This document shows, piece after piece, positions 1-64,000 of a stretch of DNA of 64,000 bases. Each line of letters starts with the position of its first letter. The stretch's first letter is position 1. The DNA is from Marinoscillum sp. 108 (GTDB lineage Bacteria > Bacteroidota > Bacteroidia > Cytophagales > Cyclobacteriaceae): NCBI RefSeq assembly GCF_902506655.1, contig NZ_LR734808.1, positions 3,532,501 to 3,596,500 on the forward strand, read 5' to 3'. The notes under the pieces are model-generated. The model made no database searches. It had not been told where the DNA came from and saw only the letters and a program-made list of their open reading frames with translations. Both the position numbers and the translations under genes were made by a program.

Positions 1-797
1 CGGAGTACGCCGTGTTGGGCTTTGAGTATGGCTATGCCATGGCCACACCCAATGCATTGGTGATATGGGAAGCGCAGTTTGGTGATTTTTCCAATGGTGC
101 CCAGGTGATGATCGATCAGTTTATCACCAGTGCCGAGACTAAGTGGCAGCGAATGAACGGGCTGGTAATGCTCTTACCACACGGCTATGAAGGTCAGGGT
201 CCGGAGCACTCTAGTGCGAGGATGGAGCGATTTCTTCAGATGACTGCTCAGGAAAATATGATTGTTGCCGATGTGACCACTCCGGCCAACTTGTTCCATT
301 TGGTACGACGACAGCTTACCTGGGAATTCAGAAAGCCATGTGTGGTGTTCTCACCCAAGTCACTTTTGAGACACCCTAAGGTAGTTTCTCCGTTAGAGGA
401 GTTTACCAAAGGGAACTTCCAGGAAGTAATCGGTGATGACTATGTGACCAACAAGAGCGTGAAGAAAGTACTCCTTTGTACAGGGAAAGTCTATTTTGAC
501 CTGCAGGAAGAGCAGCAAAAGAAGAAGGTAAAGGATGTAGCCATCGTAAGATTGGAGCAGCTGTACCCGTTCCCAAAGAAGCAATTGGAGGCCGTGTTGA
601 AGAAATACAATAACCCGCAACTGGTGTGGGTACAAGAGGAACCTGAAAATATGGGTGCCTGGGGATTTATGTTAAGAATATCCGGGTTAACACTGAAACT
701 AGTGGCTCGTAAGCCAATGGCTTCACCCGCTACAGGGTACTCTAAAGTTCACAAGCGTGAACAAGCAGAAATAGTGAATAAAGCATTTGAAATATAA
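1..797 (+). CDS. sucA: 2-oxoglutarate dehydrogenase E1 component, C-terminal part (5' end outside window)
   Basis: Thiamine-diphosphate E1 subunit of the 2-oxoglutarate dehydrogenase complex of the TCA cycle; it decarboxylates 2-oxoglutarate and passes the succinyl group to E2. The reading frame is open from base 3, so the start lies upstream; about 264 C-terminal residues are present. The first visible residues [11 protein letters not shown], then GQVMIDQF-like and GPEHSSAR segments, are typical of the E1 C-terminal half, as is the tail ending [16 protein letters not shown]. The stop lies 10 bases before the sucB start, so the two are surely one operon. Only the truncation by the window edge limits this call. 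Confidence 0.93.
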
Positions 798-807
798 TAA
801 GACAATT

Positions 808-2361
808 ATGAGCCTTGAAATGAAAGTACCGGCAGTAGGTGAATCAATCACGGAAGTCACGGTAGCACAATGGACCAAAAAGGACGGAGATATTGTGGAG
901 ATGGATGAGGTGATTTGCGAACTGGAATCAGACAAAGCCACCTTTGAAGTGACAGCAGAAGCGGCTGGGCAGCTGAGTATCAAAGCTCAGGAAGGAGATA
1001 CTTTGGATATAGGTGCAGTACTCTGCACTATAGATGAGTCGAAGGCTCCGGCCGGAGAGGATGCCCCTAAAACAAGCGAACCTGCATCAGCGGGTGCTGC
1101 TAAGGAAAGCAAGGCTACCGGGGAGACTGTCGAAATGAAAGTACCGGCTGTTGGAGAGTCCATCAATGAGGTGACCATTTCGTCCTGGACTAAAAAGAGT
1201 GGTGATACTGTGGAGTTGGATGAGGTAATTGCAGAGATCGAGTCTGACAAGGCTACTTTCGAACTGACTGCTGAAGCCAATGGCAAGCTGGAGATCATAG
1301 CGGAGGAAGGTACTACCCTGGAAATAGGCGCCCTGATTTGTAAGATAGAAGTTACAGATGGGGGTGGAGCCAGCGCACCGGCATCTTCATCCTCTTCAGG
1401 GAGCGCAGCCAGTGGCTCCTCCGAGTCTAAGGAGACTTATGCTACGGGACATGCATCACCAGCCGCAGCAAAGATCCTACAGGAAAAAGGAATATCCGCC
1501 GACGCGGTGACGGGTAGTGGAAAAGACGGGCGTATTACCAAGGAAGATGCGATGAACGCTGAAAAATCAGCTCCTAAGCAGGAGGTTATCAAAGATAAGG
1601 CTCCCGCAAAGCCTGAGTCTAAGCCTGCTTTCGAGGCTCCAGAAATAAAATCTGGTGTAAGTCGTGGGCAGAATCGCCAGAAAATGACTTCTCTGAGAAA
1701 AACGGTTTCCAGAAGGCTAGTCTCCGTGAAGAATGAGACCGCCATGCTCACTACATTCAATGAAGTGAACATGGGGCCTATCATGGAGCTTAGAAAAAAA
1801 TACAAGGAGTCCTTCAAAGAGAAGTACGAGGTAGGATTGGGCTTCATGTCCTTTTTCACCAAAGCATGTACAATGGCTCTTCAGGATTGGCCGGCAGTGA
1901 ATGCCATGATCGATGGTGAAGAGATTGTCTACAGTGACTACTGTGATGTATCCATTGCCGTATCGGCTCCTAAGGGATTGGTGGTGCCTGTGATTCGAAA
2001 TGCAGAGTCACTGAGCTTTGACCAGATCGAAAAGGAAGTGGTGAGACTGGCCACCAAGGCACGTGATGGTAAGCTGAGTATTGACGAAATGCAAGGTGGT
2101 ACCTTTACGATTACCAACGGTGGGATATTTGGATCTATGCTGTCTACGCCTATAATCAATGCCCCTCAGTCTGCTATTTTGGGGATGCATAACATCGTGG
2201 AGCGCCCCGTGGTAGAAAATGGAGCAGTGGTGGTAAGGCCTATCATGTATGTAGCTTTATCTTATGACCACAGAATCATTGATGGACGTGAGTCCGTGAG
2301 CTTCCTGGTGCGAGTGAAGCAGTTGTTGGAAGATCCAACAAGACTTTTGTTGGGAGTATAA
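808..2361 (+). CDS. sucB: dihydrolipoyllysine-residue succinyltransferase (E2 of 2-oxoglutarate dehydrogenase), two lipoyl domains
   Basis: E2 core of the 2-oxoglutarate dehydrogenase complex; it moves succinyl from the lipoyl arm to CoA. The ATG at 808 (517 residues) is preferred over a TTG at 787 because the lipoyl domain begins at once ([14 protein letters not shown]). Two lipoyl domains are visible, each with an ESDKATFE lipoylation motif (lysines near residues 43 and 148). A Ser/Ala-rich linker, a peripheral-subunit-binding domain (about 209-245) and the acyltransferase domain follow. The catalytic motif is DHRIIDG (His about 488, Asp about 492). Many bacterial E2o proteins carry one lipoyl domain; two near-identical ones suggest an internal duplication. 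It lies between sucA and lpd. Confidence 0.95.
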
Positions 2362-2474
2362 AGTGAGCCTTTTGTCCTATTGATCTAAAAATGAAATAAT
2401 GCAGATAGCGTTGAGCCATTGTGTCATGTGGCTTAGTTAATGACTAGCTGCTGGGTACCCAAATATTAAATACT

Positions 2475-3872
2475 ATGCAATACGATGTAACGGTAATCGG
2501 ATCAGGACCAGGAGGTTATGTAGCAGCCATCAGAGCTGCACAGCTCGGCTTCAAAACAGCCATTATTGAAAAGTACCCTACTCTGGGTGGGACTTGCCTG
2601 AATGTGGGATGTATTCCATCCAAGGCATTGCTGGACTCCTCCGAGCATTTTCATAATGCCGAAACTACTTTTAAAGAGCATGGTATAGACATCAGCCAGC
2701 CCAAGGTTAATCTAAAACAGATGATTGCCCGCAAGGCTGATGTGGTGAAACAAAACGTAGAGGGGATTTCGTACCTGATGAACAAGAATAAAATCGATGT
2801 TTATGAGGGTGTTGGCTCCTTTAAAGATAAGCACACCATTCTGATCAAATCACAAAAGGAGGAGAAGGAGATCACCTCTGACAAAATTATAATTGCTACA
2901 GGTTCTAAGCCCTCATCACTTCCCTTTATCAAGTTGGATAAGAAAAGAGTGATTACCAGTACGGAAGCATTGGAGCTCAAAGAAGTGCCTAAGCACATGA
3001 TCATCATAGGAGGTGGCGTCATTGGTATGGAGTTGGGTTCCGTATATGCGCGTCTTGGAGCGAAAATATCTGTGGTAGAGTTTCTGGATAACCTCATCCC
3101 TTCCATGGATGGCACTATGGGCAAGGAGTTGCAGAAGTCATTGAAGAAGCTTGGGTTTGATATCTACCTGAGTCATAAAGTGACTGCAGTAGCGGCTAAA
3201 GGCAAAGAAGTGACCATCACTGCGGAGAACTCAAAAGGGGAGAATTTGGAGCTGAAGGGTGACTATTGTCTGGTGTCCATAGGCAGGAGACCATATACCG
3301 ATGGTCTGAATTTGGAGAATGCCGGGGTGAAGATGACCGACCGTGGACAGATAGAAGTGGACGAACACCTCAAGACTAATGTAGACAATATCTGGGCGAT
3401 TGGAGATGTAGTGAAAGGCGCCATGCTGGCTCACAAGGCAGAAGAAGAGGGTGTTTTTGTGGCAGAGCAGATGGCCGGTCAGAAGCCACACATCAACTAT
3501 AACCTGATACCGGGTGTGGTATACACGTGGCCAGAGGTAGCCAGTGTAGGATACACCGAGGAACAGTTGAAAGATCAGGGGCGAAAGTACAAAACAGGAA
3601 AATTTCCTTATAAAGCCCTGGGGCGTGCACGCGCCTCTATGGACCTGGATGGGCTGGTGAAGGTCTTGGCGGATAAAGAGACCGATGAGATACTCGGGAT
3701 TCACATTATAGGAGCACGTGCAGCTGATATGATTGCTGCCGGAGTTACCGCTATGGAGTTTAGAGCTTCAGCTGAGGACGTAGCCAGAATGTCCCATGCG
3801 CATCCTACATATATGGAAGCAGTGAAGGAAGCTTGTCTGGCGGCTACTGATAACCGTCCAATTCATGTTTGA
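2475..3872 (+). CDS. lpd: dihydrolipoyl dehydrogenase (E3)
   Basis: FAD flavoprotein that reoxidises dihydrolipoamide with NAD+, shared by 2-oxoacid dehydrogenase complexes. The 465 residues match the family length. Visible motifs: N-terminal FAD-binding GSGPGG (about 9-14); the redox disulfide in GGTCLNVGCIPSK (Cys41, Cys46); the NAD-binding GGGVIGMELGSVYARLG; and the C-terminal dimer-interface HAHPTYMEA with catalytic His443 and Glu448. It lies 113 bases after sucB on the same strand, so all three complex subunits are together here. That spacing could hold its own promoter, but I see no clear one. Confidence 0.96.
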   Translation: MQYDVTVIGSGPGGYVAAIRAAQLGFKTAIIEKYPTLGGTCLNVGCIPSKALLDSSEHFHNAETTFKEHGIDISQPKVNLKQMIARKADVVKQNVEGISYLMNKNKIDVYEGVGSFKDKHTILIKSQKEEKEITSDKIIIATGSKPSSLPFIKLDKKRVITSTEALELKEVPKHMIIIGGGVIGMELGSVYARLGAKISVVEFLDNLIPSMDGTMGKELQKSLKKLGFDIYLSHKVTAVAAKGKEVTITAENSKGENLELKGDYCLVSIGRRPYTDGLNLENAGVKMTDRGQIEVDEHLKTNVDNIWAIGDVVKGAMLAHKAEEEGVFVAEQMAGQKPHINYNLIPGVVYTWPEVASVGYTEEQLKDQGRKYKTGKFPYKALGRARASMDLDGLVKVLADKETDEILGIHIIGARAADMIAAGVTAMEFRASAEDVARMSHAHPTYMEAVKEACLAATDNRPIHV

Positions 3873-4006
3873 GTAAGTATGTCTTAAGGGGTTTTTTCGT
3901 TATATTAGGGTGAAGGCATTCGTGGTTGCACTCAATCCTTTGTGTGTTTGAGTGTCATTCTTCGAGTGAAAACCAATGGTTGTTGGTTGAAAGATGGCCT
4001 CTATCG

Positions 4007-4034
4007 AAAAGGATAGTAGTATCAATATCCTTTT
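4007..4034 (+). terminator. A/T-rich hairpin with following T-rich stretch, between lpd and the sensor kinase
   Basis: AAAAGGATA (4007-4015) and TATCCTTTT (4026-4034) form a 9-base-pair stem with a 10-base loop, followed by TATTATTTT. It could end lpd transcripts 135 bases past the stop. The stem is weak and lies only 18 bases before the next start, so a regulatory role for the next gene is equally possible. Confidence 0.3.
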
Positions 4035-4052
4035 TATTATTTTCGATACCCT

Positions 4053-5801
4053 ATGCTGAGAGTATTACTTGCATTTTTCTTTATCCTGATTTTTTGGTCG
4101 GGCCATGCTCAGGAATACCCTCTATCGAAAAGTGATTCAGGCATTGTATTCAAGAGCTTGGAGAAATACGAAGCCCTCATCGCCAAGGATGACTTTCGGG
4201 GAGCCTCAGGGGCACTGAACGATGTGGCTTTCGTCTACTGGAACAACAATCACTATGCTGAAGCGGCTACCTACTATGAGAAGTCGCTGGTGCTCAATGA
4301 GCGTGTTTCCAATGAGAATGGCATTGCCATGATCAACAATAACCTTGGAATGCTCTATGCGGATATTGGTCGCTACGAAGAATCTTTGGCGGCATTTACC
4401 AAAACACTCGCAGCACGAAGAGCCTCCAATGAGCCGGCAGGAGTCATATCTGCTCTGGTGAATATATCCGTCGTTCTCAATAACCTCCACAAGTATTCAG
4501 AATCCATCAAACACCTCTCTGAGGCCATCGATATCGCCCGGGAGCTGTATGATAAGCACCAGATGCGGAGTGTCTATGGGATGCTCTCCGAAACCTATGA
4601 GAAAATGGGTGAGGTGGAAAAGTCGCTCCAGTATTTTGAACTCTACAAATCCTTTCATGAAGACATACAGCGAGCGGAGATCAAGGGGATGAACCGTGAA
4701 CTGGCGGAGGAAAGACTCGAAAAGCAGGTGCTAGAGGCAGACAAGGCCAAGAAGGAAATAGAATTGCTAAAACAGCAGTTGGAAATCTACGAGAAAGAAG
4801 CCCAGCTTCAGGCAAAGGACTCTATCAACCAAAGTCTTTACTCTAATCTGAGTAGAAAGGAAGTGGAGATAGAGCTGTTGGAGCGCGATAAAGAACTTAC
4901 AGCCATGGCCGCAGCAGCCAGGGAGGCCGAAAACAAAAAGCTTCAGAGTCAGAAGGCTTACCTAAGGAATTCGCTCATCATCACCATACTGGCCGTAGTG
5001 GTCATTGGCATACTGATTTTGATCAATATTTTCAGGTCCAGAAAGTATAACAAGGAGCTACTTCTCAAGAACGAATCTATAGAAGTCCAACGACGGGAGT
5101 TGGAAATTGCCAACGAAACTAAAGACCGAATTTTCTCGATCATCTCACATGACCTCCGAAGCCCGATTGGCTCCCTGGAGGGTTTTTTCTTTTATGTTAT
5201 CGATGACTTTGAGATGTCAGATGATCTGAGAAAAGCACTCAATAGTGTTCAGAATCAGCTCACCAACAGCGCAAGTCTGGTGGATAATTTACTCAACTGG
5301 TCACGCTCTCAGATCAAGAAGGAAGAACCACATATAGAAGAGGTGGAGGTAGCCAAGCTGGTGGAAGAAACCTTCAGGTTGCTTCGCCATCAGGCCACAA
5401 CCAAGCAAATTGAATTGATTTCTAATCTATCCCCTACCGACAGGTTAATATCCGACACCCAAATGGTCAATATTGTGGTGAGAAACCTGGTCCAAAACGC
5501 TATCAAATTTACCCCAAAAGGAGGCACCGTGGTAGTAGATTTTGAAACCGACCAAAAGGGTGATTGCCTCAAAATCTTTGATAATGGTATCGGAATGGAT
5601 GAACAGAAAATTGCCTCTCTTTTTAATATTTCTACGAACCACAGTACACTTGGTACCGAACATGAAATGGGCTCAGGTTTGGGACTTATCCTTTGTAAAG
5701 AACTTATAGAAAAGGTGGGAGGGCTCATTGAAGTCTCCAGCCAACCCGGAAATGGAACCGAATTTTCCTTAAGATTTACTAAAACCGAATACCAAACCTA
5801 G
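4053..5801 (+). CDS. TPR-containing sensor histidine kinase
   Basis: Membrane sensor kinase of 582 residues. Order: signal peptide (MLRVLLAFFFILIFWSGHAQ), periplasmic TPR repeats (about 25-190), a long charged coiled coil (about 190-290), one transmembrane helix (about 307-328), then a cytoplasmic HisKA domain with phospho-acceptor His366 in ISHDLRSPIG. The HATPase_c domain has N box NLVQNAIKFTP, G1 DNGIGM and G2 GSGLGL. No receiver domain and no response regulator gene lie nearby, so the partner is unknown. The next gene starts 6 bases after the stop, so the pair is translationally close and probably works together. TPR sensor kinases of this form are common in Bacteroidota. Confidence 0.9.
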   Translation: MLRVLLAFFFILIFWSGHAQEYPLSKSDSGIVFKSLEKYEALIAKDDFRGASGALNDVAFVYWNNNHYAEAATYYEKSLVLNERVSNENGIAMINNNLGMLYADIGRYEESLAAFTKTLAARRASNEPAGVISALVNISVVLNNLHKYSESIKHLSEAIDIARELYDKHQMRSVYGMLSETYEKMGEVEKSLQYFELYKSFHEDIQRAEIKGMNRELAEERLEKQVLEADKAKKEIELLKQQLEIYEKEAQLQAKDSINQSLYSNLSRKEVEIELLERDKELTAMAAAAREAENKKLQSQKAYLRNSLIITILAVVVIGILILINIFRSRKYNKELLLKNESIEVQRRELEIANETKDRIFSIISHDLRSPIGSLEGFFFYVIDDFEMSDDLRKALNSVQNQLTNSASLVDNLLNWSRSQIKKEEPHIEEVEVAKLVEETFRLLRHQATTKQIELISNLSPTDRLISDTQMVNIVVRNLVQNAIKFTPKGGTVVVDFETDQKGDCLKIFDNGIGMDEQKIASLFNISTNHSTLGTEHEMGSGLGLILCKELIEKVGGLIEVSSQPGNGTEFSLRFTKTEYQT

Positions 5802-5807
5802 CTTTAA

Positions 5808-7535
5808 ATGAGATTCTTTATTTATTCAATTGTTTTCCTGACGGGAGCAGTATGTCTTGCTCAGAACCGTCCCACACACTTCACAGACTCAACCGGCGCG
5901 CTCTATTGGCGAAAGTCCACTCCCGTTTACCTTTTTGTGTCAGATGCACCAGATGGAGACAAGGAGCGTTTGAAGAGCAAGGCAACGGCTCAATACGCCG
6001 ATCCATTTTATCTGGATACCGAAGGTGTTAACTATATCAGATCGAGGAATGCCGTGGATCCTGAAACCAAGCGGGTGATTCCGGACAGCGAAGTGATGTT
6101 TGAAATATACGCGGATGGCATTGCTCCGGTGACTTCCGTTTCTTACGAAAATGTGAATAAATTTCAAGGTGACCTGCTGTACTACAAGGCTGGAGTCAGC
6201 GTATCCCTGGAAGCAAAAGATCAGCTATCTGGTGTCAGAAAATTGGAATATGCCATCAATGATGGAAAATATACTCCTTACCAAAAGCCGCTAACCTTTC
6301 AGGATCCCGGTATTTATGAAGTAGAGTATTACAGTGAGGATGAGGTAGGCAATGTGGAAGGCAAGAAGAGCATAAGCTTTGTGGTGGATCCCACACCGCC
6401 ATATTCTGATCTTACCATCAATGGGATTACTGAGGATGAGGTGATCTCCACCGGTTCAAAACTATATATTCTGGCTTTGGACTCTATTTCAGGGGTCGCT
6501 TCTGTTTACTATAAGTTTGACGATCAGCCCTTCAAAAAGTACAATGGATTGCAATTACCAACTGCCCAGCTGGAAGAGGGCGAACACACCATTACCTACT
6601 ATGCTGAGGATAAGGTCAAAAATGTAGAGGAGCACAAGAGTTTCACTTTCTTCCTTGATAAATCCGCTCCGCTCATGGTTGCAGATGTATTGGGAGACCG
6701 GTTTATCGTGATGGATGAGGTTTATTTTTCTGGCAGAACAAAACTAAAGTTAACGGCCGTGGACAACAAAGTAGGGGTGAAAGAAGTGATGTATTCGGTG
6801 GATAATGAGGAGTTCAAGAAGTACGAGAAGCCATTTTATCTTCCAAGTGTTTCCGGGGTTCACCTGATCAAGTACTACTCGGTAGATAATCTTGATAATT
6901 CTACTGCAGACAGTAAAAACAGCCGCTACATTGGTCAGGGCGGGTTTGAAGAGTTCAAACACAATGTGAACAAATTTTATGTTGACCTTACAGGCCCAGT
7001 GATTAATCACAGCATCGGTAATTATACTTTCACCAGAAGTGATACGCTTTTCATAGGGCCGTATTCGAAAATCAAACTAACGGGTACAGACCCGGAATCA
7101 GGTTTTAAGAGTATTGCCTATAGCCTTGGGGGTGATGTGGGCGAGGAGCTGTACACCGAGCCTTTCACACTGACCAGAGAAGGATTCAACACCCTCAATT
7201 ATTATGGGTATGATAATGTGAACAACCGAAACATTGCCAAGTTCACATTCTACCTGGATGCTACGGCACCTAACATCTTCATACAATTTAATACGGGGAA
7301 TACCGATAGTAGGGAAGGGAAGCTTGTCTATCCTATCACATCGGGAATATTCCTGTCTGCTACGGACAAAACCTCCGGGGTGAATTCTGTGACCTATAGT
7401 TTGGATGACGCTCCATTCAAATCATATGCAGGGCTGATTTCAGGTATGAAGAAGGGCAAGCATACCCTGGTGGTGAAGGCCAAGGATTTCCTCAACAATG
7501 AAGCTGTCAAAGAGGTGACTTTCCACATTAAATAG
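5808..7535 (+). CDS. exported protein with tandem Ig-like / OmpL47-type repeats
   Basis: 575 residues with a signal peptide (cleavage near CLAQ). After a region of about 105 residues come at least five related beta-rich repeats of about 85-95 residues. Each has the pattern 'sDxxSGV..vxYsxD...fkxYxxP...G.hxixYysxDxxgN', as in EAKDQLSGVRKLEYAIND and SATDKTSGVNSVTYSLDD. This resembles OmpL47-type or bacterial Ig-like repeats. No anchor, T9SS tail or catalytic motif is visible. It is probably periplasmic or at the outer membrane. It follows the sensor kinase gene by 6 bases, so it may be its ligand-sensing partner (inference). Precise function unknown. Confidence 0.8.
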   Translation: MRFFIYSIVFLTGAVCLAQNRPTHFTDSTGALYWRKSTPVYLFVSDAPDGDKERLKSKATAQYADPFYLDTEGVNYIRSRNAVDPETKRVIPDSEVMFEIYADGIAPVTSVSYENVNKFQGDLLYYKAGVSVSLEAKDQLSGVRKLEYAINDGKYTPYQKPLTFQDPGIYEVEYYSEDEVGNVEGKKSISFVVDPTPPYSDLTINGITEDEVISTGSKLYILALDSISGVASVYYKFDDQPFKKYNGLQLPTAQLEEGEHTITYYAEDKVKNVEEHKSFTFFLDKSAPLMVADVLGDRFIVMDEVYFSGRTKLKLTAVDNKVGVKEVMYSVDNEEFKKYEKPFYLPSVSGVHLIKYYSVDNLDNSTADSKNSRYIGQGGFEEFKHNVNKFYVDLTGPVINHSIGNYTFTRSDTLFIGPYSKIKLTGTDPESGFKSIAYSLGGDVGEELYTEPFTLTREGFNTLNYYGYDNVNNRNIAKFTFYLDATAPNIFIQFNTGNTDSREGKLVYPITSGIFLSATDKTSGVNSVTYSLDDAPFKSYAGLISGMKKGKHTLVVKAKDFLNNEAVKEVTFHIK

Positions 7536-7543
7536 AAACAGAA

Positions 7544-7573
7544 AACCCGGCGAGATGCCTCGCCGGGTTTTTT
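7544..7573. terminator. strong bidirectional intrinsic terminator
   Basis: AACCCGGCGA (7544-7553) pairs perfectly with TCGCCGGGTT (7560-7569) around a 6-base loop and runs into seven Ts on the plus strand. The minus strand also has an A/T tail. It separates the kinase/repeat-protein pair from the convergent minus-strand operon. Confidence 0.88.
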
Positions 7574-7575
7574 TA

Positions 7576-7794
7576 TTATCTCATGGATTTATACGTCCGG
7601 AGGACTCCCACTACACCTACCAGAATGCCCAGGCCAAGACATGCATAGTACCATGGTTCGGACATGGTATAAGACCCTGATATGGCATTCCCAACTACGT
7701 TCCCCAGGTCTCTGGGTGAATGGGTTTGGGCCCAGTAGATCATAAATAATCCCACCGCAATGAATAAAATACCTCTGATCATTCCGCTTTTCAT
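7576..7794 (-). CDS. small two-helix membrane protein (DUF3185-like topology)
   Basis: 72 residues if started at the ATG at 7794 (MKSGMIRGILF); the longer open frame upstream overlaps the next gene and reads as unlikely sequence. Two hydrophobic helices flank a short polar loop containing SGSYTMSEPWYY. The layout is reminiscent of the small DUF3185 family, but I cannot confirm membership. It is the last gene of the minus-strand cluster, 77 bases after the VOC gene, and ends right at a bidirectional terminator. Function unknown. Confidence 0.6.
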   Translation of the reverse strand: MKSGMIRGILFIAVGLFMIYWAQTHSPRDLGNVVGNAISGSYTMSEPWYYACLGLGILVGVVGVLRTYKSMR

Positions 7795-7871
7795 GAATTT
7801 ATAGTTTGGTTTCACAGGACAACTTAATAAAAAACGGGCATTTAAAAATGGCGGTGAACCCACATCATGAG

Positions 7872-8249
7872 CTAAGACGACTTTTGCTTGAAAAAAGGGT
7901 TGTAAATCAAGCCGATGACATTTAGCCATGGATCCTTGACGAGCGCCACTTTGATTCCTTCTCCCACATCGTTGGGAGTTTCCAGTTCTTTGGCTCCATG
8001 GCTCACCATCTTGTCATAGGCATCCGTAATATCCTCTACAGCCCAGTAGGTTAGTACATTTTCGGTCCTTATGCCCTCTACCTTTTCGGGAAGGAGGCCA
8101 AGCTCATACCCCCCAATGTCAAAGCCAACATAGAATGGCTGGTCAAAGTATGGAGAAACACCAAAGGCACGCTCGTACCAGCTTCTGGCTTCTGCGAGAT
8201 CATCTACCTTGTAGATCGTGGTTCTCAGTCCTTGTGAGTTAATGCCCAT
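7872..8249 (-). CDS. VOC (glyoxalase/bleomycin-resistance fold) protein
   Basis: 125 residues that fit one vicinal-oxygen-chelate domain: an opening beta strand (LRTTIYKVDDLAEARSWYERAFG), the WYE-x-AFG helix, FDIGGYELGLLP in the middle, and the closing strand with DPWLNVIGLIYNPFF. VOC proteins bind a metal or small molecules; substrates range from methylglyoxal adducts to antibiotics and cannot be told here. Its first 11 bases overlap the end of the preceding gene, so the two are translationally coupled. It belongs to the WYL-regulated cluster. Confidence 0.85.
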   Translation of the reverse strand: MGINSQGLRTTIYKVDDLAEARSWYERAFGVSPYFDQPFYVGFDIGGYELGLLPEKVEGIRTENVLTYWAVEDITDAYDKMVSHGAKELETPNDVGEGIKVALVKDPWLNVIGLIYNPFFKQKSS

Positions 8250-8916
8250 TTTTCAGATTTGCTTGGATAGGATTTAAATGAAGTCCGGATCTTTTCACCT
8301 GATAGCGTAGGATAGTTTTAAGCTTTTCAGGTGTCACCCGCTTTGGGTCAGTGAGGTAAATCTCCTTGTGATAAGAAGTGATTTCCAACTGATTGGCTTT
8401 CACATAATCCATCAGTTGACCGATGGAAGGTTGCTCATCCTCCCAGGATCCTTTGTGCAGTATTTGCACGCACAGACCTTCTTCGAAAGATTCAAATTTG
8501 ACATCCTCAAGGCTCTTTATATGTGCCTTTTTAGTTTTGGCCAGGTGGACAGCCCTAAAGAAGTGATCAGATGCCACCATGTCTGGCATTCTGATGGAAA
8601 TTTTCCAGTACCATTCTGATCTGGGTGCCTGAGTGAAAAGGTGTTGCTGCGCTAGTCCGCCTGCTATCCACCAGTTACATTCCATTTTTGGAACCACAAA
8701 ATCGTTGTCTTCAGCCTTATTTATGAATTTGATGCCATAGGCCACGGCGTATATGGCCTCTATGGCCTGAAGAAACTGAGGGTCTTCCGGTGCAGACTGG
8801 CCAGCAATGGTCAGGTAGTAGTAATCTCCGAGGTGTATCAGATCGGGAGTGACTTTGGCTTTGTAGTAGAGCGGATCGGCTTTGGTCAGATCCAGTTTGC
8901 TTTCTAATGTTTCCAT
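8239..8916 (-). CDS. GyrI-like small-molecule-binding domain protein
   Basis: 225 residues from the ATG at 8916 (METLESKLDLTKADPLYYKAKV); the open frame reaches further upstream but would run into the preceding gene. The body resembles GyrI-like/SOUL-fold proteins of Bacteroidota: a two-lobed ligand-binding domain with SIRMPDMVASDHFFRAVHLA and a C-terminal PKRVTPEKLKTILRYQVKR tail. GyrI-like domains bind small hydrophobic or cationic molecules and often sit beside regulators. It lies 4 bases after the ABM-like gene and overlaps the VOC gene by 11 bases. The exact ligand is unknown. Confidence 0.75.
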   Translation of the reverse strand: METLESKLDLTKADPLYYKAKVTPDLIHLGDYYYLTIAGQSAPEDPQFLQAIEAIYAVAYGIKFINKAEDNDFVVPKMECNWWIAGGLAQQHLFTQAPRSEWYWKISIRMPDMVASDHFFRAVHLAKTKKAHIKSLEDVKFESFEEGLCVQILHKGSWEDEQPSIGQLMDYVKANQLEITSYHKEIYLTDPKRVTPEKLKTILRYQVKRSGLHLNPIQANLKNGH

Positions 8917-8920
8917 GGTG

Positions 8921-9220
8921 TCAGTTGGATTGAAGGGGTTGAAAATGAGCGAAAAACTTGGTTTCCTTAAAATAGTGTCCAAACTCAGAAGCTCTTGGGT
9001 GCTTTTCGAAGTTTTGCTGGGCCTCTTGTGCTTGTTTTGCATTTTCCCAAACGATGATATCCATGTAGGTGAGCGGGTCATTTAGCATCTGCTCAGTTTC
9101 TATGGAAACAACTCCATGGTATCCCGCCAGGATTTCCCGTACAAAAGCGAAGGCATTTGCAGGGTCTACTTTCTCATTAAGGGTGTAAACCACCACTTCT
9201 TTGATGTTTTGATTGGTCAT
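8921..9220 (-). CDS. dimeric alpha/beta-barrel (antibiotic biosynthesis monooxygenase-like) protein
   Basis: 99 residues, compatible with one ferredoxin-like dimeric alpha/beta-barrel domain (ABM/EthD group): an N-terminal strand (IKEVVVYTLNE), a helix with FAFVREILAGYHG, a central strand DIIVWENAKQAQEAQQNFEKHP and a C-terminal strand with HFQPL. Such proteins are small oxygenases or binding proteins; no cofactor is predicted. It is the first small gene downstream of the WYL regulator (68 bases) and upstream of the GyrI-like gene. Confidence 0.7.
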   Translation of the reverse strand: MTNQNIKEVVVYTLNEKVDPANAFAFVREILAGYHGVVSIETEQMLNDPLTYMDIIVWENAKQAQEAQQNFEKHPRASEFGHYFKETKFFAHFQPLQSN

Positions 9221-9288
9221 TTTTTCTTTGATTTTGTTTTATGAGACAAAGAAATGACCCGTAGTGACAACCCTATGTCACTTGATTT

Positions 9289-10254
9289 TCAGGAGGTGAA
9301 ATATTTTTGGTGATGGGTGATTAAACCTTGAGAATAGCTGGCTACCAGCCCCTGGAGCTTCGGGGGAGATACCACCGTGGCTTCTTCTATAAACATGAGC
9401 AGCCACCGCGCAAGGTATTCGTAATGGGGGGTGATGAATTTCATTTCTACCACATCGCCCTCAACACGCTCCTCCACAAAACCATAGTGATACTTTTGGT
9501 CCTGAATGAATCGGGTGACCTTTTTGGAAAACCGGATGGTTGCTTCATTGGCATCTGTCCCTCCGATCATTCTCTGCAGGAACTCCAGATAATTCGGATG
9601 GTCCTCCGGGTGGTAGTTGTCGGATAGAATGTTGAGACTTTGAATTCTGTCGGTTCGAAAATCGCGAAGGTCTGTTCTCAGGTGACAGTAGCCGATCAGG
9701 TGCCATCTTGAAGAATAGTACACCAGCCCCAAAGGAGCCACTTTTCTGTCGGTCGTCTGGTCTTTATAGTTAGAGTGATAGCGTATTTGAATAATTTTTC
9801 GGGCGGCCAGTGCCATCTGGATTTCTGCGATGTGTGAGTCAGGAAATCCAAAATTGGTAACTGTAGGTGAGGCGATCACCGAAATGCTTTGCTCCAGGGT
9901 GTCCAAAAACTCCCGGTCGTGACATTTGAGGACGGCCTTGATCTTGTACATCGCCTCCTGAAAATTTTTGGCAATCTGACTATCGGCATTTTGTTCGATC
10001 AACTTTGCGCCCAGTAGGAGCGCAGCGGCTTCTTCCTTATTGAAAACCACCGGTGGCAGGTGATAACCATCCACAATGAAGTATCCTTCTCCGGCATCTC
10101 CACCAATCGGCACCCCTGCTTCCATGAGTGACTTGAGGTCTCTGAAGATTGTCCGGCGGCTTACCCCAAAGCGCTCCTCAAAATCTTCCATCGGGATCCG
10201 TGGTTTTCCCTGAAGTTGAATAAGGATGGCAGTTAGTCGGTCAATACGATTCAT
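9289..10254 (-). CDS. YafY-type transcriptional regulator (HTH + WYL domain)
   Basis: 321 residues from the ATG at 10254 (MNRIDRLTAILIQLQ); an in-frame upstream start at 10275 is less likely because the helix-turn-helix starts immediately after the chosen Met. The N-terminal HTH_11 domain has FGVSRRTIFRDLKSLMEAGVPI. The WYL-type domain (about 140-225) has QIRYHS and RWHLIGYC in place of the strict WYL triad. WYL domains sense nucleic acids or small ligands. It is first in a minus-strand cluster with ABM-, GyrI-, VOC-like and small membrane genes, which it probably controls, and it is divergent from carB. Confidence 0.85.
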   Translation of the reverse strand: MNRIDRLTAILIQLQGKPRIPMEDFEERFGVSRRTIFRDLKSLMEAGVPIGGDAGEGYFIVDGYHLPPVVFNKEEAAALLLGAKLIEQNADSQIAKNFQEAMYKIKAVLKCHDREFLDTLEQSISVIASPTVTNFGFPDSHIAEIQMALAARKIIQIRYHSNYKDQTTDRKVAPLGLVYYSSRWHLIGYCHLRTDLRDFRTDRIQSLNILSDNYHPEDHPNYLEFLQRMIGGTDANEATIRFSKKVTRFIQDQKYHYGFVEERVEGDVVEMKFITPHYEYLARWLLMFIEEATVVSPPKLQGLVASYSQGLITHHQKYFTS

Positions 10255-10397
10255 CTGAAAAAATGCAATTTGCAATAATACATACTTGAAAATGAAGAGG
10301 TGGCCTTTATTGCTTTGGGAATTTGTAAATATGAAAATTAATCCGCCACTTTCTCAAATTTAGTTTTAATCGGTTTTCCCGTGGAGGTTCCCTGACT

Positions 10398-10405
10398 TAA
10401 ATTTG
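10398..10405 (+). promoter_or_regulatory. Bacteroidota-type -7 box upstream of carB
   Basis: TAAATTTG matches the TAnnTTTG -7 consensus, 33 bases before the carB start. No good TTTG -33 box is seen, so this is a moderate candidate. Confidence 0.45.
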
Positions 10406-10438
10406 CCCCAATTTGTACCTATGTAACCTCCATTACTT

Positions 10439-13252
10439 ATGCCAAAAGACTCCAGTATTAAGTCAGTACTCATCATCGGAAGCGGTCCCATCATCATTGG
10501 TCAGGCCTGCGAGTTTGATTATTCAGGCTCTCAAGCAGCTAAATCGCTGAGAGAAGAAGGTATTGAGGTCACCCTTATCAATAGCAATCCGGCCACCATT
10601 ATGACGGACCCGGTTACTGCCGATAACGTGTATCTCCTCCCACTGACCAAAAAATCCATTAAGGAGGTTCTGGAAAAACACGATATTGATGCCGTACTCC
10701 CTACGCAAGGGGGGCAGACAGCACTCAACCTCGCCATAGAATGTGATAAATCCGGAATTTGGGAAAAATACGGTGTGAAAATCATTGGGGTGGATATCAA
10801 TGCCATCGAGACCACTGAAGACCGGGAAAAATTCCGTCTGAAGATGGCAGAGATCGGCGTAAATACCTGTAAGGGTGAAACAGCCACCTCCTTTCTGAAA
10901 GGAAAAGAGATCGCTCAGGAAATTGGATTTCCTTTGGTAATCAGACCATCCTATACCCTTGGTGGTTTTGGTGGCGGGTTTGTGGACAAGCCGGAAGATT
11001 TTGACAAAGCCCTCAATGCAGGCCTTCAGGCCTCACCGATCCATGAGGTGCTCGTGGAGCAGAGTATCATGGGCTGGAAAGAGTATGAGCTTGAGCTACT
11101 CCGTGATAACATCGGCAACATCATCATCATCTGTAGCATCGAAAATTTTGACCCGATGGGTGTCCATACAGGGGATTCCATCACGGTGGCACCAGCCATG
11201 ACATTGCCAGATACTGTCTATCAGCAGATGCGGGACTTGGCTAAGCGCATGATGAATGCCATTGGCCAGTTTGCAGGGGGATGTAACGTTCAGTTTTCTG
11301 TACACCCTGAGACTGATGAGATTGTCGGTATTGAGATCAACCCGAGGGTTTCCAGGTCTTCAGCACTGGCTTCAAAGGCTACAGGATATCCTATTGCTAA
11401 GATTGCCGCCAAGCTGGCCATCGGGTACAACCTGGATGAATTGAAAAATCAAATCACGAAAACCACATCGGCCTTTTTTGAGCCGGCGCTGGATTATGTG
11501 ATTGTAAAAATACCACGTTGGAATTTTGATAAATTCCCCGGATCGGACAGAAAGTTGGGACTTCAGATGAAGTCTGTAGGTGAGGCCATGGGTATCGGGA
11601 GGAATTTCCAGGAAGCCCTACAGAAGGCTTGCCAGTCCCTGGAGATCAAGCGGAACGGTCTGGGTGCTGACGGTCGCGAACTAAAAGACCAGCAGGAAAT
11701 CCTGTACAGCCTTGAGAATCCAAGCTGGAATCGTCTTTTCCATATTTATGATGCGTTCAAGTTGGGCATACCCTTCAAGACCATCCAGAAGCTTACCAAA
11801 ATTGACCCTTGGTTTTTACACCAGATTGAGGAACTGATCTATTTGGAAAACAAGATCAGTGCATTCACCCTGGATAGCTTGCCAAGACAATTGTTAAAAG
11901 AAGCCAAGGAAAAAGGATATGCCGACCGTCAGATAGCGCACTTGCTCAAGTGTTTGGAGAGCGAGGTTTACCAGAAGAGGAATGATGAGGGCATCAAGCG
12001 GGTGTACAAACTTGTAGACACCTGTGCTGCGGAGTTTGAGGCACAAACCCCATATTATTACTCATCTTTTGATCAGGAAAACGAGTCCATCTCAAGTGAC
12101 AGAAAGAAAATAGTAGTGCTGGGTTCCGGTCCGAACAGGATTGGACAGGGAATTGAGTTTGATTACTCCTGTGTGCACGGAGTGCTCGCTGCCAAGGAGT
12201 GTGGGTACGAGACCATCATGATCAACTGTAATCCGGAGACTGTTTCCACTGATTTTGATGTGGCTGATAAACTCTACTTTGAGCCAGTCTTTTGGGAGCA
12301 TATTTATGACATCATCCTTCATGAAAAACCTGAGGGAGTGATCGTTCAGCTGGGAGGGCAGACTGCTTTGAAGCTGGCAGAGAAACTCAGCAGGTATGGG
12401 ATCAAAGTCATTGGTACCAGCTATGAAGCACTGGATCTGGCTGAGGACCGGGGGCGTTTTTCAGATTTGCTGAAAGAACAAGGCATCCCTTACCCGCAGT
12501 ATGGTACGATAGAAGATGCTGAGGAAGCCATTGAACTCTCCAAGGAGATTGGTTTTCCATTACTTGTCAGACCTAGTTATGTACTGGGAGGCCAGAGCAT
12601 GAAGATCGTGATCAACGAGCAGGAGATGGAAGAGCACGTGGTGAATCTGCTGAAGGAGAAAACCGATGGCAAGATTTTGCTGGATCACTTTCTGGAAGGG
12701 GCTATTGAAGCTGAAGCTGATGCCATTTGTGATGGTACGGATGTGTACATTATCGGGATCATGCAGCACATAGAGCCCGCAGGGATCCATTCTGGAGATT
12801 CTTATGCAGTACTACCCCCTTACAACCTGGGGGATTTTGTGATTCGGCAGATCGAAGAGTACACGATTAAAATCGCCAAGGCGCTGGAAACCGTTGGACT
12901 TATCAATATTCAGTTTGCCATCAAAGATGACAAAGTCTATATTATTGAGGCCAATCCAAGGGCTTCCCGTACGGTGCCTTTCATTTGCAAAGCCTACAGG
13001 GAGCCTTATGTGAACTACGCGACCAAGGTGATGCTGGGAGCCAAGAAGGTAAAAGACTTTGATTTCAAACCTTATAAGCACGGATATGCCATCAAAGAAC
13101 CCGTGTTCTCTTTCCACAAGTTCCCTAATGTGAATAAGGAACTGGGACCCGAAATGAAATCTACGGGTGAAGCCATCTACTTCATCGATGATTTGATGGA
13201 TGATTACTTTCTTGAAATTTACGCTGAACGAAACCTCTACCTCAGTAGATAA
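10439..13252 (+). CDS. carB: carbamoyl-phosphate synthase large subunit, short form
   Basis: Makes carbamoyl phosphate from bicarbonate, ammonia (from CarA glutaminase) and two ATP, for pyrimidine and arginine synthesis. 937 residues with the two homologous ATP-grasp halves: the N-terminal half opens KSVLIIGSGPIIIGQACEFDYSG and the second half KKIVVLGSGPNRIGQGIEFDYS (about residue 557). Metal/ATP sites appear as IEINPRVSRSSALASKATGYP and IEANPRASRTVPFICKAYREP. The protein stops soon after GEAIYFIDDL; the C-terminal MGS-like allosteric domain of the E. coli enzyme (about 1073 residues) is absent. carA is not in the window. Confidence 0.96.
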   Translation: MPKDSSIKSVLIIGSGPIIIGQACEFDYSGSQAAKSLREEGIEVTLINSNPATIMTDPVTADNVYLLPLTKKSIKEVLEKHDIDAVLPTQGGQTALNLAIECDKSGIWEKYGVKIIGVDINAIETTEDREKFRLKMAEIGVNTCKGETATSFLKGKEIAQEIGFPLVIRPSYTLGGFGGGFVDKPEDFDKALNAGLQASPIHEVLVEQSIMGWKEYELELLRDNIGNIIIICSIENFDPMGVHTGDSITVAPAMTLPDTVYQQMRDLAKRMMNAIGQFAGGCNVQFSVHPETDEIVGIEINPRVSRSSALASKATGYPIAKIAAKLAIGYNLDELKNQITKTTSAFFEPALDYVIVKIPRWNFDKFPGSDRKLGLQMKSVGEAMGIGRNFQEALQKACQSLEIKRNGLGADGRELKDQQEILYSLENPSWNRLFHIYDAFKLGIPFKTIQKLTKIDPWFLHQIEELIYLENKISAFTLDSLPRQLLKEAKEKGYADRQIAHLLKCLESEVYQKRNDEGIKRVYKLVDTCAAEFEAQTPYYYSSFDQENESISSDRKKIVVLGSGPNRIGQGIEFDYSCVHGVLAAKECGYETIMINCNPETVSTDFDVADKLYFEPVFWEHIYDIILHEKPEGVIVQLGGQTALKLAEKLSRYGIKVIGTSYEALDLAEDRGRFSDLLKEQGIPYPQYGTIEDAEEAIELSKEIGFPLLVRPSYVLGGQSMKIVINEQEMEEHVVNLLKEKTDGKILLDHFLEGAIEAEADAICDGTDVYIIGIMQHIEPAGIHSGDSYAVLPPYNLGDFVIRQIEEYTIKIAKALETVGLINIQFAIKDDKVYIIEANPRASRTVPFICKAYREPYVNYATKVMLGAKKVKDFDFKPYKHGYAIKEPVFSFHKFPNVNKELGPEMKSTGEAIYFIDDLMDDYFLEIYAERNLYLSR

Positions 13253-13266
13253 GTTAATAGAGTACT

Positions 13267-13524
13267 ATGTTAAAATTCTTGTTGATAATAGCCCTCATAT
13301 CTTATTTGATCTATCGAGTAGGAGGGTTTCTTTTCAAAATACTCTTTTTGGGCGCCCAGCAGCAGCGTCAACAATACCAAAGTACAGGACAAACTCATCA
13401 GCAGCATGCCAGAAGGCGTGCTGCTGGAAGTAACCTGGACATCGACTATGTCCCTGGCGATCGAAAGAATGAGAAAAAAGATTTCAGAGGCGGGGATTAT
13501 GTTGATTATGAAGAAGTTAAGTAA
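13267..13524 (+). CDS. small membrane protein, DUF4834-like
   Basis: 85 residues, one N-terminal transmembrane helix (MLKFLLIIALISYLIYRVGGF) and a polar tail rich in Gln/Arg, then a DIDYVP...KKDFRGGDYVDYEEVK C-terminus. The layout and the conserved 'GGDYVDYEEV' ending fit DUF4834 proteins found next to carB-like genes in Bacteroidota. It starts 14 bases after carB, probably in the same transcript. Function unknown. Confidence 0.75.
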   Translation: MLKFLLIIALISYLIYRVGGFLFKILFLGAQQQRQQYQSTGQTHQQHARRRAAGSNLDIDYVPGDRKNEKKDFRGGDYVDYEEVK

Positions 13525-13607
13525 AATCTGACTTTTTCTGAATAGATCAATGCTGCGGCATGATTTAGAAAAGCGAATGACTTCCTCTCAAATTACCCAA
13601 CATCACT

Positions 13608-13615
13608 TAGTTTTG
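13608..13615 (+). promoter_or_regulatory. -7 box upstream of accD
   Basis: TAGTTTTG fits the TAnnTTTG consensus, 21 bases before the accD ATG, and lies in an intergenic stretch of 112 bases. No clear -33 box. Confidence 0.5.
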
Positions 13616-13636
13616 CAGTTCACTTAAAATCGGCAT

Positions 13637-14476
13637 ATGGCTTGGTTTAAAAGACAAGACAAAGGAATCAACACTCCTACGGAGAAAAAGAAAGAGGCCC
13701 CAGACGGACTCTGGTATAAAACCCCAAGTGGCAACATCATTCACATGCGCGAGCTCAAAAACAATGCTTACGTATGTCCTGATGATGATTATCATGTAAG
13801 GATTGGCTCCAAAGAGTACTTCGAAATTTTGTTTGATGACAATCAATTCACAGAGCTGGACGCTGAGCTCACCTCTGGTGATCCGCTCAAATTTATAGAT
13901 ACCAAAAAGTATCCTGAGCGTATCGCGGCAACGCAAAAAAAGACGGAGCTGAAAGATGCCGTAAGGACGGCCTATGGCAAAATGAACGGTCGTGAAATCA
14001 CCATTTGTTGTATGGATTTTGCCTTTATTGGTGGGTCTATGGGATCAGTGGTAGGTGAGAAAATCGCAAGAGGGATCAATCATTCTTTAAAAAAGAAAGT
14101 CCCTTTTCTGATGATTTCCAAATCTGGGGGTGCCAGAATGATGGAAGCGGGATTTTCGCTCATGCAGATGGCTAAGACTTCTGCAAGACTGGCATTGCTT
14201 TCGGAGGCCAAGATACCTTATATCTCACTGCTTACCGACCCCACCACTGGCGGGGTGACGGCATCATATGCCATGCTGGGGGATTTCAACATCGCTGAAC
14301 CTGGTGCACTGATTGGCTTTGCCGGCCCGCGTGTGATCCGGGAGACCATTGGCAAGGATTTGCCGAAAGGTTTCCAAAGCGCTGAATTTGTAAAAGATCA
14401 TGGCTTTTTGGACTTCATTGTGGATCGGCGGCAGCTCAAAAGCAAGCTGACCTCCCTGCTAAAAATAATCTATTGA
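13637..14476 (+). CDS. accD: acetyl-CoA carboxylase carboxyltransferase subunit beta, zinc-ribbon cysteines lost
   Basis: Beta subunit of the carboxyltransferase that makes malonyl-CoA for fatty-acid synthesis. 279 residues, near normal. The crotonase-fold body is clear: [39 protein letters not shown] and [20 protein letters not shown]. The N-terminal segment aligns with the family's four-cysteine zinc ribbon, but only Cys47 remains; the first pair is replaced by TPSG (29-32) and the last Cys by Asp50. I recall the same change in other Bacteroidota AccD proteins, so it is probably a lineage trait rather than damage. accA is not in the window. A TTGACCA/TGGTCAA inverted repeat spans the stop, without a T-run. 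Confidence 0.94.
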
Positions 14477-14562
14477 CCAGGTGAACATTTGGTCAAACAT
14501 ACTGTTACCAAACCGAGAACTAAATAGACTTATTCTGCCTTTATTCAGAATAGTTTATCACT

Positions 14563-14570
14563 TATATTTG
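14563..14570 (+). promoter_or_regulatory. -7 box upstream of nqrF
   Basis: TATATTTG matches TAnnTTTG exactly, 35 bases before the nqrF ATG. This indicates that nqrF is transcribed on its own rather than from accD. Confidence 0.55.
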
Positions 14571-14605
14571 CTTCAATTTAAGTTCAATCAAAAGGCTTCA
14601 GCCCT

Positions 14606-15904
14606 ATGTCATCAGTCATAATTACGTCAATTATTGCCTTTACCGCGGTAATTCTCCTGTTAGTGTTTATCCTGCTTTTTGCTCAGTCCAAGCTGGTGCA
14701 ATCTGGCCCGGTTAATATCATCATCAATGGTGATGAGGCTAATCCGATCACCACTTCAGCCGGATCTACGCTACTTTCTACACTTTCTGGTCAGAAAATA
14801 TTCTTACCATCTGCATGTGGTGGGGGTGGTACCTGTGCCATGTGTAAGTGTAAAGTGGAAGAAGGGGGTGGTGATGTGCTGCCAACCGAGGTAGGGCATT
14901 TGAGTCGCACAGAGCAGAAGGAAAAAGTCCGACTTTCATGTCAGGTGAAAGTGAAGCAGGATATGAGAATAGAGATACCAGAGGAGATTTTCGGTATCAA
15001 GAAATGGGAAGCGACCGTAGTGAGAAACTACAACGTGGCCTCATTTATCAAAGAATTTGTTGTAGAAATTCCTGAAGACATGGACTATCAGGCGGGTGGC
15101 TATATTCAGATAGAGGTACCTGAGTGCGAAGTGGACTTCAAAGACATGGACATTGAGGCTCACCCTGAGGAGCACGATCAGCCGGATAAATTCCAGCTGG
15201 AGTGGGACAAGTTTGGGCTTTGGGATCTGAAAATGAAAAACACGGAGACCATCGAGCGTGCCTATTCTATGGCCTCTTATCCTGCAGAGGGAAGAGAGAT
15301 CATGCTGAATGTGAGGATCGCTACACCTCCGTTTGACAGAGCAGCCAATGGCTGGATGAAAGTAAATCCAGGGATTGCTTCCTCTTATATTTTCTCAAGA
15401 AAAAAAGGAGACAAAGTAACTATATCAGGTCCTTATGGTGAGTTCTTCATCAATCCATCTGACGCAGAGATGCTTTATGTAGGTGGTGGTGCGGGTATGG
15501 CTCCTATGAGGTCTCACTTGTATCACCTCTTCAAGACCTTGAAGACCGGTAGAAAAGTGACGTACTGGTACGGGGGTCGATCTAAGAGAGAATTGTTCTA
15601 CCTGGATCACTTCTTTCAGTTGGAAAAAGACTTCCCTAACTTCAGTTTTTTCCTTGTGCTCTCTGAGCCACTTCCTGAAGACAACTGGAAAGTGAAAAAA
15701 GATATTCATGATAAAGAAGGTGACGGTTTCTTAGGTTTCGTTCACCAGGCGGTGATCGATCAGTACCTGAGCAAGCACGACCAGCCGGAGGAAATTGAAT
15801 TGTATTTCTGTGGACCTCCATTGATGAACGCCGCTGTTCAGAAAATGGGAGAAGACTATGGAATCCCTGATGAGAACATCCGATTCGATGATTTCGGAGG
15901 GTAA
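14606..15904 (+). CDS. nqrF: Na+-translocating NADH:quinone reductase subunit F
   Basis: NADH-oxidising subunit of the sodium-pumping NQR complex in the cytoplasmic membrane. 432 residues. One N-terminal membrane helix (about 5-27); a 2Fe-2S domain with Cys71, Cys77, Cys80 and Cys112 ([13 protein letters not shown]); the FAD-binding RAYSMASYP; the NADH-binding [11 protein letters not shown]; and the C-terminal [11 protein letters not shown]. The other five nqr genes are not adjacent: accD is upstream and a ureohydrolase-fold gene is downstream. So the gene stands alone here, with its own promoter-like box and a terminator behind it. Confidence 0.93.
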
Positions 15905-15921
15905 TCCGATGAAGAAAATGG

Positions 15922-15951
15922 AAAGGGAAAGCGAAAGTTTTCCCTTTTTTT
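15922..15951 (+). terminator. intrinsic terminator after nqrF
   Basis: AAAGGGAAA (15922-15930) pairs with TTTCCCTTT (15939-15947) around an 8-base loop and continues into a T-run. It begins 18 bases after the nqrF stop. Confidence 0.75.
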
Positions 15952-15991
15952 GTGCCTGATCCTCCGTGGCAAATAGCCTCGGATTTTTTAG

Positions 15992-15999
15992 TAGATTTG
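15992..15999 (+). promoter_or_regulatory. -7 box upstream of the ureohydrolase-fold gene
   Basis: TAGATTTG matches TAnnTTTG exactly, 22 bases before the ATG at 16022. Confidence 0.5.
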
Positions 16000-16021
16000 T
16001 TTTGAATATAGCCCTCATTCA

Positions 16022-17188
16022 ATGGACCTGAAACTGTTTTTTGATCCTATTTCCAGGGAAATAGACCTCTCCAAGTTACCCACTTCAGCACTGGCACACT
16101 CTATTTATATCAACCAGGAAAAGATGCCCGAGATAGATGACAAAGACATAGCCATCATTGGGTTACAGGAGTCCAGGGGCGCTGAGGAGGGAAATCAGGA
16201 CGGAATTTCTCGCTCGGCCACCGAAATTCGCAAAAGTCTTTATCAGCTCAAGAAAGGGTCAGGTAACTTCAGGGTGGTGGACCTGGGAAATTTCAGAAAT
16301 GGACCTGAATTGGAAGATACCTACCAGCGCTTACAGGAGGTATGTGCTCATCTCATGGAGCAAAATATTCTTCCATTGATCATAGGCGGAAGTCACGACC
16401 TTGATATTGGCCAGTATATGGCTTACGAAAATCAAGACAAGATTATCACCATGCTCAATATTGACAATAAGCTGGACCTGACGGACCCGAAAACAGGTAT
16501 CCCCAGCCAATCGCACGTTCACCGGATTTTCAAGCACGACCCTAATTTCTTATTCAACTATTACCAGCTGGGGCATCAGTCTTATCTGGTGGAAGAAAAG
16601 GAAACTGAACTACTTGAGAAGCTCTATTTTGAGGTAGTCCGACTGGGGATGGTGAAGGAGAACATTAAAGAGCTAGAGCCCATCGTGAGAGATGCAGATA
16701 TGGTGAGTTTTGATATCTCGGCTATACAGGCTCATTACTGCCCCGGAGCTACAGATGCCAAGGTTTATGGGCTCACTGGCGAGGAGGCCTGTCAGATCTG
16801 CTGGTATGCCGGGCTCAACGATAAGTTAAGCTCTATTGGGTTTTATGAATACGATGTAGCCAGGGATACCGAGGACCGCAAGACAGCTTTTGTTCTGGCC
16901 ACCATGATCTGGTATTTCATTGAAGGCTTTTATAATCGCAAAGGCGATAAAAACTTCAGGTCAAATGATTATTTGGTCTATGAGGTAGCCCTTGGCGGGG
17001 AGCCTTCCACCATCCGGTTTTATAAAAGCAAGATTTCTGAGAAATGGTGGATGGAGGTACCCCATCCGGAGGAGACTTCAGGTTTTCTGCGAAGCAGAAT
17101 GGTCCCCTGCAGCTATTCAGATTATCAGATGGCTCAGAGCGGTGAAGTGCCCCACAGGTGGATTACCACCTACTCTAAGATGATTTAG
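16022..17188 (+). CDS. ureohydrolase (arginase/formimidoylglutamase) fold protein with half of the metal site
   Basis: 388 residues, long for the arginase family (about 300). The fold motifs are recognisable: IIGGSHDL (family GGDHS), LNIDNKLDL (family DAHxD) and VSFDISAIQ (family SxDxD). The ligands of one metal site are kept (His125, Asp148, Asp152, Asp231). Two ligands of the second site are replaced (Lys150 for His, Ser233 for Asp). The C-terminal extension with RWWMEVPHPE-like and VPCSYSDYQMA segments is typical of Bacteroidota proteins annotated formimidoylglutamase. Whether it hydrolyses an amidino compound is uncertain. Its stop overlaps that of the convergent pspC gene by 4 bases. Confidence 0.82.
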   Translation: MDLKLFFDPISREIDLSKLPTSALAHSIYINQEKMPEIDDKDIAIIGLQESRGAEEGNQDGISRSATEIRKSLYQLKKGSGNFRVVDLGNFRNGPELEDTYQRLQEVCAHLMEQNILPLIIGGSHDLDIGQYMAYENQDKIITMLNIDNKLDLTDPKTGIPSQSHVHRIFKHDPNFLFNYYQLGHQSYLVEEKETELLEKLYFEVVRLGMVKENIKELEPIVRDADMVSFDISAIQAHYCPGATDAKVYGLTGEEACQICWYAGLNDKLSSIGFYEYDVARDTEDRKTAFVLATMIWYFIEGFYNRKGDKNFRSNDYLVYEVALGGEPSTIRFYKSKISEKWWMEVPHPEETSGFLRSRMVPCSYSDYQMAQSGEVPHRWITTYSKMI

Positions 17189-17382
17189 TACTGCTCGGGT
17201 ACCACAATCCAGAGGATTATGTACACCAGAATCCCCGGGAAACCCACGCTCAAAGCAGACAATACGAGGTATCCTATTCTCACCAGAGTAGGATCCAGGT
17301 CGAAATATTCAGCGATTCCCCCACAAACACCAGCAAGCATTGAGTCTTTCTTGGATCGATATAGTCTTTTGGTCATTTCCAT
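17185..17382 (-). CDS. pspC: PspC-domain protein
   Basis: 65 residues, the length of a bare PspC domain. RLYRSKKDSMLAGVCGGIAEYFDLDPTLVR is followed by a hydrophobic helix pair ending in WIVVPEQY; GVCGGIAEYF and the PTLVR turn are diagnostic. PspC domains take part in envelope-stress (phage-shock) responses at the inner membrane; in E. coli the psp operon is sigma-54 dependent. An in-frame Met at residue 3 (17376) is an alternative start. It follows the small membrane gene by 1 base, in the same operon. No pspA is in the window. Confidence 0.88.
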   Translation of the reverse strand: MEMTKRLYRSKKDSMLAGVCGGIAEYFDLDPTLVRIGYLVLSALSVGFPGILVYIILWIVVPEQY

Positions 17383-17383
17383 T

Positions 17384-17665
17384 TTATTTGTTGTTTAAAT
17401 ATGGCAGATTTCTGGTAAAAATGTGCAGTAATCTGGTTCCGGAATTGAATTTTGCGCCGGAAGATGAGCCACTGGTTGGTTGTGATTCCGCTTCATTAGC
17501 ATCCACTTCAGCCACTTGTTCCTGATGTTCGGGAGCTGGCATGTTGATGTTGTCTGCTGTGAAAATCGGGCTATTCATTGTCATTATCAATGCAATGATC
17601 ACTCCCAGAATAATGAGTAGTGTTTTCGCTTGCCCCCTTTTGATATTTGTATTTTTTCCTAACAT
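17384..17665 (-). CDS. small single-helix membrane protein upstream of pspC
   Basis: 93 residues: a short basic N-terminus, one membrane helix (TLLIILGVIIALIMTM, about 15-30), then a Glu/Gln/Ser-rich exported or periplasmic tail. I do not recognise a family. It starts right behind a sigma-54-like promoter and ends 1 base before pspC, so the two are probably one envelope-stress operon (inference from position). Confidence 0.65.
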   Translation of the reverse strand: MLGKNTNIKRGQAKTLLIILGVIIALIMTMNSPIFTADNINMPAPEHQEQVAEVDANEAESQPTSGSSSGAKFNSGTRLLHIFTRNLPYLNNK

Positions 17666-17669
17666 GACA

Positions 17670-17695
17670 TTGTCCTATTGGCAATGGTTGTGCCA
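17670..17695 (-). promoter_or_regulatory. sigma-54-type (-24/-12) promoter for the pspC operon
   Basis: Reading the minus strand, TGGCAC (17695-17690), five bases (AACCA), then TTGC (17684-17681). This fits the TGGCACG-N4-TTGC consensus with the correct GG-GC spacing. The predicted start of transcription is about 17670, only about 5 bases before the ATG at 17665. That very short leader is the main weakness. rpoN itself is in this window (45083-46516). Confidence 0.5.
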
Positions 17696-17973
17696 AAAAG
17701 TATAAATATCTGTAAATAAGTGACTTACGATATTTCCTTGCATAGATGTCACCCGTATACTGTGCGTTACCGGACAAAATAGAAAAGGGATGTGTTCGGT
17801 ATCAGTCATTCGCCATGGTGGGGTCCAGGTATTTTCATTTAGAGAGCTATATTCTCAATATGGGAAAATAAACGGACTCCTGAAAATTATAACTATTTGG
17901 TATACAGTGTTTTGTGATTTCGGTGCGATTATTTCTTATTGGAGAGCATTGTTGAATTAAAAAATCGAAAAAA
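17696..17973. other. divergent intergenic region between the pspC operon and the lipoprotein gene
   Basis: About 280 A/T-rich bases beyond the sigma-54-like element. A sigma-54 activator would bind here (about 17760-17850), but I see no clear palindromic enhancer site. No coding sequence is supported. Confidence 0.5.
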
Positions 17974-18420
17974 ATGAAACCTACTAAGCCCGTTATGAAT
18001 ACATTTTTGAAGCTTTTTGGAGTGGTTGTTATGGCCGTACTGGTCGTGGCTTGTTCTGGTAAAAAGGAAAAGGAAACCCCTGAGGATGCCATGACTGAAC
18101 TAAAGGATTCTTTTGAAGAAGAGAAAAAGGATCTGAAGTACGAGTTGGAAGAGATCAAACTGGATGTGGAGAAAGAGTTGGACAATCTGGATGACAAGAT
18201 CGCTGAGGCAACAGATCAAAATAAAACACTTTTGGAGAAAATGAAGGCAGATCTCAATGAAAAGGCCGATGACCTTGACCGTGCCATAGATAAGGTGGAA
18301 AACTCAACCAAGCAGGCGTGGAATGATACCAGGGAATTTGCCGCTGAGACCTCAGAGGATGTGAAGAGTTCACTTAAGGACTTTGGCGAAAAGATTAAAG
18401 AAAAGTTCAGTAACTCCTAA
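17974..18420 (+). CDS. coiled-coil lipoprotein
   Basis: 148 residues. Signal peptide and lipobox (VLVVACSG, Cys27), then an almost wholly charged helical body with repeated K/E/D heptads (about 35-148), such as EEEKKDLKYELEEIKLD. It is probably attached to the outer or inner membrane and forms a long helical bundle. The composition resembles apolipoprotein- or LEA-like stress proteins, but no family is certain. It is transcribed divergently from the pspC operon, which may suggest a common stress role. An in-frame Met at residue 8 (17995) could be the real start. A strong terminator follows. Confidence 0.8.
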   Translation: MKPTKPVMNTFLKLFGVVVMAVLVVACSGKKEKETPEDAMTELKDSFEEEKKDLKYELEEIKLDVEKELDNLDDKIAEATDQNKTLLEKMKADLNEKADDLDRAIDKVENSTKQAWNDTREFAAETSEDVKSSLKDFGEKIKEKFSNS

Positions 18421-18447
18421 AATTTAGGAACTAAATAGTAGAAAGTG

Positions 18448-18480
18448 AAAAGCCATTCCGAATTTCGGAATGGCTTTTTT
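18448..18480 (+). terminator. strong intrinsic terminator after the coiled-coil lipoprotein gene
   Basis: AAAAGCCATTCCGA pairs perfectly with TCGGAATGGCTTTT around AATT and ends in six Ts, 27 bases past the stop. Confidence 0.9.
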
Positions 18481-18514
18481 GTGTTGAACATGTGCCGGGT
18501 GTATTGATTTTATT

Positions 18515-18856
18515 GGATCAAGCAATATTTGTGTGGGTATCACTTCAGAGTTTATATTTTGCAAAACTGAAAAAAATCCACTGTAGATCCAGAAAAGTAA
18601 GGGCACAAAGGCGGGTGGGGCATCCAAGGCAAGTGTGAATCATTTTGACTCCAGAAAATTTTTAAAAAAAGCCAAAAACGATGAGTCGAAATGATTTTTT
18701 GCGTTGGTGCCTTTTCTTTTGCTTCGTTTTTCTTTGGGCAAGCAAAGAAAATGAAGGGTAAGTAGCCGATCAGTTGGATTGAGTCATATGAGGTGCCAGA
18801 TTACGGATCACTATCCATCTTTAATACAATCACCCCACAGATTTTCGGGTTGATCC
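18515..18856. mobile_element. MITE-like repeat, copy A (complete, with target duplication)
   Basis: A 342-base non-coding element with imperfect terminal inverted repeats of about 24 bases: left GGATCAAGCAATATTTGTGT, right ending in GGTTGATCC after CCCCACAGATTT. It is bracketed by an 8-base direct repeat ATTTTATT (18507-18514 and 18857-18864), as left by a transposase. Inside are two inverted repeats: AATCATTTTGACTC (18638-18651) with GAGTCGAAATGATT (18683-18696), and a T/C-rich stem 18723-18736 with 18743-18755. Related copies lie at 42663-42874 and 42880-43219. No transposase is in the window; the element would move in trans. Confidence 0.75.
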
Positions 18857-18864
18857 ATTTTATT

Positions 18865-19014
18865 GAAGACAAAGGCGACCTATCGTATAAGCATACCTCA
18901 CTTTTGTCTCAATAATGATAAAAGATGCCTGTTTCACTTGGTCTAATATCGGATAATTCAAATCTTTACTGGAAAGGTGTACGTTACCTACATTGTCACT
19001 TTACTTTCATCCTT
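18865..19014. other. non-coding leader between MITE copy A and the amidohydrolase gene
   Basis: About 150 A/T-rich bases. The open frame of the next gene extends back to 18925, but that part reads as unlikely protein. I see no clear promoter box. Confidence 0.4.
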
Positions 19015-20145
19015 ATGAACAGAATATTTACCCTGGCCTTTGCCCTTGTTTTAAGTCTTACCCTATTTGGTCAGGAGTCTGACTCTGAACCTGTGATGGA
19101 TTTCGAGCGCTATGATCCCATTTCCTCCCTTGTCGTGCCAGAGCATCCGGTTACCCGGGCCAGGTTCCCTTTTATTGATGTGCACAGTCACCAGTGGAAC
19201 CTCACAAAGGACAGGATCGCCAAGATTGTTGGGGAAATGGATACGCTGAACATGGGGATCATGGTGAACCTGAGTGGCAGGGGATATGACAGGGAAGCGG
19301 GCGATATTGGTAGTCAGGAGTATCTGGCCGGTATGACCAGTCGTATAGCGGGCGAAGCTCCGGGTAGAATTGTGGTTTTCACCAATGTTTCCTTCAAAGA
19401 AATAGGTAATCCGGGATGGTCTGAAGAGGCCGTTCGCCAGTTGGAAGAAGATGTGAAAAACGGTGCCAAAGGGCTGAAAATTTACAAGAGCCTCGGGATG
19501 GGAATCAACGATGTGAATGGGAATCGGGTGGCCATAGATGACCCCAGGATTGACCCTGTTTGGGCCAAATGTGGTGATTTGGGGATTCCGGTGATCATTC
19601 ATGCGGCAGACCCTAAGCCGTTTTGGGACGATCATGACGAGAAAAACGAGCGCTGGCTGGAGTTGAAACTGCGGCCAGGCAGAAAGAGGAGTACTACTGA
19701 CCCGGCTCCCTGGGAGCAGATCATAGCTGAGCAACATCATATTTTTGCTAAACACCCGGGGACCACTTTCATCAATGCACACATGGGATGGATGGCCAAT
19801 GATCTACAGGCTTTGGGAGACCATTTGGACCAATATGCCAATGTGAATGTGGGTATAGGGGCTGTGATTGCTGAGTTGGGGAGACAGCCACGAGCCGCCA
19901 AAGCATTTTTTGAACAATATTCAGATAGAATTTTGTTTGCCAAGGATGCCTATAATCCAGAGGAGTACTACACCTATTTTCGGGTGCTGGAGACTGCCGA
20001 CGAGTATTTTCCGTACTACAAAAAGTACCATGCTTTTTGGCGTATGTATGGGCTGGATTTATCTGATGAGGTGTTGAAAAAGGTATATTACAAAAATGCC
20101 CTCAGAATCATTCCGGGGCTCGATGCATCGCTTTTTCCAAAATAG
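19015..20145 (+). CDS. exported amidohydrolase-2 family metal hydrolase
   Basis: 376 residues from the ATG at 19015, where a signal peptide begins (MNRIFTLAFALVLSLTLFGQ). The upstream part of the open frame (to 18925) has no signal and is left out. Family motifs: DVHSH near the start (HxH metal site), IIHAADPKPFWDD in the middle, INAHMGW, and AKDAYNPEEYYTYFRVLE with the last metal-binding Asp. A conserved tail follows (KKVYYKNALRIIPGLD). PF04909 members are amidohydrolases or decarboxylases; this exported form has no known substrate. It stands alone between the MITE and the hybrid kinase. Confidence 0.85.
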   Translation: MNRIFTLAFALVLSLTLFGQESDSEPVMDFERYDPISSLVVPEHPVTRARFPFIDVHSHQWNLTKDRIAKIVGEMDTLNMGIMVNLSGRGYDREAGDIGSQEYLAGMTSRIAGEAPGRIVVFTNVSFKEIGNPGWSEEAVRQLEEDVKNGAKGLKIYKSLGMGINDVNGNRVAIDDPRIDPVWAKCGDLGIPVIIHAADPKPFWDDHDEKNERWLELKLRPGRKRSTTDPAPWEQIIAEQHHIFAKHPGTTFINAHMGWMANDLQALGDHLDQYANVNVGIGAVIAELGRQPRAAKAFFEQYSDRILFAKDAYNPEEYYTYFRVLETADEYFPYYKKYHAFWRMYGLDLSDEVLKKVYYKNALRIIPGLDASLFPK

Positions 20146-20297
20146 CAATGCGCTTTGAGGTGATCCATGGATGTGATTTTTGAGAGAGAATGCATGCCAA
20201 AAGTTGGATTATATCGATATGAATACCCGACTCATCTAAAACCTTAACCCTTGATGAGTGCAATTTCCTACATTTATTAATTCTCAGAGCCAGGAAA

Positions 20298-22040
20298 TTG
20301 ACACTCAAAAAATTCATACCGTCATTAGGTACCAACGTTCCCATAGAGGTCAAACTCTTTGAGGTCACTTTGATATTGACCATCCTGATTCTCTATTTCT
20401 GGCTCGTATTTGGTTTTTTTTCCGGGTATGAGAATGCCATCATGGTGATTTACCTTGGTGGAGCTATCACTTATACAGGTTTTTATATAGCGCACAAAAG
20501 ATGGGCAGTCTTTAGAATGATGACTGTCGGATATTACAGCCTGCTTTATCTTTTGCTAGGCCTGGCCTGGTTACCTTCTGGTGGTGTAATGGGCTCTATT
20601 CACAACATGTTTGCGCTCATTTTCTTATCTGGGTTACTCATTCTCAAACCCAAAGAGTTTAGGCTTTTCATAGTGGTCTCTCTCACGATGGTACTTGGTT
20701 TTACGGTCTTTGAAATTGTCAATCCTGATGCAGCTAGACCCTATACGGATGAAAGGCAATGGATGATTGATATTGCTGTGTCTAATGCCCTGATGCTCTC
20801 GGTACTTTCTTTCACTTTGTTTTTTTATAAAAAAGAATATGAGAGGGACAGGGAAAGATTAAAAGCATCTAACATCTCCCTAAGTAGAGAGAAGTTGCGT
20901 GCCGAGTCGGCTGATCGCATTAAGACCAGCTTTTTGACTAATATAAGTCATGAGATCAGAACACCACTCAATGGAGTGCTTGGCAATCTCGATCTTCTGA
21001 AAAGGACCAAACTTTCTCCAGAACAGGCCCTTCTACTTAAGGACATGAGCCATTGTAGCGATATTCTGCATGGACTTATTTCGGATCTACTGGACATCAC
21101 TATGATAGAAGAAGAGGGGATGGTCCTGCAAGAGGACAGAATAGATCTGCACATGGTGGTGTCTAATGTGATACAGTTTTTTATTCCGAAAGTGGCTTTA
21201 AAGACTGGAAATGTTTCCATCAATTATCATTCGGACAAGCGAATCCCTAAGTACCTGAGAGGTGACCTTACCCGAGTACGTCAGGTACTGATCAATCTCG
21301 TAAACAACGCAGTGAAGTTTACCGATGAGGGGGAAATCAATATCCGCTCAGTACTTTTATCTAAAACTTCCCGACAGGCCGAGATTAAAATAAGTGTTGC
21401 TGACACGGGCATGGGAATTCCCGAGGCTCAGCGAGCTCATATTTTTAACAGATTTCATCGGGATGATAACAACCCTTCTTTGGAAGGCATAGGCCTTGGT
21501 TTGAGTGTTTGTAAAAAGGTGGTGGAAGCCATTGGTGGGGAGATTGGGTTGGAGAAATCAGCGGAGAAAGGGTCGTGTTTTTACTTCATTCTCCCGTTCA
21601 AAATTGAAGGGTCTAAGTGGGATGATCCTGAAATTGAAGAACCTACCATCAACAAGTATTCTCACCTGAATGTACTGGTAGCTGAAGACCAGCAGGTGAA
21701 CCAGCTCGTTACCAGAAAAATGCTCCGAACATTGGGCGTGAGTAATGTGGAGATTGCTGAGAATGGGAAGAAGGTGGTGGAAATGGCTGCATTGAAAGCC
21801 TATGATTTTATACTGATGGATGTGCGTATGCCCATCATGAGCGGAATAGAAGCTACACGCGAAATTCTCAAATCCGCAAGCTCCAGACCTCCTGTGATTG
21901 TAGCCGTGACGGCCAATGTCACCAAACACGAGATGCAGGACTGTTTTGAGGCCGGAATGAGGGACTTCATCAGCAAGCCCTTTAGCCTTGAGGTGTTGCG
22001 ATCCTCTTTCGAGAAGTTTCTGGGTAAGGAAAAAGCCTGA
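20298..22040 (+). CDS. hybrid sensor histidine kinase/response regulator
   Basis: 580 residues, starting at TTG (20298) with an AGGA just upstream; no in-frame ATG precedes the membrane region. Five or six transmembrane helices (about 20-185) form the sensor. HisKA follows with His218 in ISHEIRTPLNGVLGN. HATPase_c has NAVKFTDEGE, DTGMGIP and GIGLGLSVCKKVV. A C-terminal receiver domain (about 455-575) has Asp508 in FILMDVRMP and KPFS. It probably passes phosphate internally or to an unlinked HPt/regulator. No DNA-binding output and no partner gene lie adjacent; the nearby PUL has its own sigma system. Confidence 0.92.
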   Translation: MTLKKFIPSLGTNVPIEVKLFEVTLILTILILYFWLVFGFFSGYENAIMVIYLGGAITYTGFYIAHKRWAVFRMMTVGYYSLLYLLLGLAWLPSGGVMGSIHNMFALIFLSGLLILKPKEFRLFIVVSLTMVLGFTVFEIVNPDAARPYTDERQWMIDIAVSNALMLSVLSFTLFFYKKEYERDRERLKASNISLSREKLRAESADRIKTSFLTNISHEIRTPLNGVLGNLDLLKRTKLSPEQALLLKDMSHCSDILHGLISDLLDITMIEEEGMVLQEDRIDLHMVVSNVIQFFIPKVALKTGNVSINYHSDKRIPKYLRGDLTRVRQVLINLVNNAVKFTDEGEINIRSVLLSKTSRQAEIKISVADTGMGIPEAQRAHIFNRFHRDDNNPSLEGIGLGLSVCKKVVEAIGGEIGLEKSAEKGSCFYFILPFKIEGSKWDDPEIEEPTINKYSHLNVLVAEDQQVNQLVTRKMLRTLGVSNVEIAENGKKVVEMAALKAYDFILMDVRMPIMSGIEATREILKSASSRPPVIVAVTANVTKHEMQDCFEAGMRDFISKPFSLEVLRSSFEKFLGKEKA

Positions 22041-22055
22041 CAAACCGGTGAGGTG

Positions 22056-22088
22056 GCTCAGCCACAGGACTGAGCGTTGATTTTTTTC
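22056..22088 (+). terminator. weak intrinsic terminator after the hybrid kinase
   Basis: GCTCAG (22056-22061) pairs with CTGAGC (22070-22075) around an 8-base loop, then GTTGA and seven Ts. The stem is short and the T-run is offset. Confidence 0.35.
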
Positions 22089-22218
22089 CATGTACGCGCT
22101 CATTTCTTTCCGATCCTCCCGTTTCCTTCAAAATTGAAAATTTTGAAAATATCTTTAACTTAATTTTTTGATGTGTAAAATCTGATGGTTATTTACCATT
22201 GGAATTACAATAGGTTTA

Positions 22219-22812
22219 ATGAAGTCTAGAGAACTCTATATTGCTTACAGTGTGCGAAGGGACCATGATCTCTGGCAAGACCTTTGCGCGGGAGATAGAA
22301 ACGCTCTGGATTATATTTACTACTCTCAGGTGCCGGCCCTTTTGTCTTATGGTCGCTACTTAACACCCGATTCCACACTCGTGGATGATTGTATTCAGGA
22401 CCTTTTTGTGGATTTGTGGGTGAAGCGGGATCGTCTGGGACCGGTTCGCACCATCCGATTTTACCTGATGAAATCCCTTAAGCACAGAATAGTCAGAGAA
22501 CTACAAAACCAGAAGAAGCGTAGGAGTCTGACCGAATCAGAGGGTGCTTTTGAGGAACTGGAAGATCCCAATCCATTTTTTTCTGCCGGCCAGTATCAGC
22601 CAACATCCGCTGTAGTGGAGTGCCTGAATAAGCTCTCACCTCTCCAAAAGGAGATCGTCTATCTGAAATATTTCAATGGACTGAGCTTCGATGAAATTGG
22701 CGATATCCTTGAGTTGGACAAAAAACAGCTCTACAACGCCCTTTCCAAGGCCATGCACAACCTCAGAGGAATGCTGAAATTGGCAGTGCTAATGATTTTG
22801 CTTGTTTATTGA
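22219..22812 (+). CDS. FecI-like ECF RNA polymerase sigma factor
   Basis: 197 residues with region 2 (DNALDYIYYSQVPALLSYGRYLT ... DCIQDLFVDLWVKRD, here starting DRNALDYIYYSQ) and region 4 (LSPLQKEIVYLKYFNGLSFDEIGDILELDKKQLYNALSKAM). It lacks the sensor extensions of other ECF groups. It is followed by a FecR-like anti-sigma gene and a SusC with a signalling (STN) domain, so it should switch on the PUL when the SusC/SusD pair meets its glycan. A short TATTGAT/ATCAATA hairpin (22807-22825) overlaps its stop. Confidence 0.9.
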   Translation: MKSRELYIAYSVRRDHDLWQDLCAGDRNALDYIYYSQVPALLSYGRYLTPDSTLVDDCIQDLFVDLWVKRDRLGPVRTIRFYLMKSLKHRIVRELQNQKKRRSLTESEGAFEELEDPNPFFSAGQYQPTSAVVECLNKLSPLQKEIVYLKYFNGLSFDEIGDILELDKKQLYNALSKAMHNLRGMLKLAVLMILLVY

Positions 22813-22966
22813 TAAATAATCAATAGATCAAGTCATATTCTACATAAATCATTAAATCATCACTATTTCGTTGTTGTTGTTGCAAATGTTTAAAAATTTC
22901 TTCTTTTCCGGGGAGTAATTTGAGCATGCGCTGTATCTGTAGGATATAAAAGCTCAAAATACCTAC

Positions 22967-24022
22967 GTGAAGACCTGGAAGAAAAAATACGATGATTATA
23001 ACCTGGAGGATTTGCTCCTGGACGAGTCTTTCATTTCCTGGGTTCAGGGAGGGAAAGAAGCGTCGAGTCCCTGGAAGTCCCGTTTGCTGGAGAGTCAGAA
23101 ACTCAGTGAAGAAGCTGCCAAGGCTGAGGAGATTATCGGACAACTCCAATGGCGCGAGTTTCAAGGAGACAATAAACGAATTGAAAACCTCAAAGATAGA
23201 ATTGACATTAGAATAAGAGCGTCTGACGTAAGAGATGAGTTTGGCGCTTATCAGGAAAAGCCAGCCTCATCCAATTGGTACAGGCTTCTGGCTGCTGCTT
23301 GTCTTGCACTACTCCTGATGGGGTCTATTGGGTACTACCTCGCCAATCAGAATCCTGTGGTGGAGAAAAACCTGTCTCAGGAAGTAGAGGTCAGAAATAC
23401 CCGCAATGGTCAGAAGCTGATGGTTCATCTCAACGATGGCTCCAAGGTGAAGCTCAACTCAGGAAGTACCATCAAATACCAGAAATACTTCAGTGATACC
23501 AGCAGGGTCATTGAGCTGCAGGGTGAAGCATTCTTTGAAGTGGCCAGGGATTCACTGAGGCCATTCAGGGTAGTGGCTGGAGGTACGGTCACCGAAGCAC
23601 TCGGTACCTCTTTCAATATCTACTCGGAGATGGGTGACCCCACCAAAGTATCACTGGTCACGGGGAAAGTTTCTGTGACCTCCACCAGTACTCAGGAGCA
23701 GGTACTTCTCAGGCCGGGGCAGATGGTTAAGGCGCTGGCCGGCTCTCTGGGGTCTGTAGCTTCTTATGAATATGGTGAAATAGCCTGGAAGGATGATGTG
23801 CTCTTTTTCCTCAGATGCGATCAGGGTGAGGTGTTTGAAAAACTGGAAAAGTGGTACGGGGTAAACTTTCGAATCGAAGGAAAGCTAAGTGGAGGATGGA
23901 ACTACTCGGGGAGTTTTGATGGCCAGACCTTACATGCAGTGCTTACGAGCATCGGATATGCAGAAGACTTTACTTTTCAGATAAAGAATAAAGAAGTTGT
24001 GATCAAACCCAAGACATTATGA
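22967..24022 (+). CDS. FecR-like anti-sigma factor
   Basis: 351 residues from a GTG (22967); upstream in-frame ATGs run into stops. A cytoplasmic N-terminal region that should hold the sigma factor (about 1-95) is followed by one membrane helix (LLAAACLALLLMGSIGYYLA, about 103-122). The periplasmic FecR domain has LNDGSKVKLNSGS, VIELQGEAFFEVARD and ALGTSFNIYSE. A DUF4974-like domain (about 270-351) has KLEKWYGVNFRIEG. It passes the signal from the SusC STN domain to the sigma factor. Unlike the second locus in this window, it is separated from susC by 123 bases. Confidence 0.9.
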   Translation: MKTWKKKYDDYNLEDLLLDESFISWVQGGKEASSPWKSRLLESQKLSEEAAKAEEIIGQLQWREFQGDNKRIENLKDRIDIRIRASDVRDEFGAYQEKPASSNWYRLLAAACLALLLMGSIGYYLANQNPVVEKNLSQEVEVRNTRNGQKLMVHLNDGSKVKLNSGSTIKYQKYFSDTSRVIELQGEAFFEVARDSLRPFRVVAGGTVTEALGTSFNIYSEMGDPTKVSLVTGKVSVTSTSTQEQVLLRPGQMVKALAGSLGSVASYEYGEIAWKDDVLFFLRCDQGEVFEKLEKWYGVNFRIEGKLSGGWNYSGSFDGQTLHAVLTSIGYAEDFTFQIKNKEVVIKPKTL

Positions 24023-24039
24023 GATGAATGACGGCTAAA

Positions 24040-24105
24040 AAAAAGAAGGCTTTCGGAAGCCGAAAACCTTCAGATGTGATTACCCATTGGCGTGACGTAA
24101 TCACA
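24040..24105 (+). promoter_or_regulatory. two stem-loops in the fecR-susC gap
   Basis: Stem-loop 1: AAGGCTTTCGG and CCGAAAACCTT (about 24045-24070) with one mismatch. Stem-loop 2: TGTGATTAC (24075-24083) and GTAATCACA (24097-24105), perfect, 13-base loop. Neither is followed by a T-run, so they may be attenuators, processing sites or protein-binding sites that set susC against fecR. Confidence 0.4.
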
Positions 24106-24145
24106 AAATAGTTTAACAATTGGACATTATTAAACATGTAAATAT

Positions 24146-27100
24146 ATGAAAATATTTATACAGCAATCCCTGTATTTAATGAACTGGATGCTTAGAATTT
24201 TTATGATACAGGCGGTTTTTGCCACCGTTCTGTTTGCCAATAATGGAAATGCTCAGTACAAGAGCGTCAAAGATATCCATGTGAACCTTTCATTCAATGA
24301 TACGGAATTGATCGAGAGTTTTTCTACTGTGGAGCAGCTGACAGACTTGACCTTCTCTTATGACCACCGAGTGTTGGATAAAAATCAGAAGCGTCTGACT
24401 TATGCCAGTAAGGGAGCTACCGTAGAGGAGTTTTTACTCTTTTTATCCAAAGAATACGGGCTCACCTTTCGCCAGGTCAATAATGTGATTAGCACACAGA
24501 AAAAGAAAGCCCCTTTTACCAGGGATGAAGTGGAAGTGATCATTGGGGAAGTTACCATCAAGGGAAGGGTGACTGATGAAAATGGTGAAGGACTTCCCGG
24601 GGCTACCATTACTATCAAAGGTTCTTCACAGGGAACCATTACTGACGTGGAAGGAAACTTCACCCTCTCTGTTGAGGAAACTGCACAGGTCTTGGTAATT
24701 TCTTTTGTGGGTTATGTCACCCAGGAGGTGAGTATTGCTGGGGCCACTGAGGTGAATGTCTCCATGGAACCTGATTTTCAGGGCCTGCAGGAAGTAGTGG
24801 TCATTGGTTATCAGACGGTGCAAAAGAAAGATCTTACGGGATCCACAGCTATTATCAGTCCGGAATCCTCAGCACGGGTTACCGCCAACTCATTGGCAGA
24901 ATCCATTCAGGGCCTGGCACCGGGTATCACCGTTAGAAACGGAGGAGCGCCAGGGCAATCTTCAGTTATTGAAATCAGGGGAGTGGGTAGTTTTGCGGAC
25001 ATCAATCCCCTTTATGTCATAGATGGGATGCTTGCAGATGCCAATCCTACCATCAACACCAATGACATTGAATCCATTCAGATTTTAAAAGATGCCTCTG
25101 CTGCTGCCATCTATGGCTCCAGAGCGGCCAATGGGGTGATCATCATCACCACCAAGCAAGGCAAGGCCGGCCCTATGAAAGTGAGTTTTTCTGGTAAAAA
25201 GGGTGTGCAACAACTGCCCAACAGATGGGATGTGATGAACAGCACAGAATTTGCGGCCATGCAAACTGCACAATATGAAAACTCGGGATTAACACCGCCA
25301 GCACTGGTGGGCACCGACTTTGATCCCAATGTGAATACCGACTGGCAGGATGAAATCATCCGAATGGGAACTTTACAAGACTACAACGTGAGTCTTTCAG
25401 GAGGTTCTGGCAGTGGTACTTATATGATTTCCGGAAGTTTCTTTGAAAACGAAGGGGTGCTCAAGGGAAGAGATTTCGAAAGATACAGCTTCAGGGTAAA
25501 CAGTACCAGCAAAATAGGTCGGGTGACCTTTGGAGAGAACGTTCTTCTTTCTCATTCAATTACCAACACCCCTGATGCCGGAAATCCATTTTATGATATG
25601 CCGCAACTCCTGCCGGTGATCCCTGTTCAGGGAGAGGACTACGTCTCAGAGGGTAACCCTTCAGGTTGGGGAATTGGGTCAGTCAATGCACCCTCTTATG
25701 CCTGGAACCCGGTGGCCATTCTGGATTTGAGCCAGCGAAACAGTCAGTATTCCAAACTGGTTGGGAATGCCTATATCAATGTGAAAATTACTGACTGGAT
25801 CAGCTATAAGTTCAATGCCGGGCTGGAAGCCAGCTTTGATTACTCCAAGTACTTGAGAAAAGATGGGGTGTGGTCGTTCAATGCAGCGGTCTATCCAAGT
25901 TCTGTGGCGGACACCCGATCTACCTGGTTCAGCAAGCTTTTTGAACACACGCTTAATATCAACAAGGAGATTGGAAAGCATTCGCTGAATGCGGTGGTGG
26001 GTATCTCGCAACAGTCCTCGCAAAGGGAAGAAACCTTTGCACAGCGAAGCGAGCTACAGCAGTTCAACGGTCAGTATCTCAACACCATCAACTCAGCTAC
26101 CGGAGATCCCACAGCCAGCGGATCCAGAACGTTGGATAATTTCATTATGGGCTATATGGGCCGGATCAACTATGTATATGATGACCGATACCTGCTCACA
26201 CTTACTGGAAGAATTGATAAAAACTCGAGGTTTGCAGAGGACTATCGCACGGGTGTATTTCCTTCTATTGCTGCCGGATGGAGAATCAGCGAAGAAGGAT
26301 TTTTCAACGTGCCTTTTATTTCCAACCTGAAACTTACTGGCTCTTATGGTCAACTGGGAGTGATCCCGGGTCAGGTAGGCTCATGGGATTACCTGGGTAA
26401 CCTCAACAGCAACCCCAGGGCTATTTTTGGTCCCGATCAGGCGGCCAATGTAGGTGCCTATCAGGCGCGGATTGCCAATACGCAACTGAAGTGGGAAACA
26501 AGGATTTCGCAAAACGTAGGGGTAGAAGCAGGGCTATTGGATGACCGAATTTTGTTTACAGCAGAGTGGTACAACTCCCTGTCGCAGGATGCCATTTTGC
26601 AGATTCCATTGCCTCAGTACCTTGGCAACTTAGGGGGAAATCCTTTTGTGAATGCCGGATCCATCCGCAACCAGGGACTGGAAGTGAGTGCCGCTTATCG
26701 CAAACGTGAGGGCGCTTTCAAGTGGGATGCCTCAGTCAACTTTACTACCATCAAAAACAAAGTGGAAGATGTGGGAAATCAGGGTGAGGGAATTGACTAT
26801 ATCCCAACAGGATTGACCAGATCCAAGATAGGAAGACCTATCTCTGAGTGGTACCTCCTGAAAACAGCCGGAATTTTCCAGAGTGCTCAGGAAGTGCTGG
26901 ATCACACCACGGCAGATGGCACGGTTATACAGCCGGCGGCCCAGCCTGGTGACATTCGTTTTGTGGATGTAAATGGTGACGGACAAATCACCGAAGACGA
27001 CAGAGACTACAGTGGAAAGTCACCATGGCCTACACTTCAGGCCGGAGGTCAGTTCAATGCCTCCTACCAAAACTTCACCCTGAATCTCCAACTCATTGGG

Positions 27101-27529
27101 GTATTCGGCAACACCATTTACAATGGCGTGAGACAGGTGTTAGATGGTTATCAGAATACCAACTTCAGAAGGGATATTCAGCCCTGGACTGAGGACAACC
27201 CCAACACCAGTGACCCGAGGATTGGAGTGGCTACAGATGATGTGGCGCTCTCGCAAAATGCCACCAACAGTACCAGGTGGCTGGAAGATGGCTCTTATTT
27301 GAGGATCAGAAACCTGGAATTGGGTTATAATTTCTCAGATCATTTATTTGGGGAGTCTGGTATTCAAAATGCAAGACTCTACCTGAGTGGACAAAACCTG
27401 CTCACATTCACCAAGTATTCAGGATTGGATCCAGACGTGGTGGGCAATGGAATTCTTGAGCGCGGCTTTGATGCAGGCAACTGGCCATCGAGCAGGGTTT
27501 ATTCTTTAGGACTTCAATTTCAATTTTAA
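24146..27529 (+). CDS. SusC/RagA-type TonB-dependent outer-membrane transporter with STN signalling domain
   Basis: 1127 residues. Signal peptide (to about GNAQ), an STN domain (about 45-115, VNLSFNDTELIESF...LTFSYDH), a carboxypeptidase-regulatory-like beta-sandwich (about 130-215, GRVTDENGEGLPGATITIKG), then plug (YQTVQKKDLTGSTAII; SAAAIYGSRAANGVIIITTK) and the 22-strand barrel, ending in an aromatic (LQFQF). It imports oligosaccharides with the SusD lid lipoprotein, powered by TonB-ExbBD. The STN domain makes it also the sensor for the FecR/ECF pair upstream. susD follows 12 bases on. Confidence 0.95.
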   Translation: MKIFIQQSLYLMNWMLRIFMIQAVFATVLFANNGNAQYKSVKDIHVNLSFNDTELIESFSTVEQLTDLTFSYDHRVLDKNQKRLTYASKGATVEEFLLFLSKEYGLTFRQVNNVISTQKKKAPFTRDEVEVIIGEVTIKGRVTDENGEGLPGATITIKGSSQGTITDVEGNFTLSVEETAQVLVISFVGYVTQEVSIAGATEVNVSMEPDFQGLQEVVVIGYQTVQKKDLTGSTAIISPESSARVTANSLAESIQGLAPGITVRNGGAPGQSSVIEIRGVGSFADINPLYVIDGMLADANPTINTNDIESIQILKDASAAAIYGSRAANGVIIITTKQGKAGPMKVSFSGKKGVQQLPNRWDVMNSTEFAAMQTAQYENSGLTPPALVGTDFDPNVNTDWQDEIIRMGTLQDYNVSLSGGSGSGTYMISGSFFENEGVLKGRDFERYSFRVNSTSKIGRVTFGENVLLSHSITNTPDAGNPFYDMPQLLPVIPVQGEDYVSEGNPSGWGIGSVNAPSYAWNPVAILDLSQRNSQYSKLVGNAYINVKITDWISYKFNAGLEASFDYSKYLRKDGVWSFNAAVYPSSVADTRSTWFSKLFEHTLNINKEIGKHSLNAVVGISQQSSQREETFAQRSELQQFNGQYLNTINSATGDPTASGSRTLDNFIMGYMGRINYVYDDRYLLTLTGRIDKNSRFAEDYRTGVFPSIAAGWRISEEGFFNVPFISNLKLTGSYGQLGVIPGQVGSWDYLGNLNSNPRAIFGPDQAANVGAYQARIANTQLKWETRISQNVGVEAGLLDDRILFTAEWYNSLSQDAILQIPLPQYLGNLGGNPFVNAGSIRNQGLEVSAAYRKREGAFKWDASVNFTTIKNKVEDVGNQGEGIDYIPTGLTRSKIGRPISEWYLLKTAGIFQSAQEVLDHTTADGTVIQPAAQPGDIRFVDVNGDGQITEDDRDYSGKSPWPTLQAGGQFNASYQNFTLNLQLIGVFGNTIYNGVRQVLDGYQNTNFRRDIQPWTEDNPNTSDPRIGVATDDVALSQNATNSTRWLEDGSYLRIRNLELGYNFSDHLFGESGIQNARLYLSGQNLLTFTKYSGLDPDVVGNGILERGFDAGNWPSSRVYSLGLQFQF

Positions 27530-27541
27530 ACCAGCACGATC

Positions 27542-29071
27542 ATGAAAAAAATATTCATTTATATAGCAATTATAGGAGGGGGATGTTTCGGCTGTGAAGA
27601 CAAGTTGGACATTGAGAACCCCAACGAACCCAATGTAGGATTGTTTTGGGAGACCGGCGAGGATGCCGAAAAGGGAGTCAACGCGATCTACAGTACTTTG
27701 CATAAAGGCTCTATTTCACGATGGATGCCAATGCTGTACTCTACTCGCGCAGACATTGGCGAAAGCCGAAGCCCATGGACAGACCTGTCCAATGCACTGG
27801 ACAAGTTCATACAGCCAGATTATAACTTCGATCCCGTATCAGGAGTTTTTGCCGACAATTATGTGGGTATTTTCCGTGCCAACCAGGTGCTGGACAATGT
27901 TCCGGGCATTGATATGGAAAAGAGCGAGAAGGACGTACTGCTAGGACAGGCTTATTTCCTAAGGGCCTTATTTTATTATCACCTGGCTACTCTTTATGGC
28001 AATGTGCCGATGTTGTTGAAAACATCAGAGCCTCAAGATTACCCACCTAACAGTACGCAAGCAGAAGTATTTGAGCAGATCATTTCTGACCTGGAGCTGG
28101 CAGTGCCAATGTTGCCTGCTAGATATGCTGATGCCGCGGACCTTGGTCGCGTGACTAAAGGTGCAGCTTATGCCTTATTGGCCAAAGCGCACATGCAGCT
28201 CGGTCAATACCAGGCAGCACTACCAGCCCTGCAATGGCTTGTGGATGGTGAGGGTGGAGATATTTACAATTTGGTCGCCAACTATCGTGACAACTTTCTC
28301 ATCACTACGGAAAACAACGTAGAGTCCGTTTTTGAGTGGCAGTTTGCAGAGAATCCCAACGAGTTCACAGACAATGATATTCAAACGCCAAATCATAACT
28401 ACGGCACTTCTTTGGCTCAGTTTACCGCTCCGGTAGGTATTGGATGGTCAGATGCAGAAGCACGCCGATGGATCATCTATGAATTTGATGAACTCACTGT
28501 TTCTGGTGACCGGGATCCCCGGGTGGCAGCTAGTTTCCTGTTTGATTCTACAGACATCAACGGGCCTGATGCCACGATGATCTATGGTCAATCGTTCAGT
28601 AGCCGGTATGGCACCGGCCCTGACAGCAAGCGTGTTTGGGTTCGCAAATTTCTGAATGATCACTGGAAAAACCAGGAGGGATACCGGTCACCCAATAACT
28701 ATCGATACATCAGGTACTCGGATGTGCTGCTCATGTATGCAGAGTGTCTGAATGCTACCGGGAGCACTGCTGCGGCTTATCCGCACGTGGATCGTGTACG
28801 TCAGCGGGCCGGACTTCAGTCCCTTTCAGTGGCAAGACCAGGTCTGAACCAGGCCGCGTTTTTGGAGCAGCTGAAGCATGAGCGTTTGCTGGAGCTGGCT
28901 GGTGAAGGGCACCGATGGAACGATTTGGCCAGGTGGGGTGATTTGGGCCCCGGATTGGCAGTAAACGATCCTGCGTTCGCCAATTTTGAAGTAGGTAAAC
29001 ACGAGTTGTTACCTATCCCACAGTTGGATATCGATGCTAACCCCAATTTGGAGCAAAATCCGAAATGGTAA
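27542..29071 (+). CDS. SusD/RagB-type glycan-binding outer-membrane lipoprotein
   Basis: 509 residues. Lipobox GGGCFGCED with Cys17; TPR-like SusD core with the family's LRALFYYHLATLYGNVPML motif; C-terminal SusD domain with RYSDVLLMYAECLNATGS and RWNDLARWG, ending LLPIPQLDIDANPNLEQNPKW. It forms the hinged lid on SusC and captures the glycan at the cell surface. The ATG at 27542 is 12 bases after the susC stop. A hairpin follows its stop and may lower transcription into the enzyme genes. Confidence 0.95.
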   Translation: MKKIFIYIAIIGGGCFGCEDKLDIENPNEPNVGLFWETGEDAEKGVNAIYSTLHKGSISRWMPMLYSTRADIGESRSPWTDLSNALDKFIQPDYNFDPVSGVFADNYVGIFRANQVLDNVPGIDMEKSEKDVLLGQAYFLRALFYYHLATLYGNVPMLLKTSEPQDYPPNSTQAEVFEQIISDLELAVPMLPARYADAADLGRVTKGAAYALLAKAHMQLGQYQAALPALQWLVDGEGGDIYNLVANYRDNFLITTENNVESVFEWQFAENPNEFTDNDIQTPNHNYGTSLAQFTAPVGIGWSDAEARRWIIYEFDELTVSGDRDPRVAASFLFDSTDINGPDATMIYGQSFSSRYGTGPDSKRVWVRKFLNDHWKNQEGYRSPNNYRYIRYSDVLLMYAECLNATGSTAAAYPHVDRVRQRAGLQSLSVARPGLNQAAFLEQLKHERLLELAGEGHRWNDLARWGDLGPGLAVNDPAFANFEVGKHELLPIPQLDIDANPNLEQNPKW

Positions 29072-29079
29072 AATAATGC

Positions 29080-29114
29080 CCCGGGCATTATTGCCCGGGC
29101 GTATTTCTTTTTCT
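29080..29114 (+). terminator. hairpin after susD, probable partial terminator
   Basis: CCCGGGC (29080-29086) pairs with GCCCGGG (29093-29099) around a 6-base loop; an alternative stem AATAATGCC/GGCATTATT overlaps it. TATTTCTTTTT follows. This would favour susCD over the downstream enzyme genes. Confidence 0.55.
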
Positions 29115-29133
29115 AAACAAAATCAATGACATC

Positions 29134-30210
29134 ATGCAAATGCTGAGAGCCGTTTTGGTTCATCTCGTAGGAATCCTATTGTTTGGGCTTACTGCCTGTG
29201 CGGAAGAAGGATCACCAAAAATTGACAAGAATCCTCCAAAGGAAGAGCCCACAGTGGATTCTTTATTTCTTAATCCTGTTCACACAAGTGGTCCCGATCC
29301 CTGGGTTTTCCAAAAAGATGACCATTACTACCTCACATTTACTACCGGGATCAATGTAACACTCTACAAGACAGATGTGATGTCGGACTTATCAAAGGCC
29401 TATCAGCGGGTGGTGTGGACTCCGCCAGCCAGTGGACCAAATTCGCGTAACATCTGGGCACCGGAGATTCACTTCATACGGGACAAATGGTACATCTACT
29501 ACGCGGCTGATGATGGCAACAATGACAATCACCGGATGTTCGTCCTTGAAAATTCCAGTGCCGACCCTACCGTTGGTCAGTGGGTGGATAAGGGGGAGCT
29601 AAAGCTCCCAGGCGATCGGTGGGCCATTGATGGGACCATTTTTGAGCATGCAGATCAGCTCTATTACCTCTGGTCGGGGTGGTCAGGAGCCACCAATGGT
29701 CGGCAGGATCTCTATATCTGTAAGATGACCGATCCCTATACCGCGGAGGGAGATAGGGTGTTATTGACCAAGCCTGAACTCTCGTGGGAGACCAATGGCA
29801 CCAACCCCACAGTGGTGGAAGGGCCACAGGTATTGAAAAATGGCGATAAACTGTTTATGATATACTCGGCAGGAGGCTGCTGGACGGATGGCTATTCTTT
29901 GGGGATGTTGACTGCTGCGGCAGATGCGGACCTGATGACTGCTGAGTCCTGGGTGAAGTCACCAAATCCTGTATTTAGTCAAAATCCATCAGGCAATGCC
30001 TTTGGGCCGGGTCACAATGGATTTTTCAAATCGCTGGATGGCACGGAGGATTGGATTATCTACCATGCCAACCCCTTCGAGGGGCAAGGCTGTGGTGGAG
30101 CAAGATCCATCCGTATTCAGCCTTTTACCTGGGATCAGCAGGGCTATCCCGATTTTGGGACACCCCATCCCCTCTATCAGAAGCTTACCAGGCCTTCTGG
30201 TGAGTATTAG
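29134..30210 (+). CDS. GH43-family glycoside hydrolase lipoprotein
   Basis: 358 residues. Signal peptide with lipobox (FGLTACAEE), so membrane-anchored and probably surface-exposed. Five-bladed propeller motifs: catalytic base Asp55 in GPDPWVF, Asp166 in WAIDGTIF, general acid Glu229 in VVEGPQVL, and GPGHNGFF near the end. GH43 enzymes cleave arabinofuranosyl or xylosyl bonds. The close spacing to neighbours and the CBM42 protein downstream favour arabinose-containing glycans (inference). Confidence 0.88.
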   Translation: MQMLRAVLVHLVGILLFGLTACAEEGSPKIDKNPPKEEPTVDSLFLNPVHTSGPDPWVFQKDDHYYLTFTTGINVTLYKTDVMSDLSKAYQRVVWTPPASGPNSRNIWAPEIHFIRDKWYIYYAADDGNNDNHRMFVLENSSADPTVGQWVDKGELKLPGDRWAIDGTIFEHADQLYYLWSGWSGATNGRQDLYICKMTDPYTAEGDRVLLTKPELSWETNGTNPTVVEGPQVLKNGDKLFMIYSAGGCWTDGYSLGMLTAAADADLMTAESWVKSPNPVFSQNPSGNAFGPGHNGFFKSLDGTEDWIIYHANPFEGQGCGGARSIRIQPFTWDQQGYPDFGTPHPLYQKLTRPSGEY

Positions 30211-30238
30211 ATCAATTACTAACTAAACCTAAAAAGCA

Positions 30239-32032
30239 ATGAAAGCTAAGTTGATAATAGTGATAACATTAATGATCATTGGCACGGGCCTAAGGGCTCA
30301 GGATGCCATTCATGATCTGGATTTCGATGTGCAGAAATCAAGCATTTCAGCAGTGGATATTGATGCCGATGGAGATCGGGATATTCTGATCATCGGTGAA
30401 AACCCTAACGGGAAATTTGCACAACTATTTCGCAACAATGGCGAGATGAGTTTTGAAAAAGTGGCTTCACCTTTTGCTCCTTCAGCCATTACTTCGGTGA
30501 CTTTTGGAGACGTGAATGGTGATGGTCAGCTAGATGCCCTTCAGTCCGGATTTGCGGATTCGGTCATTGTCAATCTTTATACTACCAATGAATCAGGTGA
30601 CCTTGCTTTGGATGATTTCTACAGCAGTTTGGCGCATATCGCGCCTTCTTCGGCTATCGCTGATCTCAACAATGATGGTCATGCGGATATCTTGATTTTT
30701 GGAAATCACAACATTGAAGACCAACGACCTAAAATCTACTTTGGAGATGGTACAGGTGGGTTCACTTCCGAGTCGCCATTTGACACCTACAAATTTATAG
30801 ACCCCAAAGTGAGCACTGTGGATGTTGATACTGATGGTGATCTGGACCTATGGGTGATGGCTGGCTATGAAGAAGGCATCGATGCCCGTTTTGCCCGCTT
30901 ATTTATCAACGACGGTGGCACATTCACAGAAACTGATCCTGGAATCATCGCCAAAGGGCCCGGTTCATCGGACTGGGGAGATTATGATGGCGATGGTGAC
31001 CTTGATTTGCTGATTGGCGGCTGGGGTTATGTCAATTCAGGAGAAGACAATGACATGATCTACCGAATCTATAAAAACACAGGCGGAACCTTCACAGAAG
31101 CAGCGGTATTCCAGCCCTTCGGGGCCTTTAGTCCATCTGATGCTTCCCGATTTGCAGACTGGGACAATGACGGTGATCTGGATGTGATCCTGACCGGGTG
31201 GAATCCAGATGAAGGGGGCCAGCGAACGGCTTTTTTCATCAATACTTCGGGAACATTTGCAGCTGCGGACTACAATGCCACCCTTCCCGGTATTTCCGAG
31301 AGTGCCGTGGCTATTTCCGATCTGGATGATGATGGAGATCTGGATCTGATCATCAACGGTTACTCTGGAAATGAGTGGAATGGCGAGGGTTCAGCTTACA
31401 ACCGGAATGTGGCGCTGGTAATAGAAAACACCACGGCGGGTACCAATGCCGCGCCAGCCCCACCGGCCAACCTTTCGGCCAAAGCCAATGGAAAAGCTGT
31501 GACCTTTAGCTGGGATGAAGCAACGGATGATTCTACTCCGGCAGCGTCTCTGAGCTACAATCTGTTTTTGGTGGATTCCGATGGAAACTATTTCTTCTAC
31601 CCCGTGGCAGATACCACCTCTGGTAAACTCATGGTGCAGGAGAAAGGCAACATGCAGCTGAATAACGCCTGGACTGTTAAGGGGCTCCCTTACGGGGAAT
31701 ACAGATGGGGAGTCCAGGCCATCGATCACAGTTTTGCAGGGTCGACTTTCGCCAAAGACAACTTCAGCCATTTGGAAGGAGGCCCACTGGCTACTTCATT
31801 GGAGAGCGACGCACTTATCTATCCAAATCCAAATCAGGGCCAGATACAGGTCAGGGTGAATAATCAAATCCGACAGCTCAGTATTTTGACCATGGATGGG
31901 AAGCTGGTAAGGTCTCTGAATGTGGAAGCGGGTGCCAAAAGTGTTCAGATTCCCATGGCGGCTGGTATTTACCTGGTGAGGGCTCTTCGTGCCGATGGAC
32001 ATTCCACTTCAGATAAAGTAATAGTAAAGTAA
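30239..32032 (+). CDS. secreted FG-GAP/VCBS-repeat protein with T9SS sorting domain
   Basis: 597 residues. Signal peptide (to LRAQ); about eight VCBS/FG-GAP calcium-binding repeats (about 30-390) with DxDxDGDxD loops, such as DIDADGDRDILIIG, DVNGDGQLDALQSG and DWDNDGDLDVILTG; a fibronectin-like region (about 400-510); and a T9SS type-A tail with IYPNPNQGQIQV...GIYLVRAL...SDKVIVK. It is exported by the type IX system and attached to the surface. No catalytic motif is visible; it may bind glycan or act as scaffold for the PUL enzymes. Its place in the middle of the operon supports a role in glycan handling. Confidence 0.85.
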   Translation: MKAKLIIVITLMIIGTGLRAQDAIHDLDFDVQKSSISAVDIDADGDRDILIIGENPNGKFAQLFRNNGEMSFEKVASPFAPSAITSVTFGDVNGDGQLDALQSGFADSVIVNLYTTNESGDLALDDFYSSLAHIAPSSAIADLNNDGHADILIFGNHNIEDQRPKIYFGDGTGGFTSESPFDTYKFIDPKVSTVDVDTDGDLDLWVMAGYEEGIDARFARLFINDGGTFTETDPGIIAKGPGSSDWGDYDGDGDLDLLIGGWGYVNSGEDNDMIYRIYKNTGGTFTEAAVFQPFGAFSPSDASRFADWDNDGDLDVILTGWNPDEGGQRTAFFINTSGTFAAADYNATLPGISESAVAISDLDDDGDLDLIINGYSGNEWNGEGSAYNRNVALVIENTTAGTNAAPAPPANLSAKANGKAVTFSWDEATDDSTPAASLSYNLFLVDSDGNYFFYPVADTTSGKLMVQEKGNMQLNNAWTVKGLPYGEYRWGVQAIDHSFAGSTFAKDNFSHLEGGPLATSLESDALIYPNPNQGQIQVRVNNQIRQLSILTMDGKLVRSLNVEAGAKSVQIPMAAGIYLVRALRADGHSTSDKVIVK

Positions 32033-32066
32033 TCAATCATGACTCAGGCCGAACGTAAAGCGCTAA

Positions 32067-33281
32067 ATGAAGCATCATCAACAGATTCTTAAAAGCATGG
32101 TTTTGCTTTGGATGATAATGGTTCTCTGTTATTGCAAGCCAGGCGAGGAGCCCTCCGAGCAGCCTCCGATGGTGGAGGAGGATACCACCGCCTGGGTGAT
32201 AGAGCATGCTCAGCCGGGAGCACCCATCTCACACATCAGGTGGGGGGAACCCGTGAAAGTCTCTCACGAAGTGTTTGGAGCCGAATATCCAAGGATGCTG
32301 CAGCTGGGTGAGGACACTTTGTTTTTGGCTTACCATGGAGGTGATGAGCAAAACGCCTGGGACAATATTTACCTGAGAAAAAGCTTCGACCGGGGAGCCA
32401 CGTGGAGTGAAGAGGAAGTTCTAATGGCTGACAATGATCCCAATTATTGGGGCTTTGCCAACCCGGAGTTTTTAGAGCTCAGGAGCGGTCGGATCTTGAT
32501 GGCCTTTACCGGACGCGGCAGGCCAGATGATAACCAGCATGACAATATCCAGTTCATGTACAGCGATGATCGGGGCACTACATGGAGTGCCCCGAGAATT
32601 GTGGCCCTTGGGCGATCGTGGGAGCCTGCCATGGTGCAGCACCCCAATGGGGACGTACTGCTTTTCTACTCCAGCGAAGCCCGGTGGTGGCAGGTGGTTC
32701 CTGCCGATCAGACTCAGCAGGAGATACTCATGGTCACCTCGAAAAATGATGGGGGCTCGTGGAGCCTGCCCAAGTCTGTGGCCTACACCTCCGGAATGCG
32801 CGATGGCATGCCAGTGCCTTTGGTACTGAAAGATGGTAAAGGGATTGCTTTTGCCATTGAGTCTGTGAACAACAGAGATTCTCCATGGATACTACGCTCC
32901 TCTTTGTCTGCACGCTTCCAAACCCCTGGTGACATTAGTAAAAGGCTGGCGGCACCTAAAACCACAGTCAACTTTGGCGGAGGCCCCTATCTGGTACAGC
33001 TGCCCACTGGAGAGACCATCCTTTCATGTCATGATACAGGCGACAGGGACATTGGGCCAGACTGGAAACGAAATACCATGTACGTACTGATCGGAGATGC
33101 TGAAGCCAACAACTTCTCCAATGTTTCCTATCCTTTTCCAGATCTGCCGGCAGATGAAGGAGCCTTTTTTAATGCACTACACGTCCTCGATGAGGATACT
33201 GTGATCGCTTTGGGCAGTCGATATTTTGCGGATGGTCATACGGAAGTTCATTGGGTGACGGGTGAGATAGTGAGGCAGTAA
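32067..33281 (+). CDS. BNR/Asp-box propeller lipoprotein, sialidase-like or GH93 arabinanase-like
   Basis: 404 residues. Lipobox (VLCYCKPGE) near residue 24. Asp-box repeats SFDRGATWSE, SDDRGTTWSA and NDGGSWSL mark a six-bladed propeller. Family members include sialidases and GH93 exo-arabinanases; length and context fit the latter, but I cannot see diagnostic residues of GH93. The neighbours are two GH43 enzymes and a CBM42 protein. A function in cutting arabinan chains is an inference; a sialidase is unlikely without an FRIP motif, which I do not see. Confidence 0.75.
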   Translation: MKHHQQILKSMVLLWMIMVLCYCKPGEEPSEQPPMVEEDTTAWVIEHAQPGAPISHIRWGEPVKVSHEVFGAEYPRMLQLGEDTLFLAYHGGDEQNAWDNIYLRKSFDRGATWSEEEVLMADNDPNYWGFANPEFLELRSGRILMAFTGRGRPDDNQHDNIQFMYSDDRGTTWSAPRIVALGRSWEPAMVQHPNGDVLLFYSSEARWWQVVPADQTQQEILMVTSKNDGGSWSLPKSVAYTSGMRDGMPVPLVLKDGKGIAFAIESVNNRDSPWILRSSLSARFQTPGDISKRLAAPKTTVNFGGGPYLVQLPTGETILSCHDTGDRDIGPDWKRNTMYVLIGDAEANNFSNVSYPFPDLPADEGAFFNALHVLDEDTVIALGSRYFADGHTEVHWVTGEIVRQ

Positions 33282-33325
33282 AAAAAGATACTAAGGCAGG
33301 ATTTTGCTTAAAAAGTGAAATCCAC

Positions 33326-33346
33326 GGGCGGCCCAAGGGGCCGCCC
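33326..33346 (+). terminator. GC-rich hairpin between PUL genes
   Basis: GGGCGGCC (33326-33333) pairs with GGCCGCCC (33339-33346). The following ATTATTATC is only weakly U-rich, so termination would be partial. Confidence 0.45.
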
Positions 33347-33413
33347 ATTATTATCGCAAATTTTTGTTTCTGTGTTATGCGCCAGAAAGATTTTTCATTT
33401 CAAAACGAACGCT

Positions 33414-35054
33414 ATGAAACTTAAGAAATTACAAATCAGAATCATCGTCATAATGATGATCGTTATGGGTGCTTTTGGCGCTGACTTACATGCTCAAACC
33501 ACTCGGTTTGAGTCGCACAACTTTCCGGGCAACTATATCCGACACGCTTACAGCCGGGGGCGAATAGATGCCAATGTGAGTCCGTTTCAGGATTCGGAGT
33601 TTAGAATTGTTCCAGGCCTGGCCAATGGTGCGGCCATTTCGTTGGAGTCCGTAAATTTCCCGGGGAGCTTTTTACGTCATAAAAATGGCGAAATCTGGCT
33701 GGAGCCGAATGACGGTTCGGGTATTTTTCATCAGGATGCCACCTGGTGGATGCGAAGCGGTCTTGCCGGTGGTGGCGTGTCATTTGAGTCTTACAATTTT
33801 TGGGGCAATTACATTCGTCATAGAAATGGGCTGTTGTACAGCGAAAGTCCCGGGGGTTTACCGGCTGACGCCACTTTTCATGAACGACCTGTGGGGGGTG
33901 GTGCCATGGTCGATGCTTTTGAGGGGGCCGATCCTGAGATCACCAACTTCGATGGAAACTATCGCATCTACGTCACCAATCAGGGTGGGGTGATCCGATG
34001 TATGAGGCCTTACGACAACAATAATCTAAAAGGTAGCTGGTATGCTACCACGGCTTTCACCATGCCCCCACACCTGATAAATGGCTGGGCCCCGGCAGTG
34101 GTGAAAGTAGGCAGTGAGTATCGCATGTATTTCAATGCCATTGACACCAGAGGGCCGGATGATAATAACATCTACGTGGCCTTTTCCAATAATCCCAACT
34201 CCGGCTTTGCCAATGAAGTGGAGGTGGTGCATGATGGAGCCGGCGGCTGCACCGATGTGATCGACGCTGGCATTGATGGAAACATTATCTACTATGGTGG
34301 CTCCGTGGGGGGTGGTGCCTTCATGGCAGACCTTACCAACAATGGACGCAGTTCTGCCAATCACAGAATGGTCAACGGGCTCACCAATTACTCTGAGGCG
34401 CCTTTCGTAGGGTATGTCACCGGAGTAGGTAAAGTGATGCTGTATGCCCGCGGTTTTTATTATAATGATTCCTATGGCACCAACTGGGCCACGGGTGATG
34501 GCCAGAACTGGACCTATCAGGGGCAAGTCAATTTCCCCAATGCTGACCAGTATTTGTTCAGATTAGGCCATGCCTCTACGGTAAACGATTACATCGCCGT
34601 GAATAGCAATCGGGCAGGAACGCCGGTTCGCAGGATTGCCATTGGTCAACTCTCTTTGCAGGGGGGATACCTGGAAGGTAATCGTGTGAGTGGTGACCCT
34701 GGCGCTGATACCGAGGGGATGGTACTTACTGTGGTGATCGAAGACCTCACGGACGTGAATGTGGTCGCCGATTTTGGTGAAATGAAACCGAGTGACTTTA
34801 AAATATATCCCAATCCAGTACAAGGCACTGAGTTTTTCATCGCATTCAATGCGCGTGAAGTAGCCACCTCTGCACAGATTGATATTTATGATCTCAGTGG
34901 AGCACTTGTGCTGCAGGTGATCAAGGAGAATGTTGAGATGGGTGTCAACTCCTATCAGCTTGATCGGTCTGGCCTTCGTGCAGGGCAGTATATGCTGCGT
35001 GTGACCAACGACCGTGGACAACTACTCGGTGGGGATACATTTATTGTGAAATAG
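33414..35054 (+). CDS. secreted CBM42 (AbfB) plus GH43-like propeller protein with T9SS sorting domain
   Basis: 546 residues from the ATG at 33414, where the signal peptide begins; the open frame upstream to 33315 is ignored. Residues about 31-157 hold three beta-trefoil repeats of the form 'ES.NFpGnyiRH' (RFESHNFPGNYIRH, SLESVNFPGSFLRH, SFESYNFWGNYIRH), the mark of an arabinofuranose-binding CBM42. A GH43-like propeller follows (FDGNYRIYVTNQGGVIRCM...GWAPAVVKVGSEYRMYF). A T9SS tail (FKIYPNPVQG...GQYMLRVTND) ends the protein. It probably binds and perhaps cleaves arabinose side chains outside the cell; the catalytic residues of the propeller are not clear. Confidence 0.85.
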   Translation: MKLKKLQIRIIVIMMIVMGAFGADLHAQTTRFESHNFPGNYIRHAYSRGRIDANVSPFQDSEFRIVPGLANGAAISLESVNFPGSFLRHKNGEIWLEPNDGSGIFHQDATWWMRSGLAGGGVSFESYNFWGNYIRHRNGLLYSESPGGLPADATFHERPVGGGAMVDAFEGADPEITNFDGNYRIYVTNQGGVIRCMRPYDNNNLKGSWYATTAFTMPPHLINGWAPAVVKVGSEYRMYFNAIDTRGPDDNNIYVAFSNNPNSGFANEVEVVHDGAGGCTDVIDAGIDGNIIYYGGSVGGGAFMADLTNNGRSSANHRMVNGLTNYSEAPFVGYVTGVGKVMLYARGFYYNDSYGTNWATGDGQNWTYQGQVNFPNADQYLFRLGHASTVNDYIAVNSNRAGTPVRRIAIGQLSLQGGYLEGNRVSGDPGADTEGMVLTVVIEDLTDVNVVADFGEMKPSDFKIYPNPVQGTEFFIAFNAREVATSAQIDIYDLSGALVLQVIKENVEMGVNSYQLDRSGLRAGQYMLRVTNDRGQLLGGDTFIVK

Positions 35055-35065
35055 AATACAAACTC

Positions 35066-35103
35066 GCGAACCCCTTTGCACCACAGGTAGCAAAGGGGTT
35101 CGC
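35066..35103 (+). terminator. perfect 13-base-pair hairpin after the CBM42 gene
   Basis: GCGAACCCCTTTG (35066-35078) and CAAAGGGGTTCGC (35091-35103), 12-base loop. The downstream TTATTAC is a poor T-run. A likely partial terminator or mRNA 3'-end stabiliser inside the PUL. Confidence 0.6.
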
Positions 35104-35138
35104 TTATTACCTTAGAATAGAGAATGGATACGATGATC

Positions 35139-36944
35139 ATGAAAAACGTACTAACCTTAATACTGGCCTTGGGCCTTTGTAGTGCAAGCGCACAGTGGAA
35201 GCCTGCAGGTGACAAAATCAAAACCAAATGGGCTACCGAAGTGGATCCCGACAATGTGCTACCCGAGTACCCGCGTCCGATCATGACCAGAGCCAACTGG
35301 AAAAATCTGAATGGGTTGTGGGACTTTGCGATGGTCAAGCGCAATGCCACCGAACCTCAGGCATACAGTGAGCAAATTCTGGTGCCCTTTCCAGTGGAGT
35401 CTAGCCTTTCCGGAGTGCAGAAAATGGTAGGTGCAGAAAATGTAGTTTGGTACCGCCGCACCTTTGAGGTGCCAGCTGCCTGGGAGGGCAAAAATACTTT
35501 GCTCCACTTTGGCGCTGTGGACTGGCGCACGGAGGTGTTTGTCAATGACATTAAAATAGGTACGCATGAAGGTGGGTACACGCCGTTTTCATTTGACATT
35601 ACTCCGTACCTGAAAGATGGGGTACAAAAACTGACCGTGAAAGTGTGGGATCCCACAGATGCTGGCCCGCAGCCCCGAGGCAAGCAGGTGAACAAGCCCG
35701 GTGGCATCTGGTACACACCAGTCACCGGGATCTGGCAAACCGTATGGTTAGAGCCAGTGGATGCTACGTCCATAGTAGATATCCGAACCAATCCCAACAT
35801 TGATGACAATACCCTCAGCGTGCAAGTAGCGACCCGAGGCAGCTCTTATGGAGACCTGATTGAGATCAAAGTACAAGATGGTGCGAATGTGATCAAAACG
35901 GTGAAGACCGCCGTAGGACAGGAGGCAGTCATTACGATACCATCACCCAAACTATGGTCACCTGAGTCACCATTCCTTTATGATCTGGAAGTTGCGCTTA
36001 TCCGTGATGGAGTGGCCAGGGATCAGGTGAAAAGCTATTTCGCCATGCGAAAGATCTCTACTCAGCGAGATACAAAGGGTATTGTCAGACTTCAGTTGAA
36101 CAACAAGGATTATTTCCAGTTTGGCCCGTTGGATCAGGGTTGGTGGCCCGATGGTCTCTACACGGCTCCTACGGAGGAGGCGCTCATTTATGACATTCAA
36201 AAGACCAAAGATTTTGGTTTCAATATGATCCGTAAACATGTGAAAGTAGAACCAGCCAGATGGTATACTCACTGTGACAGGATGGGTGTGCTGGTGTGGC
36301 AGGACATGCCCAATGGTGATGATCAGCCTATCTGGCAAAATCGCCAGTATTTCACTGGCACCGAATTGCAACGTACGGCAGAATCGGAAGCGATTTACCG
36401 CAAGGAATGGAAAGAAATCATGGATTATCTTTATTCTTATCCGAGTATCGTGTGCTGGGTGCCCTTCAATGAAGGTTGGGGTCAGTTTAAAACTCAGGAG
36501 ATCGTGGAGTGGAATATGGCCTATGATCCTTCCAGACTCGTGAACCCGGCAAGTGGGGGTAATCATTTTCAGGTAGGCTCTATGCTAGACCTCCATAATT
36601 ACCCGGGACCGGAAATGTACCTGTACGATGCACAACGTCCGACGGTGCTGGGCGAATATGGCGGCATTGGGCTGCCCTTGAAAGATCACCTTTGGGAGCC
36701 TGATAGAAACTGGGGCTACGTGCAGTTTAAAACCTCCAAAGAGGTAACAGAAAAATATGTGGAGTATGCGCAACAGCTGGCTGACATGGCGAAAACCGGG
36801 TTTTCTGCTGCTATTTATACCCAAACGACCGATGTGGAAGTGGAGGTCAATGGCTTCATGACCTACGACAGGAAGGTGATCAAGCTGGACGAAAAAGAAG
36901 TTAGAAAAGCCAATCAGGCAGTGATCAATGCGATACAGAAATAA
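35139..36944 (+). CDS. GH2-family exported glycoside hydrolase
   Basis: 601 residues from ATG 35139 (MKNVLTLILALGLCSASAQ signal peptide); an in-frame ATG at 35124 is an alternative. Sugar-binding domain (RANWKNLNGLWDFAMV ... LHFGAVDWRTEVFVND ... GYTPFSFDITPYL), an immunoglobulin-like domain, then the TIM barrel with acid/base Glu445 in VPFNEGWGQF and nucleophile Glu506 in LGEYGGIG. GH2 includes beta-galactosidase, beta-glucuronidase and arabinopyranosidase-type activities; the substrate is not decided by sequence. Without a lipobox, it is probably periplasmic, acting on oligosaccharides imported by SusCD. Confidence 0.9.
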   Translation: MKNVLTLILALGLCSASAQWKPAGDKIKTKWATEVDPDNVLPEYPRPIMTRANWKNLNGLWDFAMVKRNATEPQAYSEQILVPFPVESSLSGVQKMVGAENVVWYRRTFEVPAAWEGKNTLLHFGAVDWRTEVFVNDIKIGTHEGGYTPFSFDITPYLKDGVQKLTVKVWDPTDAGPQPRGKQVNKPGGIWYTPVTGIWQTVWLEPVDATSIVDIRTNPNIDDNTLSVQVATRGSSYGDLIEIKVQDGANVIKTVKTAVGQEAVITIPSPKLWSPESPFLYDLEVALIRDGVARDQVKSYFAMRKISTQRDTKGIVRLQLNNKDYFQFGPLDQGWWPDGLYTAPTEEALIYDIQKTKDFGFNMIRKHVKVEPARWYTHCDRMGVLVWQDMPNGDDQPIWQNRQYFTGTELQRTAESEAIYRKEWKEIMDYLYSYPSIVCWVPFNEGWGQFKTQEIVEWNMAYDPSRLVNPASGGNHFQVGSMLDLHNYPGPEMYLYDAQRPTVLGEYGGIGLPLKDHLWEPDRNWGYVQFKTSKEVTEKYVEYAQQLADMAKTGFSAAIYTQTTDVEVEVNGFMTYDRKVIKLDEKEVRKANQAVINAIQK

Positions 36945-36951
36945 GCTAAGA

Positions 36952-38079
36952 ATGAAACATTTACACCATATCACCATTGCGGCGGTTTTGGCCTTAGGCC
37001 TGAGCTGCTCCACGCCTCCCAAACAAGAGGCCACTACCAAAACCTACAGCAACCCCATCAATGTAGAGTTTGGCGACCCTTATATTCTGGACAATGGAGA
37101 CGGCACCTACTATATGTACGGCACCGGTGGAGGAGCGAAAGATGGCTTTGCCACGTACTCTTCCACCGATCTGGTCAATTGGAAGTTTGAAGGGCAGGTG
37201 TACTATGGTAATACCGACAGTTCGTGGAATGAGAAGTGGTTTTGGGCTCCAGAGGTTTACAAGCGCAGCGACAAGTACTATATCTTCTTCAGTGCTCAGT
37301 GGAAGGAAAATCCCACCAATGAAGAGGAAAACTTCATGATCGGTGTGGCGGTAGCGGACAGCCCCACAGGACCTTTTGTGGATTTGTATGATCGTCCTAT
37401 TTTCAATCCTGGCTATCCGATCATTGATGCCAATGTCTTTGTGGACGACGATGGAAAAAACTACCTGTACTATTCCCGTGCCTGCTACAAGCATCCGGTG
37501 GAGAGTGAAGTAGCCGACTGGGCCCGGGAGAAAGGCTGGTATGAGGAGGTGGAAGAAAGCTGGGTCTACGGTGTAGAGCTCAAGCCGGACTTCAGCGGAG
37601 TGATCGGTGAGCCGGTGCTGTTGCTGCACCCACCTGTGACAATGGATGATCAGCAAGCCGAGTGGGAGAGCCGATCAGTTACCGCACGGGAGATCAACCG
37701 CCGCTGGACGGAGGGGTCTTTTACTTTCAAAAAGAATGGCACTTACTACATCATGTATTCGGCCAACTACTATGCAGGGAAAAACTATGCCGTGGGCTAT
37801 GCCACTGGTGCAGGGCCACTTGGACCTTTCCAAAAGGCAGCTAACAATCCCGTGCTGCAAAAGAATGTGGAGCAGGGCGGCGATGTGACAGGCACCGGGC
37901 ACAATATGGTCTTGTTTTCGCCCGACAGCTCAAAGATGTATTGCGTTTATCACGGCCGCACTACTGCCAGTGGGGACAACAGGGTGCTGTTCATAGACGA
38001 GCTGCGCATAGAAGAAAATGGTCAGTTGGTAGTGGATGGACCCTCCACCACACCCAACCCCTATCCGGTGCTGAGGTAG
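36952..38079 (+). CDS. GH43-family glycoside hydrolase lipoprotein
   Basis: 375 residues from ATG 36952, seven bases after the GH2 stop; an upstream frame (36928) lacks the signal. Lipobox LGLSCS (Cys19). Catalytic motifs: base Asp42 in FGDPYIL, Asp159 in PIIDANVF, general acid Glu254 in WTEGSFTF. The general layout is that of the beta-xylosidase/arabinofuranosidase and arabinanase branch of GH43. It is the last gene of the PUL; a clear terminator follows. Confidence 0.9.
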   Translation: MKHLHHITIAAVLALGLSCSTPPKQEATTKTYSNPINVEFGDPYILDNGDGTYYMYGTGGGAKDGFATYSSTDLVNWKFEGQVYYGNTDSSWNEKWFWAPEVYKRSDKYYIFFSAQWKENPTNEEENFMIGVAVADSPTGPFVDLYDRPIFNPGYPIIDANVFVDDDGKNYLYYSRACYKHPVESEVADWAREKGWYEEVEESWVYGVELKPDFSGVIGEPVLLLHPPVTMDDQQAEWESRSVTAREINRRWTEGSFTFKKNGTYYIMYSANYYAGKNYAVGYATGAGPLGPFQKAANNPVLQKNVEQGGDVTGTGHNMVLFSPDSSKMYCVYHGRTTASGDNRVLFIDELRIEENGQLVVDGPSTTPNPYPVLR

Positions 38080-38114
38080 GGACCGGCTCCTAATCACCAT
38101 CAGGCAAAACATCC

Positions 38115-38148
38115 AATAGCATCAGGGGCAACCCTGGTGCTATTTTTT
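38115..38148 (+). terminator. intrinsic terminator at the end of the PUL
   Basis: AATAGCATCAGGG (38115-38127) pairs with CCCTGGTGCTATT (38132-38144) around GCAA, with one G-U pair, then six Ts. It also marks the boundary to the A/T-rich insert. Confidence 0.85.
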
Positions 38149-38359
38149 GTGGTGTTTTCATGCCATGAACCTGTATGTCTTTTAACGGTAAAGAGTTAGA
38201 TTTATGGAACCCAACCATAATCTGATTGACACATTCAAACTTTGCATATCTCGAGGAAGAGTTTAATCAATAGATTTTTTAGGAGATGGTATTCAACGAG
38301 CTCAATAGCGTAGTGCATCACATCCACCAGCTGAGTAGGGTGATCAAAAAAAGAAGCAA
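38149..38359. other. intergenic region between the PUL terminator and the nuclease gene
   Basis: About 210 bases. Base composition falls here. TTGACACATTCAAACTTTGC (38225-38244) carries a TTGACA and a CTTTG but no exact TAnnTTTG box. A short open frame from ATG 38286 overlaps the nuclease start and is not accepted as a gene. Confidence 0.4.
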
Positions 38360-40144
38360 ATGGCAAAACGTGAGTTATCCATATTACAAAAAATGTACAA
38401 GGAATTTTTTCTTGCCTTGCTTGCTGAATATGAGCTGGACTCACCCGCAAAACTGAGTCATTTTCAGAAGAGAGAATTCTTTACAAGGATAAAAGAAGGT
38501 TGGAAAGTAAAAACGGCAGCATTAGCTAAAGCAAAAGTAAGGACAACGCCTCTTTCAAAGAAATTCCAGTACGCAAAGGTTAAAGTTTCAGAGTCTTTAA
38601 TAGCACTAGAGCCAAAGGCAGCATACGGACAAACTCTCCCAAGTAAAACTGAGGAGGTTACTGTAAAAATCCTTTCTGAAGAAAATCCCGAACAAACAGA
38701 TGATTTAAAAATTAAGTATCATCCCAACCAGTTTTTTGAGCAAGATGATTTGATGTATACCTATCCGGTAGTGAAAATGCCTAGAGAGGAGTCATATTTA
38801 AAGCTTCCAAGAAAACGTCGTGCAATGGGTAAAGGATATAAAGAGGCCGATTTTTATAAAGCCATAATTGCCAATATACCTGAAGTGGAAGTTGATGTTG
38901 ATTTGCACATGGCTATCCCACACTATAGCAGGCCCTATGAGCCAGACATTGTTTTAATAGATCGGGAACTTAACTTATACATAGATATAGAAATAGATGA
39001 ACCTTATGATGGCTATTATCGATTTCCAACTCATGAATTTATCAGGGACGAAAAAGATGTGATTGTTAAAAAAGATAATATCAGGGATTTGTTTTTCACA
39101 GAAAGTGGATGGGTGGTTATTCGATTTACTGAGTATCAAGTACATCTCCAAGAGAAGCAATGTATTGCCTATATTAAGGATGTACTGAATTCAATCTATA
39201 CGTATCGACTGGATGAATCTTCCAATTGCACTTTGGAACCTCAATGGGACTACCAGCAAGCTGTTCGGTGGGAGAAATCACATTATAGAGAGAAATATTT
39301 AGGTATTGAAAAATTTGGTAAGCAAAAAGCAACCTCAGAGATCATTGTTGATTTTAACGAAAATGAGAGCATTGAAAGAAGTCTGAATAGAACGAAAAGG
39401 TCTAAATCGGAAGCCTTGCAAGGTAATGTTGCCTTTGAGGATGAAACGCATACATATCATCATCCAAAGGATGAAACTGGAAACGCAGAGTATATATCAG
39501 TTACCACCTTAATTGATCGATTCTTTCCATTTGATATTGACCGATTCATTCAGGGGAAAGTCAAAAAGGAAGGACTTAGCGAAGAGGAGGTATTGGAAGA
39601 ATTTCTTAGAAATAGAGATGAGGCTGCAGAAAAGGGCACCTATCTCCACGAGCAAATAGAGAGATTCTTAAAGGGAGAGTCATATGATGAGTGTACTAAA
39701 GAATTTGCCCACTTTAGAAGATTCTATAATCATGTAATTGTTGACAAGGGGTTTCAATTTGTTGAGGCTGAAAAAAAAGTACTACTGGAAGAATACAATG
39801 TTGCTGGTACTGTAGATGCTTTGTTCAAGAAACCGGATTCGAACGATTATGTCATTATTGACTGGAAACGAAGTAAAAAGTTAGTAATTGATGGTTACCC
39901 CAGAAAGTTTGGTTATGGTTATGCTTTGTCGGAATTGGGTAACCTAGATAATTCAAGCTATAACAAATACTCTCTGCAGCAGAATATTTATAAATACATT
40001 TTGGAGAAGAAGTATGGGTTTCCCATCTCGTCTATGAATTTGATCGTGCTTCACGAAAAATATGACGATTATTATAGAATCAATCTAGCTGAGATGGGAA
40101 AAGAGGTTAGGATCATCTTGGACTCAATCAACCACAAAATATAG
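38360..40144 (+). CDS. protein with two PD-(D/E)XK-like nuclease regions (VSR/DUF559-like and RecB/Cas4-like)
   Basis: 594 residues, not a protein I can name. An N-terminal charged region (1-140) precedes a first nuclease-like core (about 160-275): YEPDIVLID (Asp196), YIDIEIDEPYDG (Glu211, Asp213), DNIRDLFF, GWVVIRF. This order resembles VSR/DUF559 endonucleases. A second core (about 355-575) has the RecB/Cas4-type order: ISVTTLIDRFFP, GTYLHE (His430), GTVDAL (Asp486), IIDWKRSK (Asp501, Lys503) and LQQNIYKY (Gln540, Tyr544). All catalytic positions of the second core are intact. The helicase gene starts 2 bases after its stop, so both are made together, probably as a DNA-processing complex. 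The gene is much richer in A/T than the neighbouring PUL, which points to horizontal transfer. Confidence 0.82.
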   Translation: MAKRELSILQKMYKEFFLALLAEYELDSPAKLSHFQKREFFTRIKEGWKVKTAALAKAKVRTTPLSKKFQYAKVKVSESLIALEPKAAYGQTLPSKTEEVTVKILSEENPEQTDDLKIKYHPNQFFEQDDLMYTYPVVKMPREESYLKLPRKRRAMGKGYKEADFYKAIIANIPEVEVDVDLHMAIPHYSRPYEPDIVLIDRELNLYIDIEIDEPYDGYYRFPTHEFIRDEKDVIVKKDNIRDLFFTESGWVVIRFTEYQVHLQEKQCIAYIKDVLNSIYTYRLDESSNCTLEPQWDYQQAVRWEKSHYREKYLGIEKFGKQKATSEIIVDFNENESIERSLNRTKRSKSEALQGNVAFEDETHTYHHPKDETGNAEYISVTTLIDRFFPFDIDRFIQGKVKKEGLSEEEVLEEFLRNRDEAAEKGTYLHEQIERFLKGESYDECTKEFAHFRRFYNHVIVDKGFQFVEAEKKVLLEEYNVAGTVDALFKKPDSNDYVIIDWKRSKKLVIDGYPRKFGYGYALSELGNLDNSSYNKYSLQQNIYKYILEKKYGFPISSMNLIVLHEKYDDYYRINLAEMGKEVRIILDSINHKI

Positions 40145-40146
40145 AT

Positions 40147-41982
40147 ATGTCCGTATTAGATGATTTTAAGCAGGCAATAGTCATTCAACAACAAAAGGAT
40201 GATGAGGCCTATGAAGAGCAAATAGCCTTACCTCTTGACGAACGTGTTGCCAAGGGTGTGACGATGACCAATCTCAAGGTCATATTTGATTTTTACGAGG
40301 AAGCGCCTAACCAATGGTGTCCACATTTGAATTACCCATATAAGTTCCTTCGCTCAGCTGAAATTTTTAGTGATAATAATATCTCAAAGTTCCGGGAAGG
40401 CGCACAGGTGGTGTTGAGCAATGGTAGTCATGAGTTTAAAATGGATATACTGGAAGATACACTTGAAAGATTTGTTTTGGCTCCAAATGACTATGATGTG
40501 AAAGCATGTTATTTAGACTCAAAAAGTTATAACCAAAATAATTGGGAGATCAATGTGGTAAAAACCGATCTCACCTTAAAACTACTTTCAGCCACAGCGG
40601 GTAATCTGGAGTCTGATAGTGCTCGACTTAATAAAATTGAGCGTCTTTTTTCTGGAGCATTGACTAATCCGATCAACTCAGATAAATGCTATAATGGCTT
40701 AAATGACTCACAAAACACAGCTGTCACCAAGGCGGTTTTGTCTCCTAATTTCCATTTGATTCAGGGGCCTCCCGGAACGGGAAAAACAGAAACCATAGCG
40801 CACATTGCGGCGCTGTACTTACGTTCTGGCAAAAAAGTATTTGTTACTGCCCCTACCCACACAGCCATCAACAATTGTTTGAATGCCATTGCTAATAGGG
40901 TAAAAGAAGATAGCAAGGTGGTAAAGATTGGAGAGAAGTATCAAGCGGCAGAGATACTAACTAACCCGCATATTAAAAGAAAGACAAGGTTGTCCTTAGA
41001 AAGTTTTGAGTCTGTTAATGAGATGAGCAAGGAGGGAATTGTCATAGGAGGCACTCCATATTCTCTATGCTACCCAGCATCCAAGCGTCTAAATAATTGG
41101 GAATTTGATGTGGCACTAATAGACGAAGCGGCACAAATGAGCATTCCTCTCGCCGTTTCGGTTATGTCAAAAACCAACAAGTTTGTCTTTGTTGGTGATC
41201 ATGAACAGCTTGATCCTATTATGCCCTCAGGAACTGGAGTGTCCATGTTTTCAGAATCGGTCTTTCGGAGGTTGGTTAGGCTTTATCCAAACGATAAAAC
41301 GCTTTTGAATATTTCGTACAGATTGAATGACAAACTTATTCGCATACCTAATAAGCTTTTTTATAGTGATCAGTTAACTTCAGGAGTTTCGCCGAATATT
41401 GAAAATAGTCAAATACCAAGCAATCATTATTCAGAAGTATTGAATAATGAAGACCCAAAAGTCTTGTATTTGCACAAGGTGTTTGATTCTCAAGGGAGAT
41501 CCCCACACGAAGCAAGTATTGTTGCTGGTATTCTCAAAGATCTAGTAGAACACGGTGCTGAGTTAAGGGATATAGGTATTATAACACCTTACAGAGCTCA
41601 GGTGCGTGAAATCAAAAAAGCACTAAATCGGGTTGTAAAAGGAATTGACACAGAACGAACTGAATCACTTTTTATCGATACCGTTGATCGCATGCAGGGG
41701 CAAGAGAGGGATTATATCCTCTATAGTATGTCAAACTCGCATCCACTGGAATCGAAAAGAAGATTGGATTTTTTTTATAGCCCTAATCGATTGAATGTGG
41801 CTATTACAAGAGGTAAGAAGAAGTGTATTGTTATTGCTAATTATAAAGTTTTTGACATCATCGATGATGAGTTATCGGATTTGCCAGAATATGATAATTT
41901 GAAGCCAAGTCTCAACATATTCAAGGAGTATTTCAGGCTTTCAACGAAAATTGAAGAAGAGGTGGAAGAGGATAGTTGGTAG
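40147..41982 (+). CDS. superfamily 1 helicase, UPF1/Dna2-like
   Basis: 611 residues. Helicase motifs in order: Q-like GLNDSQNTAV (184-193), Walker A GPPGTGKT (207-214), Ia VTAPTHTA (233-240), Walker B DEAAQ (326-330), III GDHEQLDP (350-357), IV PYRAQVREIKKAL (481-493), V TVDRMQGQERD (512-522) and VI LNVAITRGKKK (549-559). This pattern belongs to the SF1B UPF1/Dna2 group that moves 5' to 3' on DNA or RNA. The N-terminal 180 residues could be a beta-barrel (1B-like) domain. It follows the two-core nuclease by 2 bases, which recalls the nuclease-helicase logic of Dna2 or of Gabija, though the families differ. The insert stops about 80 bases later. Confidence 0.88.
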   Translation: MSVLDDFKQAIVIQQQKDDEAYEEQIALPLDERVAKGVTMTNLKVIFDFYEEAPNQWCPHLNYPYKFLRSAEIFSDNNISKFREGAQVVLSNGSHEFKMDILEDTLERFVLAPNDYDVKACYLDSKSYNQNNWEINVVKTDLTLKLLSATAGNLESDSARLNKIERLFSGALTNPINSDKCYNGLNDSQNTAVTKAVLSPNFHLIQGPPGTGKTETIAHIAALYLRSGKKVFVTAPTHTAINNCLNAIANRVKEDSKVVKIGEKYQAAEILTNPHIKRKTRLSLESFESVNEMSKEGIVIGGTPYSLCYPASKRLNNWEFDVALIDEAAQMSIPLAVSVMSKTNKFVFVGDHEQLDPIMPSGTGVSMFSESVFRRLVRLYPNDKTLLNISYRLNDKLIRIPNKLFYSDQLTSGVSPNIENSQIPSNHYSEVLNNEDPKVLYLHKVFDSQGRSPHEASIVAGILKDLVEHGAELRDIGIITPYRAQVREIKKALNRVVKGIDTERTESLFIDTVDRMQGQERDYILYSMSNSHPLESKRRLDFFYSPNRLNVAITRGKKKCIVIANYKVFDIIDDELSDLPEYDNLKPSLNIFKEYFRLSTKIEEEVEEDSW

Positions 41983-42071
41983 AAAATGAACTATTGTGCT
42001 CTATACTTTGAATTTGTGGAGGGCATTTTATGCTCATTATTAATCTCCTCAAGAGAATGTGTAATGATTCC

Positions 42072-42092
42072 TAATTCGCGATTCGCGAATTA
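42072..42092. promoter_or_regulatory. 21-base perfect palindrome, candidate operator
   Basis: Half-site TAATTCGCGA, a central T, then its exact reverse complement. It covers the -33 box and part of the spacer of the promoter above, where a bound repressor would block transcription. The next gene encodes a helix-turn-helix protein, so self-regulation is likely. Confidence 0.6.
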
Positions 42093-42106
42093 AAATGCTA
42101 CCTTTA
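42075..42106 (+). promoter_or_regulatory. promoter of the winged-helix regulator gene
   Basis: TTCG (42075-42078), 20 bases, then TACCTTTA (42099-42106). Each box is one base from the Bacteroidota TTTG / TAnnTTTG consensus, at the right spacing. If used, transcription starts near 42113 and the ATG at 42128 becomes the start. Confidence 0.45.
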
Positions 42107-42127
42107 CTTGAAAGGAAACTCTATCAA

Positions 42128-42640
42128 ATGAAAAAGCACAGCGGTATGCGGCCGCAGGACATTGTCATCCTGCTCAAAATTGCCATCAAAGGGGAGCAGT
42201 CCTGGAACATGAAAGCGCTTTCTCAAGAATTGGAGATTAGCGCCAGTGAAGTCAGTGAGAGCCTCAACCGCTCGTCTTTTGCGGGACTACTGTTTCAGGA
42301 TAAGAAGCAGCTCATGCGCCAAGCCCTAATGGATTTTTTGCAATACGGTCTTCGGTACGTGTATCCACAGCAACCCGGTGCATTGGTGAGAGGCATGCCT
42401 ACCGCACATAGTGCACCACCTCTGGACAATGAGATTATGAGCGACGCACCTTATGTTTGGCCCTATTACGATGGAACAGTAAGAGGTCAGGCCGTAGAGC
42501 CTCTTTATCCAAGTGTGCCGGCTGCCTGCCTCAAAGATCCGGTTTTTTATGAAGTAATGGCCCTGTGTGATGCGCTCAGAGTAGGCAGAGCTCGCGAGCG
42601 AAACTTTGCGGTAGAAGAACTCAAAAAGCGGATATGCTAA
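42128..42640 (+). CDS. winged-helix/MarR-like DNA-binding protein of unknown family
   Basis: 170 residues from ATG 42128; an ATG at 42095 in the same frame is the alternative but would lie upstream of the predicted transcript start. The N-terminus reads as a helix-turn-helix: MRPQDIVILLKIAIK ... WNMKALSQELEISASEVSESLNRSSFAGLL, with ISASEVSESLNRS as recognition helix. The middle has FLQYGLRYVYPQQPGALVRG and a conserved-looking TAHSAPPL segment. I have met this family as uncharacterised regulators but cannot name it. The base composition is like the host, unlike the helicase gene before it. Confidence 0.7.
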   Translation: MKKHSGMRPQDIVILLKIAIKGEQSWNMKALSQELEISASEVSESLNRSSFAGLLFQDKKQLMRQALMDFLQYGLRYVYPQQPGALVRGMPTAHSAPPLDNEIMSDAPYVWPYYDGTVRGQAVEPLYPSVPAACLKDPVFYEVMALCDALRVGRARERNFAVEELKKRIC

Positions 42641-42662
42641 AGAACGCGAAAAGTGCAAACGA

Positions 42663-42874
42663 GATGAGTCAAAATGATTTTTTGCATGCGACTGGCTAGG
42701 TTGGTGCCATTTTGTGGGATCACCAATTGTTTTCTTTGCCTACGCGGCCCGGGGCAAGCAAAGAAAATGAAGGGTAAGTAGCCAGGCTATCTGATTGAGG
42801 CAAACTAAGTTATCAGTTCACTACCTCACCATCAACTTTTAATGCAATCTTCCCACAACTTTACTCCTTGATCC
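42663..42874. mobile_element. MITE-like repeat, copy B (left end missing)
   Basis: It begins at the inner GAGATGAGTCAAAATGATTT arm and runs to the right terminal repeat CCCACAACTTTACTCCTTGA (ending GATCC at 42874). The left terminal repeat and first inner arm are absent, and the middle is altered (TTTTCTTTGCC ... GGCAAGCAAAGAAAA with a longer loop). It abuts copy C in the same direction, so two insertions or a partial duplication have met here. Confidence 0.65.
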
Positions 42875-42879
42875 TTGAT

Positions 42880-43219
42880 GCATCAAGCAATAAAATTGTG
42901 GGGCATCACTATATAGTTATATTTTGTAAAGACGAATTAATTCACTGCGGATTCAGAAATGGAGGGACGCAAAGGAGGGCGGGGCATCCAAGGCAAGCGT
43001 GAATCATTTTGACTCTAACAATTCCTAAAAAAGCCTAAACACCATGAGTCAAAATGATTTTTTGCGTTGGTGCCTTTTCTTTTGCTTCGTTTTCTTTAGG
43101 CAAGCAAAGAAAATGAAGGGTAAGTGGCCAATCAACTAGATTGAGGTATATAAGGTATCAGATCACAACTTCTCCATCCATCCTTAATGCAATCTCCCCA
43201 CAGAAATTCTGCTTGACCC
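42880..43219. mobile_element. MITE-like repeat, copy C (complete)
   Basis: 340 bases. Left terminal repeat GCATCAAGCAATAAAATTGT followed by GGGG; right CCCCACAGAAATTCTGCTTG then ACCC. Inner inverted repeat AATCATTTTGACTC (43002-43015) and GAGTCAAAATGATT (43046-43059) is perfect. Second stem TTCGTTTTCTTT (43086-43097) with AAAGAAAATGAA (43106-43117) has one G-U pair. No target duplication is seen, perhaps because copy B or the tRNA remnant replaced a flank. No coding capacity. Confidence 0.72.
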
Positions 43220-43239
43220 TTAGTGACCTCCGCAGGATT
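43219..43239 (-). pseudogene. 3' fragment of a tRNA-Arg copy
   Basis: 21 bases beginning CTTAGTGACC are identical to 43393-43413, the 3' acceptor strand and half of the T-stem of the intact tRNA plus its 3' flank. It begins at the last base of MITE copy C. A leftover of a tandem tRNA or of a tRNA-targeted insertion. Confidence 0.6.
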
Positions 43240-43353
43240 ACTTTCCGAGATCCTGTAATCGTTCCGAATTCCGATAGCAAAACCATTGAATCTGCGATTC
43301 AAGTGGATTTTGTATTTCAAAGGCTCCCTTGAATAAATTCAAATCGCCTCTGA
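43240..43353. other. non-coding spacer between the tRNA 3' remnant and the tRNA terminator
   Basis: Contains two small perfect inverted repeats, TTGAATC-tgc-GATTCAA (43286-43302) and TTGAAT-aa-ATTCAA (about 43329-43342). I see no gene and no second tRNA fold. Confidence 0.4.
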
Positions 43354-43387
43354 AACACAAAAACCTGTCGCATGCGCGACAGGTTTT
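43354..43387 (-). terminator. intrinsic terminator of the tRNA-Arg gene
   Basis: AAAACCTGTCGC (43360-43371) and GCGACAGGTTTT (43376-43387) form a perfect 12-base-pair stem. On the minus strand it is followed by TTTTTGTGTTTC, 10 bases past the tRNA 3' end. Confidence 0.85.
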
Positions 43388-43397
43388 GCTCTCTTAG

Positions 43398-43471
43398 TGA
43401 CCTCCGCAGGATTCAAACCTGCAACCTCCTGAGCCGTAATCAGGTGCTCTATTCAGTTGAGCTAGGAAGCC
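43398..43471 (-). tRNA. tRNA-Arg (anticodon ACG)
   Basis: Minus-strand cloverleaf. Acceptor GGCTTCC/GGAGGTC (two G-U pairs), D-stem GCTC/GAGC, anticodon stem CCTGA/TCAGG with loop TTACGGC (anticodon ACG, Arg), T-stem GCAGG/CCTGC with loop TTTGAAT, discriminator A, no encoded CCA. Position 19 in the D-loop (AACTGAATA) and position 56 in the T-loop are A and T instead of the near-universal G and C; the two changes compensate. It should read CGN codons after deamination of A34. Confidence 0.88.
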
Positions 43472-43482
43472 ATATTTTAATT

Positions 43483-43556
43483 GCCGTAATCAGGTGCTCC
43501 CTGCCTGCTGGCAAGGCAGGTATTCTCCCGATAGCTATCGGGAGAGCTAGGAAGCC
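43483..43556 (-). pseudogene. 5'-half tRNA-Arg copy with palindromes in the D-loop
   Basis: On the minus strand: GGCTTCCTAGCTC, then extra bases, then GAGCACCTGATTACGGC, after which homology stops before the 3' anticodon strand. The D-loop holds a 20-base perfect palindrome (CTCCCGATAGCTATCGGGAG, 43525-43544) and a hairpin CCTGCCT/AGGCAGG (43500-43520) around the remaining GAATA. It lies 11 bases upstream of the intact tRNA and cannot fold as a tRNA. Confidence 0.7.
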
Positions 43557-43745
43557 ATTTTCGATTTTAACACTTTTTATAACAACGATCTCTGTGAAAT
43601 CATTCCTCTAAAAGTATCTTCGTCCGATCAACAACACAAAACCCCGCAGAGATTCATGTATTTTTTCGTCCGAATCAAATCGAGCACAAAGTTAATAATT
43701 TGTGGTATAAATCATCGTTAATCCTGTAGGTTTTAAAATAGATTC
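43557..43745. other. intergenic region upstream of the outer-membrane protein gene
   Basis: A/T-rich, no gene. It should hold the tRNA promoter (minus strand) near its left end and the promoter of the next gene at its right end. Confidence 0.4.
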
Positions 43746-43753
43746 TATCTTTG
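43746..43753 (+). promoter_or_regulatory. -7 box upstream of the beta-barrel protein gene
   Basis: TATCTTTG matches TAnnTTTG exactly, 13 bases before the ATG; the leader would be short. No clear -33 box. Confidence 0.55.
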
Positions 43754-43766
43754 CGCGAAATTAAAA

Positions 43767-44465
43767 ATGAATATGAAGCGAATTTGCGGAGTTGCCTTTC
43801 TACTGACACTTACTTTCACAGCGTTTTCACAGGACAATTCACGACCAAAGCAGCCTGACCTTCCCGGCGATCTGATGCTGGACTATGGGTTCAACTTTTG
43901 GACACAAAAACCTGATGCATTGCCCACCCGCATGTGGAGCTCCAATTCATTTGGCATCTATTATAACTCTCGGGTTCGTTTCAACGACTACATTTCTTTT
44001 TACCCAAGTGTAGGGTTTACGTTCGAAAAGTACGGTTTTGATGACAATCAAACCTGGCTGCGGGATTCAAATGGCGATATATCTCTGGACTCTATTGGTG
44101 GTGTCACGCTTACCAAGAATAAGCTGGTGGCCAACTATTTTGAAGTGCCGGTGGAATTCAGGATTCACCCACTGGGTACGGTAGGCGGCGAGGGCTGGTT
44201 TATCGGCCTTGGAGCCATCGGTGGCATTCGTGTGGGCTCTCCACATACCAAGATCAAGTATAATGAGGGGGATAATTCGATTAAGGAAAAACTCTACGAC
44301 GACTTCAACGTCAATAGGTTCAGATATGGTCTTCAGGCAAGATTTGGTTTCAAGACCTTTCATGTGTACTACAAGACCTATCTCAATAACGTTTTTACCA
44401 GTTCTCCTGACGGCACCAAAAACCCTCAGACCTACACCCTCGGGGTGACCTTCAGCGGTTTCTAA
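43767..44465 (+). CDS. outer-membrane beta-barrel protein (PorT-like size)
   Basis: 232 residues with signal peptide (VAFLLTLTFTAFSQ). The rest alternates polar and hydrophobic residues in strands with aromatic girdle positions (LMLDYGFNFWT; FGIYYNSRVRFNDYISFYPSVGFTF; YFEVPVEFRIHP; GWFIGLGAIGGIRVG), ending TYTLGVTFSGF with a terminal Phe. It is a small barrel of eight to ten strands, like PorT-family proteins; function unknown. Its stop overlaps the stop of the convergent membrane protein gene by 4 bases. Confidence 0.8.
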   Translation: MNMKRICGVAFLLTLTFTAFSQDNSRPKQPDLPGDLMLDYGFNFWTQKPDALPTRMWSSNSFGIYYNSRVRFNDYISFYPSVGFTFEKYGFDDNQTWLRDSNGDISLDSIGGVTLTKNKLVANYFEVPVEFRIHPLGTVGGEGWFIGLGAIGGIRVGSPHTKIKYNEGDNSIKEKLYDDFNVNRFRYGLQARFGFKTFHVYYKTYLNNVFTSSPDGTKNPQTYTLGVTFSGF

Positions 44466-45067
44466 CCAAAGAAGAAAAGTGCTGCAAAACAGAAAACAAA
44501 ACCAAAAATAGCCCCGGTCCAGCTTTCACCAGGCGTGTGCCTGTTGAGGTAGAGGCGTGAAGTAGTGGTAAGGCCGGCGATCAGAAAGAGGCCGGCCAGC
44601 GGCATGATGAGGTCTGTGGAGAGGTACTTCATGCTGAATGCCGAGAACAGCCCGGCTACCCCCCAAACAGCTGCGGAATGCACACTAATCTTGAACCTGA
44701 GGCTAATCAGAAAAATGGCGAAAATCATGGCCGTCACGGCGATCATAATCACCAGGAGGGTGATCGGGAGCCTCATTTTGGTGTAAAACATATAAGTGGT
44801 CACCCCATAAAATGCCCCGATAGAGAGGAAAGGGAGCGACCTTTCTTCCAGTTTAGTGATTTCCAGGTTAGAAACCTTTTTAGTGAGCTTGAGAAAAAGA
44901 ATACTCATGGCAGGAACCACGCTGGTAGTCATGAATATGGCACCGATGAAATAAGGCACCGACTGCAGGGGTATAGGACTGTAGATTTCTGGTACCATCA
45001 GGTAAAACAGTACGCTACAGTAGGTGGCCATGAGCAGCGGATGAAAAAGGGCCGAGATGATTTTCAT
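44462..45067 (-). CDS. PAP2-like integral membrane protein
   Basis: 201 residues from ATG 45067 (MKIISALFHPLLMATY); a GTG directly after the rpoN stop (45082) is an alternative. Six membrane helices. The C-terminus has NRHTPGESWTGAIFGF, which resembles the last PAP2 motif region (SxxxHTPxQ..aG), but the full KX6RP/PSGH/SRX5HX3D signature is not seen, so phosphatase activity is doubtful. It lies 15 bases downstream of rpoN on the same strand. Confidence 0.7.
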   Translation of the reverse strand: MKIISALFHPLLMATYCSVLFYLMVPEIYSPIPLQSVPYFIGAIFMTTSVVPAMSILFLKLTKKVSNLEITKLEERSLPFLSIGAFYGVTTYMFYTKMRLPITLLVIMIAVTAMIFAIFLISLRFKISVHSAAVWGVAGLFSAFSMKYLSTDLIMPLAGLFLIAGLTTTSRLYLNRHTPGESWTGAIFGFVFCFAALFFFG

Positions 45068-45082
45068 TAAAAAGCCCGTCAC

Positions 45083-46516
45083 CTAGAGTTGTTTTCTCAG
45101 TCTGGCCACCGGAATATTCAATTGCTCGCGGTATTTAGCTACGGTTCGTCTTGCGATGTTGTAGCCCTCGGCACGGAGCATTTTTTCGAGTTTGTCATCG
45201 GAGAGTGGTTTGGCTTTGTCTTCCCCTTCTATGATTCCTTTCAGCTTGTGTTTCACCTCACGGCTACTCACATCCTCACCGGAGTCCGTAGCGATGCCCT
45301 CAGAGAAGAAATATTTCAAAGGATAAATCCCGAATTCGGTTTGAATGGCTTTGCTGTTGGCTACCCGAGACACTGTAGAGATGTCCATGTTGATGGTATC
45401 GGCAATGTCCTTCAGAATCATGGGTCTGAGTTTGGCCTCATCACCTTCCAGAAAATACTCGTACTGAAAGTCGATAATCGCTTGCATGGTATTCAGCAGG
45501 GTGTTTTGTCGCTGTTTGATGGCATCGATAAACCACTTGGCCGAATCCAGTTTTTGCTTAATGAACGTGACGGTTTCCTTGAGCTTTTTGTCGCGCTTGT
45601 CACTCTTGTCATAAGCATGCAGCATGTCGGAATAGGATCTACTGATCTGCAACTGCGGGGCGTTGCGTGAGTTGAGGGTGAGCTCCAGCTTACCATTGTT
45701 GTTGGTGAGCATAAAGTCAGGGATCAGGTACTGGGTTTTCACCAAATCTTCGCCGCTTCCGCCTGGCTTGGGGTTGAGCTTGGTGATCATGGCGATGGCG
45801 TCTTTCAGTGCCTCTTCGCTTTCGATGCCCAGCTTTTTGGCAATCTTGTCGTAGTGTTTTTTAGAAAATTCATTGAAGCACTTGTCCACGATGAGCCTGG
45901 CGATTTCCAGGTATTCCAGCTCCTCATCCTTGCGCTCTAGCTGGAGTAGGAGACACTCCTGGAGGTTTCGAGCACCGACTCCCGGAGGGTCAAAATTTTG
46001 AATCTTATAGAGGATGCTCTCCAGCTCCTCCACATCTGTTTCTATGTTTTGGGCGAAAGCCAGGTCATTGACGATGGCCTCCAGCTCCCTGCGGATGTAG
46101 CCATCTGCATCTATGCTCCCTATGAGCTGCTCACCGATCACATGCTGGCGCTCGTCCAGCCGGAGGTAACCAAACTGGGTCATGAGCTGCTCATGGAGGG
46201 TGCTGCCCACAGAGATGGGCATCTCTTTATCATCCTCATCCGGATTGCGGCCGTCCCCCTGCATTTTGTAACCTGAGAAGTCATCATGCAGGTACTCTTC
46301 GATGGTGGGCTCAGAGTTGTCAAACTCGTCCGGGGCATCATCCGCATAGTCATCTTCCTTTTCAGGTAAGCCTTCTTCCAGTGCAGGATTGATCTCCAGC
46401 TCTTCCTCTATGCGGGTATCCAGCTCTGCTGTGGGCACCTGCAGGAGCTTTATAAACTGTATCTGCTGCGGAGACAGTTTTTGGGATAATGATTGGGTAA
46501 GGTTGAGTTTTTGCAT
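45083..46516 (-). CDS. rpoN: RNA polymerase sigma-54 factor
   Basis: Alternative sigma factor that needs an ATP-driven activator and reads -24/-12 promoters. 477 residues. Glutamine-rich region I (SQKLSPQQIQFIKLLQVPTAEL), acidic region II, core-binding domain (FDPPGVGARNLQECLLLQLER), helix-turn-helix region (IADTINMDISTVSRVANSKAIQTEFGIYPLKYFFS) and the RpoN box (ARRTVAKYREQLNIPVARLRKQL). Its start lies 112 bases from divergent asnS. No enhancer-binding activator is visible in the window; a matching promoter is seen before the pspC operon. Confidence 0.96.
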   Translation of the reverse strand: MQKLNLTQSLSQKLSPQQIQFIKLLQVPTAELDTRIEEELEINPALEEGLPEKEDDYADDAPDEFDNSEPTIEEYLHDDFSGYKMQGDGRNPDEDDKEMPISVGSTLHEQLMTQFGYLRLDERQHVIGEQLIGSIDADGYIRRELEAIVNDLAFAQNIETDVEELESILYKIQNFDPPGVGARNLQECLLLQLERKDEELEYLEIARLIVDKCFNEFSKKHYDKIAKKLGIESEEALKDAIAMITKLNPKPGGSGEDLVKTQYLIPDFMLTNNNGKLELTLNSRNAPQLQISRSYSDMLHAYDKSDKRDKKLKETVTFIKQKLDSAKWFIDAIKQRQNTLLNTMQAIIDFQYEYFLEGDEAKLRPMILKDIADTINMDISTVSRVANSKAIQTEFGIYPLKYFFSEGIATDSGEDVSSREVKHKLKGIIEGEDKAKPLSDDKLEKMLRAEGYNIARRTVAKYREQLNIPVARLRKQL

Positions 46517-46627
46517 TGTTCAGTTTAGCTCAAAACCAAAATTATTCATATTTAAAGGATTCTTTGATTAAAACGGTAAATTATCGTTTTTTTGCCCTGT
46601 TTTTAACAGACTTAAGTTATTGATCCC

Positions 46628-48076
46628 GTGAGAGAAAAACGTACGAAAATCCAGGAAGTTTTGGCCAGAGAGCCAATAGGTGAGGAATTGACCCTGATGG
46701 GTTGGGTGAGGACCAAGCGAGCCAGCAAAAATGTGGCGTTTATAGCGCTGAATGATGGCTCTACGATCAATAACATTCAGGTAGTAGCGGACGTGGAGCA
46801 GTTTGGTGAGGAGGTGCTGAAAAAAGTGACCACAGGAGCCAGTATTGCTGCCACCGGGAAACTCGTGGCTTCTCAGGGTGCTGGTCAGTCGTGTGAGCTG
46901 ATTGCCGAAAGTATTGAGGTTTTCGGGGAAGCAGATCCGGAGAAGTATCCGCTGCAGCCCAAAAAGCACAGCCTTGAATTTTTGCGTGAGATCGCTCATT
47001 TGCGTCTGCGCACGAATACTTTCAGCGCTATCATGCGGGTTCGCCATTCCATGGCTTTTGCGGTGCATCAGTTTTTCAATGATAAAGGATTTTTCTACAT
47101 CAACACTCCCATCATCACGTCATCGGATGCTGAAGGTGCGGGTGAGGCTTTTAAGGTGACCAACTTTGAGCTGGATGCCATCCCCAGGAATGAGGAAGGC
47201 GGAATAGATTTTAAGAAGGACTTTTTCGAAAAAGAAGCCAACCTCACGGTGTCTGGTCAGCTGGAAGGAGAGCTGGCAGCTATGGCCCTGGCCGAAATTT
47301 ACACTTTTGGGCCAACCTTTCGGGCAGAAAACTCCAACACCACCAGACACCTGGCGGAGTTTTGGATGATCGAGCCGGAGATGGCGTTTTACGACCTGAA
47401 GGACAACATGGACCTGGCCGAGGAGATGCTAAAGTACCTGGTGAAATATGCGCTGGACAACTGTGCGGACGACCTGGCATTTTTGGAGAAAAGAGCAGAG
47501 GAGGAAGATAAAAACAAACCTCAGACAGAGCGTGCAGAGATGACCCTCACTGAACGGTTGAAGTTTGTGTTGGAGAATGATTTCGAACGGGTGACATACA
47601 CAGAGGCCATCGAGATCCTGAAGCGGTCAAAACCGAATCAGAAAAAGAAATTTCAGTACCTCATAGAAGAGTGGGGGGCAGACCTGCAGTCAGAGCATGA
47701 GCGCTTCCTGGTGGAGAAGCACTTCAAAAAACCTGTGATCCTCTATAACTACCCACGAGACATTAAGGCTTTCTACATGCGCCAAAATGACGATGGGAAG
47801 ACCGTAGGCGCCATGGACATCCTTTTTCCGGGTATCGGAGAAATCATCGGTGGGTCGCAGCGTGAGGAGCGGATGGATAAGCTCACCGAAAGAATGAAAG
47901 CCATGGGCATCCCTGTGGAGGAGATGTCGTGGTATATGGATACCCGCCGGTTTGGATCGGTGCCACATAGTGGCTATGGTCTGGGCTTTGAGCGGATGAT
48001 CCAGTTTGTCACAGGCATGGGCAATATCCGGGATGTGATCCCCTTCCCACGTACACCTGGCAACTGCGAGTTTTAA
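46628..48076 (+). CDS. asnS: asparaginyl-tRNA synthetase
   Basis: Class IIb synthetase charging tRNA-Asn. 482 residues from a GTG start (no in-frame ATG or TTG just upstream). OB-fold anticodon domain ([23 protein letters not shown]), motif 2 region ([26 protein letters not shown]) and motif 3 ([24 protein letters not shown], ending [10 protein letters not shown]). The [12 protein letters not shown] form distinguishes AsnS from AspS. Its stop overlaps the stop of the convergent response regulator gene by 4 bases. Confidence 0.96.
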
Positions 48077-48765
48077 AAAAGTTTATTCAGGACTTCATCC
48101 CGATAGCTGGCACCTATCGGGATTTTTTTTGACCCGATAGTGAGATCATGGCCGGAGTGGCTGTCTACTCGATGGCTGTTCACAATGAAAGACTTGTGCA
48201 CCCTCATGAAAGCTTCCTGAGGTAGCTCGGTTTCCAATTTTCGCAGCGACTCCAGTACAATGATTTTTTTGTCGGTGAGCACAAAGGTGACATACTCCTT
48301 GAGTCCTTCTATGTAAAGGATATCCGTTAGGGTAATTCTGTGGGTCTGACCGTCGGATTTGATGAGAAAATGCTCCGAAGTATTCGTAGGTGGAGTTTCT
48401 GAGGGTGCTTGCTTTTTCTGGATGACTTTGTTGACCGCACGCAGAAACCGATCGAAAGCTATAGGTTTCATCAGGTAGTCCGTTACTTCCAGCTCGTAGC
48501 CCTCCAGTGCATATTCAGAATAGGCCGTCGTGAGAATGATGTCTGGCTTGTGGCTGAGGGTTCTGATAAACTCCAGTCCGGTCAGTCCGGGCATTTGTAT
48601 GTCCAGAAAAAGGATGTCAACCCGTTTGGAGGAGATTGTGGAAATGGCCTCCATGGGATTTTTGAACTCACCAAGGATGTTGAGTCCGGGTATTTTTTCC
48701 ACATAAGTGCGGATAAGGGCCCGGGCAGGCTGTTCGTCATCTATGATGAGGCAGTTGAAGTTCAT
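48073..48765 (-). CDS. LytR/AlgR-family response regulator
   Basis: 230 residues. Receiver domain with IIDDEQPAR and phospho-acceptor Asp55 in [13 protein letters not shown]; LytTR DNA-binding domain (about 135-230) with [34 protein letters not shown] and a final [11 protein letters not shown]. LytTR proteins bind pairs of short direct repeats two helical turns apart. Its start overlaps the kinase stop by 4 bases, so the pair is co-translated. The likely targets are the four sites at 49896-49995. Confidence 0.93.
48097..48130 (+). terminator. asnS terminator, inside the convergent response regulator gene
   Basis: ATCCCGATAG (48097-48106) pairs with CTATCGGGAT (48114-48123) around 7 bases, then eight Ts. 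It lies 20 bases past the asnS stop, wholly inside the last codons of the regulator gene on the other strand. Confidence 0.8.
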
Positions 48766-49814
48766 TTACAATCAATCTGAAGGTTTACGTGAAATACATT
48801 TTGCTCGATCTCCTTGAGAAATTGAAATTTTCCCGGATATCCCATTGCCAGTCTTTTGGTCACATTTTCTATACCAATGCCTGAAGTCTTGTCTTTGGTG
48901 TGCTGCATCGTTGGTATGGAGTTCCGGATGTCAAAGATTACCTTATTATGTTGGGTGGTGATGGCAATATGAATGAATCCCTTCGGGTCGTTTTCGATGT
49001 TGCTGTGTTTAAAGGCATTTTCCACAAAGGGGATAAGCAGCATGGGTTCGATGATGAGGTGTTTATCAGCTTCCTCATGGTGAAAAGACACGTCTATGGG
49101 TTCCCCTATTTTAAGGTTCTGAAAGTCTATAAAGTTTTGAATGTAGCCAATCTCATTTTCAAGCTTCACGGGGCTGGTGTTATGGTAGACCACATGTCTC
49201 AGCATCTCTGATAACTTGATGATCAGCTGGGGAGCTTTTTCGGACTGGGTGAGGGAAAGTGAATAGATGTTATTCAGCGCATTGAAAAGAAAGTGGGGAT
49301 TAATCTGGGACTTCAAAAAGCGCATTTCTGATTCCAGATTTTCATTGATGAGTGCTGCTTCGCGCTGCTTTCTTTTTCGATTTTCATCTGATAGCCAGAT
49401 GATGGTAGAGAAGAAAAGCATGGGGATACCATTGATGATGGTAAAAATCACCATACGGCTCATGTTTCGGGGAGGCATAGGTGGTCTGTCACGCATTTCC
49501 ACACCCTCCTTCATGCCACGAGGTATTCTCATTTCTGGTCGCGGGGAGAGGTCATTGGTCAGAAAGAAAAGAAAATAGGCGACTGCCAGAATGACGAGTA
49601 CCGAAAGTGAGTACTTGATGAATTGATTGGATTCAAAAAACCTGGGTAGGAGCACGTAGAGATTAAGATAGAAAAGTGCCATGCCAACGCTGATCATCCG
49701 TGCGGTTTGGATCAGGGCATCGGAGTCCTCAAACATATTCGTCTGCCAGTAGAAAACAATGAGCGAAAATGCCAGCCAGGAAATAATATGAATACTTACT
49801 TCTTTAAGTCTCAT
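48762..49814 (-). CDS. LytS/YehU-type sensor histidine kinase
   Basis: 350 residues. Four membrane helices (about 5-25, 40-58, 67-88, 120-142) with a Pro/Met-rich loop between the third and fourth. The His_kinase domain has His174 in SQINPHFLFNALNNIYSLS, and the HATPase_c region has LIEPMLLIPFVENAFKHS and GIGIENVTKRL. The sensor has no recognisable ligand domain. It is first in a two-gene operon with the LytTR regulator and divergent from an envelope-protein operon. Confidence 0.92.
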   Translation of the reverse strand: MRLKEVSIHIISWLAFSLIVFYWQTNMFEDSDALIQTARMISVGMALFYLNLYVLLPRFFESNQFIKYSLSVLVILAVAYFLFFLTNDLSPRPEMRIPRGMKEGVEMRDRPPMPPRNMSRMVIFTIINGIPMLFFSTIIWLSDENRKRKQREAALINENLESEMRFLKSQINPHFLFNALNNIYSLSLTQSEKAPQLIIKLSEMLRHVVYHNTSPVKLENEIGYIQNFIDFQNLKIGEPIDVSFHHEEADKHLIIEPMLLIPFVENAFKHSNIENDPKGFIHIAITTQHNKVIFDIRNSIPTMQHTKDKTSGIGIENVTKRLAMGYPGKFQFLKEIEQNVFHVNLQIDCK

Positions 49815-49895
49815 CTGGGTGTAAAATTATAGTATAGCGTAATAGTACCCTATTCACTCGTCTTTTTTGGAGGATTTCTACCAACTCCCGTGTGT

Positions 49896-49995
49896 ATTCA
49901 ATCAACACATCATTTTATTCAACAAACCGCTCTTTCAACCCTCTTTTTGAGCTTTTCAGATGGTTGATTGAGATTTTGACCTGGTTGGTTGAAAT
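49896..49995. promoter_or_regulatory. four LytTR-type sites in two pairs, each with a 21-base period
   Basis: Plus strand TGGTTGATTGAGAT begins at 49961 and TGGTTGGTTGAAAT at 49982, 21 bases apart. Minus-strand copies appear as ATTCAATCAAC (from 49896) and ATTCAACAAAC (from 49917), also 21 bases apart. The pairs face each other. Two direct repeats with about 21 bases period is the known geometry of LytTR binding (for example AgrA). The nearest pair ends 3 bases before the -33 box of the downstream promoter. Confidence 0.65.
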
Positions 49996-49997
49996 CT

Positions 49998-50029
49998 TTT
50001 GAACAGGATTTTCCCCACACCTACTTTCG
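49998..50029 (+). promoter_or_regulatory. promoter of the Spy-like/outer-membrane operon
   Basis: TTTG (49998-50001), 20 bases, TACTTTCG (50022-50029): the Bacteroidota -33/-7 layout with one mismatch. ATG follows at 50054. It lies directly downstream of the LytTR-type sites, as expected for an activated promoter. Confidence 0.6.
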
Positions 50030-50053
50030 ATGACACATTAAAACTGGCACAAT

Positions 50054-50416
50054 ATGAATGCATTAAAAGTAACAATGTTCGCCGCACTTATTTGTCTGGG
50101 CTACCAAGGTATGGCTCAGCGTGGTTCGTTTGATCCGGCAGAGAGGGTGTCTCAGGAAAAACAAAATGTTCTGGAAAGTATGGAAGACCTGACGGAGGAT
50201 CAGCAGGTGGTTATAGATCAGATCTATGAAAACCACCTTGAAAAGGTGCAGGAAATAACCGCTTCAACGGATGGGCCGTCACCTGAGGTCAGGGAAAAAA
50301 TGATGGTGATTAACAAGGAGAAGAATGAGCTGATGAAAGATGTGCTTTCTGATGAGCAGTATGCGAAATACGAGCAACTCATTGCCAGAAAAGGGAGAGG
50401 CCCACGTGGCAAATGA
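50054..50416 (+). CDS. small exported Spy/LTXXQ-like protein
   Basis: 120 residues. Signal peptide (MFAALICLGYQGMAQ), then an all-helical charged body with EDLTEDQQVVIDQIYENHLEKVQEI and DVLSDEQYAKYEQLIARKGRGPRGK. The repeated L(T/S)(E/D)(D/E)Q motifs and basic tail fit the periplasmic Spy/CpxP-like (LTXXQ) chaperone or sensor-modulator group as used in Bacteroidota. It is the first gene of the predicted LytTR-controlled operon; its stop overlaps the next start (ATGA). Confidence 0.75.
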   Translation: MNALKVTMFAALICLGYQGMAQRGSFDPAERVSQEKQNVLESMEDLTEDQQVVIDQIYENHLEKVQEITASTDGPSPEVREKMMVINKEKNELMKDVLSDEQYAKYEQLIARKGRGPRGK

Positions 50417-53187
50417 AGAAGCTCCTGATGGCATTTTTCTGTTTTGGAACTGTGATGGTTACCGGGCAGGGTCTGAAAGTAGCAGGGAGGGTTTTGAGTG
50501 AAGGGGATGGTGAACCCGTAATGGCCGCAACTGCGGCCATTGCAAGTATTAAGGACTCCACAGTTCAGCACTTTGATCTGACAGATGCTGATGGCTACTT
50601 TCAGCTTTCAGGCATTTCCCCGGCTTTTTACAAGTTGGAGGTCAGAAGTGTAGGCTATCAGGCCTATGAAAAGATCATCAGGATTCAGGGTTCACTGGAA
50701 CTGGGTGTGATCAAGCTGGCCTATGACACCATGGAGCTGGATGCTGTGGAGGTGAGGGGACAGACTGTGGGGGTGATCATCAGTGGGGATACCACGGCGT
50801 ATTTGTCCAATGCGTACAAGACCAACCCTGATGCCAGTGCTGAAGATCTGATCAGGAAGATGCCGGGAATGATAGTGGATGGTGACGGAGTACAGGCTGA
50901 GGGGGAATCCGTCAAGAGGATATTGGTAGATGGGAAAGTGTTTTTTGGAGATGATCCCTCGATAGCCCTGAAGACCATCCCCGCGCAGGTGATAGACCGG
51001 ATAGAGGTATTCGATCAATTGAGCGAACAGTCAAGGTTTACAGGCTTCAATGACGGTAATACCACCAAAACCATCAACATCATCACCAAACGTGAGTTTC
51101 AGAATGGACAGTTTGGGAAAGCCTACATCGGAGCAGGGCCAGATGAAAAATACAATGGAGGCGGGAATGTCAATTTTTTTAATGCGGATCAAAGGATAAC
51201 ATTGGTTGGTCTTAGCAATAACATCAATGTGCAGAATTTCTCGTCCGAAGACCTGGTCGGTGTATCAAGTGGAGCAGAGCGGGGAAGACCAGGTGGAGGA
51301 CGGCCTCCGGGTCGAGGTGTGGGCTCCGGGAGCAGTTCGTCAGATTTTCTCACCGGACAGCAAAGCGGAATTTCTCAGACCGAGTCTTTTGGGGTCAACT
51401 TTACCGATGATGTCGGAGAGCGTTTAAAGCTAAACACCAGCTATTTCTACAACAGCAGTGACAACTCCAATGATCAGCTCACTCATCAGGAATATTTCTT
51501 AAGTAGCGCCGAGGACCAGCGGTATGAGGAGACGTATAATTTTGATAGTGAGAATGATAACCATCGGATTAACCTCCGGATGGACTATTCCCTCAATGAT
51601 AAGACCTCCATCTTGTTTACGCCACGGATCAGCTTTCAGCAAAACCTGTCAGAGACAGACCTACAGGGGATGTTTGATGCCGCAGATGGTAGCCGACTCA
51701 GTACCACACAGACTCAAAGCACCACTGAGAGTGGCGCTTATAATTTGTCCAATGACCTATTGATCAGGCATCGGATGAACACCCCCGGCAGAACCATCTC
51801 CCTGGGACTAAGGTCTACTGTCAATCATGTGCAGCAGGAAACGCTGCTGAATGCCCTCACGAGCTATACCAGCAAGGAAGGAACCAGTGACACCACCAAC
51901 CAGCGAACAGATGCAGAAGTGAATACTGCCACATACTCTGCAAACCTCCGGTTTACGGAGCGGGTAGGCGATGCGTCTATGCTGGAGCTGGGCTATGCCG
52001 CAGGCATCACCTATAATGATTCGAACAAGGAAACTTTCGGCCTTGATGTTGAGCAAAATGCCCAACTGGATACCACTTTGTCCAGTGTATTCGAAAGTCA
52101 ATACCAGACCCATCAATGGAGTACCGGGTACATGTATCGTAAATCTTCGATGATGCTCAGGGCAAGCCTGGCTTACGAGTATGCCCTGCTCTCCGGCCAA
52201 AGCACTTTTCCTACGAGTGAGGACCTGGGCCGAAGTTTCCAAAACGTACTGCCATCAGTGATGCTCAGGTATGAGTTTGACGATAGTAAGAACATCCGAC
52301 TCTTCTACCGGACCAATACTCAGGAGCCTTCGGTCACAGACCTGCAGGATGTGGTGGATAATAGCAACCCATTGTCTCTGGAGTCTGGCAATTCCAATTT
52401 GAGACAGAGCTATTCGCACACGCTAATGTCCAGATATGGGGCAGCCAATAGCCAGCGGGGAACAAGCTTTTTTGCCATGGTTTCTACCACCCAGACGAAT
52501 CATTATATCACCAGTTCTACTTTCACAGCCGCTCAGGATACTACTCTGGAGAATGGGATCCGGTTGCTGTCCGGAGGACAGTTTACCCAACCCGTGAATA
52601 TGAATGGATACCTGAACAGCAAGGTGTTTACGACCTACGGCCTGCCATTGAGTTTTTTGTCCTCAGGGCTCAACTTCAACACCACGTTTAGTTACACACT
52701 CACCCCGGGACAGGTGAATGGTCAGGTCAATAAATCACGGTCTACGGGCCTGGGGCAGGGGTTGGTGCTTTCCAGCAACATCAGTGAGAAGGTAGATTTT
52801 ACCCTTTCGTATGATGGGAGCTATTATATCGTCAAAAACACCTTTCAGCCGCAGCTAAATAATAATTATTACTATCAGGTGGCTTCAGCCAGGCTAAACC
52901 TGATCCTTCCTGCGCAGATCGTTTTCAGGACAGACTTTAGTCATCAGCTTTATGCTGGTCTCTCAGATTCGTACAATCAGCAATATGCTCTTTGGAATGC
53001 TTCCATTGGGAAAAAGATATTTTTGGAAGACCGGGGAGAAATTGGTGTGAGCATATTCGACCTGCTTGGTCAAAATACGAGCATTTCCCGTGAGGTGACA
53101 GAGACATACGTTCAGGATACCCAGACAGAGGTTTTGGGGACTTACTTCATGGTCAATTTTTCTTACAATTTCCGAAATGCCAACTAG
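50413..53187 (+). CDS. outer-membrane beta-barrel protein with carboxypeptidase-regulatory-like and plug domains
   Basis: 924 residues. Signal peptide (AFFCFGTVMVTGQ); an N-terminal beta-sandwich (about 20-100, LKVAGRVLSEGDGEPVMAATA...GYQAYEKIIRI); a plug-like region (about 115-235) with ASAEDLIRKMPGMIVDGDGVQAEG and VKRILVDGKVFFGDDPS; then a long barrel ending FMVNFSYNFRNAN. It belongs to the TonB-receptor-like 'outer membrane beta-barrel family' of Bacteroidota, without an STN domain. It may carry a substrate or assist membrane assembly; no substrate can be deduced. Start overlaps the upstream gene by 4 bases. Confidence 0.88.
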   Translation: MKKLLMAFFCFGTVMVTGQGLKVAGRVLSEGDGEPVMAATAAIASIKDSTVQHFDLTDADGYFQLSGISPAFYKLEVRSVGYQAYEKIIRIQGSLELGVIKLAYDTMELDAVEVRGQTVGVIISGDTTAYLSNAYKTNPDASAEDLIRKMPGMIVDGDGVQAEGESVKRILVDGKVFFGDDPSIALKTIPAQVIDRIEVFDQLSEQSRFTGFNDGNTTKTINIITKREFQNGQFGKAYIGAGPDEKYNGGGNVNFFNADQRITLVGLSNNINVQNFSSEDLVGVSSGAERGRPGGGRPPGRGVGSGSSSSDFLTGQQSGISQTESFGVNFTDDVGERLKLNTSYFYNSSDNSNDQLTHQEYFLSSAEDQRYEETYNFDSENDNHRINLRMDYSLNDKTSILFTPRISFQQNLSETDLQGMFDAADGSRLSTTQTQSTTESGAYNLSNDLLIRHRMNTPGRTISLGLRSTVNHVQQETLLNALTSYTSKEGTSDTTNQRTDAEVNTATYSANLRFTERVGDASMLELGYAAGITYNDSNKETFGLDVEQNAQLDTTLSSVFESQYQTHQWSTGYMYRKSSMMLRASLAYEYALLSGQSTFPTSEDLGRSFQNVLPSVMLRYEFDDSKNIRLFYRTNTQEPSVTDLQDVVDNSNPLSLESGNSNLRQSYSHTLMSRYGAANSQRGTSFFAMVSTTQTNHYITSSTFTAAQDTTLENGIRLLSGGQFTQPVNMNGYLNSKVFTTYGLPLSFLSSGLNFNTTFSYTLTPGQVNGQVNKSRSTGLGQGLVLSSNISEKVDFTLSYDGSYYIVKNTFQPQLNNNYYYQVASARLNLILPAQIVFRTDFSHQLYAGLSDSYNQQYALWNASIGKKIFLEDRGEIGVSIFDLLGQNTSISREVTETYVQDTQTEVLGTYFMVNFSYNFRNAN

Positions 53188-53190
53188 GGG

Positions 53191-53850
53191 ATGAAGTCAG
53201 CGGCGGCCATATTGATTTTGGGCCTGGGGGCCTGTGCTCCTGCTGGTGTGGTGCCTTTCATCAATGATCCTGTGACCATCGATGGCAAAGCGAATGATTG
53301 GTCTGAGGATTTTGATCGAACGGAATTTGGGGAGCTGGTCTACGCGCTGGCCATGGATCAGTATTTCGCCTATGTGCTGGTGGAGGGAATTGGTGAGAAG
53401 ACCAAACGCTTGATGTTTGATTGGGGACTTACCCTCTGGCTAAATCCTGATGGGAAAAAGGTGAAAAGTATTGGGATTCGCTACCCGGTGATCGATCGGA
53501 GTAAACCTGATCCTTCGCCTGGATACACCAGGTATTTCAGAGTCCCAAAACCCGGGTTGGATGATTTTGGGTTGAAGGGAGTCATTTCCAACCAAATGTT
53601 GGTCGTGCAGAAATCACGGCTCCAGCTGGACCTGGATGTGGTGATGGGGTTAGATAGTTTGAGTAACAACCTGATTTATGAATTTAAAATACCCTTGAAG
53701 TTTCTTGAGATGAAAAGTAAAAAAGGATTGGAAAGCCTGGCTGTCGGGTTTGAGGTGGAAGACAGTGGTCGGGGCATAGGCCCAATGCTGGCACCCGGTT
53801 ATCGGCGTACAGATAAAATAAATTTTTGGTACAAAGCGGCGATTGAATGA
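53191..53850 (+). CDS. putative lipoprotein, unknown function
   Basis: 219 residues. Lipobox LGLGACAP (Cys15). An early INDPVTIDGKANDWSEDF segment resembles the start of CBM9-like or 'carbohydrate-binding family 9-like' domains that open with 'iDG...DW'. The rest is beta-rich: LVYALAMDQYFAYVLVEG, GLTLWLNPDGKKVKSIGIRYP. No catalytic motif is seen. It follows the barrel gene by 3 bases, and its stop overlaps the next start (ATGA), so it belongs to the same operon. Confidence 0.65.
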   Translation: MKSAAAILILGLGACAPAGVVPFINDPVTIDGKANDWSEDFDRTEFGELVYALAMDQYFAYVLVEGIGEKTKRLMFDWGLTLWLNPDGKKVKSIGIRYPVIDRSKPDPSPGYTRYFRVPKPGLDDFGLKGVISNQMLVVQKSRLQLDLDVVMGLDSLSNNLIYEFKIPLKFLEMKSKKGLESLAVGFEVEDSGRGIGPMLAPGYRRTDKINFWYKAAIE

Positions 53851-55148
53851 TCAGAAGAAGTAAAAATAGTCTATTGGGAATGTTTATTCTGGCCCTCGTG
53901 TGGGGGTGTTCAGAGTCGTCACTGATTGGAGATGAGTTTTTCGGAGATGAAAATTTTCAGGTTTCCTACGTGGATTCAGTGAGTCTTCAGATGTATACCG
54001 TGAAGTTTGACTCCCTACCCACCAGCGGTACTGGCCGCCTGATGGTAGGAAGGGGATCCTATGACTATGTGGGGGACGTCATAGCTGAATCTTACTTTTT
54101 GCTCTTGCCGGCATCCGATTACTCCATTTATGATTTAGAGGACCGGGAGTTGTTTGATTCGGTTACACTCGTGCTTACTCCAGATGGTTACACTTATGGG
54201 TTGGATGAGGATGTCTATCGATGGATGGTGGTGGAGCGATTGAGTGCTGACCTGGCTTACCGAAGTGATGGCCAGCTCTATAATATTTCCGAACAGAAGG
54301 CCACACTGGGAGACCTGTTTGAGCTGGGGCGGAAGCGGGTCAGACTTTCGCAAGACCGGTTGGAGGAAATTGAAATTACGCTGAATGCAGATTTTGGGGA
54401 AAGCCTTTTCGAAAAAATCCGGGAAAAGGATGAGATCTACTATTCCGATTCAGAATTTCAACAATACCTCAACGGACTCCGGGTACGATTTGATAGTACT
54501 GAGCTGTCACCCTTTCTCGGATTCGATACGGAGGGAGTCAGTATGAGGCTTTATTATTCAAATCCTGATGAGCTACCAATCACGCAGAAGTATTTTGAGT
54601 TTTCTATTGATGGAGCACCCCACTACACACGCCTTGAGCAAACCAATGTAGACGAGGCTTTTGCAGCACTCAAAACCCTGGAAGATGAGGTATCATCTGA
54701 TGAGACCGGGCACGTAGGGCTGGTGGTAGGGGGCCTCGGGTATGCCATTCGGGTGGATTTCCCATCGATCAGAAATCTCCTGCTCGAGGGAGACGACTAT
54801 CTTATTGCCTCCGCAGAGCTGCGCTTGTATCCTACTGCTAAAAATTCGGAGGATACGCCCTTTCCGGAGCGGTTAAAGGCTTTTTATGTGAACGATTATA
54901 ATGTAACGGTGACAGAAGACCTCACCTATGCTACCCTGCACAATGATGATGAGTTTGGTAGAGATACTTACTATACTCTGGATGTGAGCACACTGGTAGA
55001 AAACCTGCTGGAACCGCTCGTGATTAACCAATATGCGATTTTAATTACCATGGACGATGATTATCTCAATACGTCCATTAATTCATTGGCTCTTGGGGAC
55101 GCATCCCTGCAAAGCGAATTAATTCTATATACCATTTCAACAAAATAA
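53847..55148 (+). CDS. DUF4270-like lipoprotein
   Basis: 433 residues. Lipobox ALVWGCSES (Cys21). The start SSLIGDEFFGDENFQVSYVDSVSLQMYTVKFDSLPTS, here with 'SLQMYTVKFDSLPTSGTG' and 'RLMVGRGSYDYVGDVIAESYF', is characteristic of DUF4270: a beta-rich surface lipoprotein reporting 'S.gRl.vG.y.D..fG.i.a..y'. Function not established. It begins inside the stop of the preceding gene (4 bases) and ends 3 bases before the Kelch gene. Confidence 0.82.
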   Translation: MIRRSKNSLLGMFILALVWGCSESSLIGDEFFGDENFQVSYVDSVSLQMYTVKFDSLPTSGTGRLMVGRGSYDYVGDVIAESYFLLLPASDYSIYDLEDRELFDSVTLVLTPDGYTYGLDEDVYRWMVVERLSADLAYRSDGQLYNISEQKATLGDLFELGRKRVRLSQDRLEEIEITLNADFGESLFEKIREKDEIYYSDSEFQQYLNGLRVRFDSTELSPFLGFDTEGVSMRLYYSNPDELPITQKYFEFSIDGAPHYTRLEQTNVDEAFAALKTLEDEVSSDETGHVGLVVGGLGYAIRVDFPSIRNLLLEGDDYLIASAELRLYPTAKNSEDTPFPERLKAFYVNDYNVTVTEDLTYATLHNDDEFGRDTYYTLDVSTLVENLLEPLVINQYAILITMDDDYLNTSINSLALGDASLQSELILYTISTK

Positions 55149-55151
55149 ACC

Positions 55152-56159
55152 ATGCGAACTAAATTATTGGGCTTTTTATCGGCCATTTTGTTACTCTCGA
55201 TCACCAGTTGTGATGAAAGTACTGATACCTCTGAATATGGCAATTGGGTCAAGCAATCAGATTTTGAGGGAGTTACCAGATCCGGAGCGATCAGCTTTTC
55301 TATTGGTAACTATGCCTACGTGGGGCTAGGCTCAGACGGAGATGACTACCTCACTGATTTTTGGAGGTTTGATCCATCCAAAAACTTCTGGCAGAAGATG
55401 GCTTCTTTTCCCGGTGTGGGACGGTTGTCTACTGTGTCTTTTAGCCTGGATGGTAAAGGCTACCTGGGCACCGGATACAATGATGATCTGGACGAAGAAG
55501 AGCTGAATGACTTCTGGGAGTATGATCCGGATACGGACACGTGGACTCAAAAGGCTGATTTCCCGGGAAGCAAGCGCTATGCCGCGGTGGGGTTTGCACT
55601 GGAGGGCAATGGTTACATTGGCACGGGGTATGACGGAAACTACCTGAAGGATTTCTGGAGATACGACCCCACGAGTGACTCATGGACGCAGGTCGTGAGC
55701 TTATACGGATCCAAAAGAGAAAGTGCCACGGCTTTTGTCATCAATGGCCAGGCGTACATTGCTACGGGCAGAAACAACGGAGTGTATCTTTATGATTTTT
55801 GGAGATTTGATCCGTCTGATGAGAGCTGGACTGACCTTACCCTCTATGATGAGGACGATACTTATGAGACATACCTAAGCGCGATTAGCCGGTACAACGG
55901 TGTCTCCTTTTCGGTGGATGGTCTGGGCTATCTGGCCACGGGGATTTCAGATTCATACACATCGAGTGTTTATAGCTATGACCCTGACGCCAATGAGTGG
56001 GAGGACGACATCACAGCTTTTGAAGGTTCTTCCAGGTCCAATGCTGTGGCATTTGTAGTGTCTAATAAAGCCTATATAGCCACCGGCAGAAACAGTAGTC
56101 AGCGTTTTGATGACATTTGGTCATTTGATCCTTTAGCAGAATATGACGAATATGACTGA
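55152..56159 (+). CDS. Kelch-repeat lipoprotein
   Basis: 335 residues. Lipobox LLSITSCDE (Cys17). Six Kelch-type blades recur about every 48 residues, each with 'a.sF.i.g.gYigtG.......DfWrYDp..d.WtqkadF' (DFWRFDPSKNFWQ, DFWEYDPDTDTWT, DFWRYDPTSDSWT, DFWRFDPSDESWT). It forms a beta-propeller, probably a surface or periplasmic binding scaffold. It sits between DUF4270 and an outer-membrane protein whose start overlaps its end by 17 bases, a recurring Bacteroidota gene set. Confidence 0.88.
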   Translation: MRTKLLGFLSAILLLSITSCDESTDTSEYGNWVKQSDFEGVTRSGAISFSIGNYAYVGLGSDGDDYLTDFWRFDPSKNFWQKMASFPGVGRLSTVSFSLDGKGYLGTGYNDDLDEEELNDFWEYDPDTDTWTQKADFPGSKRYAAVGFALEGNGYIGTGYDGNYLKDFWRYDPTSDSWTQVVSLYGSKRESATAFVINGQAYIATGRNNGVYLYDFWRFDPSDESWTDLTLYDEDDTYETYLSAISRYNGVSFSVDGLGYLATGISDSYTSSVYSYDPDANEWEDDITAFEGSSRSNAVAFVVSNKAYIATGRNSSQRFDDIWSFDPLAEYDEYD

Positions 56160-57384
56160 CAAGAAGGGCACCTGGTTGGTGCTGCTGCTTTTGGTTTTAT
56201 TTCTGCAGACGAAGGGGCAGTCTACCACAGGTTCGGCGTATAACATTTTTGGACTTGGTACGCTGGTAGGCGAGGGAATTGGTGGATACCGCACCATGGG
56301 CAATGCCGGGATTGGCTCCAGGTCGACTTCTTATGTCAACCTGGAGAACCCCGCAGCGCTCAATGCCATCTCAGGCCCCACGCAGATATTTGACATAGAT
56401 CTTTCACTCAAAAATCTGCACCAATCCGCTGGCGGAGAGTCCTTCTCTACCATGTTGGGAGGCCTGGAAGGGATGAACCTGTGGCTCAGAACAGGCAAGG
56501 GGTCAGCCATAACCCTGGGAGCTGCGGCTTTCAGTGATGGGCGGTATGATGTGACAGACTCCTACGTGCTGTCCTCGCTGATCAATAGCTATAGTGTTCG
56601 CTATCAGGGAACCGGTGGGATCACCAGGTTTTATTTGGGTGCGAGTCAGCGGGTGACGAAAAGGCTCAATCTGGGTGTCAAAGGGAGCTTCTTGTTGGGC
56701 AACTTGTCTTCATTGCAGACGATTTCTGGAAATAGCCTTGTGAGTGGCCTGGAAGTGGAGCAAAACAGGACCGTTCGGAAATTCATTGCCGAATTTGGAG
56801 GCCAGTATACCATACCGGTGCCCGACGGTCAGCGATTGACCATTGGTGCCACCTATAGGCCTGCATACCAGATGACGTTTGATACAGAAAATAAGGTGAT
56901 CAGGGCCACTTACGATAGCCTCACCACTGTGGGGCAGGAGCAGCTCACCCTACCAGAAAAATGGGGCTTGGGCATAGAGTATCAGCTAGGGTCATGGCGT
57001 ATTTCCGGCGAATCACAAGTGGAAAAATGGGGTGTGAATGAAGGAGGCGAAGGCTTTGAATATCGGGATCAGCTCTCTTTTGGCCTGGGGGCTGAATTTG
57101 TTAACAATCCTGCTTCAGTATCCTACTTCAACCGAATCTCATGGCGTGCGGGGTATGAGTGGAAAACCAACTATACGGTGGTACGAAACACCAATTATAC
57201 CAATGCTGCCACCTCCATAGGGCTTGGTCTACCTGTCAACAGAGGCTATGGGATGATCAATCTCGGCTACCAGTATAGTAGCATGGGTACCCGATCCAAT
57301 CAATTGATCTATGAGCAGACCCACACCTTTACCCTCAATGTGAGTATGCGGGACGTGTGGTTCAGAAAGCCGGTTTACGACTGA
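56143..57384 (+). CDS. outer-membrane protein, FadL/PorV-like barrel
   Basis: 413 residues. ATG 56143 overlaps the Kelch gene by 17 bases; a second in-frame ATG (56152) is nearer the signal peptide (GTWLVLLLLVLFLQTKGQ). The N-terminal STTGSAYNIFGLGTLVGEGIGG and YRTMGNAGIGSRSTSYVNLENPAALNAI resemble the 'G..gtg.A...d..a.y.NPAgl' start of FadL/PorV-type barrels. The barrel ends TLNVSMRDVWFRKPVYD. Function unknown; perhaps it anchors the lipoproteins encoded before it. The stop is 2 bases from the convergent M23 gene's stop. Confidence 0.78.
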   Translation: MTNMTDKKGTWLVLLLLVLFLQTKGQSTTGSAYNIFGLGTLVGEGIGGYRTMGNAGIGSRSTSYVNLENPAALNAISGPTQIFDIDLSLKNLHQSAGGESFSTMLGGLEGMNLWLRTGKGSAITLGAAAFSDGRYDVTDSYVLSSLINSYSVRYQGTGGITRFYLGASQRVTKRLNLGVKGSFLLGNLSSLQTISGNSLVSGLEVEQNRTVRKFIAEFGGQYTIPVPDGQRLTIGATYRPAYQMTFDTENKVIRATYDSLTTVGQEQLTLPEKWGLGIEYQLGSWRISGESQVEKWGVNEGGEGFEYRDQLSFGLGAEFVNNPASVSYFNRISWRAGYEWKTNYTVVRNTNYTNAATSIGLGLPVNRGYGMINLGYQYSSMGTRSNQLIYEQTHTFTLNVSMRDVWFRKPVYD

Positions 57385-57386
57385 TT

Positions 57387-58190
57387 CTAAAGCTCCTGGG
57401 TATAGGACTCCATACTTCTGGGGATACCGATGGTACCTTTGTTTAGGTGGTATTCCACTTTGACGGATTGCTGGCCCGTGAAGCGCATCACATATACTTC
57501 CAGATGTAGGTGTGGGCCGCTGGCCCAGCCGGTGGAGCCACTCAGGCCTATGGGCTGTCCGGCCTTTACTTCCTGCCCGATGGTTACCAGAGCACCGCGC
57601 TTCTTCAGGTGCGAATAGTCAGCGATGCTGCCGTCCTCATGGCGCACCAGTATGAAATTATTATACTGTGTGCATTCTTCTTTTGGGCATCCTTTTGAGT
57701 TGTTGTCTACGGCCTGCATCACCACACCGTCTCGTATGGCGCAGATGGTGGTGCCTTCGTCCATGTTGAAATCTACGGCATATTGGTCCATATGTGTGGG
57801 GCGCTCGTTGTACCCCTGTCCCACCAGGTAAGATTCTCCTCTTCGGAAAGGGAGCTGATAGACATAGTCGTCGTTATGTACGGCAGTTACGTCCCCCTGG
57901 ATATAAGTGTACTTGTAGTTGTAAGAATAAGAAGTGCCTTTTTCCGGGGTGAGCAAAAAGGCATATTTGGTTTCGCCGGGTGCCACCAGCAGGACCATGG
58001 GTAGCGATTCGGAAGATTCCATTCCTTTAATGGTGCCTTCTATTTTCACACTTTGGGGCACTTCGGTAAGGTTTTTCGCAAAAATGCGGATAGACTTATC
58101 CGGGAGCTGTTCATGAAATACGGTCACACCTTTTTCCTGCATGGGCAAACCCATCCCAGGAAAAACGAAAAGTAAAAGAAGGTATTTCAT
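57387..58190 (-). CDS. M23-family metallopeptidase
   Basis: 267 residues with an N-terminal signal peptide (MKYLLLLFVFPGMGLP). The lysostaphin-type domain (about 135-255) has zinc ligands in YAVDFNMDEG and GPHLHLEVYVM, and HEDGSIADYSHL. The N-terminal half is a beta-rich domain. Such enzymes cut peptidoglycan cross-links, or, when secreted, other bacteria's walls. It is 8 bases after the hydroxylase gene on the same strand. Confidence 0.88.
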   Translation of the reverse strand: MKYLLLLFVFPGMGLPMQEKGVTVFHEQLPDKSIRIFAKNLTEVPQSVKIEGTIKGMESSESLPMVLLVAPGETKYAFLLTPEKGTSYSYNYKYTYIQGDVTAVHNDDYVYQLPFRRGESYLVGQGYNERPTHMDQYAVDFNMDEGTTICAIRDGVVMQAVDNNSKGCPKEECTQYNNFILVRHEDGSIADYSHLKKRGALVTIGQEVKAGQPIGLSGSTGWASGPHLHLEVYVMRFTGQQSVKVEYHLNKGTIGIPRSMESYTQEL

Positions 58191-58198
58191 CGAGTTGA

Positions 58199-59059
58199 TT
58201 ATGCTTTTTGCTCTTTCAGGTTCGGGTCAGAAAACTTCCCCGACGGAGTGCGGTAAGCCTGAAAAGGAATGCCCAGCAAGTTGCCCAGGCGGTCATTTTC
58301 TTCTGGCTTCATATGGGTATCTATGCCATACTTCAGACTCCTCGTATCTTCTACGCTCGCATAGGTACCAAAGATGCGATCCCAGAAAGAAAAGATGTTC
58401 CCATAGTTGGTGTCGGTCAGGGGCTGGGTGAAATGATGGTGCACTTTGTGCATGTTTGGGGTCACAAATACAAACGAGAGCAGTTTGTCTACCCGGGCAG
58501 GCATGTTGATATTGGCATGTGTGATGTGCGCAAACAAGACGGAAAGAGACTGATAGAGCATCACGATGCCCATAGGTGCGCCCACCACCATCACCGCCAG
58601 GATGGTAAATGCGATGCGAAAAACCGTTTCTCCGGGGTGATGCCTCAGGCCTGTGGTGACGTCCACGGTGGTGTCGCTGTGGTGTACCAAATGAAATTTC
58701 CACATCCATTTCACCTTGTGTTCGGTCCAATGAATGAAATAGGCACCAATCATATCCAGGAGTAAAATTCCGGCAACTACCTGCAGCCAAAGGGGCATTT
58801 CTATCAGGTAGAGGAGGCCGATTTGATGGGTGGTGACATAGTCTGAGGCCATCAGCAAAACACCCGCGAGACCAAAGCCGATTATGGCAGTGGTGAAGGT
58901 GAAAAAAAGATTCAGACCTGCATGTCTTATTTTTTTGTACTGAAAAGAGAAAAGCGGCAAAACACCTTCAAAAACCCAAAATATCACAATGCCGCCAATG
59001 AGAATCAGTGAGCGAAACCAGGTGGGTACATTTTCAAAAAAAACGATCAGGTCTTCCAT
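58199..59059 (-). CDS. sterol desaturase / fatty-acid hydroxylase superfamily membrane enzyme
   Basis: 286 residues, four membrane helices. The diiron histidine motifs are complete: HWTEH, HLVHHS, GLRHHPGE, HITHANIN and HKVHHH. These enzymes hydroxylate or desaturate lipids, sterols or carotenoids in the membrane; bacterial members vary, so the substrate is open. It is first of a two-gene minus-strand set with the M23 peptidase. Confidence 0.88.
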   Translation of the reverse strand: MEDLIVFFENVPTWFRSLILIGGIVIFWVFEGVLPLFSFQYKKIRHAGLNLFFTFTTAIIGFGLAGVLLMASDYVTTHQIGLLYLIEMPLWLQVVAGILLLDMIGAYFIHWTEHKVKWMWKFHLVHHSDTTVDVTTGLRHHPGETVFRIAFTILAVMVVGAPMGIVMLYQSLSVLFAHITHANINMPARVDKLLSFVFVTPNMHKVHHHFTQPLTDTNYGNIFSFWDRIFGTYASVEDTRSLKYGIDTHMKPEENDRLGNLLGIPFQAYRTPSGKFSDPNLKEQKA

Positions 59060-59302
59060 GTCTTAAAGTGATTTTTTTGGTGCTAATGTCAGTTGTAATT
59101 TCGTTAGTTCAAAGGTGAAAATGGTCATTATGAAGTCGGGAAAAACACTTCTGAGTGTCCATGTTTTCACAACATCCCGCCGAGTGTCGGATTTGTTTTT
59201 ACGATTCTTTTTCTTTTAAATTTAGATTTTGATAATTATAAAAGGAAGAAACCACCACTCTTTTAATTATTCAAAATTTCGAATGCTATTAATTGATATA
59301 TT

Positions 59303-59968
59303 TTGAATACTCATTTCATTGGGCATTATGAGCACGCTGATCATTCTTCGGATGAGCAGCTTTGGGATTTGTTTCGGTCAGGGGACCAGGAAGCATTTTC
59401 CAAAATCTATGATGCCCATGTAGATGGTTTGTACAACTATGGAATGAATTTCACCAAAGATTCTTTTCTGGTGAAGGAAGTCATTCAGGATTTGTTTGTG
59501 ACCATTTGGAGTACCAGAGGTCAGTTGGGACAGACGAGCAACATCCGTTTTTACCTAATGCGGGCCTTGCGCAGAAAGATTTCCGTTTTTCACAAAGACC
59601 AGAAAAAGTGGGAGTCTGACGCCAGTGAGGATAAATTTGGCCTGGCTCAGTTGCTGAGCAAAAAATCTTTCGAGCAGTTCAATAAGTCGAATGTTTCTGA
59701 AAAAGAGGTCGCAGAGAAGCTCAAGCTAGCCATGGAGCGGTTGCCACTGCGCCAACGGGAAGCGCTGTACCACATCTACTATGAGGACCTGTCTTATGAA
59801 GAAGTAGCCGCATTGATGAACGTCAATATCAAGACAGTGTATAATCTGGCCTGGCGGGGCATTGAGGGCCTCAGGAAAAACCTGTCCAAGGTCTCCATTT
59901 TTTACGTATCTCCCATTCTTGCGATTTCCGCATTGAAACTTTCAGCTGATCTGTTGGAAAATTCTTAA
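59303..59968 (+). CDS. FecI-like ECF RNA polymerase sigma factor
   Basis: 221 residues from a TTG (59303), the only plausible in-frame start. Region 2: SDEQLWDLFRSGDQEAFSKIYD and VKEVIQDLFVTIWSTRG. Region 4: LPLRQREALYHIYYEDLSYEEVAALMNVNIKTVYNLAWRGIEGLR. It is followed by FecR and SusC genes, so this is a second glycan- or nutrient-responsive locus like the one at 22 kb. The 243 bases upstream (59060-59302) show no exact TAnnTTTG box. Confidence 0.88.
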   Translation: MNTHFIGHYEHADHSSDEQLWDLFRSGDQEAFSKIYDAHVDGLYNYGMNFTKDSFLVKEVIQDLFVTIWSTRGQLGQTSNIRFYLMRALRRKISVFHKDQKKWESDASEDKFGLAQLLSKKSFEQFNKSNVSEKEVAEKLKLAMERLPLRQREALYHIYYEDLSYEEVAALMNVNIKTVYNLAWRGIEGLRKNLSKVSIFYVSPILAISALKLSADLLENS

Positions 59969-60110
59969 CGAAACATACAATTGCTTGAATATTCACGTCT
60001 TTGATTGTGTTTTATTCTGTTAATTTTATAAAAATTAAAATATTCTTCAGGTTTGGAGTAGAAAAATCCCGCCTTTCATTCTTTCTAGCAGCAGGAACGA
60101 ATGATTAAGA

Positions 60111-61157
60111 ATGGATTACAAGAAATATTCGATTGAGGATTTTGTCCTGGACAAGGAATTCAGAAAGTGGGTACACACCGAAGATGAGGCGGTGAATACT
60201 TTCTGGAACGACTGGGTGAAAAGGAACCCGGGCAAACTTTCTGAGATTCAGGAAGCGAGGCGAATTCTCAAAAACCTGAACTTTCCTGCATACAAACTTA
60301 CTCCGTCCGAAAAAGAGGATTTGTTTGAGGGTATTTCTGGACGAATCTCAGGGGCAGACTCATCTGAAGTGAAAATGCGGTACCTGGATGTGGACGGCTA
60401 TCAGGGCAAGTCCCCTAGGTGGGCGCTTCGGTTTGGCGTAGCTGCTTCGTTGATCATCGGAGTGGCCTGGCTGGTCATGTTGTTGGTTCAGGATTCCAGG
60501 TTTGGTCAGTTGGCATATCATACGGATTTTGGCGAGACCAAAGAGGTGAAACTCAGTGATGGCACCATGGTGACCCTCAATGCCAACTCAAAAATTTATA
60601 TTGGTGAGTTGGGAGCAGAGGGGCAGGCCAGGGAGGTTTGGTTGGAAGGTGAAGCCTTTTTTGATGTAACGCACACACAGACAGATCAGGCATTTATCGT
60701 ACATGCCAATAAGCTCGATGTGAATGTTCTGGGAACGGAGTTCAATGTATACGCTCGTGGCAAAAAAGCCGAAGTGGCATTGGCTTCTGGTAAAGTTCGG
60801 TTGGCCAATACTGCTTCCAAGCAAGAGCTGGAAATGAAGCCTGGTGATCGTGTTGTTTACGAGTCGGTGTATCAGAAACCTGTCAAGGATTCTTTTGATC
60901 CGGCCGAAGTTTCATCTTGGAAAAAAAATCTTCTCATTTTCAGAAGAACCTCTCTTGAAGACATCAGCGACCTTCTCAAGACCAATTACGACATAGATGT
61001 TTTCTTCACCGGTGGAGCTTCCTCGGATCATTATTTCACGGGGACCACACCTGCAGACGACATAGATCTTTTGCTTAAAACGATCTCAAAATCTTTCGAT
61101 CTCCACGTTGAAAGAAAGGAAAAAACAGTGATCATCAGCCCAAATAATAAGAAATGA
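60111..61157 (+). CDS. FecR-like anti-sigma factor
   Basis: 348 residues from ATG 60111. Cytoplasmic part (about 1-110), membrane helix (VAASLIIGVAWLVMLLV, about 120-137), periplasmic FecR domain (LSDGTMVTLNANS, VWLEGEAFFDVTH, NVLGTEFNVYARG) and a DUF4974-like C-terminus (LKTNYDIDVFFTGGASS). It relays the signal from the SusC STN domain to the sigma factor. Its stop overlaps the SusC start (ATGA), so FecR and SusC are coupled, unlike in the first locus. Confidence 0.9.
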   Translation: MDYKKYSIEDFVLDKEFRKWVHTEDEAVNTFWNDWVKRNPGKLSEIQEARRILKNLNFPAYKLTPSEKEDLFEGISGRISGADSSEVKMRYLDVDGYQGKSPRWALRFGVAASLIIGVAWLVMLLVQDSRFGQLAYHTDFGETKEVKLSDGTMVTLNANSKIYIGELGAEGQAREVWLEGEAFFDVTHTQTDQAFIVHANKLDVNVLGTEFNVYARGKKAEVALASGKVRLANTASKQELEMKPGDRVVYESVYQKPVKDSFDPAEVSSWKKNLLIFRRTSLEDISDLLKTNYDIDVFFTGGASSDHYFTGTTPADDIDLLLKTISKSFDLHVERKEKTVIISPNNKK

Positions 61158-64000
61158 GAAAGCTTGTCTGCCTATCGATACTGTTGGTTCTGACCACTCT
61201 CCATGCTCAATCGCAGGCGGTTGCTCGCCTTGACACGCGCGATGCCAGAGAAAGGGTGCCAAGTGATTCGGATTCCGTGAAGGACGTACTTTTCAAAATT
61301 GAGAAAACATTTGAAGTCTTCTTTAACTACGATGATGATCTGCTGAACCAGATCACGCTTCAGGAGGAAGTGACCATTCCTGAAAGCAAGGCTGATCTGG
61401 ATGTGTTTTTGGGTAAGCTGTTCAGTAATTATGACTTGGAGTATGAGAAGCTCACCGATACCACCTACATCATTTACAGAAAAACCAGAAAATCATCGCG
61501 AAGCGCACCTGACAAGGAGGACAATCCGGAGGAGGAGCAATCCATCAGGGAAACACAGGACATTAAAAAAGGACTTGGACGCATAGACAGAAAGGGAACC
61601 ACGCTGGAAGGCAAGGTTACAGATGAAAATGGGGAAACCCTGCCGGGTGCCACCATCATTGTCAAAGGCACGAATGATGGTACCATTACGGATATTGATG
61701 GAAATTTTAAATTGGACATTGCGGGCAGTACTTTCCCTGTGGTGCTGGCGATTTCCTTTGTTGGCTACAAAAGTCAGGAGATTGCCGTTACAGCTGAGAG
61801 CTTTATCAAAGTCACACTCAGTGCGGATATAGCCGCACTGGATGAGATAGTCGTGGTAGGTTATGGTGAGCAGAAACGCTCCAACCTCACAGGCTCCATT
61901 TCTTCGGTGAAAGTGAAAGACCTGGAGAATAAGCCTATTATTCGACTGGATCAGGCCTTGCAGGGCATGTCTTCAGGTGTTTTCGTCTCTAAAGGTGGCG
62001 GTGCACCTGGTGCCAGTCCTACCATTCACATTCGTGGAGTGGGTTCTATCAACAATACGGATCCCTTGTGGATTGTAGATGGCATCAAGATGTCGCCAGG
62101 CAACCACTTCAACCTCGATGATGTGGAGTCCATTGAAATCCTGAAAGATGCTGCTTCAGCAGCCATCTATGGTGCAGAGGCTGCCCACGGAGTGATATTA
62201 GTCACTACCAAGCGCGGGAAAGAGGGACAAACACAAATCAGCTACAAGAGCTCTTTTGCCAAGGTAAATCCTATTCGGCTGCCGGAGCTTCTGGGTAGCG
62301 AGGACTTTGTGAATTACAAAAGACAAGCTCGGCTCAATGCAGGTCAGAATCCTGAACCCGCCTGGGACAACTGGGAGTATGATACTGACTGGATCGATGC
62401 CTATTATGCGGGGAGCGGTTTTTCTCACTATCATGATTTTTCCATTTCTAAAGGGACTGAGCGCTCCAATTATTACCTATCCCTTGGCTATGATGATGAA
62501 GAGGGTATCCTCATTGACAACAGCTTTCAGCGGTTTAGCCTCCGTTTCAATTCAGATTTTGAGCTGGCCAAGTGGTTGAAAATAGGAGAGAGCATACTTC
62601 TTTCCCGGGTAGGAGAAAATCCGATCGATAATTTCAATGAAGATTATCAGGGATCTATCCCCTACCGCTCCATCCCCATCATGCCGATCTATGATGAGTC
62701 CAACCCTTATGGAGGTTGGGGGCGGGCACCGGTATATTTTCAGGGGCCAAATCCTGTGGCGAGCCAGTATCAGCAGCACGAAAAACAAGTAAACAATCGC
62801 CTGGATGGCAATATGTACATTCAGGCCACTCCGCTCAAGGGCCTGACCATTCGGGCAAGGGTAGGCTATAACTATACCTCTTTTTTGGGCCGTGCATTTA
62901 AAGAGGCGTTCGATTACGGGGCTTTTGCCAACCCCATCAACTCTCTGACTTACTCAGATGGAAACTACGAGAACATCACGGGAAACTTTGTGACCACCTA
63001 CGAAAAATCATTCGGGAAGCATTCTTTTAAAATCATGGGGGGCTATGAAGCTTCGAAAGTGGAGAATGTGTCCTATAATGTCACTGCCACCGATTTACCG
63101 CTTGATATAGCCTGGAGTTTCAATCTTGCCACCGGCACTTTCAATACCACCAACAGACAAACCCTTTACGAAAGTCGTCTCCTTTCGCAGTTTGGCAGGA
63201 TCAATTATAATTTCGACGATCGCTACCTTCTGGAGGCGAATGTGAGACGCGATGCCTCTGCACCTATTTTCGGACCTAAAAATATTTGGGGGATTTTCCC
63301 CTCTTACTCCGCTGCCTGGAGAATCTCCGAAGAATCATTCATGCAAAATGTGGACGTCCTCTCTAACCTGAAGGTCCGGGCCAGCACCGGACGGCTCGGA
63401 TCTGATAACATTGGGAGTTTCATCTATGCGAAAACCTATACTTCACAGTTTTCCACCTACGCCTATGATGCAGCGGCGCAGAATAAGCAGTCGGGTTTCT
63501 ACATCAGCAAGTTTCCCAATGCCGATGTGAAATGGGAGGAAGTAAACATGCATAACATTGGGTTAGATGTAGGTCTCTTTGATGATAAAATTTTATTGTC
63601 TGCAGATTATTACATCAAAGACACGAAGGACCTGCTGTATGCCGTGCCTATCCCATCATCTTCGGGGATCTCCACCCATAATTTTGATGCCCGAAACCCC
63701 GAAATCAATGTTGGAACCATGCGAAACAGTGGATTGGATCTGGACCTGGCTTACCGGGATCATTTTGGGGTCTTTAACCTGAAAGTCAATGGAAACACCT
63801 CCTTCATGAAAAATGAAGTGTTGCGCCTGAACGGAGATGAGTACATCACTAGTGGCAATGGGGGCGGTCAGATTGGTGGTATGACCAGAACGCAGGCCGG
63901 AATGCCAATATCAAGCTTTTATGGGTATGTGGTTCAGCAAATGCTCAATTCTGAAGCAGACGTCTATGCAGTGAACAGCTGGGCGCCAGACGGCATCTAT
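61154..64000 (+). CDS. SusC/RagA-type TonB-dependent transporter with STN domain (3' end outside window)
   Basis: Frame open from ATG 61154 to the window end: 949 codons visible. Signal peptide MRKLVCLSILLVLTTLHAQ; STN signalling domain (about 40-110, VFFNYDDDLLNQITLQEEVTI); carboxypeptidase-regulatory-like domain (LEGKVTDENGETLPGATIIVKG); plug with VVVGYGEQKRSNLTGSI and SAAIYGAEAAHGVILVTTKR; then barrel. It imports an unknown ligand, energised by TonB, and is the receptor for the sigma/FecR pair before it. A SusD gene is expected next, beyond the window. Confidence 0.93.
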   Translation, partial: MRKLVCLSILLVLTTLHAQSQAVARLDTRDARERVPSDSDSVKDVLFKIEKTFEVFFNYDDDLLNQITLQEEVTIPESKADLDVFLGKLFSNYDLEYEKLTDTTYIIYRKTRKSSRSAPDKEDNPEEEQSIRETQDIKKGLGRIDRKGTTLEGKVTDENGETLPGATIIVKGTNDGTITDIDGNFKLDIAGSTFPVVLAISFVGYKSQEIAVTAESFIKVTLSADIAALDEIVVVGYGEQKRSNLTGSISSVKVKDLENKPIIRLDQALQGMSSGVFVSKGGGAPGASPTIHIRGVGSINNTDPLWIVDGIKMSPGNHFNLDDVESIEILKDAASAAIYGAEAAHGVILVTTKRGKEGQTQISYKSSFAKVNPIRLPELLGSEDFVNYKRQARLNAGQNPEPAWDNWEYDTDWIDAYYAGSGFSHYHDFSISKGTERSNYYLSLGYDDEEGILIDNSFQRFSLRFNSDFELAKWLKIGESILLSRVGENPIDNFNEDYQGSIPYRSIPIMPIYDESNPYGGWGRAPVYFQGPNPVASQYQQHEKQVNNRLDGNMYIQATPLKGLTIRARVGYNYTSFLGRAFKEAFDYGAFANPINSLTYSDGNYENITGNFVTTYEKSFGKHSFKIMGGYEASKVENVSYNVTATDLPLDIAWSFNLATGTFNTTNRQTLYESRLLSQFGRINYNFDDRYLLEANVRRDASAPIFGPKNIWGIFPSYSAAWRISEESFMQNVDVLSNLKVRASTGRLGSDNIGSFIYAKTYTSQFSTYAYDAAAQNKQSGFYISKFPNADVKWEEVNMHNIGLDVGLFDDKILLSADYYIKDTKDLLYAVPIPSSSGISTHNFDARNPEINVGTMRNSGLDLDLAYRDHFGVFNLKVNGNTSFMKNEVLRLNGDEYITSGNGGGQIGGMTRTQAGMPISSFYGYVVQQMLNSEADVYAVNSWAPDGIY

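Follow-up and report, generated by a model that had tools for sequence, protein, structure and literature searches.

A dual-nuclease gene paired with a Dna2-like helicase gene in Marinoscillum sp. 108, a probable anti-phage defence cassette

In the window (the whole stretch of 64,000 nucleotides from Marinoscillum sp. 108 that was analysed), a gene for a protein with two predicted nuclease domains stands directly before a gene for a UPF1/Dna2-type helicase. We propose that this pair is probably a horizontally moving two-gene anti-phage cassette, whose helicase and dual nuclease would destroy phage DNA. An anti-phage defence role is well supported by genomic context. The pair consists of:

38360..40144, + strand: dual-nuclease gene, 594 aa (open reading frame; alignment of 47 family proteins; AlphaFold2 model, pLDDT 87.8)
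40147..41982, + strand: UPF1/Dna2-type SF1 helicase gene, 611 aa (domain families, motifs and fold)

An original prediction, made from the letters alone, had placed two open reading frames here, 2 bases apart, and both are present on the same strand with a 2-bp gap. The pair is also A/T-rich, as had been described, with a GC content of 36-40% against ~49% in the flanks. Full-length relatives exist for both open reading frames at 65-73% identity and pN is 0.16-0.20 with saturated synonymous sites, a sign of strong purifying selection; the pair is therefore real and more than a product of chance. The earlier view that it "stands alone" is right only for its degraded local setting, as the pair is flanked by two further features:

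38286..38342, + strand: relic of an hsdR start, MVFNELNSVVHHIHQLSRV (local score of 56 against HsdR N-termini)
42095..42640, + strand: HTH-like neighbour gene (PADLOC candidate PDC-M21A, 1e-49)

The neighbour gene, with its strong PDC-M21A match, begins 112 bp downstream of the pair on the same strand. Its homologues are absent from the pair loci compared, and it is probably a separate cargo gene. Downstream of the pair we also observed a tRNA-Arg gene and a repeat-rich, MITE-like stretch with 31 matches genome-wide, which is the tRNA/MITE region that had been described there.

Three parts can be distinguished in the nuclease protein:

38372..38530, + strand: N-terminal helical module, aa 5-57, phage-family-like (phrog_28651, E = 1.2e-6)
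38828..39202, + strand: DUF559/Vsr-like nuclease domain, aa 157-281 (Z = 9.6 to 3hrl; conserved residues)
39422..40141, + strand: RecB/Cas4/MGME1-like nuclease domain, aa 355-594 (MGME1, Z = 17.0; Foldseek, 1.2e-7)

On the evidence of its AlphaFold2 model, built from an alignment of 47 relatives, this protein is composed of two different nuclease domains with predicted active sites, because residues 157-281 and the C-terminal part match separate nuclease folds. A single-sequence search for solved structures returned none and a profile search gave only weak matches, to MGME1 and 3hrl, both of which were later borne out by fold comparison. The closest fold to the C-terminal domain is that of human MGME1, followed by the nuclease domains of AddAB/AdnAB, RecE, Cas4 and Dna2 (Z = 10), and residues 352-571 match the phage exonuclease family phrog_298 (2e-27). 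Its fold, together with the H, D, DxK and QxxxY residues, places this domain among the RecB/MGME1-type PD-(D/E)XK nucleases: H430, D486, D501, Q540 and Y544 occur in 47/47 proteins of the family alignment and K503 in 46/47. Across the 47 proteins, residues 340-594 contain no conserved cluster of cysteines. For residues 157-281 the matches are the putative endonuclease-like protein 3hrl (rmsd 1.8, 93/94 residues) and the catalytic domain of the homing endonuclease I-Bth0305I (Z = 7.3). Here the fold, acidic residues of catalytic type (D196, E211, D213) and H225 identify a DUF559/Vsr-like domain, with E211, D213, H225, R242 and D243 in 47/47 proteins, D196 in 46/47 and E162 in 42/47; the Pfam DUF559 match at residues 236-276 scores 19.7, just under the cut-off of 20.6. 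The four RecB/Cas4-type motifs originally noted (GTYLHE, GTVDAL, IIDWKRSK, QNIYKY) are all present and intact, and the active-site numbering Asp501/Lys503 is correct. Motifs and fold thus uphold the reading of a RecB/Cas4-type nuclease, but that reading overlooked the second, N-terminal DUF559/Vsr-like domain and the swappable N-terminus.

The helicase is complete, as had been claimed, with Pfam AAA_11/AAA_12 domains and the following core motifs:

40765..40788, + strand: Walker A motif GPPGTGKT, aa 207-214 (invariant in 26 sequences)
41122..41136, + strand: Walker B/motif II DEAAQ, aa 326-330 (D326, E327, A328 and Q330 invariant)

GPPGTGKT, DEA.Q and the remaining SF1 motifs are invariant in the 26 sequences, and SF1 motifs and domain order assign the protein to the UPF1/Dna2 group of SF1 helicases. 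Its model (pLDDT 84.4) matches the folds of Dna2, IGHMBP2 and UPF1, with Dna2 as the top Foldseek match. By analogy with the UPF1/Dna2 clade, its polarity would be 5'-to-3'. The structure-based search that had been suggested as a check has therefore yielded recognisable folds for both proteins, MGME1/RecB-like and DUF559/Vsr-like in the nuclease protein and Dna2/IGHMBP2/UPF1 in the helicase.

Our searches of PADLOC, NCBIfam and Pfam found no named family above cut-off for the pair, and no description of this nuclease-helicase pair was found in the open literature. This agrees with the original prediction of an unnamed module that is Dna2-like and not Gabija. That prediction was to fall if the pair belonged to a named repair system or an already described defence family; membership of Mokosh, Gabija, Hhe, CRISPR Cas4 and TIGR00376 failed in every case. 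For the IGHMBP2 family TIGR00376, the helicase scores 218.5 bits against a cut-off of 348.9. Like Dna2, the pair unites a RecB-type nuclease with a UPF1-clade SF1 helicase; however, Dna2 is one chain and the pair two genes, and the pair has a more MGME1-like nuclease that lacks a conserved cysteine (Fe-S) cluster, as well as an extra Vsr-like domain and an accessory distribution. Mokosh also employs a UPF1-like helicase in defence, and in PADLOC our helicase matches MkoA best (2.9e-55), but the best-matching stretch covers only the C-terminal residues 785-1080 of the 1112 in MkoA, the window helicase of 611 aa lacks the rest of MkoA, and its partner is a Vsr + RecB dual nuclease rather than a PLD nuclease. 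Mokosh was rejected, as neither a full-length MkoA-type helicase nor a PLD-type nuclease was found (no PLD match). Hhe combines a UPF1-like helicase with a Vsr-type nuclease, as the pair does, and the pair helicase matches it at 1.2e-14. It is, however, a single giant protein with DUF4011 and no RecB/MGME1 domain, and Hhe (DUF4011-helicase-Vsr) was rejected at 57.7 bits against the NCBIfam cut-off of 2000. Gabija shares the two-gene layout of nuclease and helicase, whereas its nuclease, GajA, is of the OLD/TOPRIM type and its helicase, GajB, of the UvrD type; it was rejected because the nuclease had neither a GajA match in PADLOC nor an OLD/TOPRIM match in Pfam, while GajB matches of the helicase were 1.4e-5 or weaker and AAA_11/AAA_12 dominated. 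CRISPR Cas4 was likewise rejected (TIGR00372, 18.2 bits against a cut-off of 65; no conserved cysteines for an Fe-S cluster). CoCoNuT types II/III have a UPF1-like helicase, CnuH, that is genomically tied to nucleases (PMC11090510), but these systems centre on McrB GTPases and coiled-coil McrC proteins, and the window pair has neither as a neighbour.

Relatives of the pair were not found by single-sequence scans of genome contigs and viral contigs; they came from an alignment-based scan, which gave 79 loci in GTDB genomes and 1 in viral contigs. In 25 other loci the helicase start lies ~20 bp or closer to the nuclease stop, with gaps of about -1 to 20 bp. Together with the window these comprise 22 main-clade and 4 Hymenobacter-type loci, always nuclease then helicase, so that homologues are not always separate, the pattern that would have spoken against the original prediction. 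Their hosts are mostly Bacteroidota, joined by one MAG each from Chlorobiota and Pseudomonadota and by a phage-like contig (three phyla and one contig). At one locus (L037) the nuclease gene is split by an apparent transposase gene. The nuclease tree groups 21 main-clade rows, all paired, into one clade (support 100/100) and the Hymenobacter pairs into a second. Since four unpaired rows separate the two, pairing was either gained once and then lost or gained twice. In the helicase tree the pair helicases stand apart from housekeeping-type and MkoA helicases (100/100), with long branches and an unsure outgroup placement. Nuclease and helicase distances co-vary in the main clade (Mantel r = 0.91; 0/2000 permutations as high), which shows that the two genes are co-inherited. 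The remaining nuclease relatives (~26-41% identity) lack the helicase and are mostly standalone, and several look membrane-anchored.

The neighbourhood survey that had been called for bears most directly on function. In four loci (L024, L025, L026 and L042) a type I restriction operon encloses the pair, with hsdS on one side and hsdR on the other; Pfam confirms hsdM, hsdS and HsdR in L025, and by sequence the other three loci have the same genes. These loci form one subclade among the closest relatives and are not independent events. Their operons also carry TmtA/Tiamat (L024 and L042; matches at 5.8e-258 and 8e-239), a PsyrT/DpdF-like helicase (L025 and L026), HEC-05 (L025, 4e-49) and PDC-S19 (L024). 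Elsewhere, the neighbours are DRT UG19 (8.5e-116) with RTas1465 in L028, RTas1465 in L029, MkoA/Mokosh (2.8e-134) in L039, PsyrT (1.3e-258 in the survey) with a retron-type RT in L030, a DruH-like gene in L027, PDC-M48B in L031, PDC-S26 in L057 and a C5 methylase in L054. Altogether a known or candidate defence gene lies near the pair in 12/26 loci, in a selective survey without matched control genes, and several pair loci (e.g. L036 and L038) have no obvious defence gene nearby. As a rough yardstick, about 110 HSDR_N matches in 80 genomes give a ~1% chance per 20-kb stretch, to be read with the close kinship of the four operon loci in mind. No HEC model was among the PADLOC matches listed for the pair itself, although embedded candidates are represented in PADLOC by at least one family (HEC-05, the neighbour match above). 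The type I restriction context turns the defence function from the guess it was originally into a supported inference. Accessory defence cargo within hsd operons has precedents: TgvAB, a gene pair lying within a type I operon, is a working defence system (PMC11411939), and DarTG2 occupies the same gap between hsdS and hsdR (PMC12255303). Both belong to protein families unrelated to the pair, TgvAB being GmrSD-like and DarTG2 an ADP-ribosyltransferase. The shared position would also suit a PrrC-like back-up guard of type I restriction, silenced by the Hsd complex and firing, perhaps with death of the cell, once a phage blocks restriction. We consider such a guard unlikely, since most pair loci, now including the window, have no hsd genes nearby and the pair must therefore be able to work without them.

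The window retains a trace of this setting. The relic, 19 codons long and 17 bp upstream of the nuclease gene, matches the HsdR start MSFTELNSVEHYIIHQLSGV of L024. Its score against the HsdR N-termini of L024/L025/L026/L042 compares with a best of 37 among 1483 random window fragments. A degenerate DNA pattern of the relic occurs once in the 5.2-Mb genome, at the relic itself; among 175 loci this pattern was found only in the window copy and the four type I operons, and a slightly longer one was found in 0/296 genomes. HSDR_N detected no intact hsdR in the genome, and the search around the window pair for hsdM/hsdS remnants or more of hsdR gave no convincing match. Beside 20 other pair loci the relic was found only once more, in L024, where a second partial hsdR start directly follows the helicase and precedes a 119-aa ORF and then the real hsdR. 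These copies in the window and L024 may be traces left when cargo was exchanged at the hsdR start.

The first 60 residues of the nuclease protein, which are phrog_28651-like, are common to most main-clade members. In their place L040 has an HU domain (PF00216, 2.4e-16), L041 a vWA domain (6.4e-16) and an apparent membrane segment, and the Hymenobacter pair nucleases a probable membrane segment with a proline-rich linker. Because this part gets exchanged, it is probably a targeting or sensing part. The most elaborate reading, which we hold tentatively and find somewhat doubtful, is of a new defence system with two nuclease domains, a Dna2-like helicase and a swapped N-terminal sensor (phage-derived helical domain, HU domain, or vWA with membrane anchor), whose cassette lands at the hsdR start and leaves duplicated hsdR-start footprints.

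Domain content and models suggest a mechanism in which foreign DNA is unwound by the helicase, nicked, and degraded as single strands. The SF1 helicase would open DNA or translocate along it, the Vsr/DUF559-like endonuclease would probably nick the duplex, and the MGME1/RecB-like exonuclease would probably degrade the exposed single strand. The pair could then work as a two-gene version of Dna2 that also has a nickase. It would destroy phage DNA wherever there are ends, nicks or replication forks; if a type I system is encoded alongside, the ends cut by its HsdR would be among these sites. We infer phage protection by the pair and a physical nuclease-helicase complex, as well as its putative substrates, order of steps and trigger. 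As the UPF1/IGHMBP2 clade includes RNA helicases, RNA is a possible target too. An RNA-directed defence, in which phage RNA would be the substrate of the UPF1-like helicase and RNA would be cleaved by the nuclease domains, as predicted for CoCoNuT with its nuclease-tied CnuH (PMC11090510), would fit the UPF1 and IGHMBP2 RNA complexes among the best helicase fold matches. It seems quite unlikely, however, with both nuclease folds from DNA nuclease families (MGME1, RecB, Vsr-like) and Dna2 the helicase's top match.

The C-terminal phrog_298 and N-terminal phrog_28651 matches, and the phage-like contig (L103) on which a YqaJ recombinase gene lies just upstream of the pair, could instead point to a captured recombination or replication module of a phage or mobile element, outside defence. 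This is distinctly improbable: IMG/VR scans found only one viral contig with the pair, a search of 50,697 phage records gave no match, and the pair is repeatedly placed next to defence genes. The N-terminal 60 aa likewise had no match in phage records. The plasmid matches listed span only ~1/3 of the nuclease, in the region of the Vsr-like part, and come mostly from cyanobacteria. Housekeeping DNA repair by a bacterial Dna2 would suit the Dna2-like logic and fold but is very improbable, as the helicase (E<=1e-40) occurs in just 4/395 genomes of the phylum, 3 of them with the nuclease as well, the five same-genus genomes examined match only a housekeeping-type helicase, and the pair is an AT-rich insert. 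In the fourth genome (L175) the helicase has no nuclease and adjoins hsdR, hsdM, hsdS and a DarT gene.

The combination of Vsr-like, MGME1-like and UPF1/Dna2 helicase domains is absent from the libraries searched. If the anti-phage reading is true, the pair would be an as yet unnamed immune system of nuclease and helicase, spread across Bacteroidota and reaching outside that phylum. The duplicated hsdR start would be a concrete footprint for the entry and exit of defence genes in type I restriction operons, and Dna2-type end processing would be linked to restriction.

At the locus L024, where the pair lies between the type I restriction genes hsdS and hsdR, the helicase gene is followed directly by a partial second copy of the initial ~50 bp of hsdR (L024:13664-13713). 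An ORF of 119 aa comes next, and after it the real hsdR. This second, partial hsdR start suggests that the start of hsdR is duplicated when cargo inserts there. Another locus, L175, has a distant (35%) helicase of the pair type without the nuclease, next to hsdR, hsdM, hsdS and a DarT gene (L175:9316-18336).

The pair was also found on a phage-like contig (L103:9375-13567), adjoining a YqaJ recombinase gene. At L028 and L029 the gene immediately upstream of it is RTas1465, a DRT accessory gene, which at L028 is preceded by a DRT UG19 reverse transcriptase; a functional link is possible.

Downstream of the pair, the window contains the following feature:

42095-42640, HTH-like gene matching the PADLOC candidate PDC-M21A (1e-49)

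No partner gene was recognised for this PDC-M21A-type gene. The adjacent stretch at 42641-43396, which adjoins a tRNA-Arg, is repeat-rich and MITE-like, with 31 matches genome-wide and a further copy at ~18514-18856 of the window.

Among the plasmid matches listed (H1-H20), many cyanobacterial plasmids have the Vsr/DUF559-like half of the nuclease alone. The dual-nuclease gene stands alone, without the helicase, at L070, L075, L076 and L079, encoding a protein of ~479 aa apparently without a membrane segment. In L075, L076 and L079, all Flavobacteriales, it occupies an identical chromosomal position flanked by pyruvate kinase-like and riboflavin synthase-like genes. This stand-alone form of the dual nuclease may have a cellular role.
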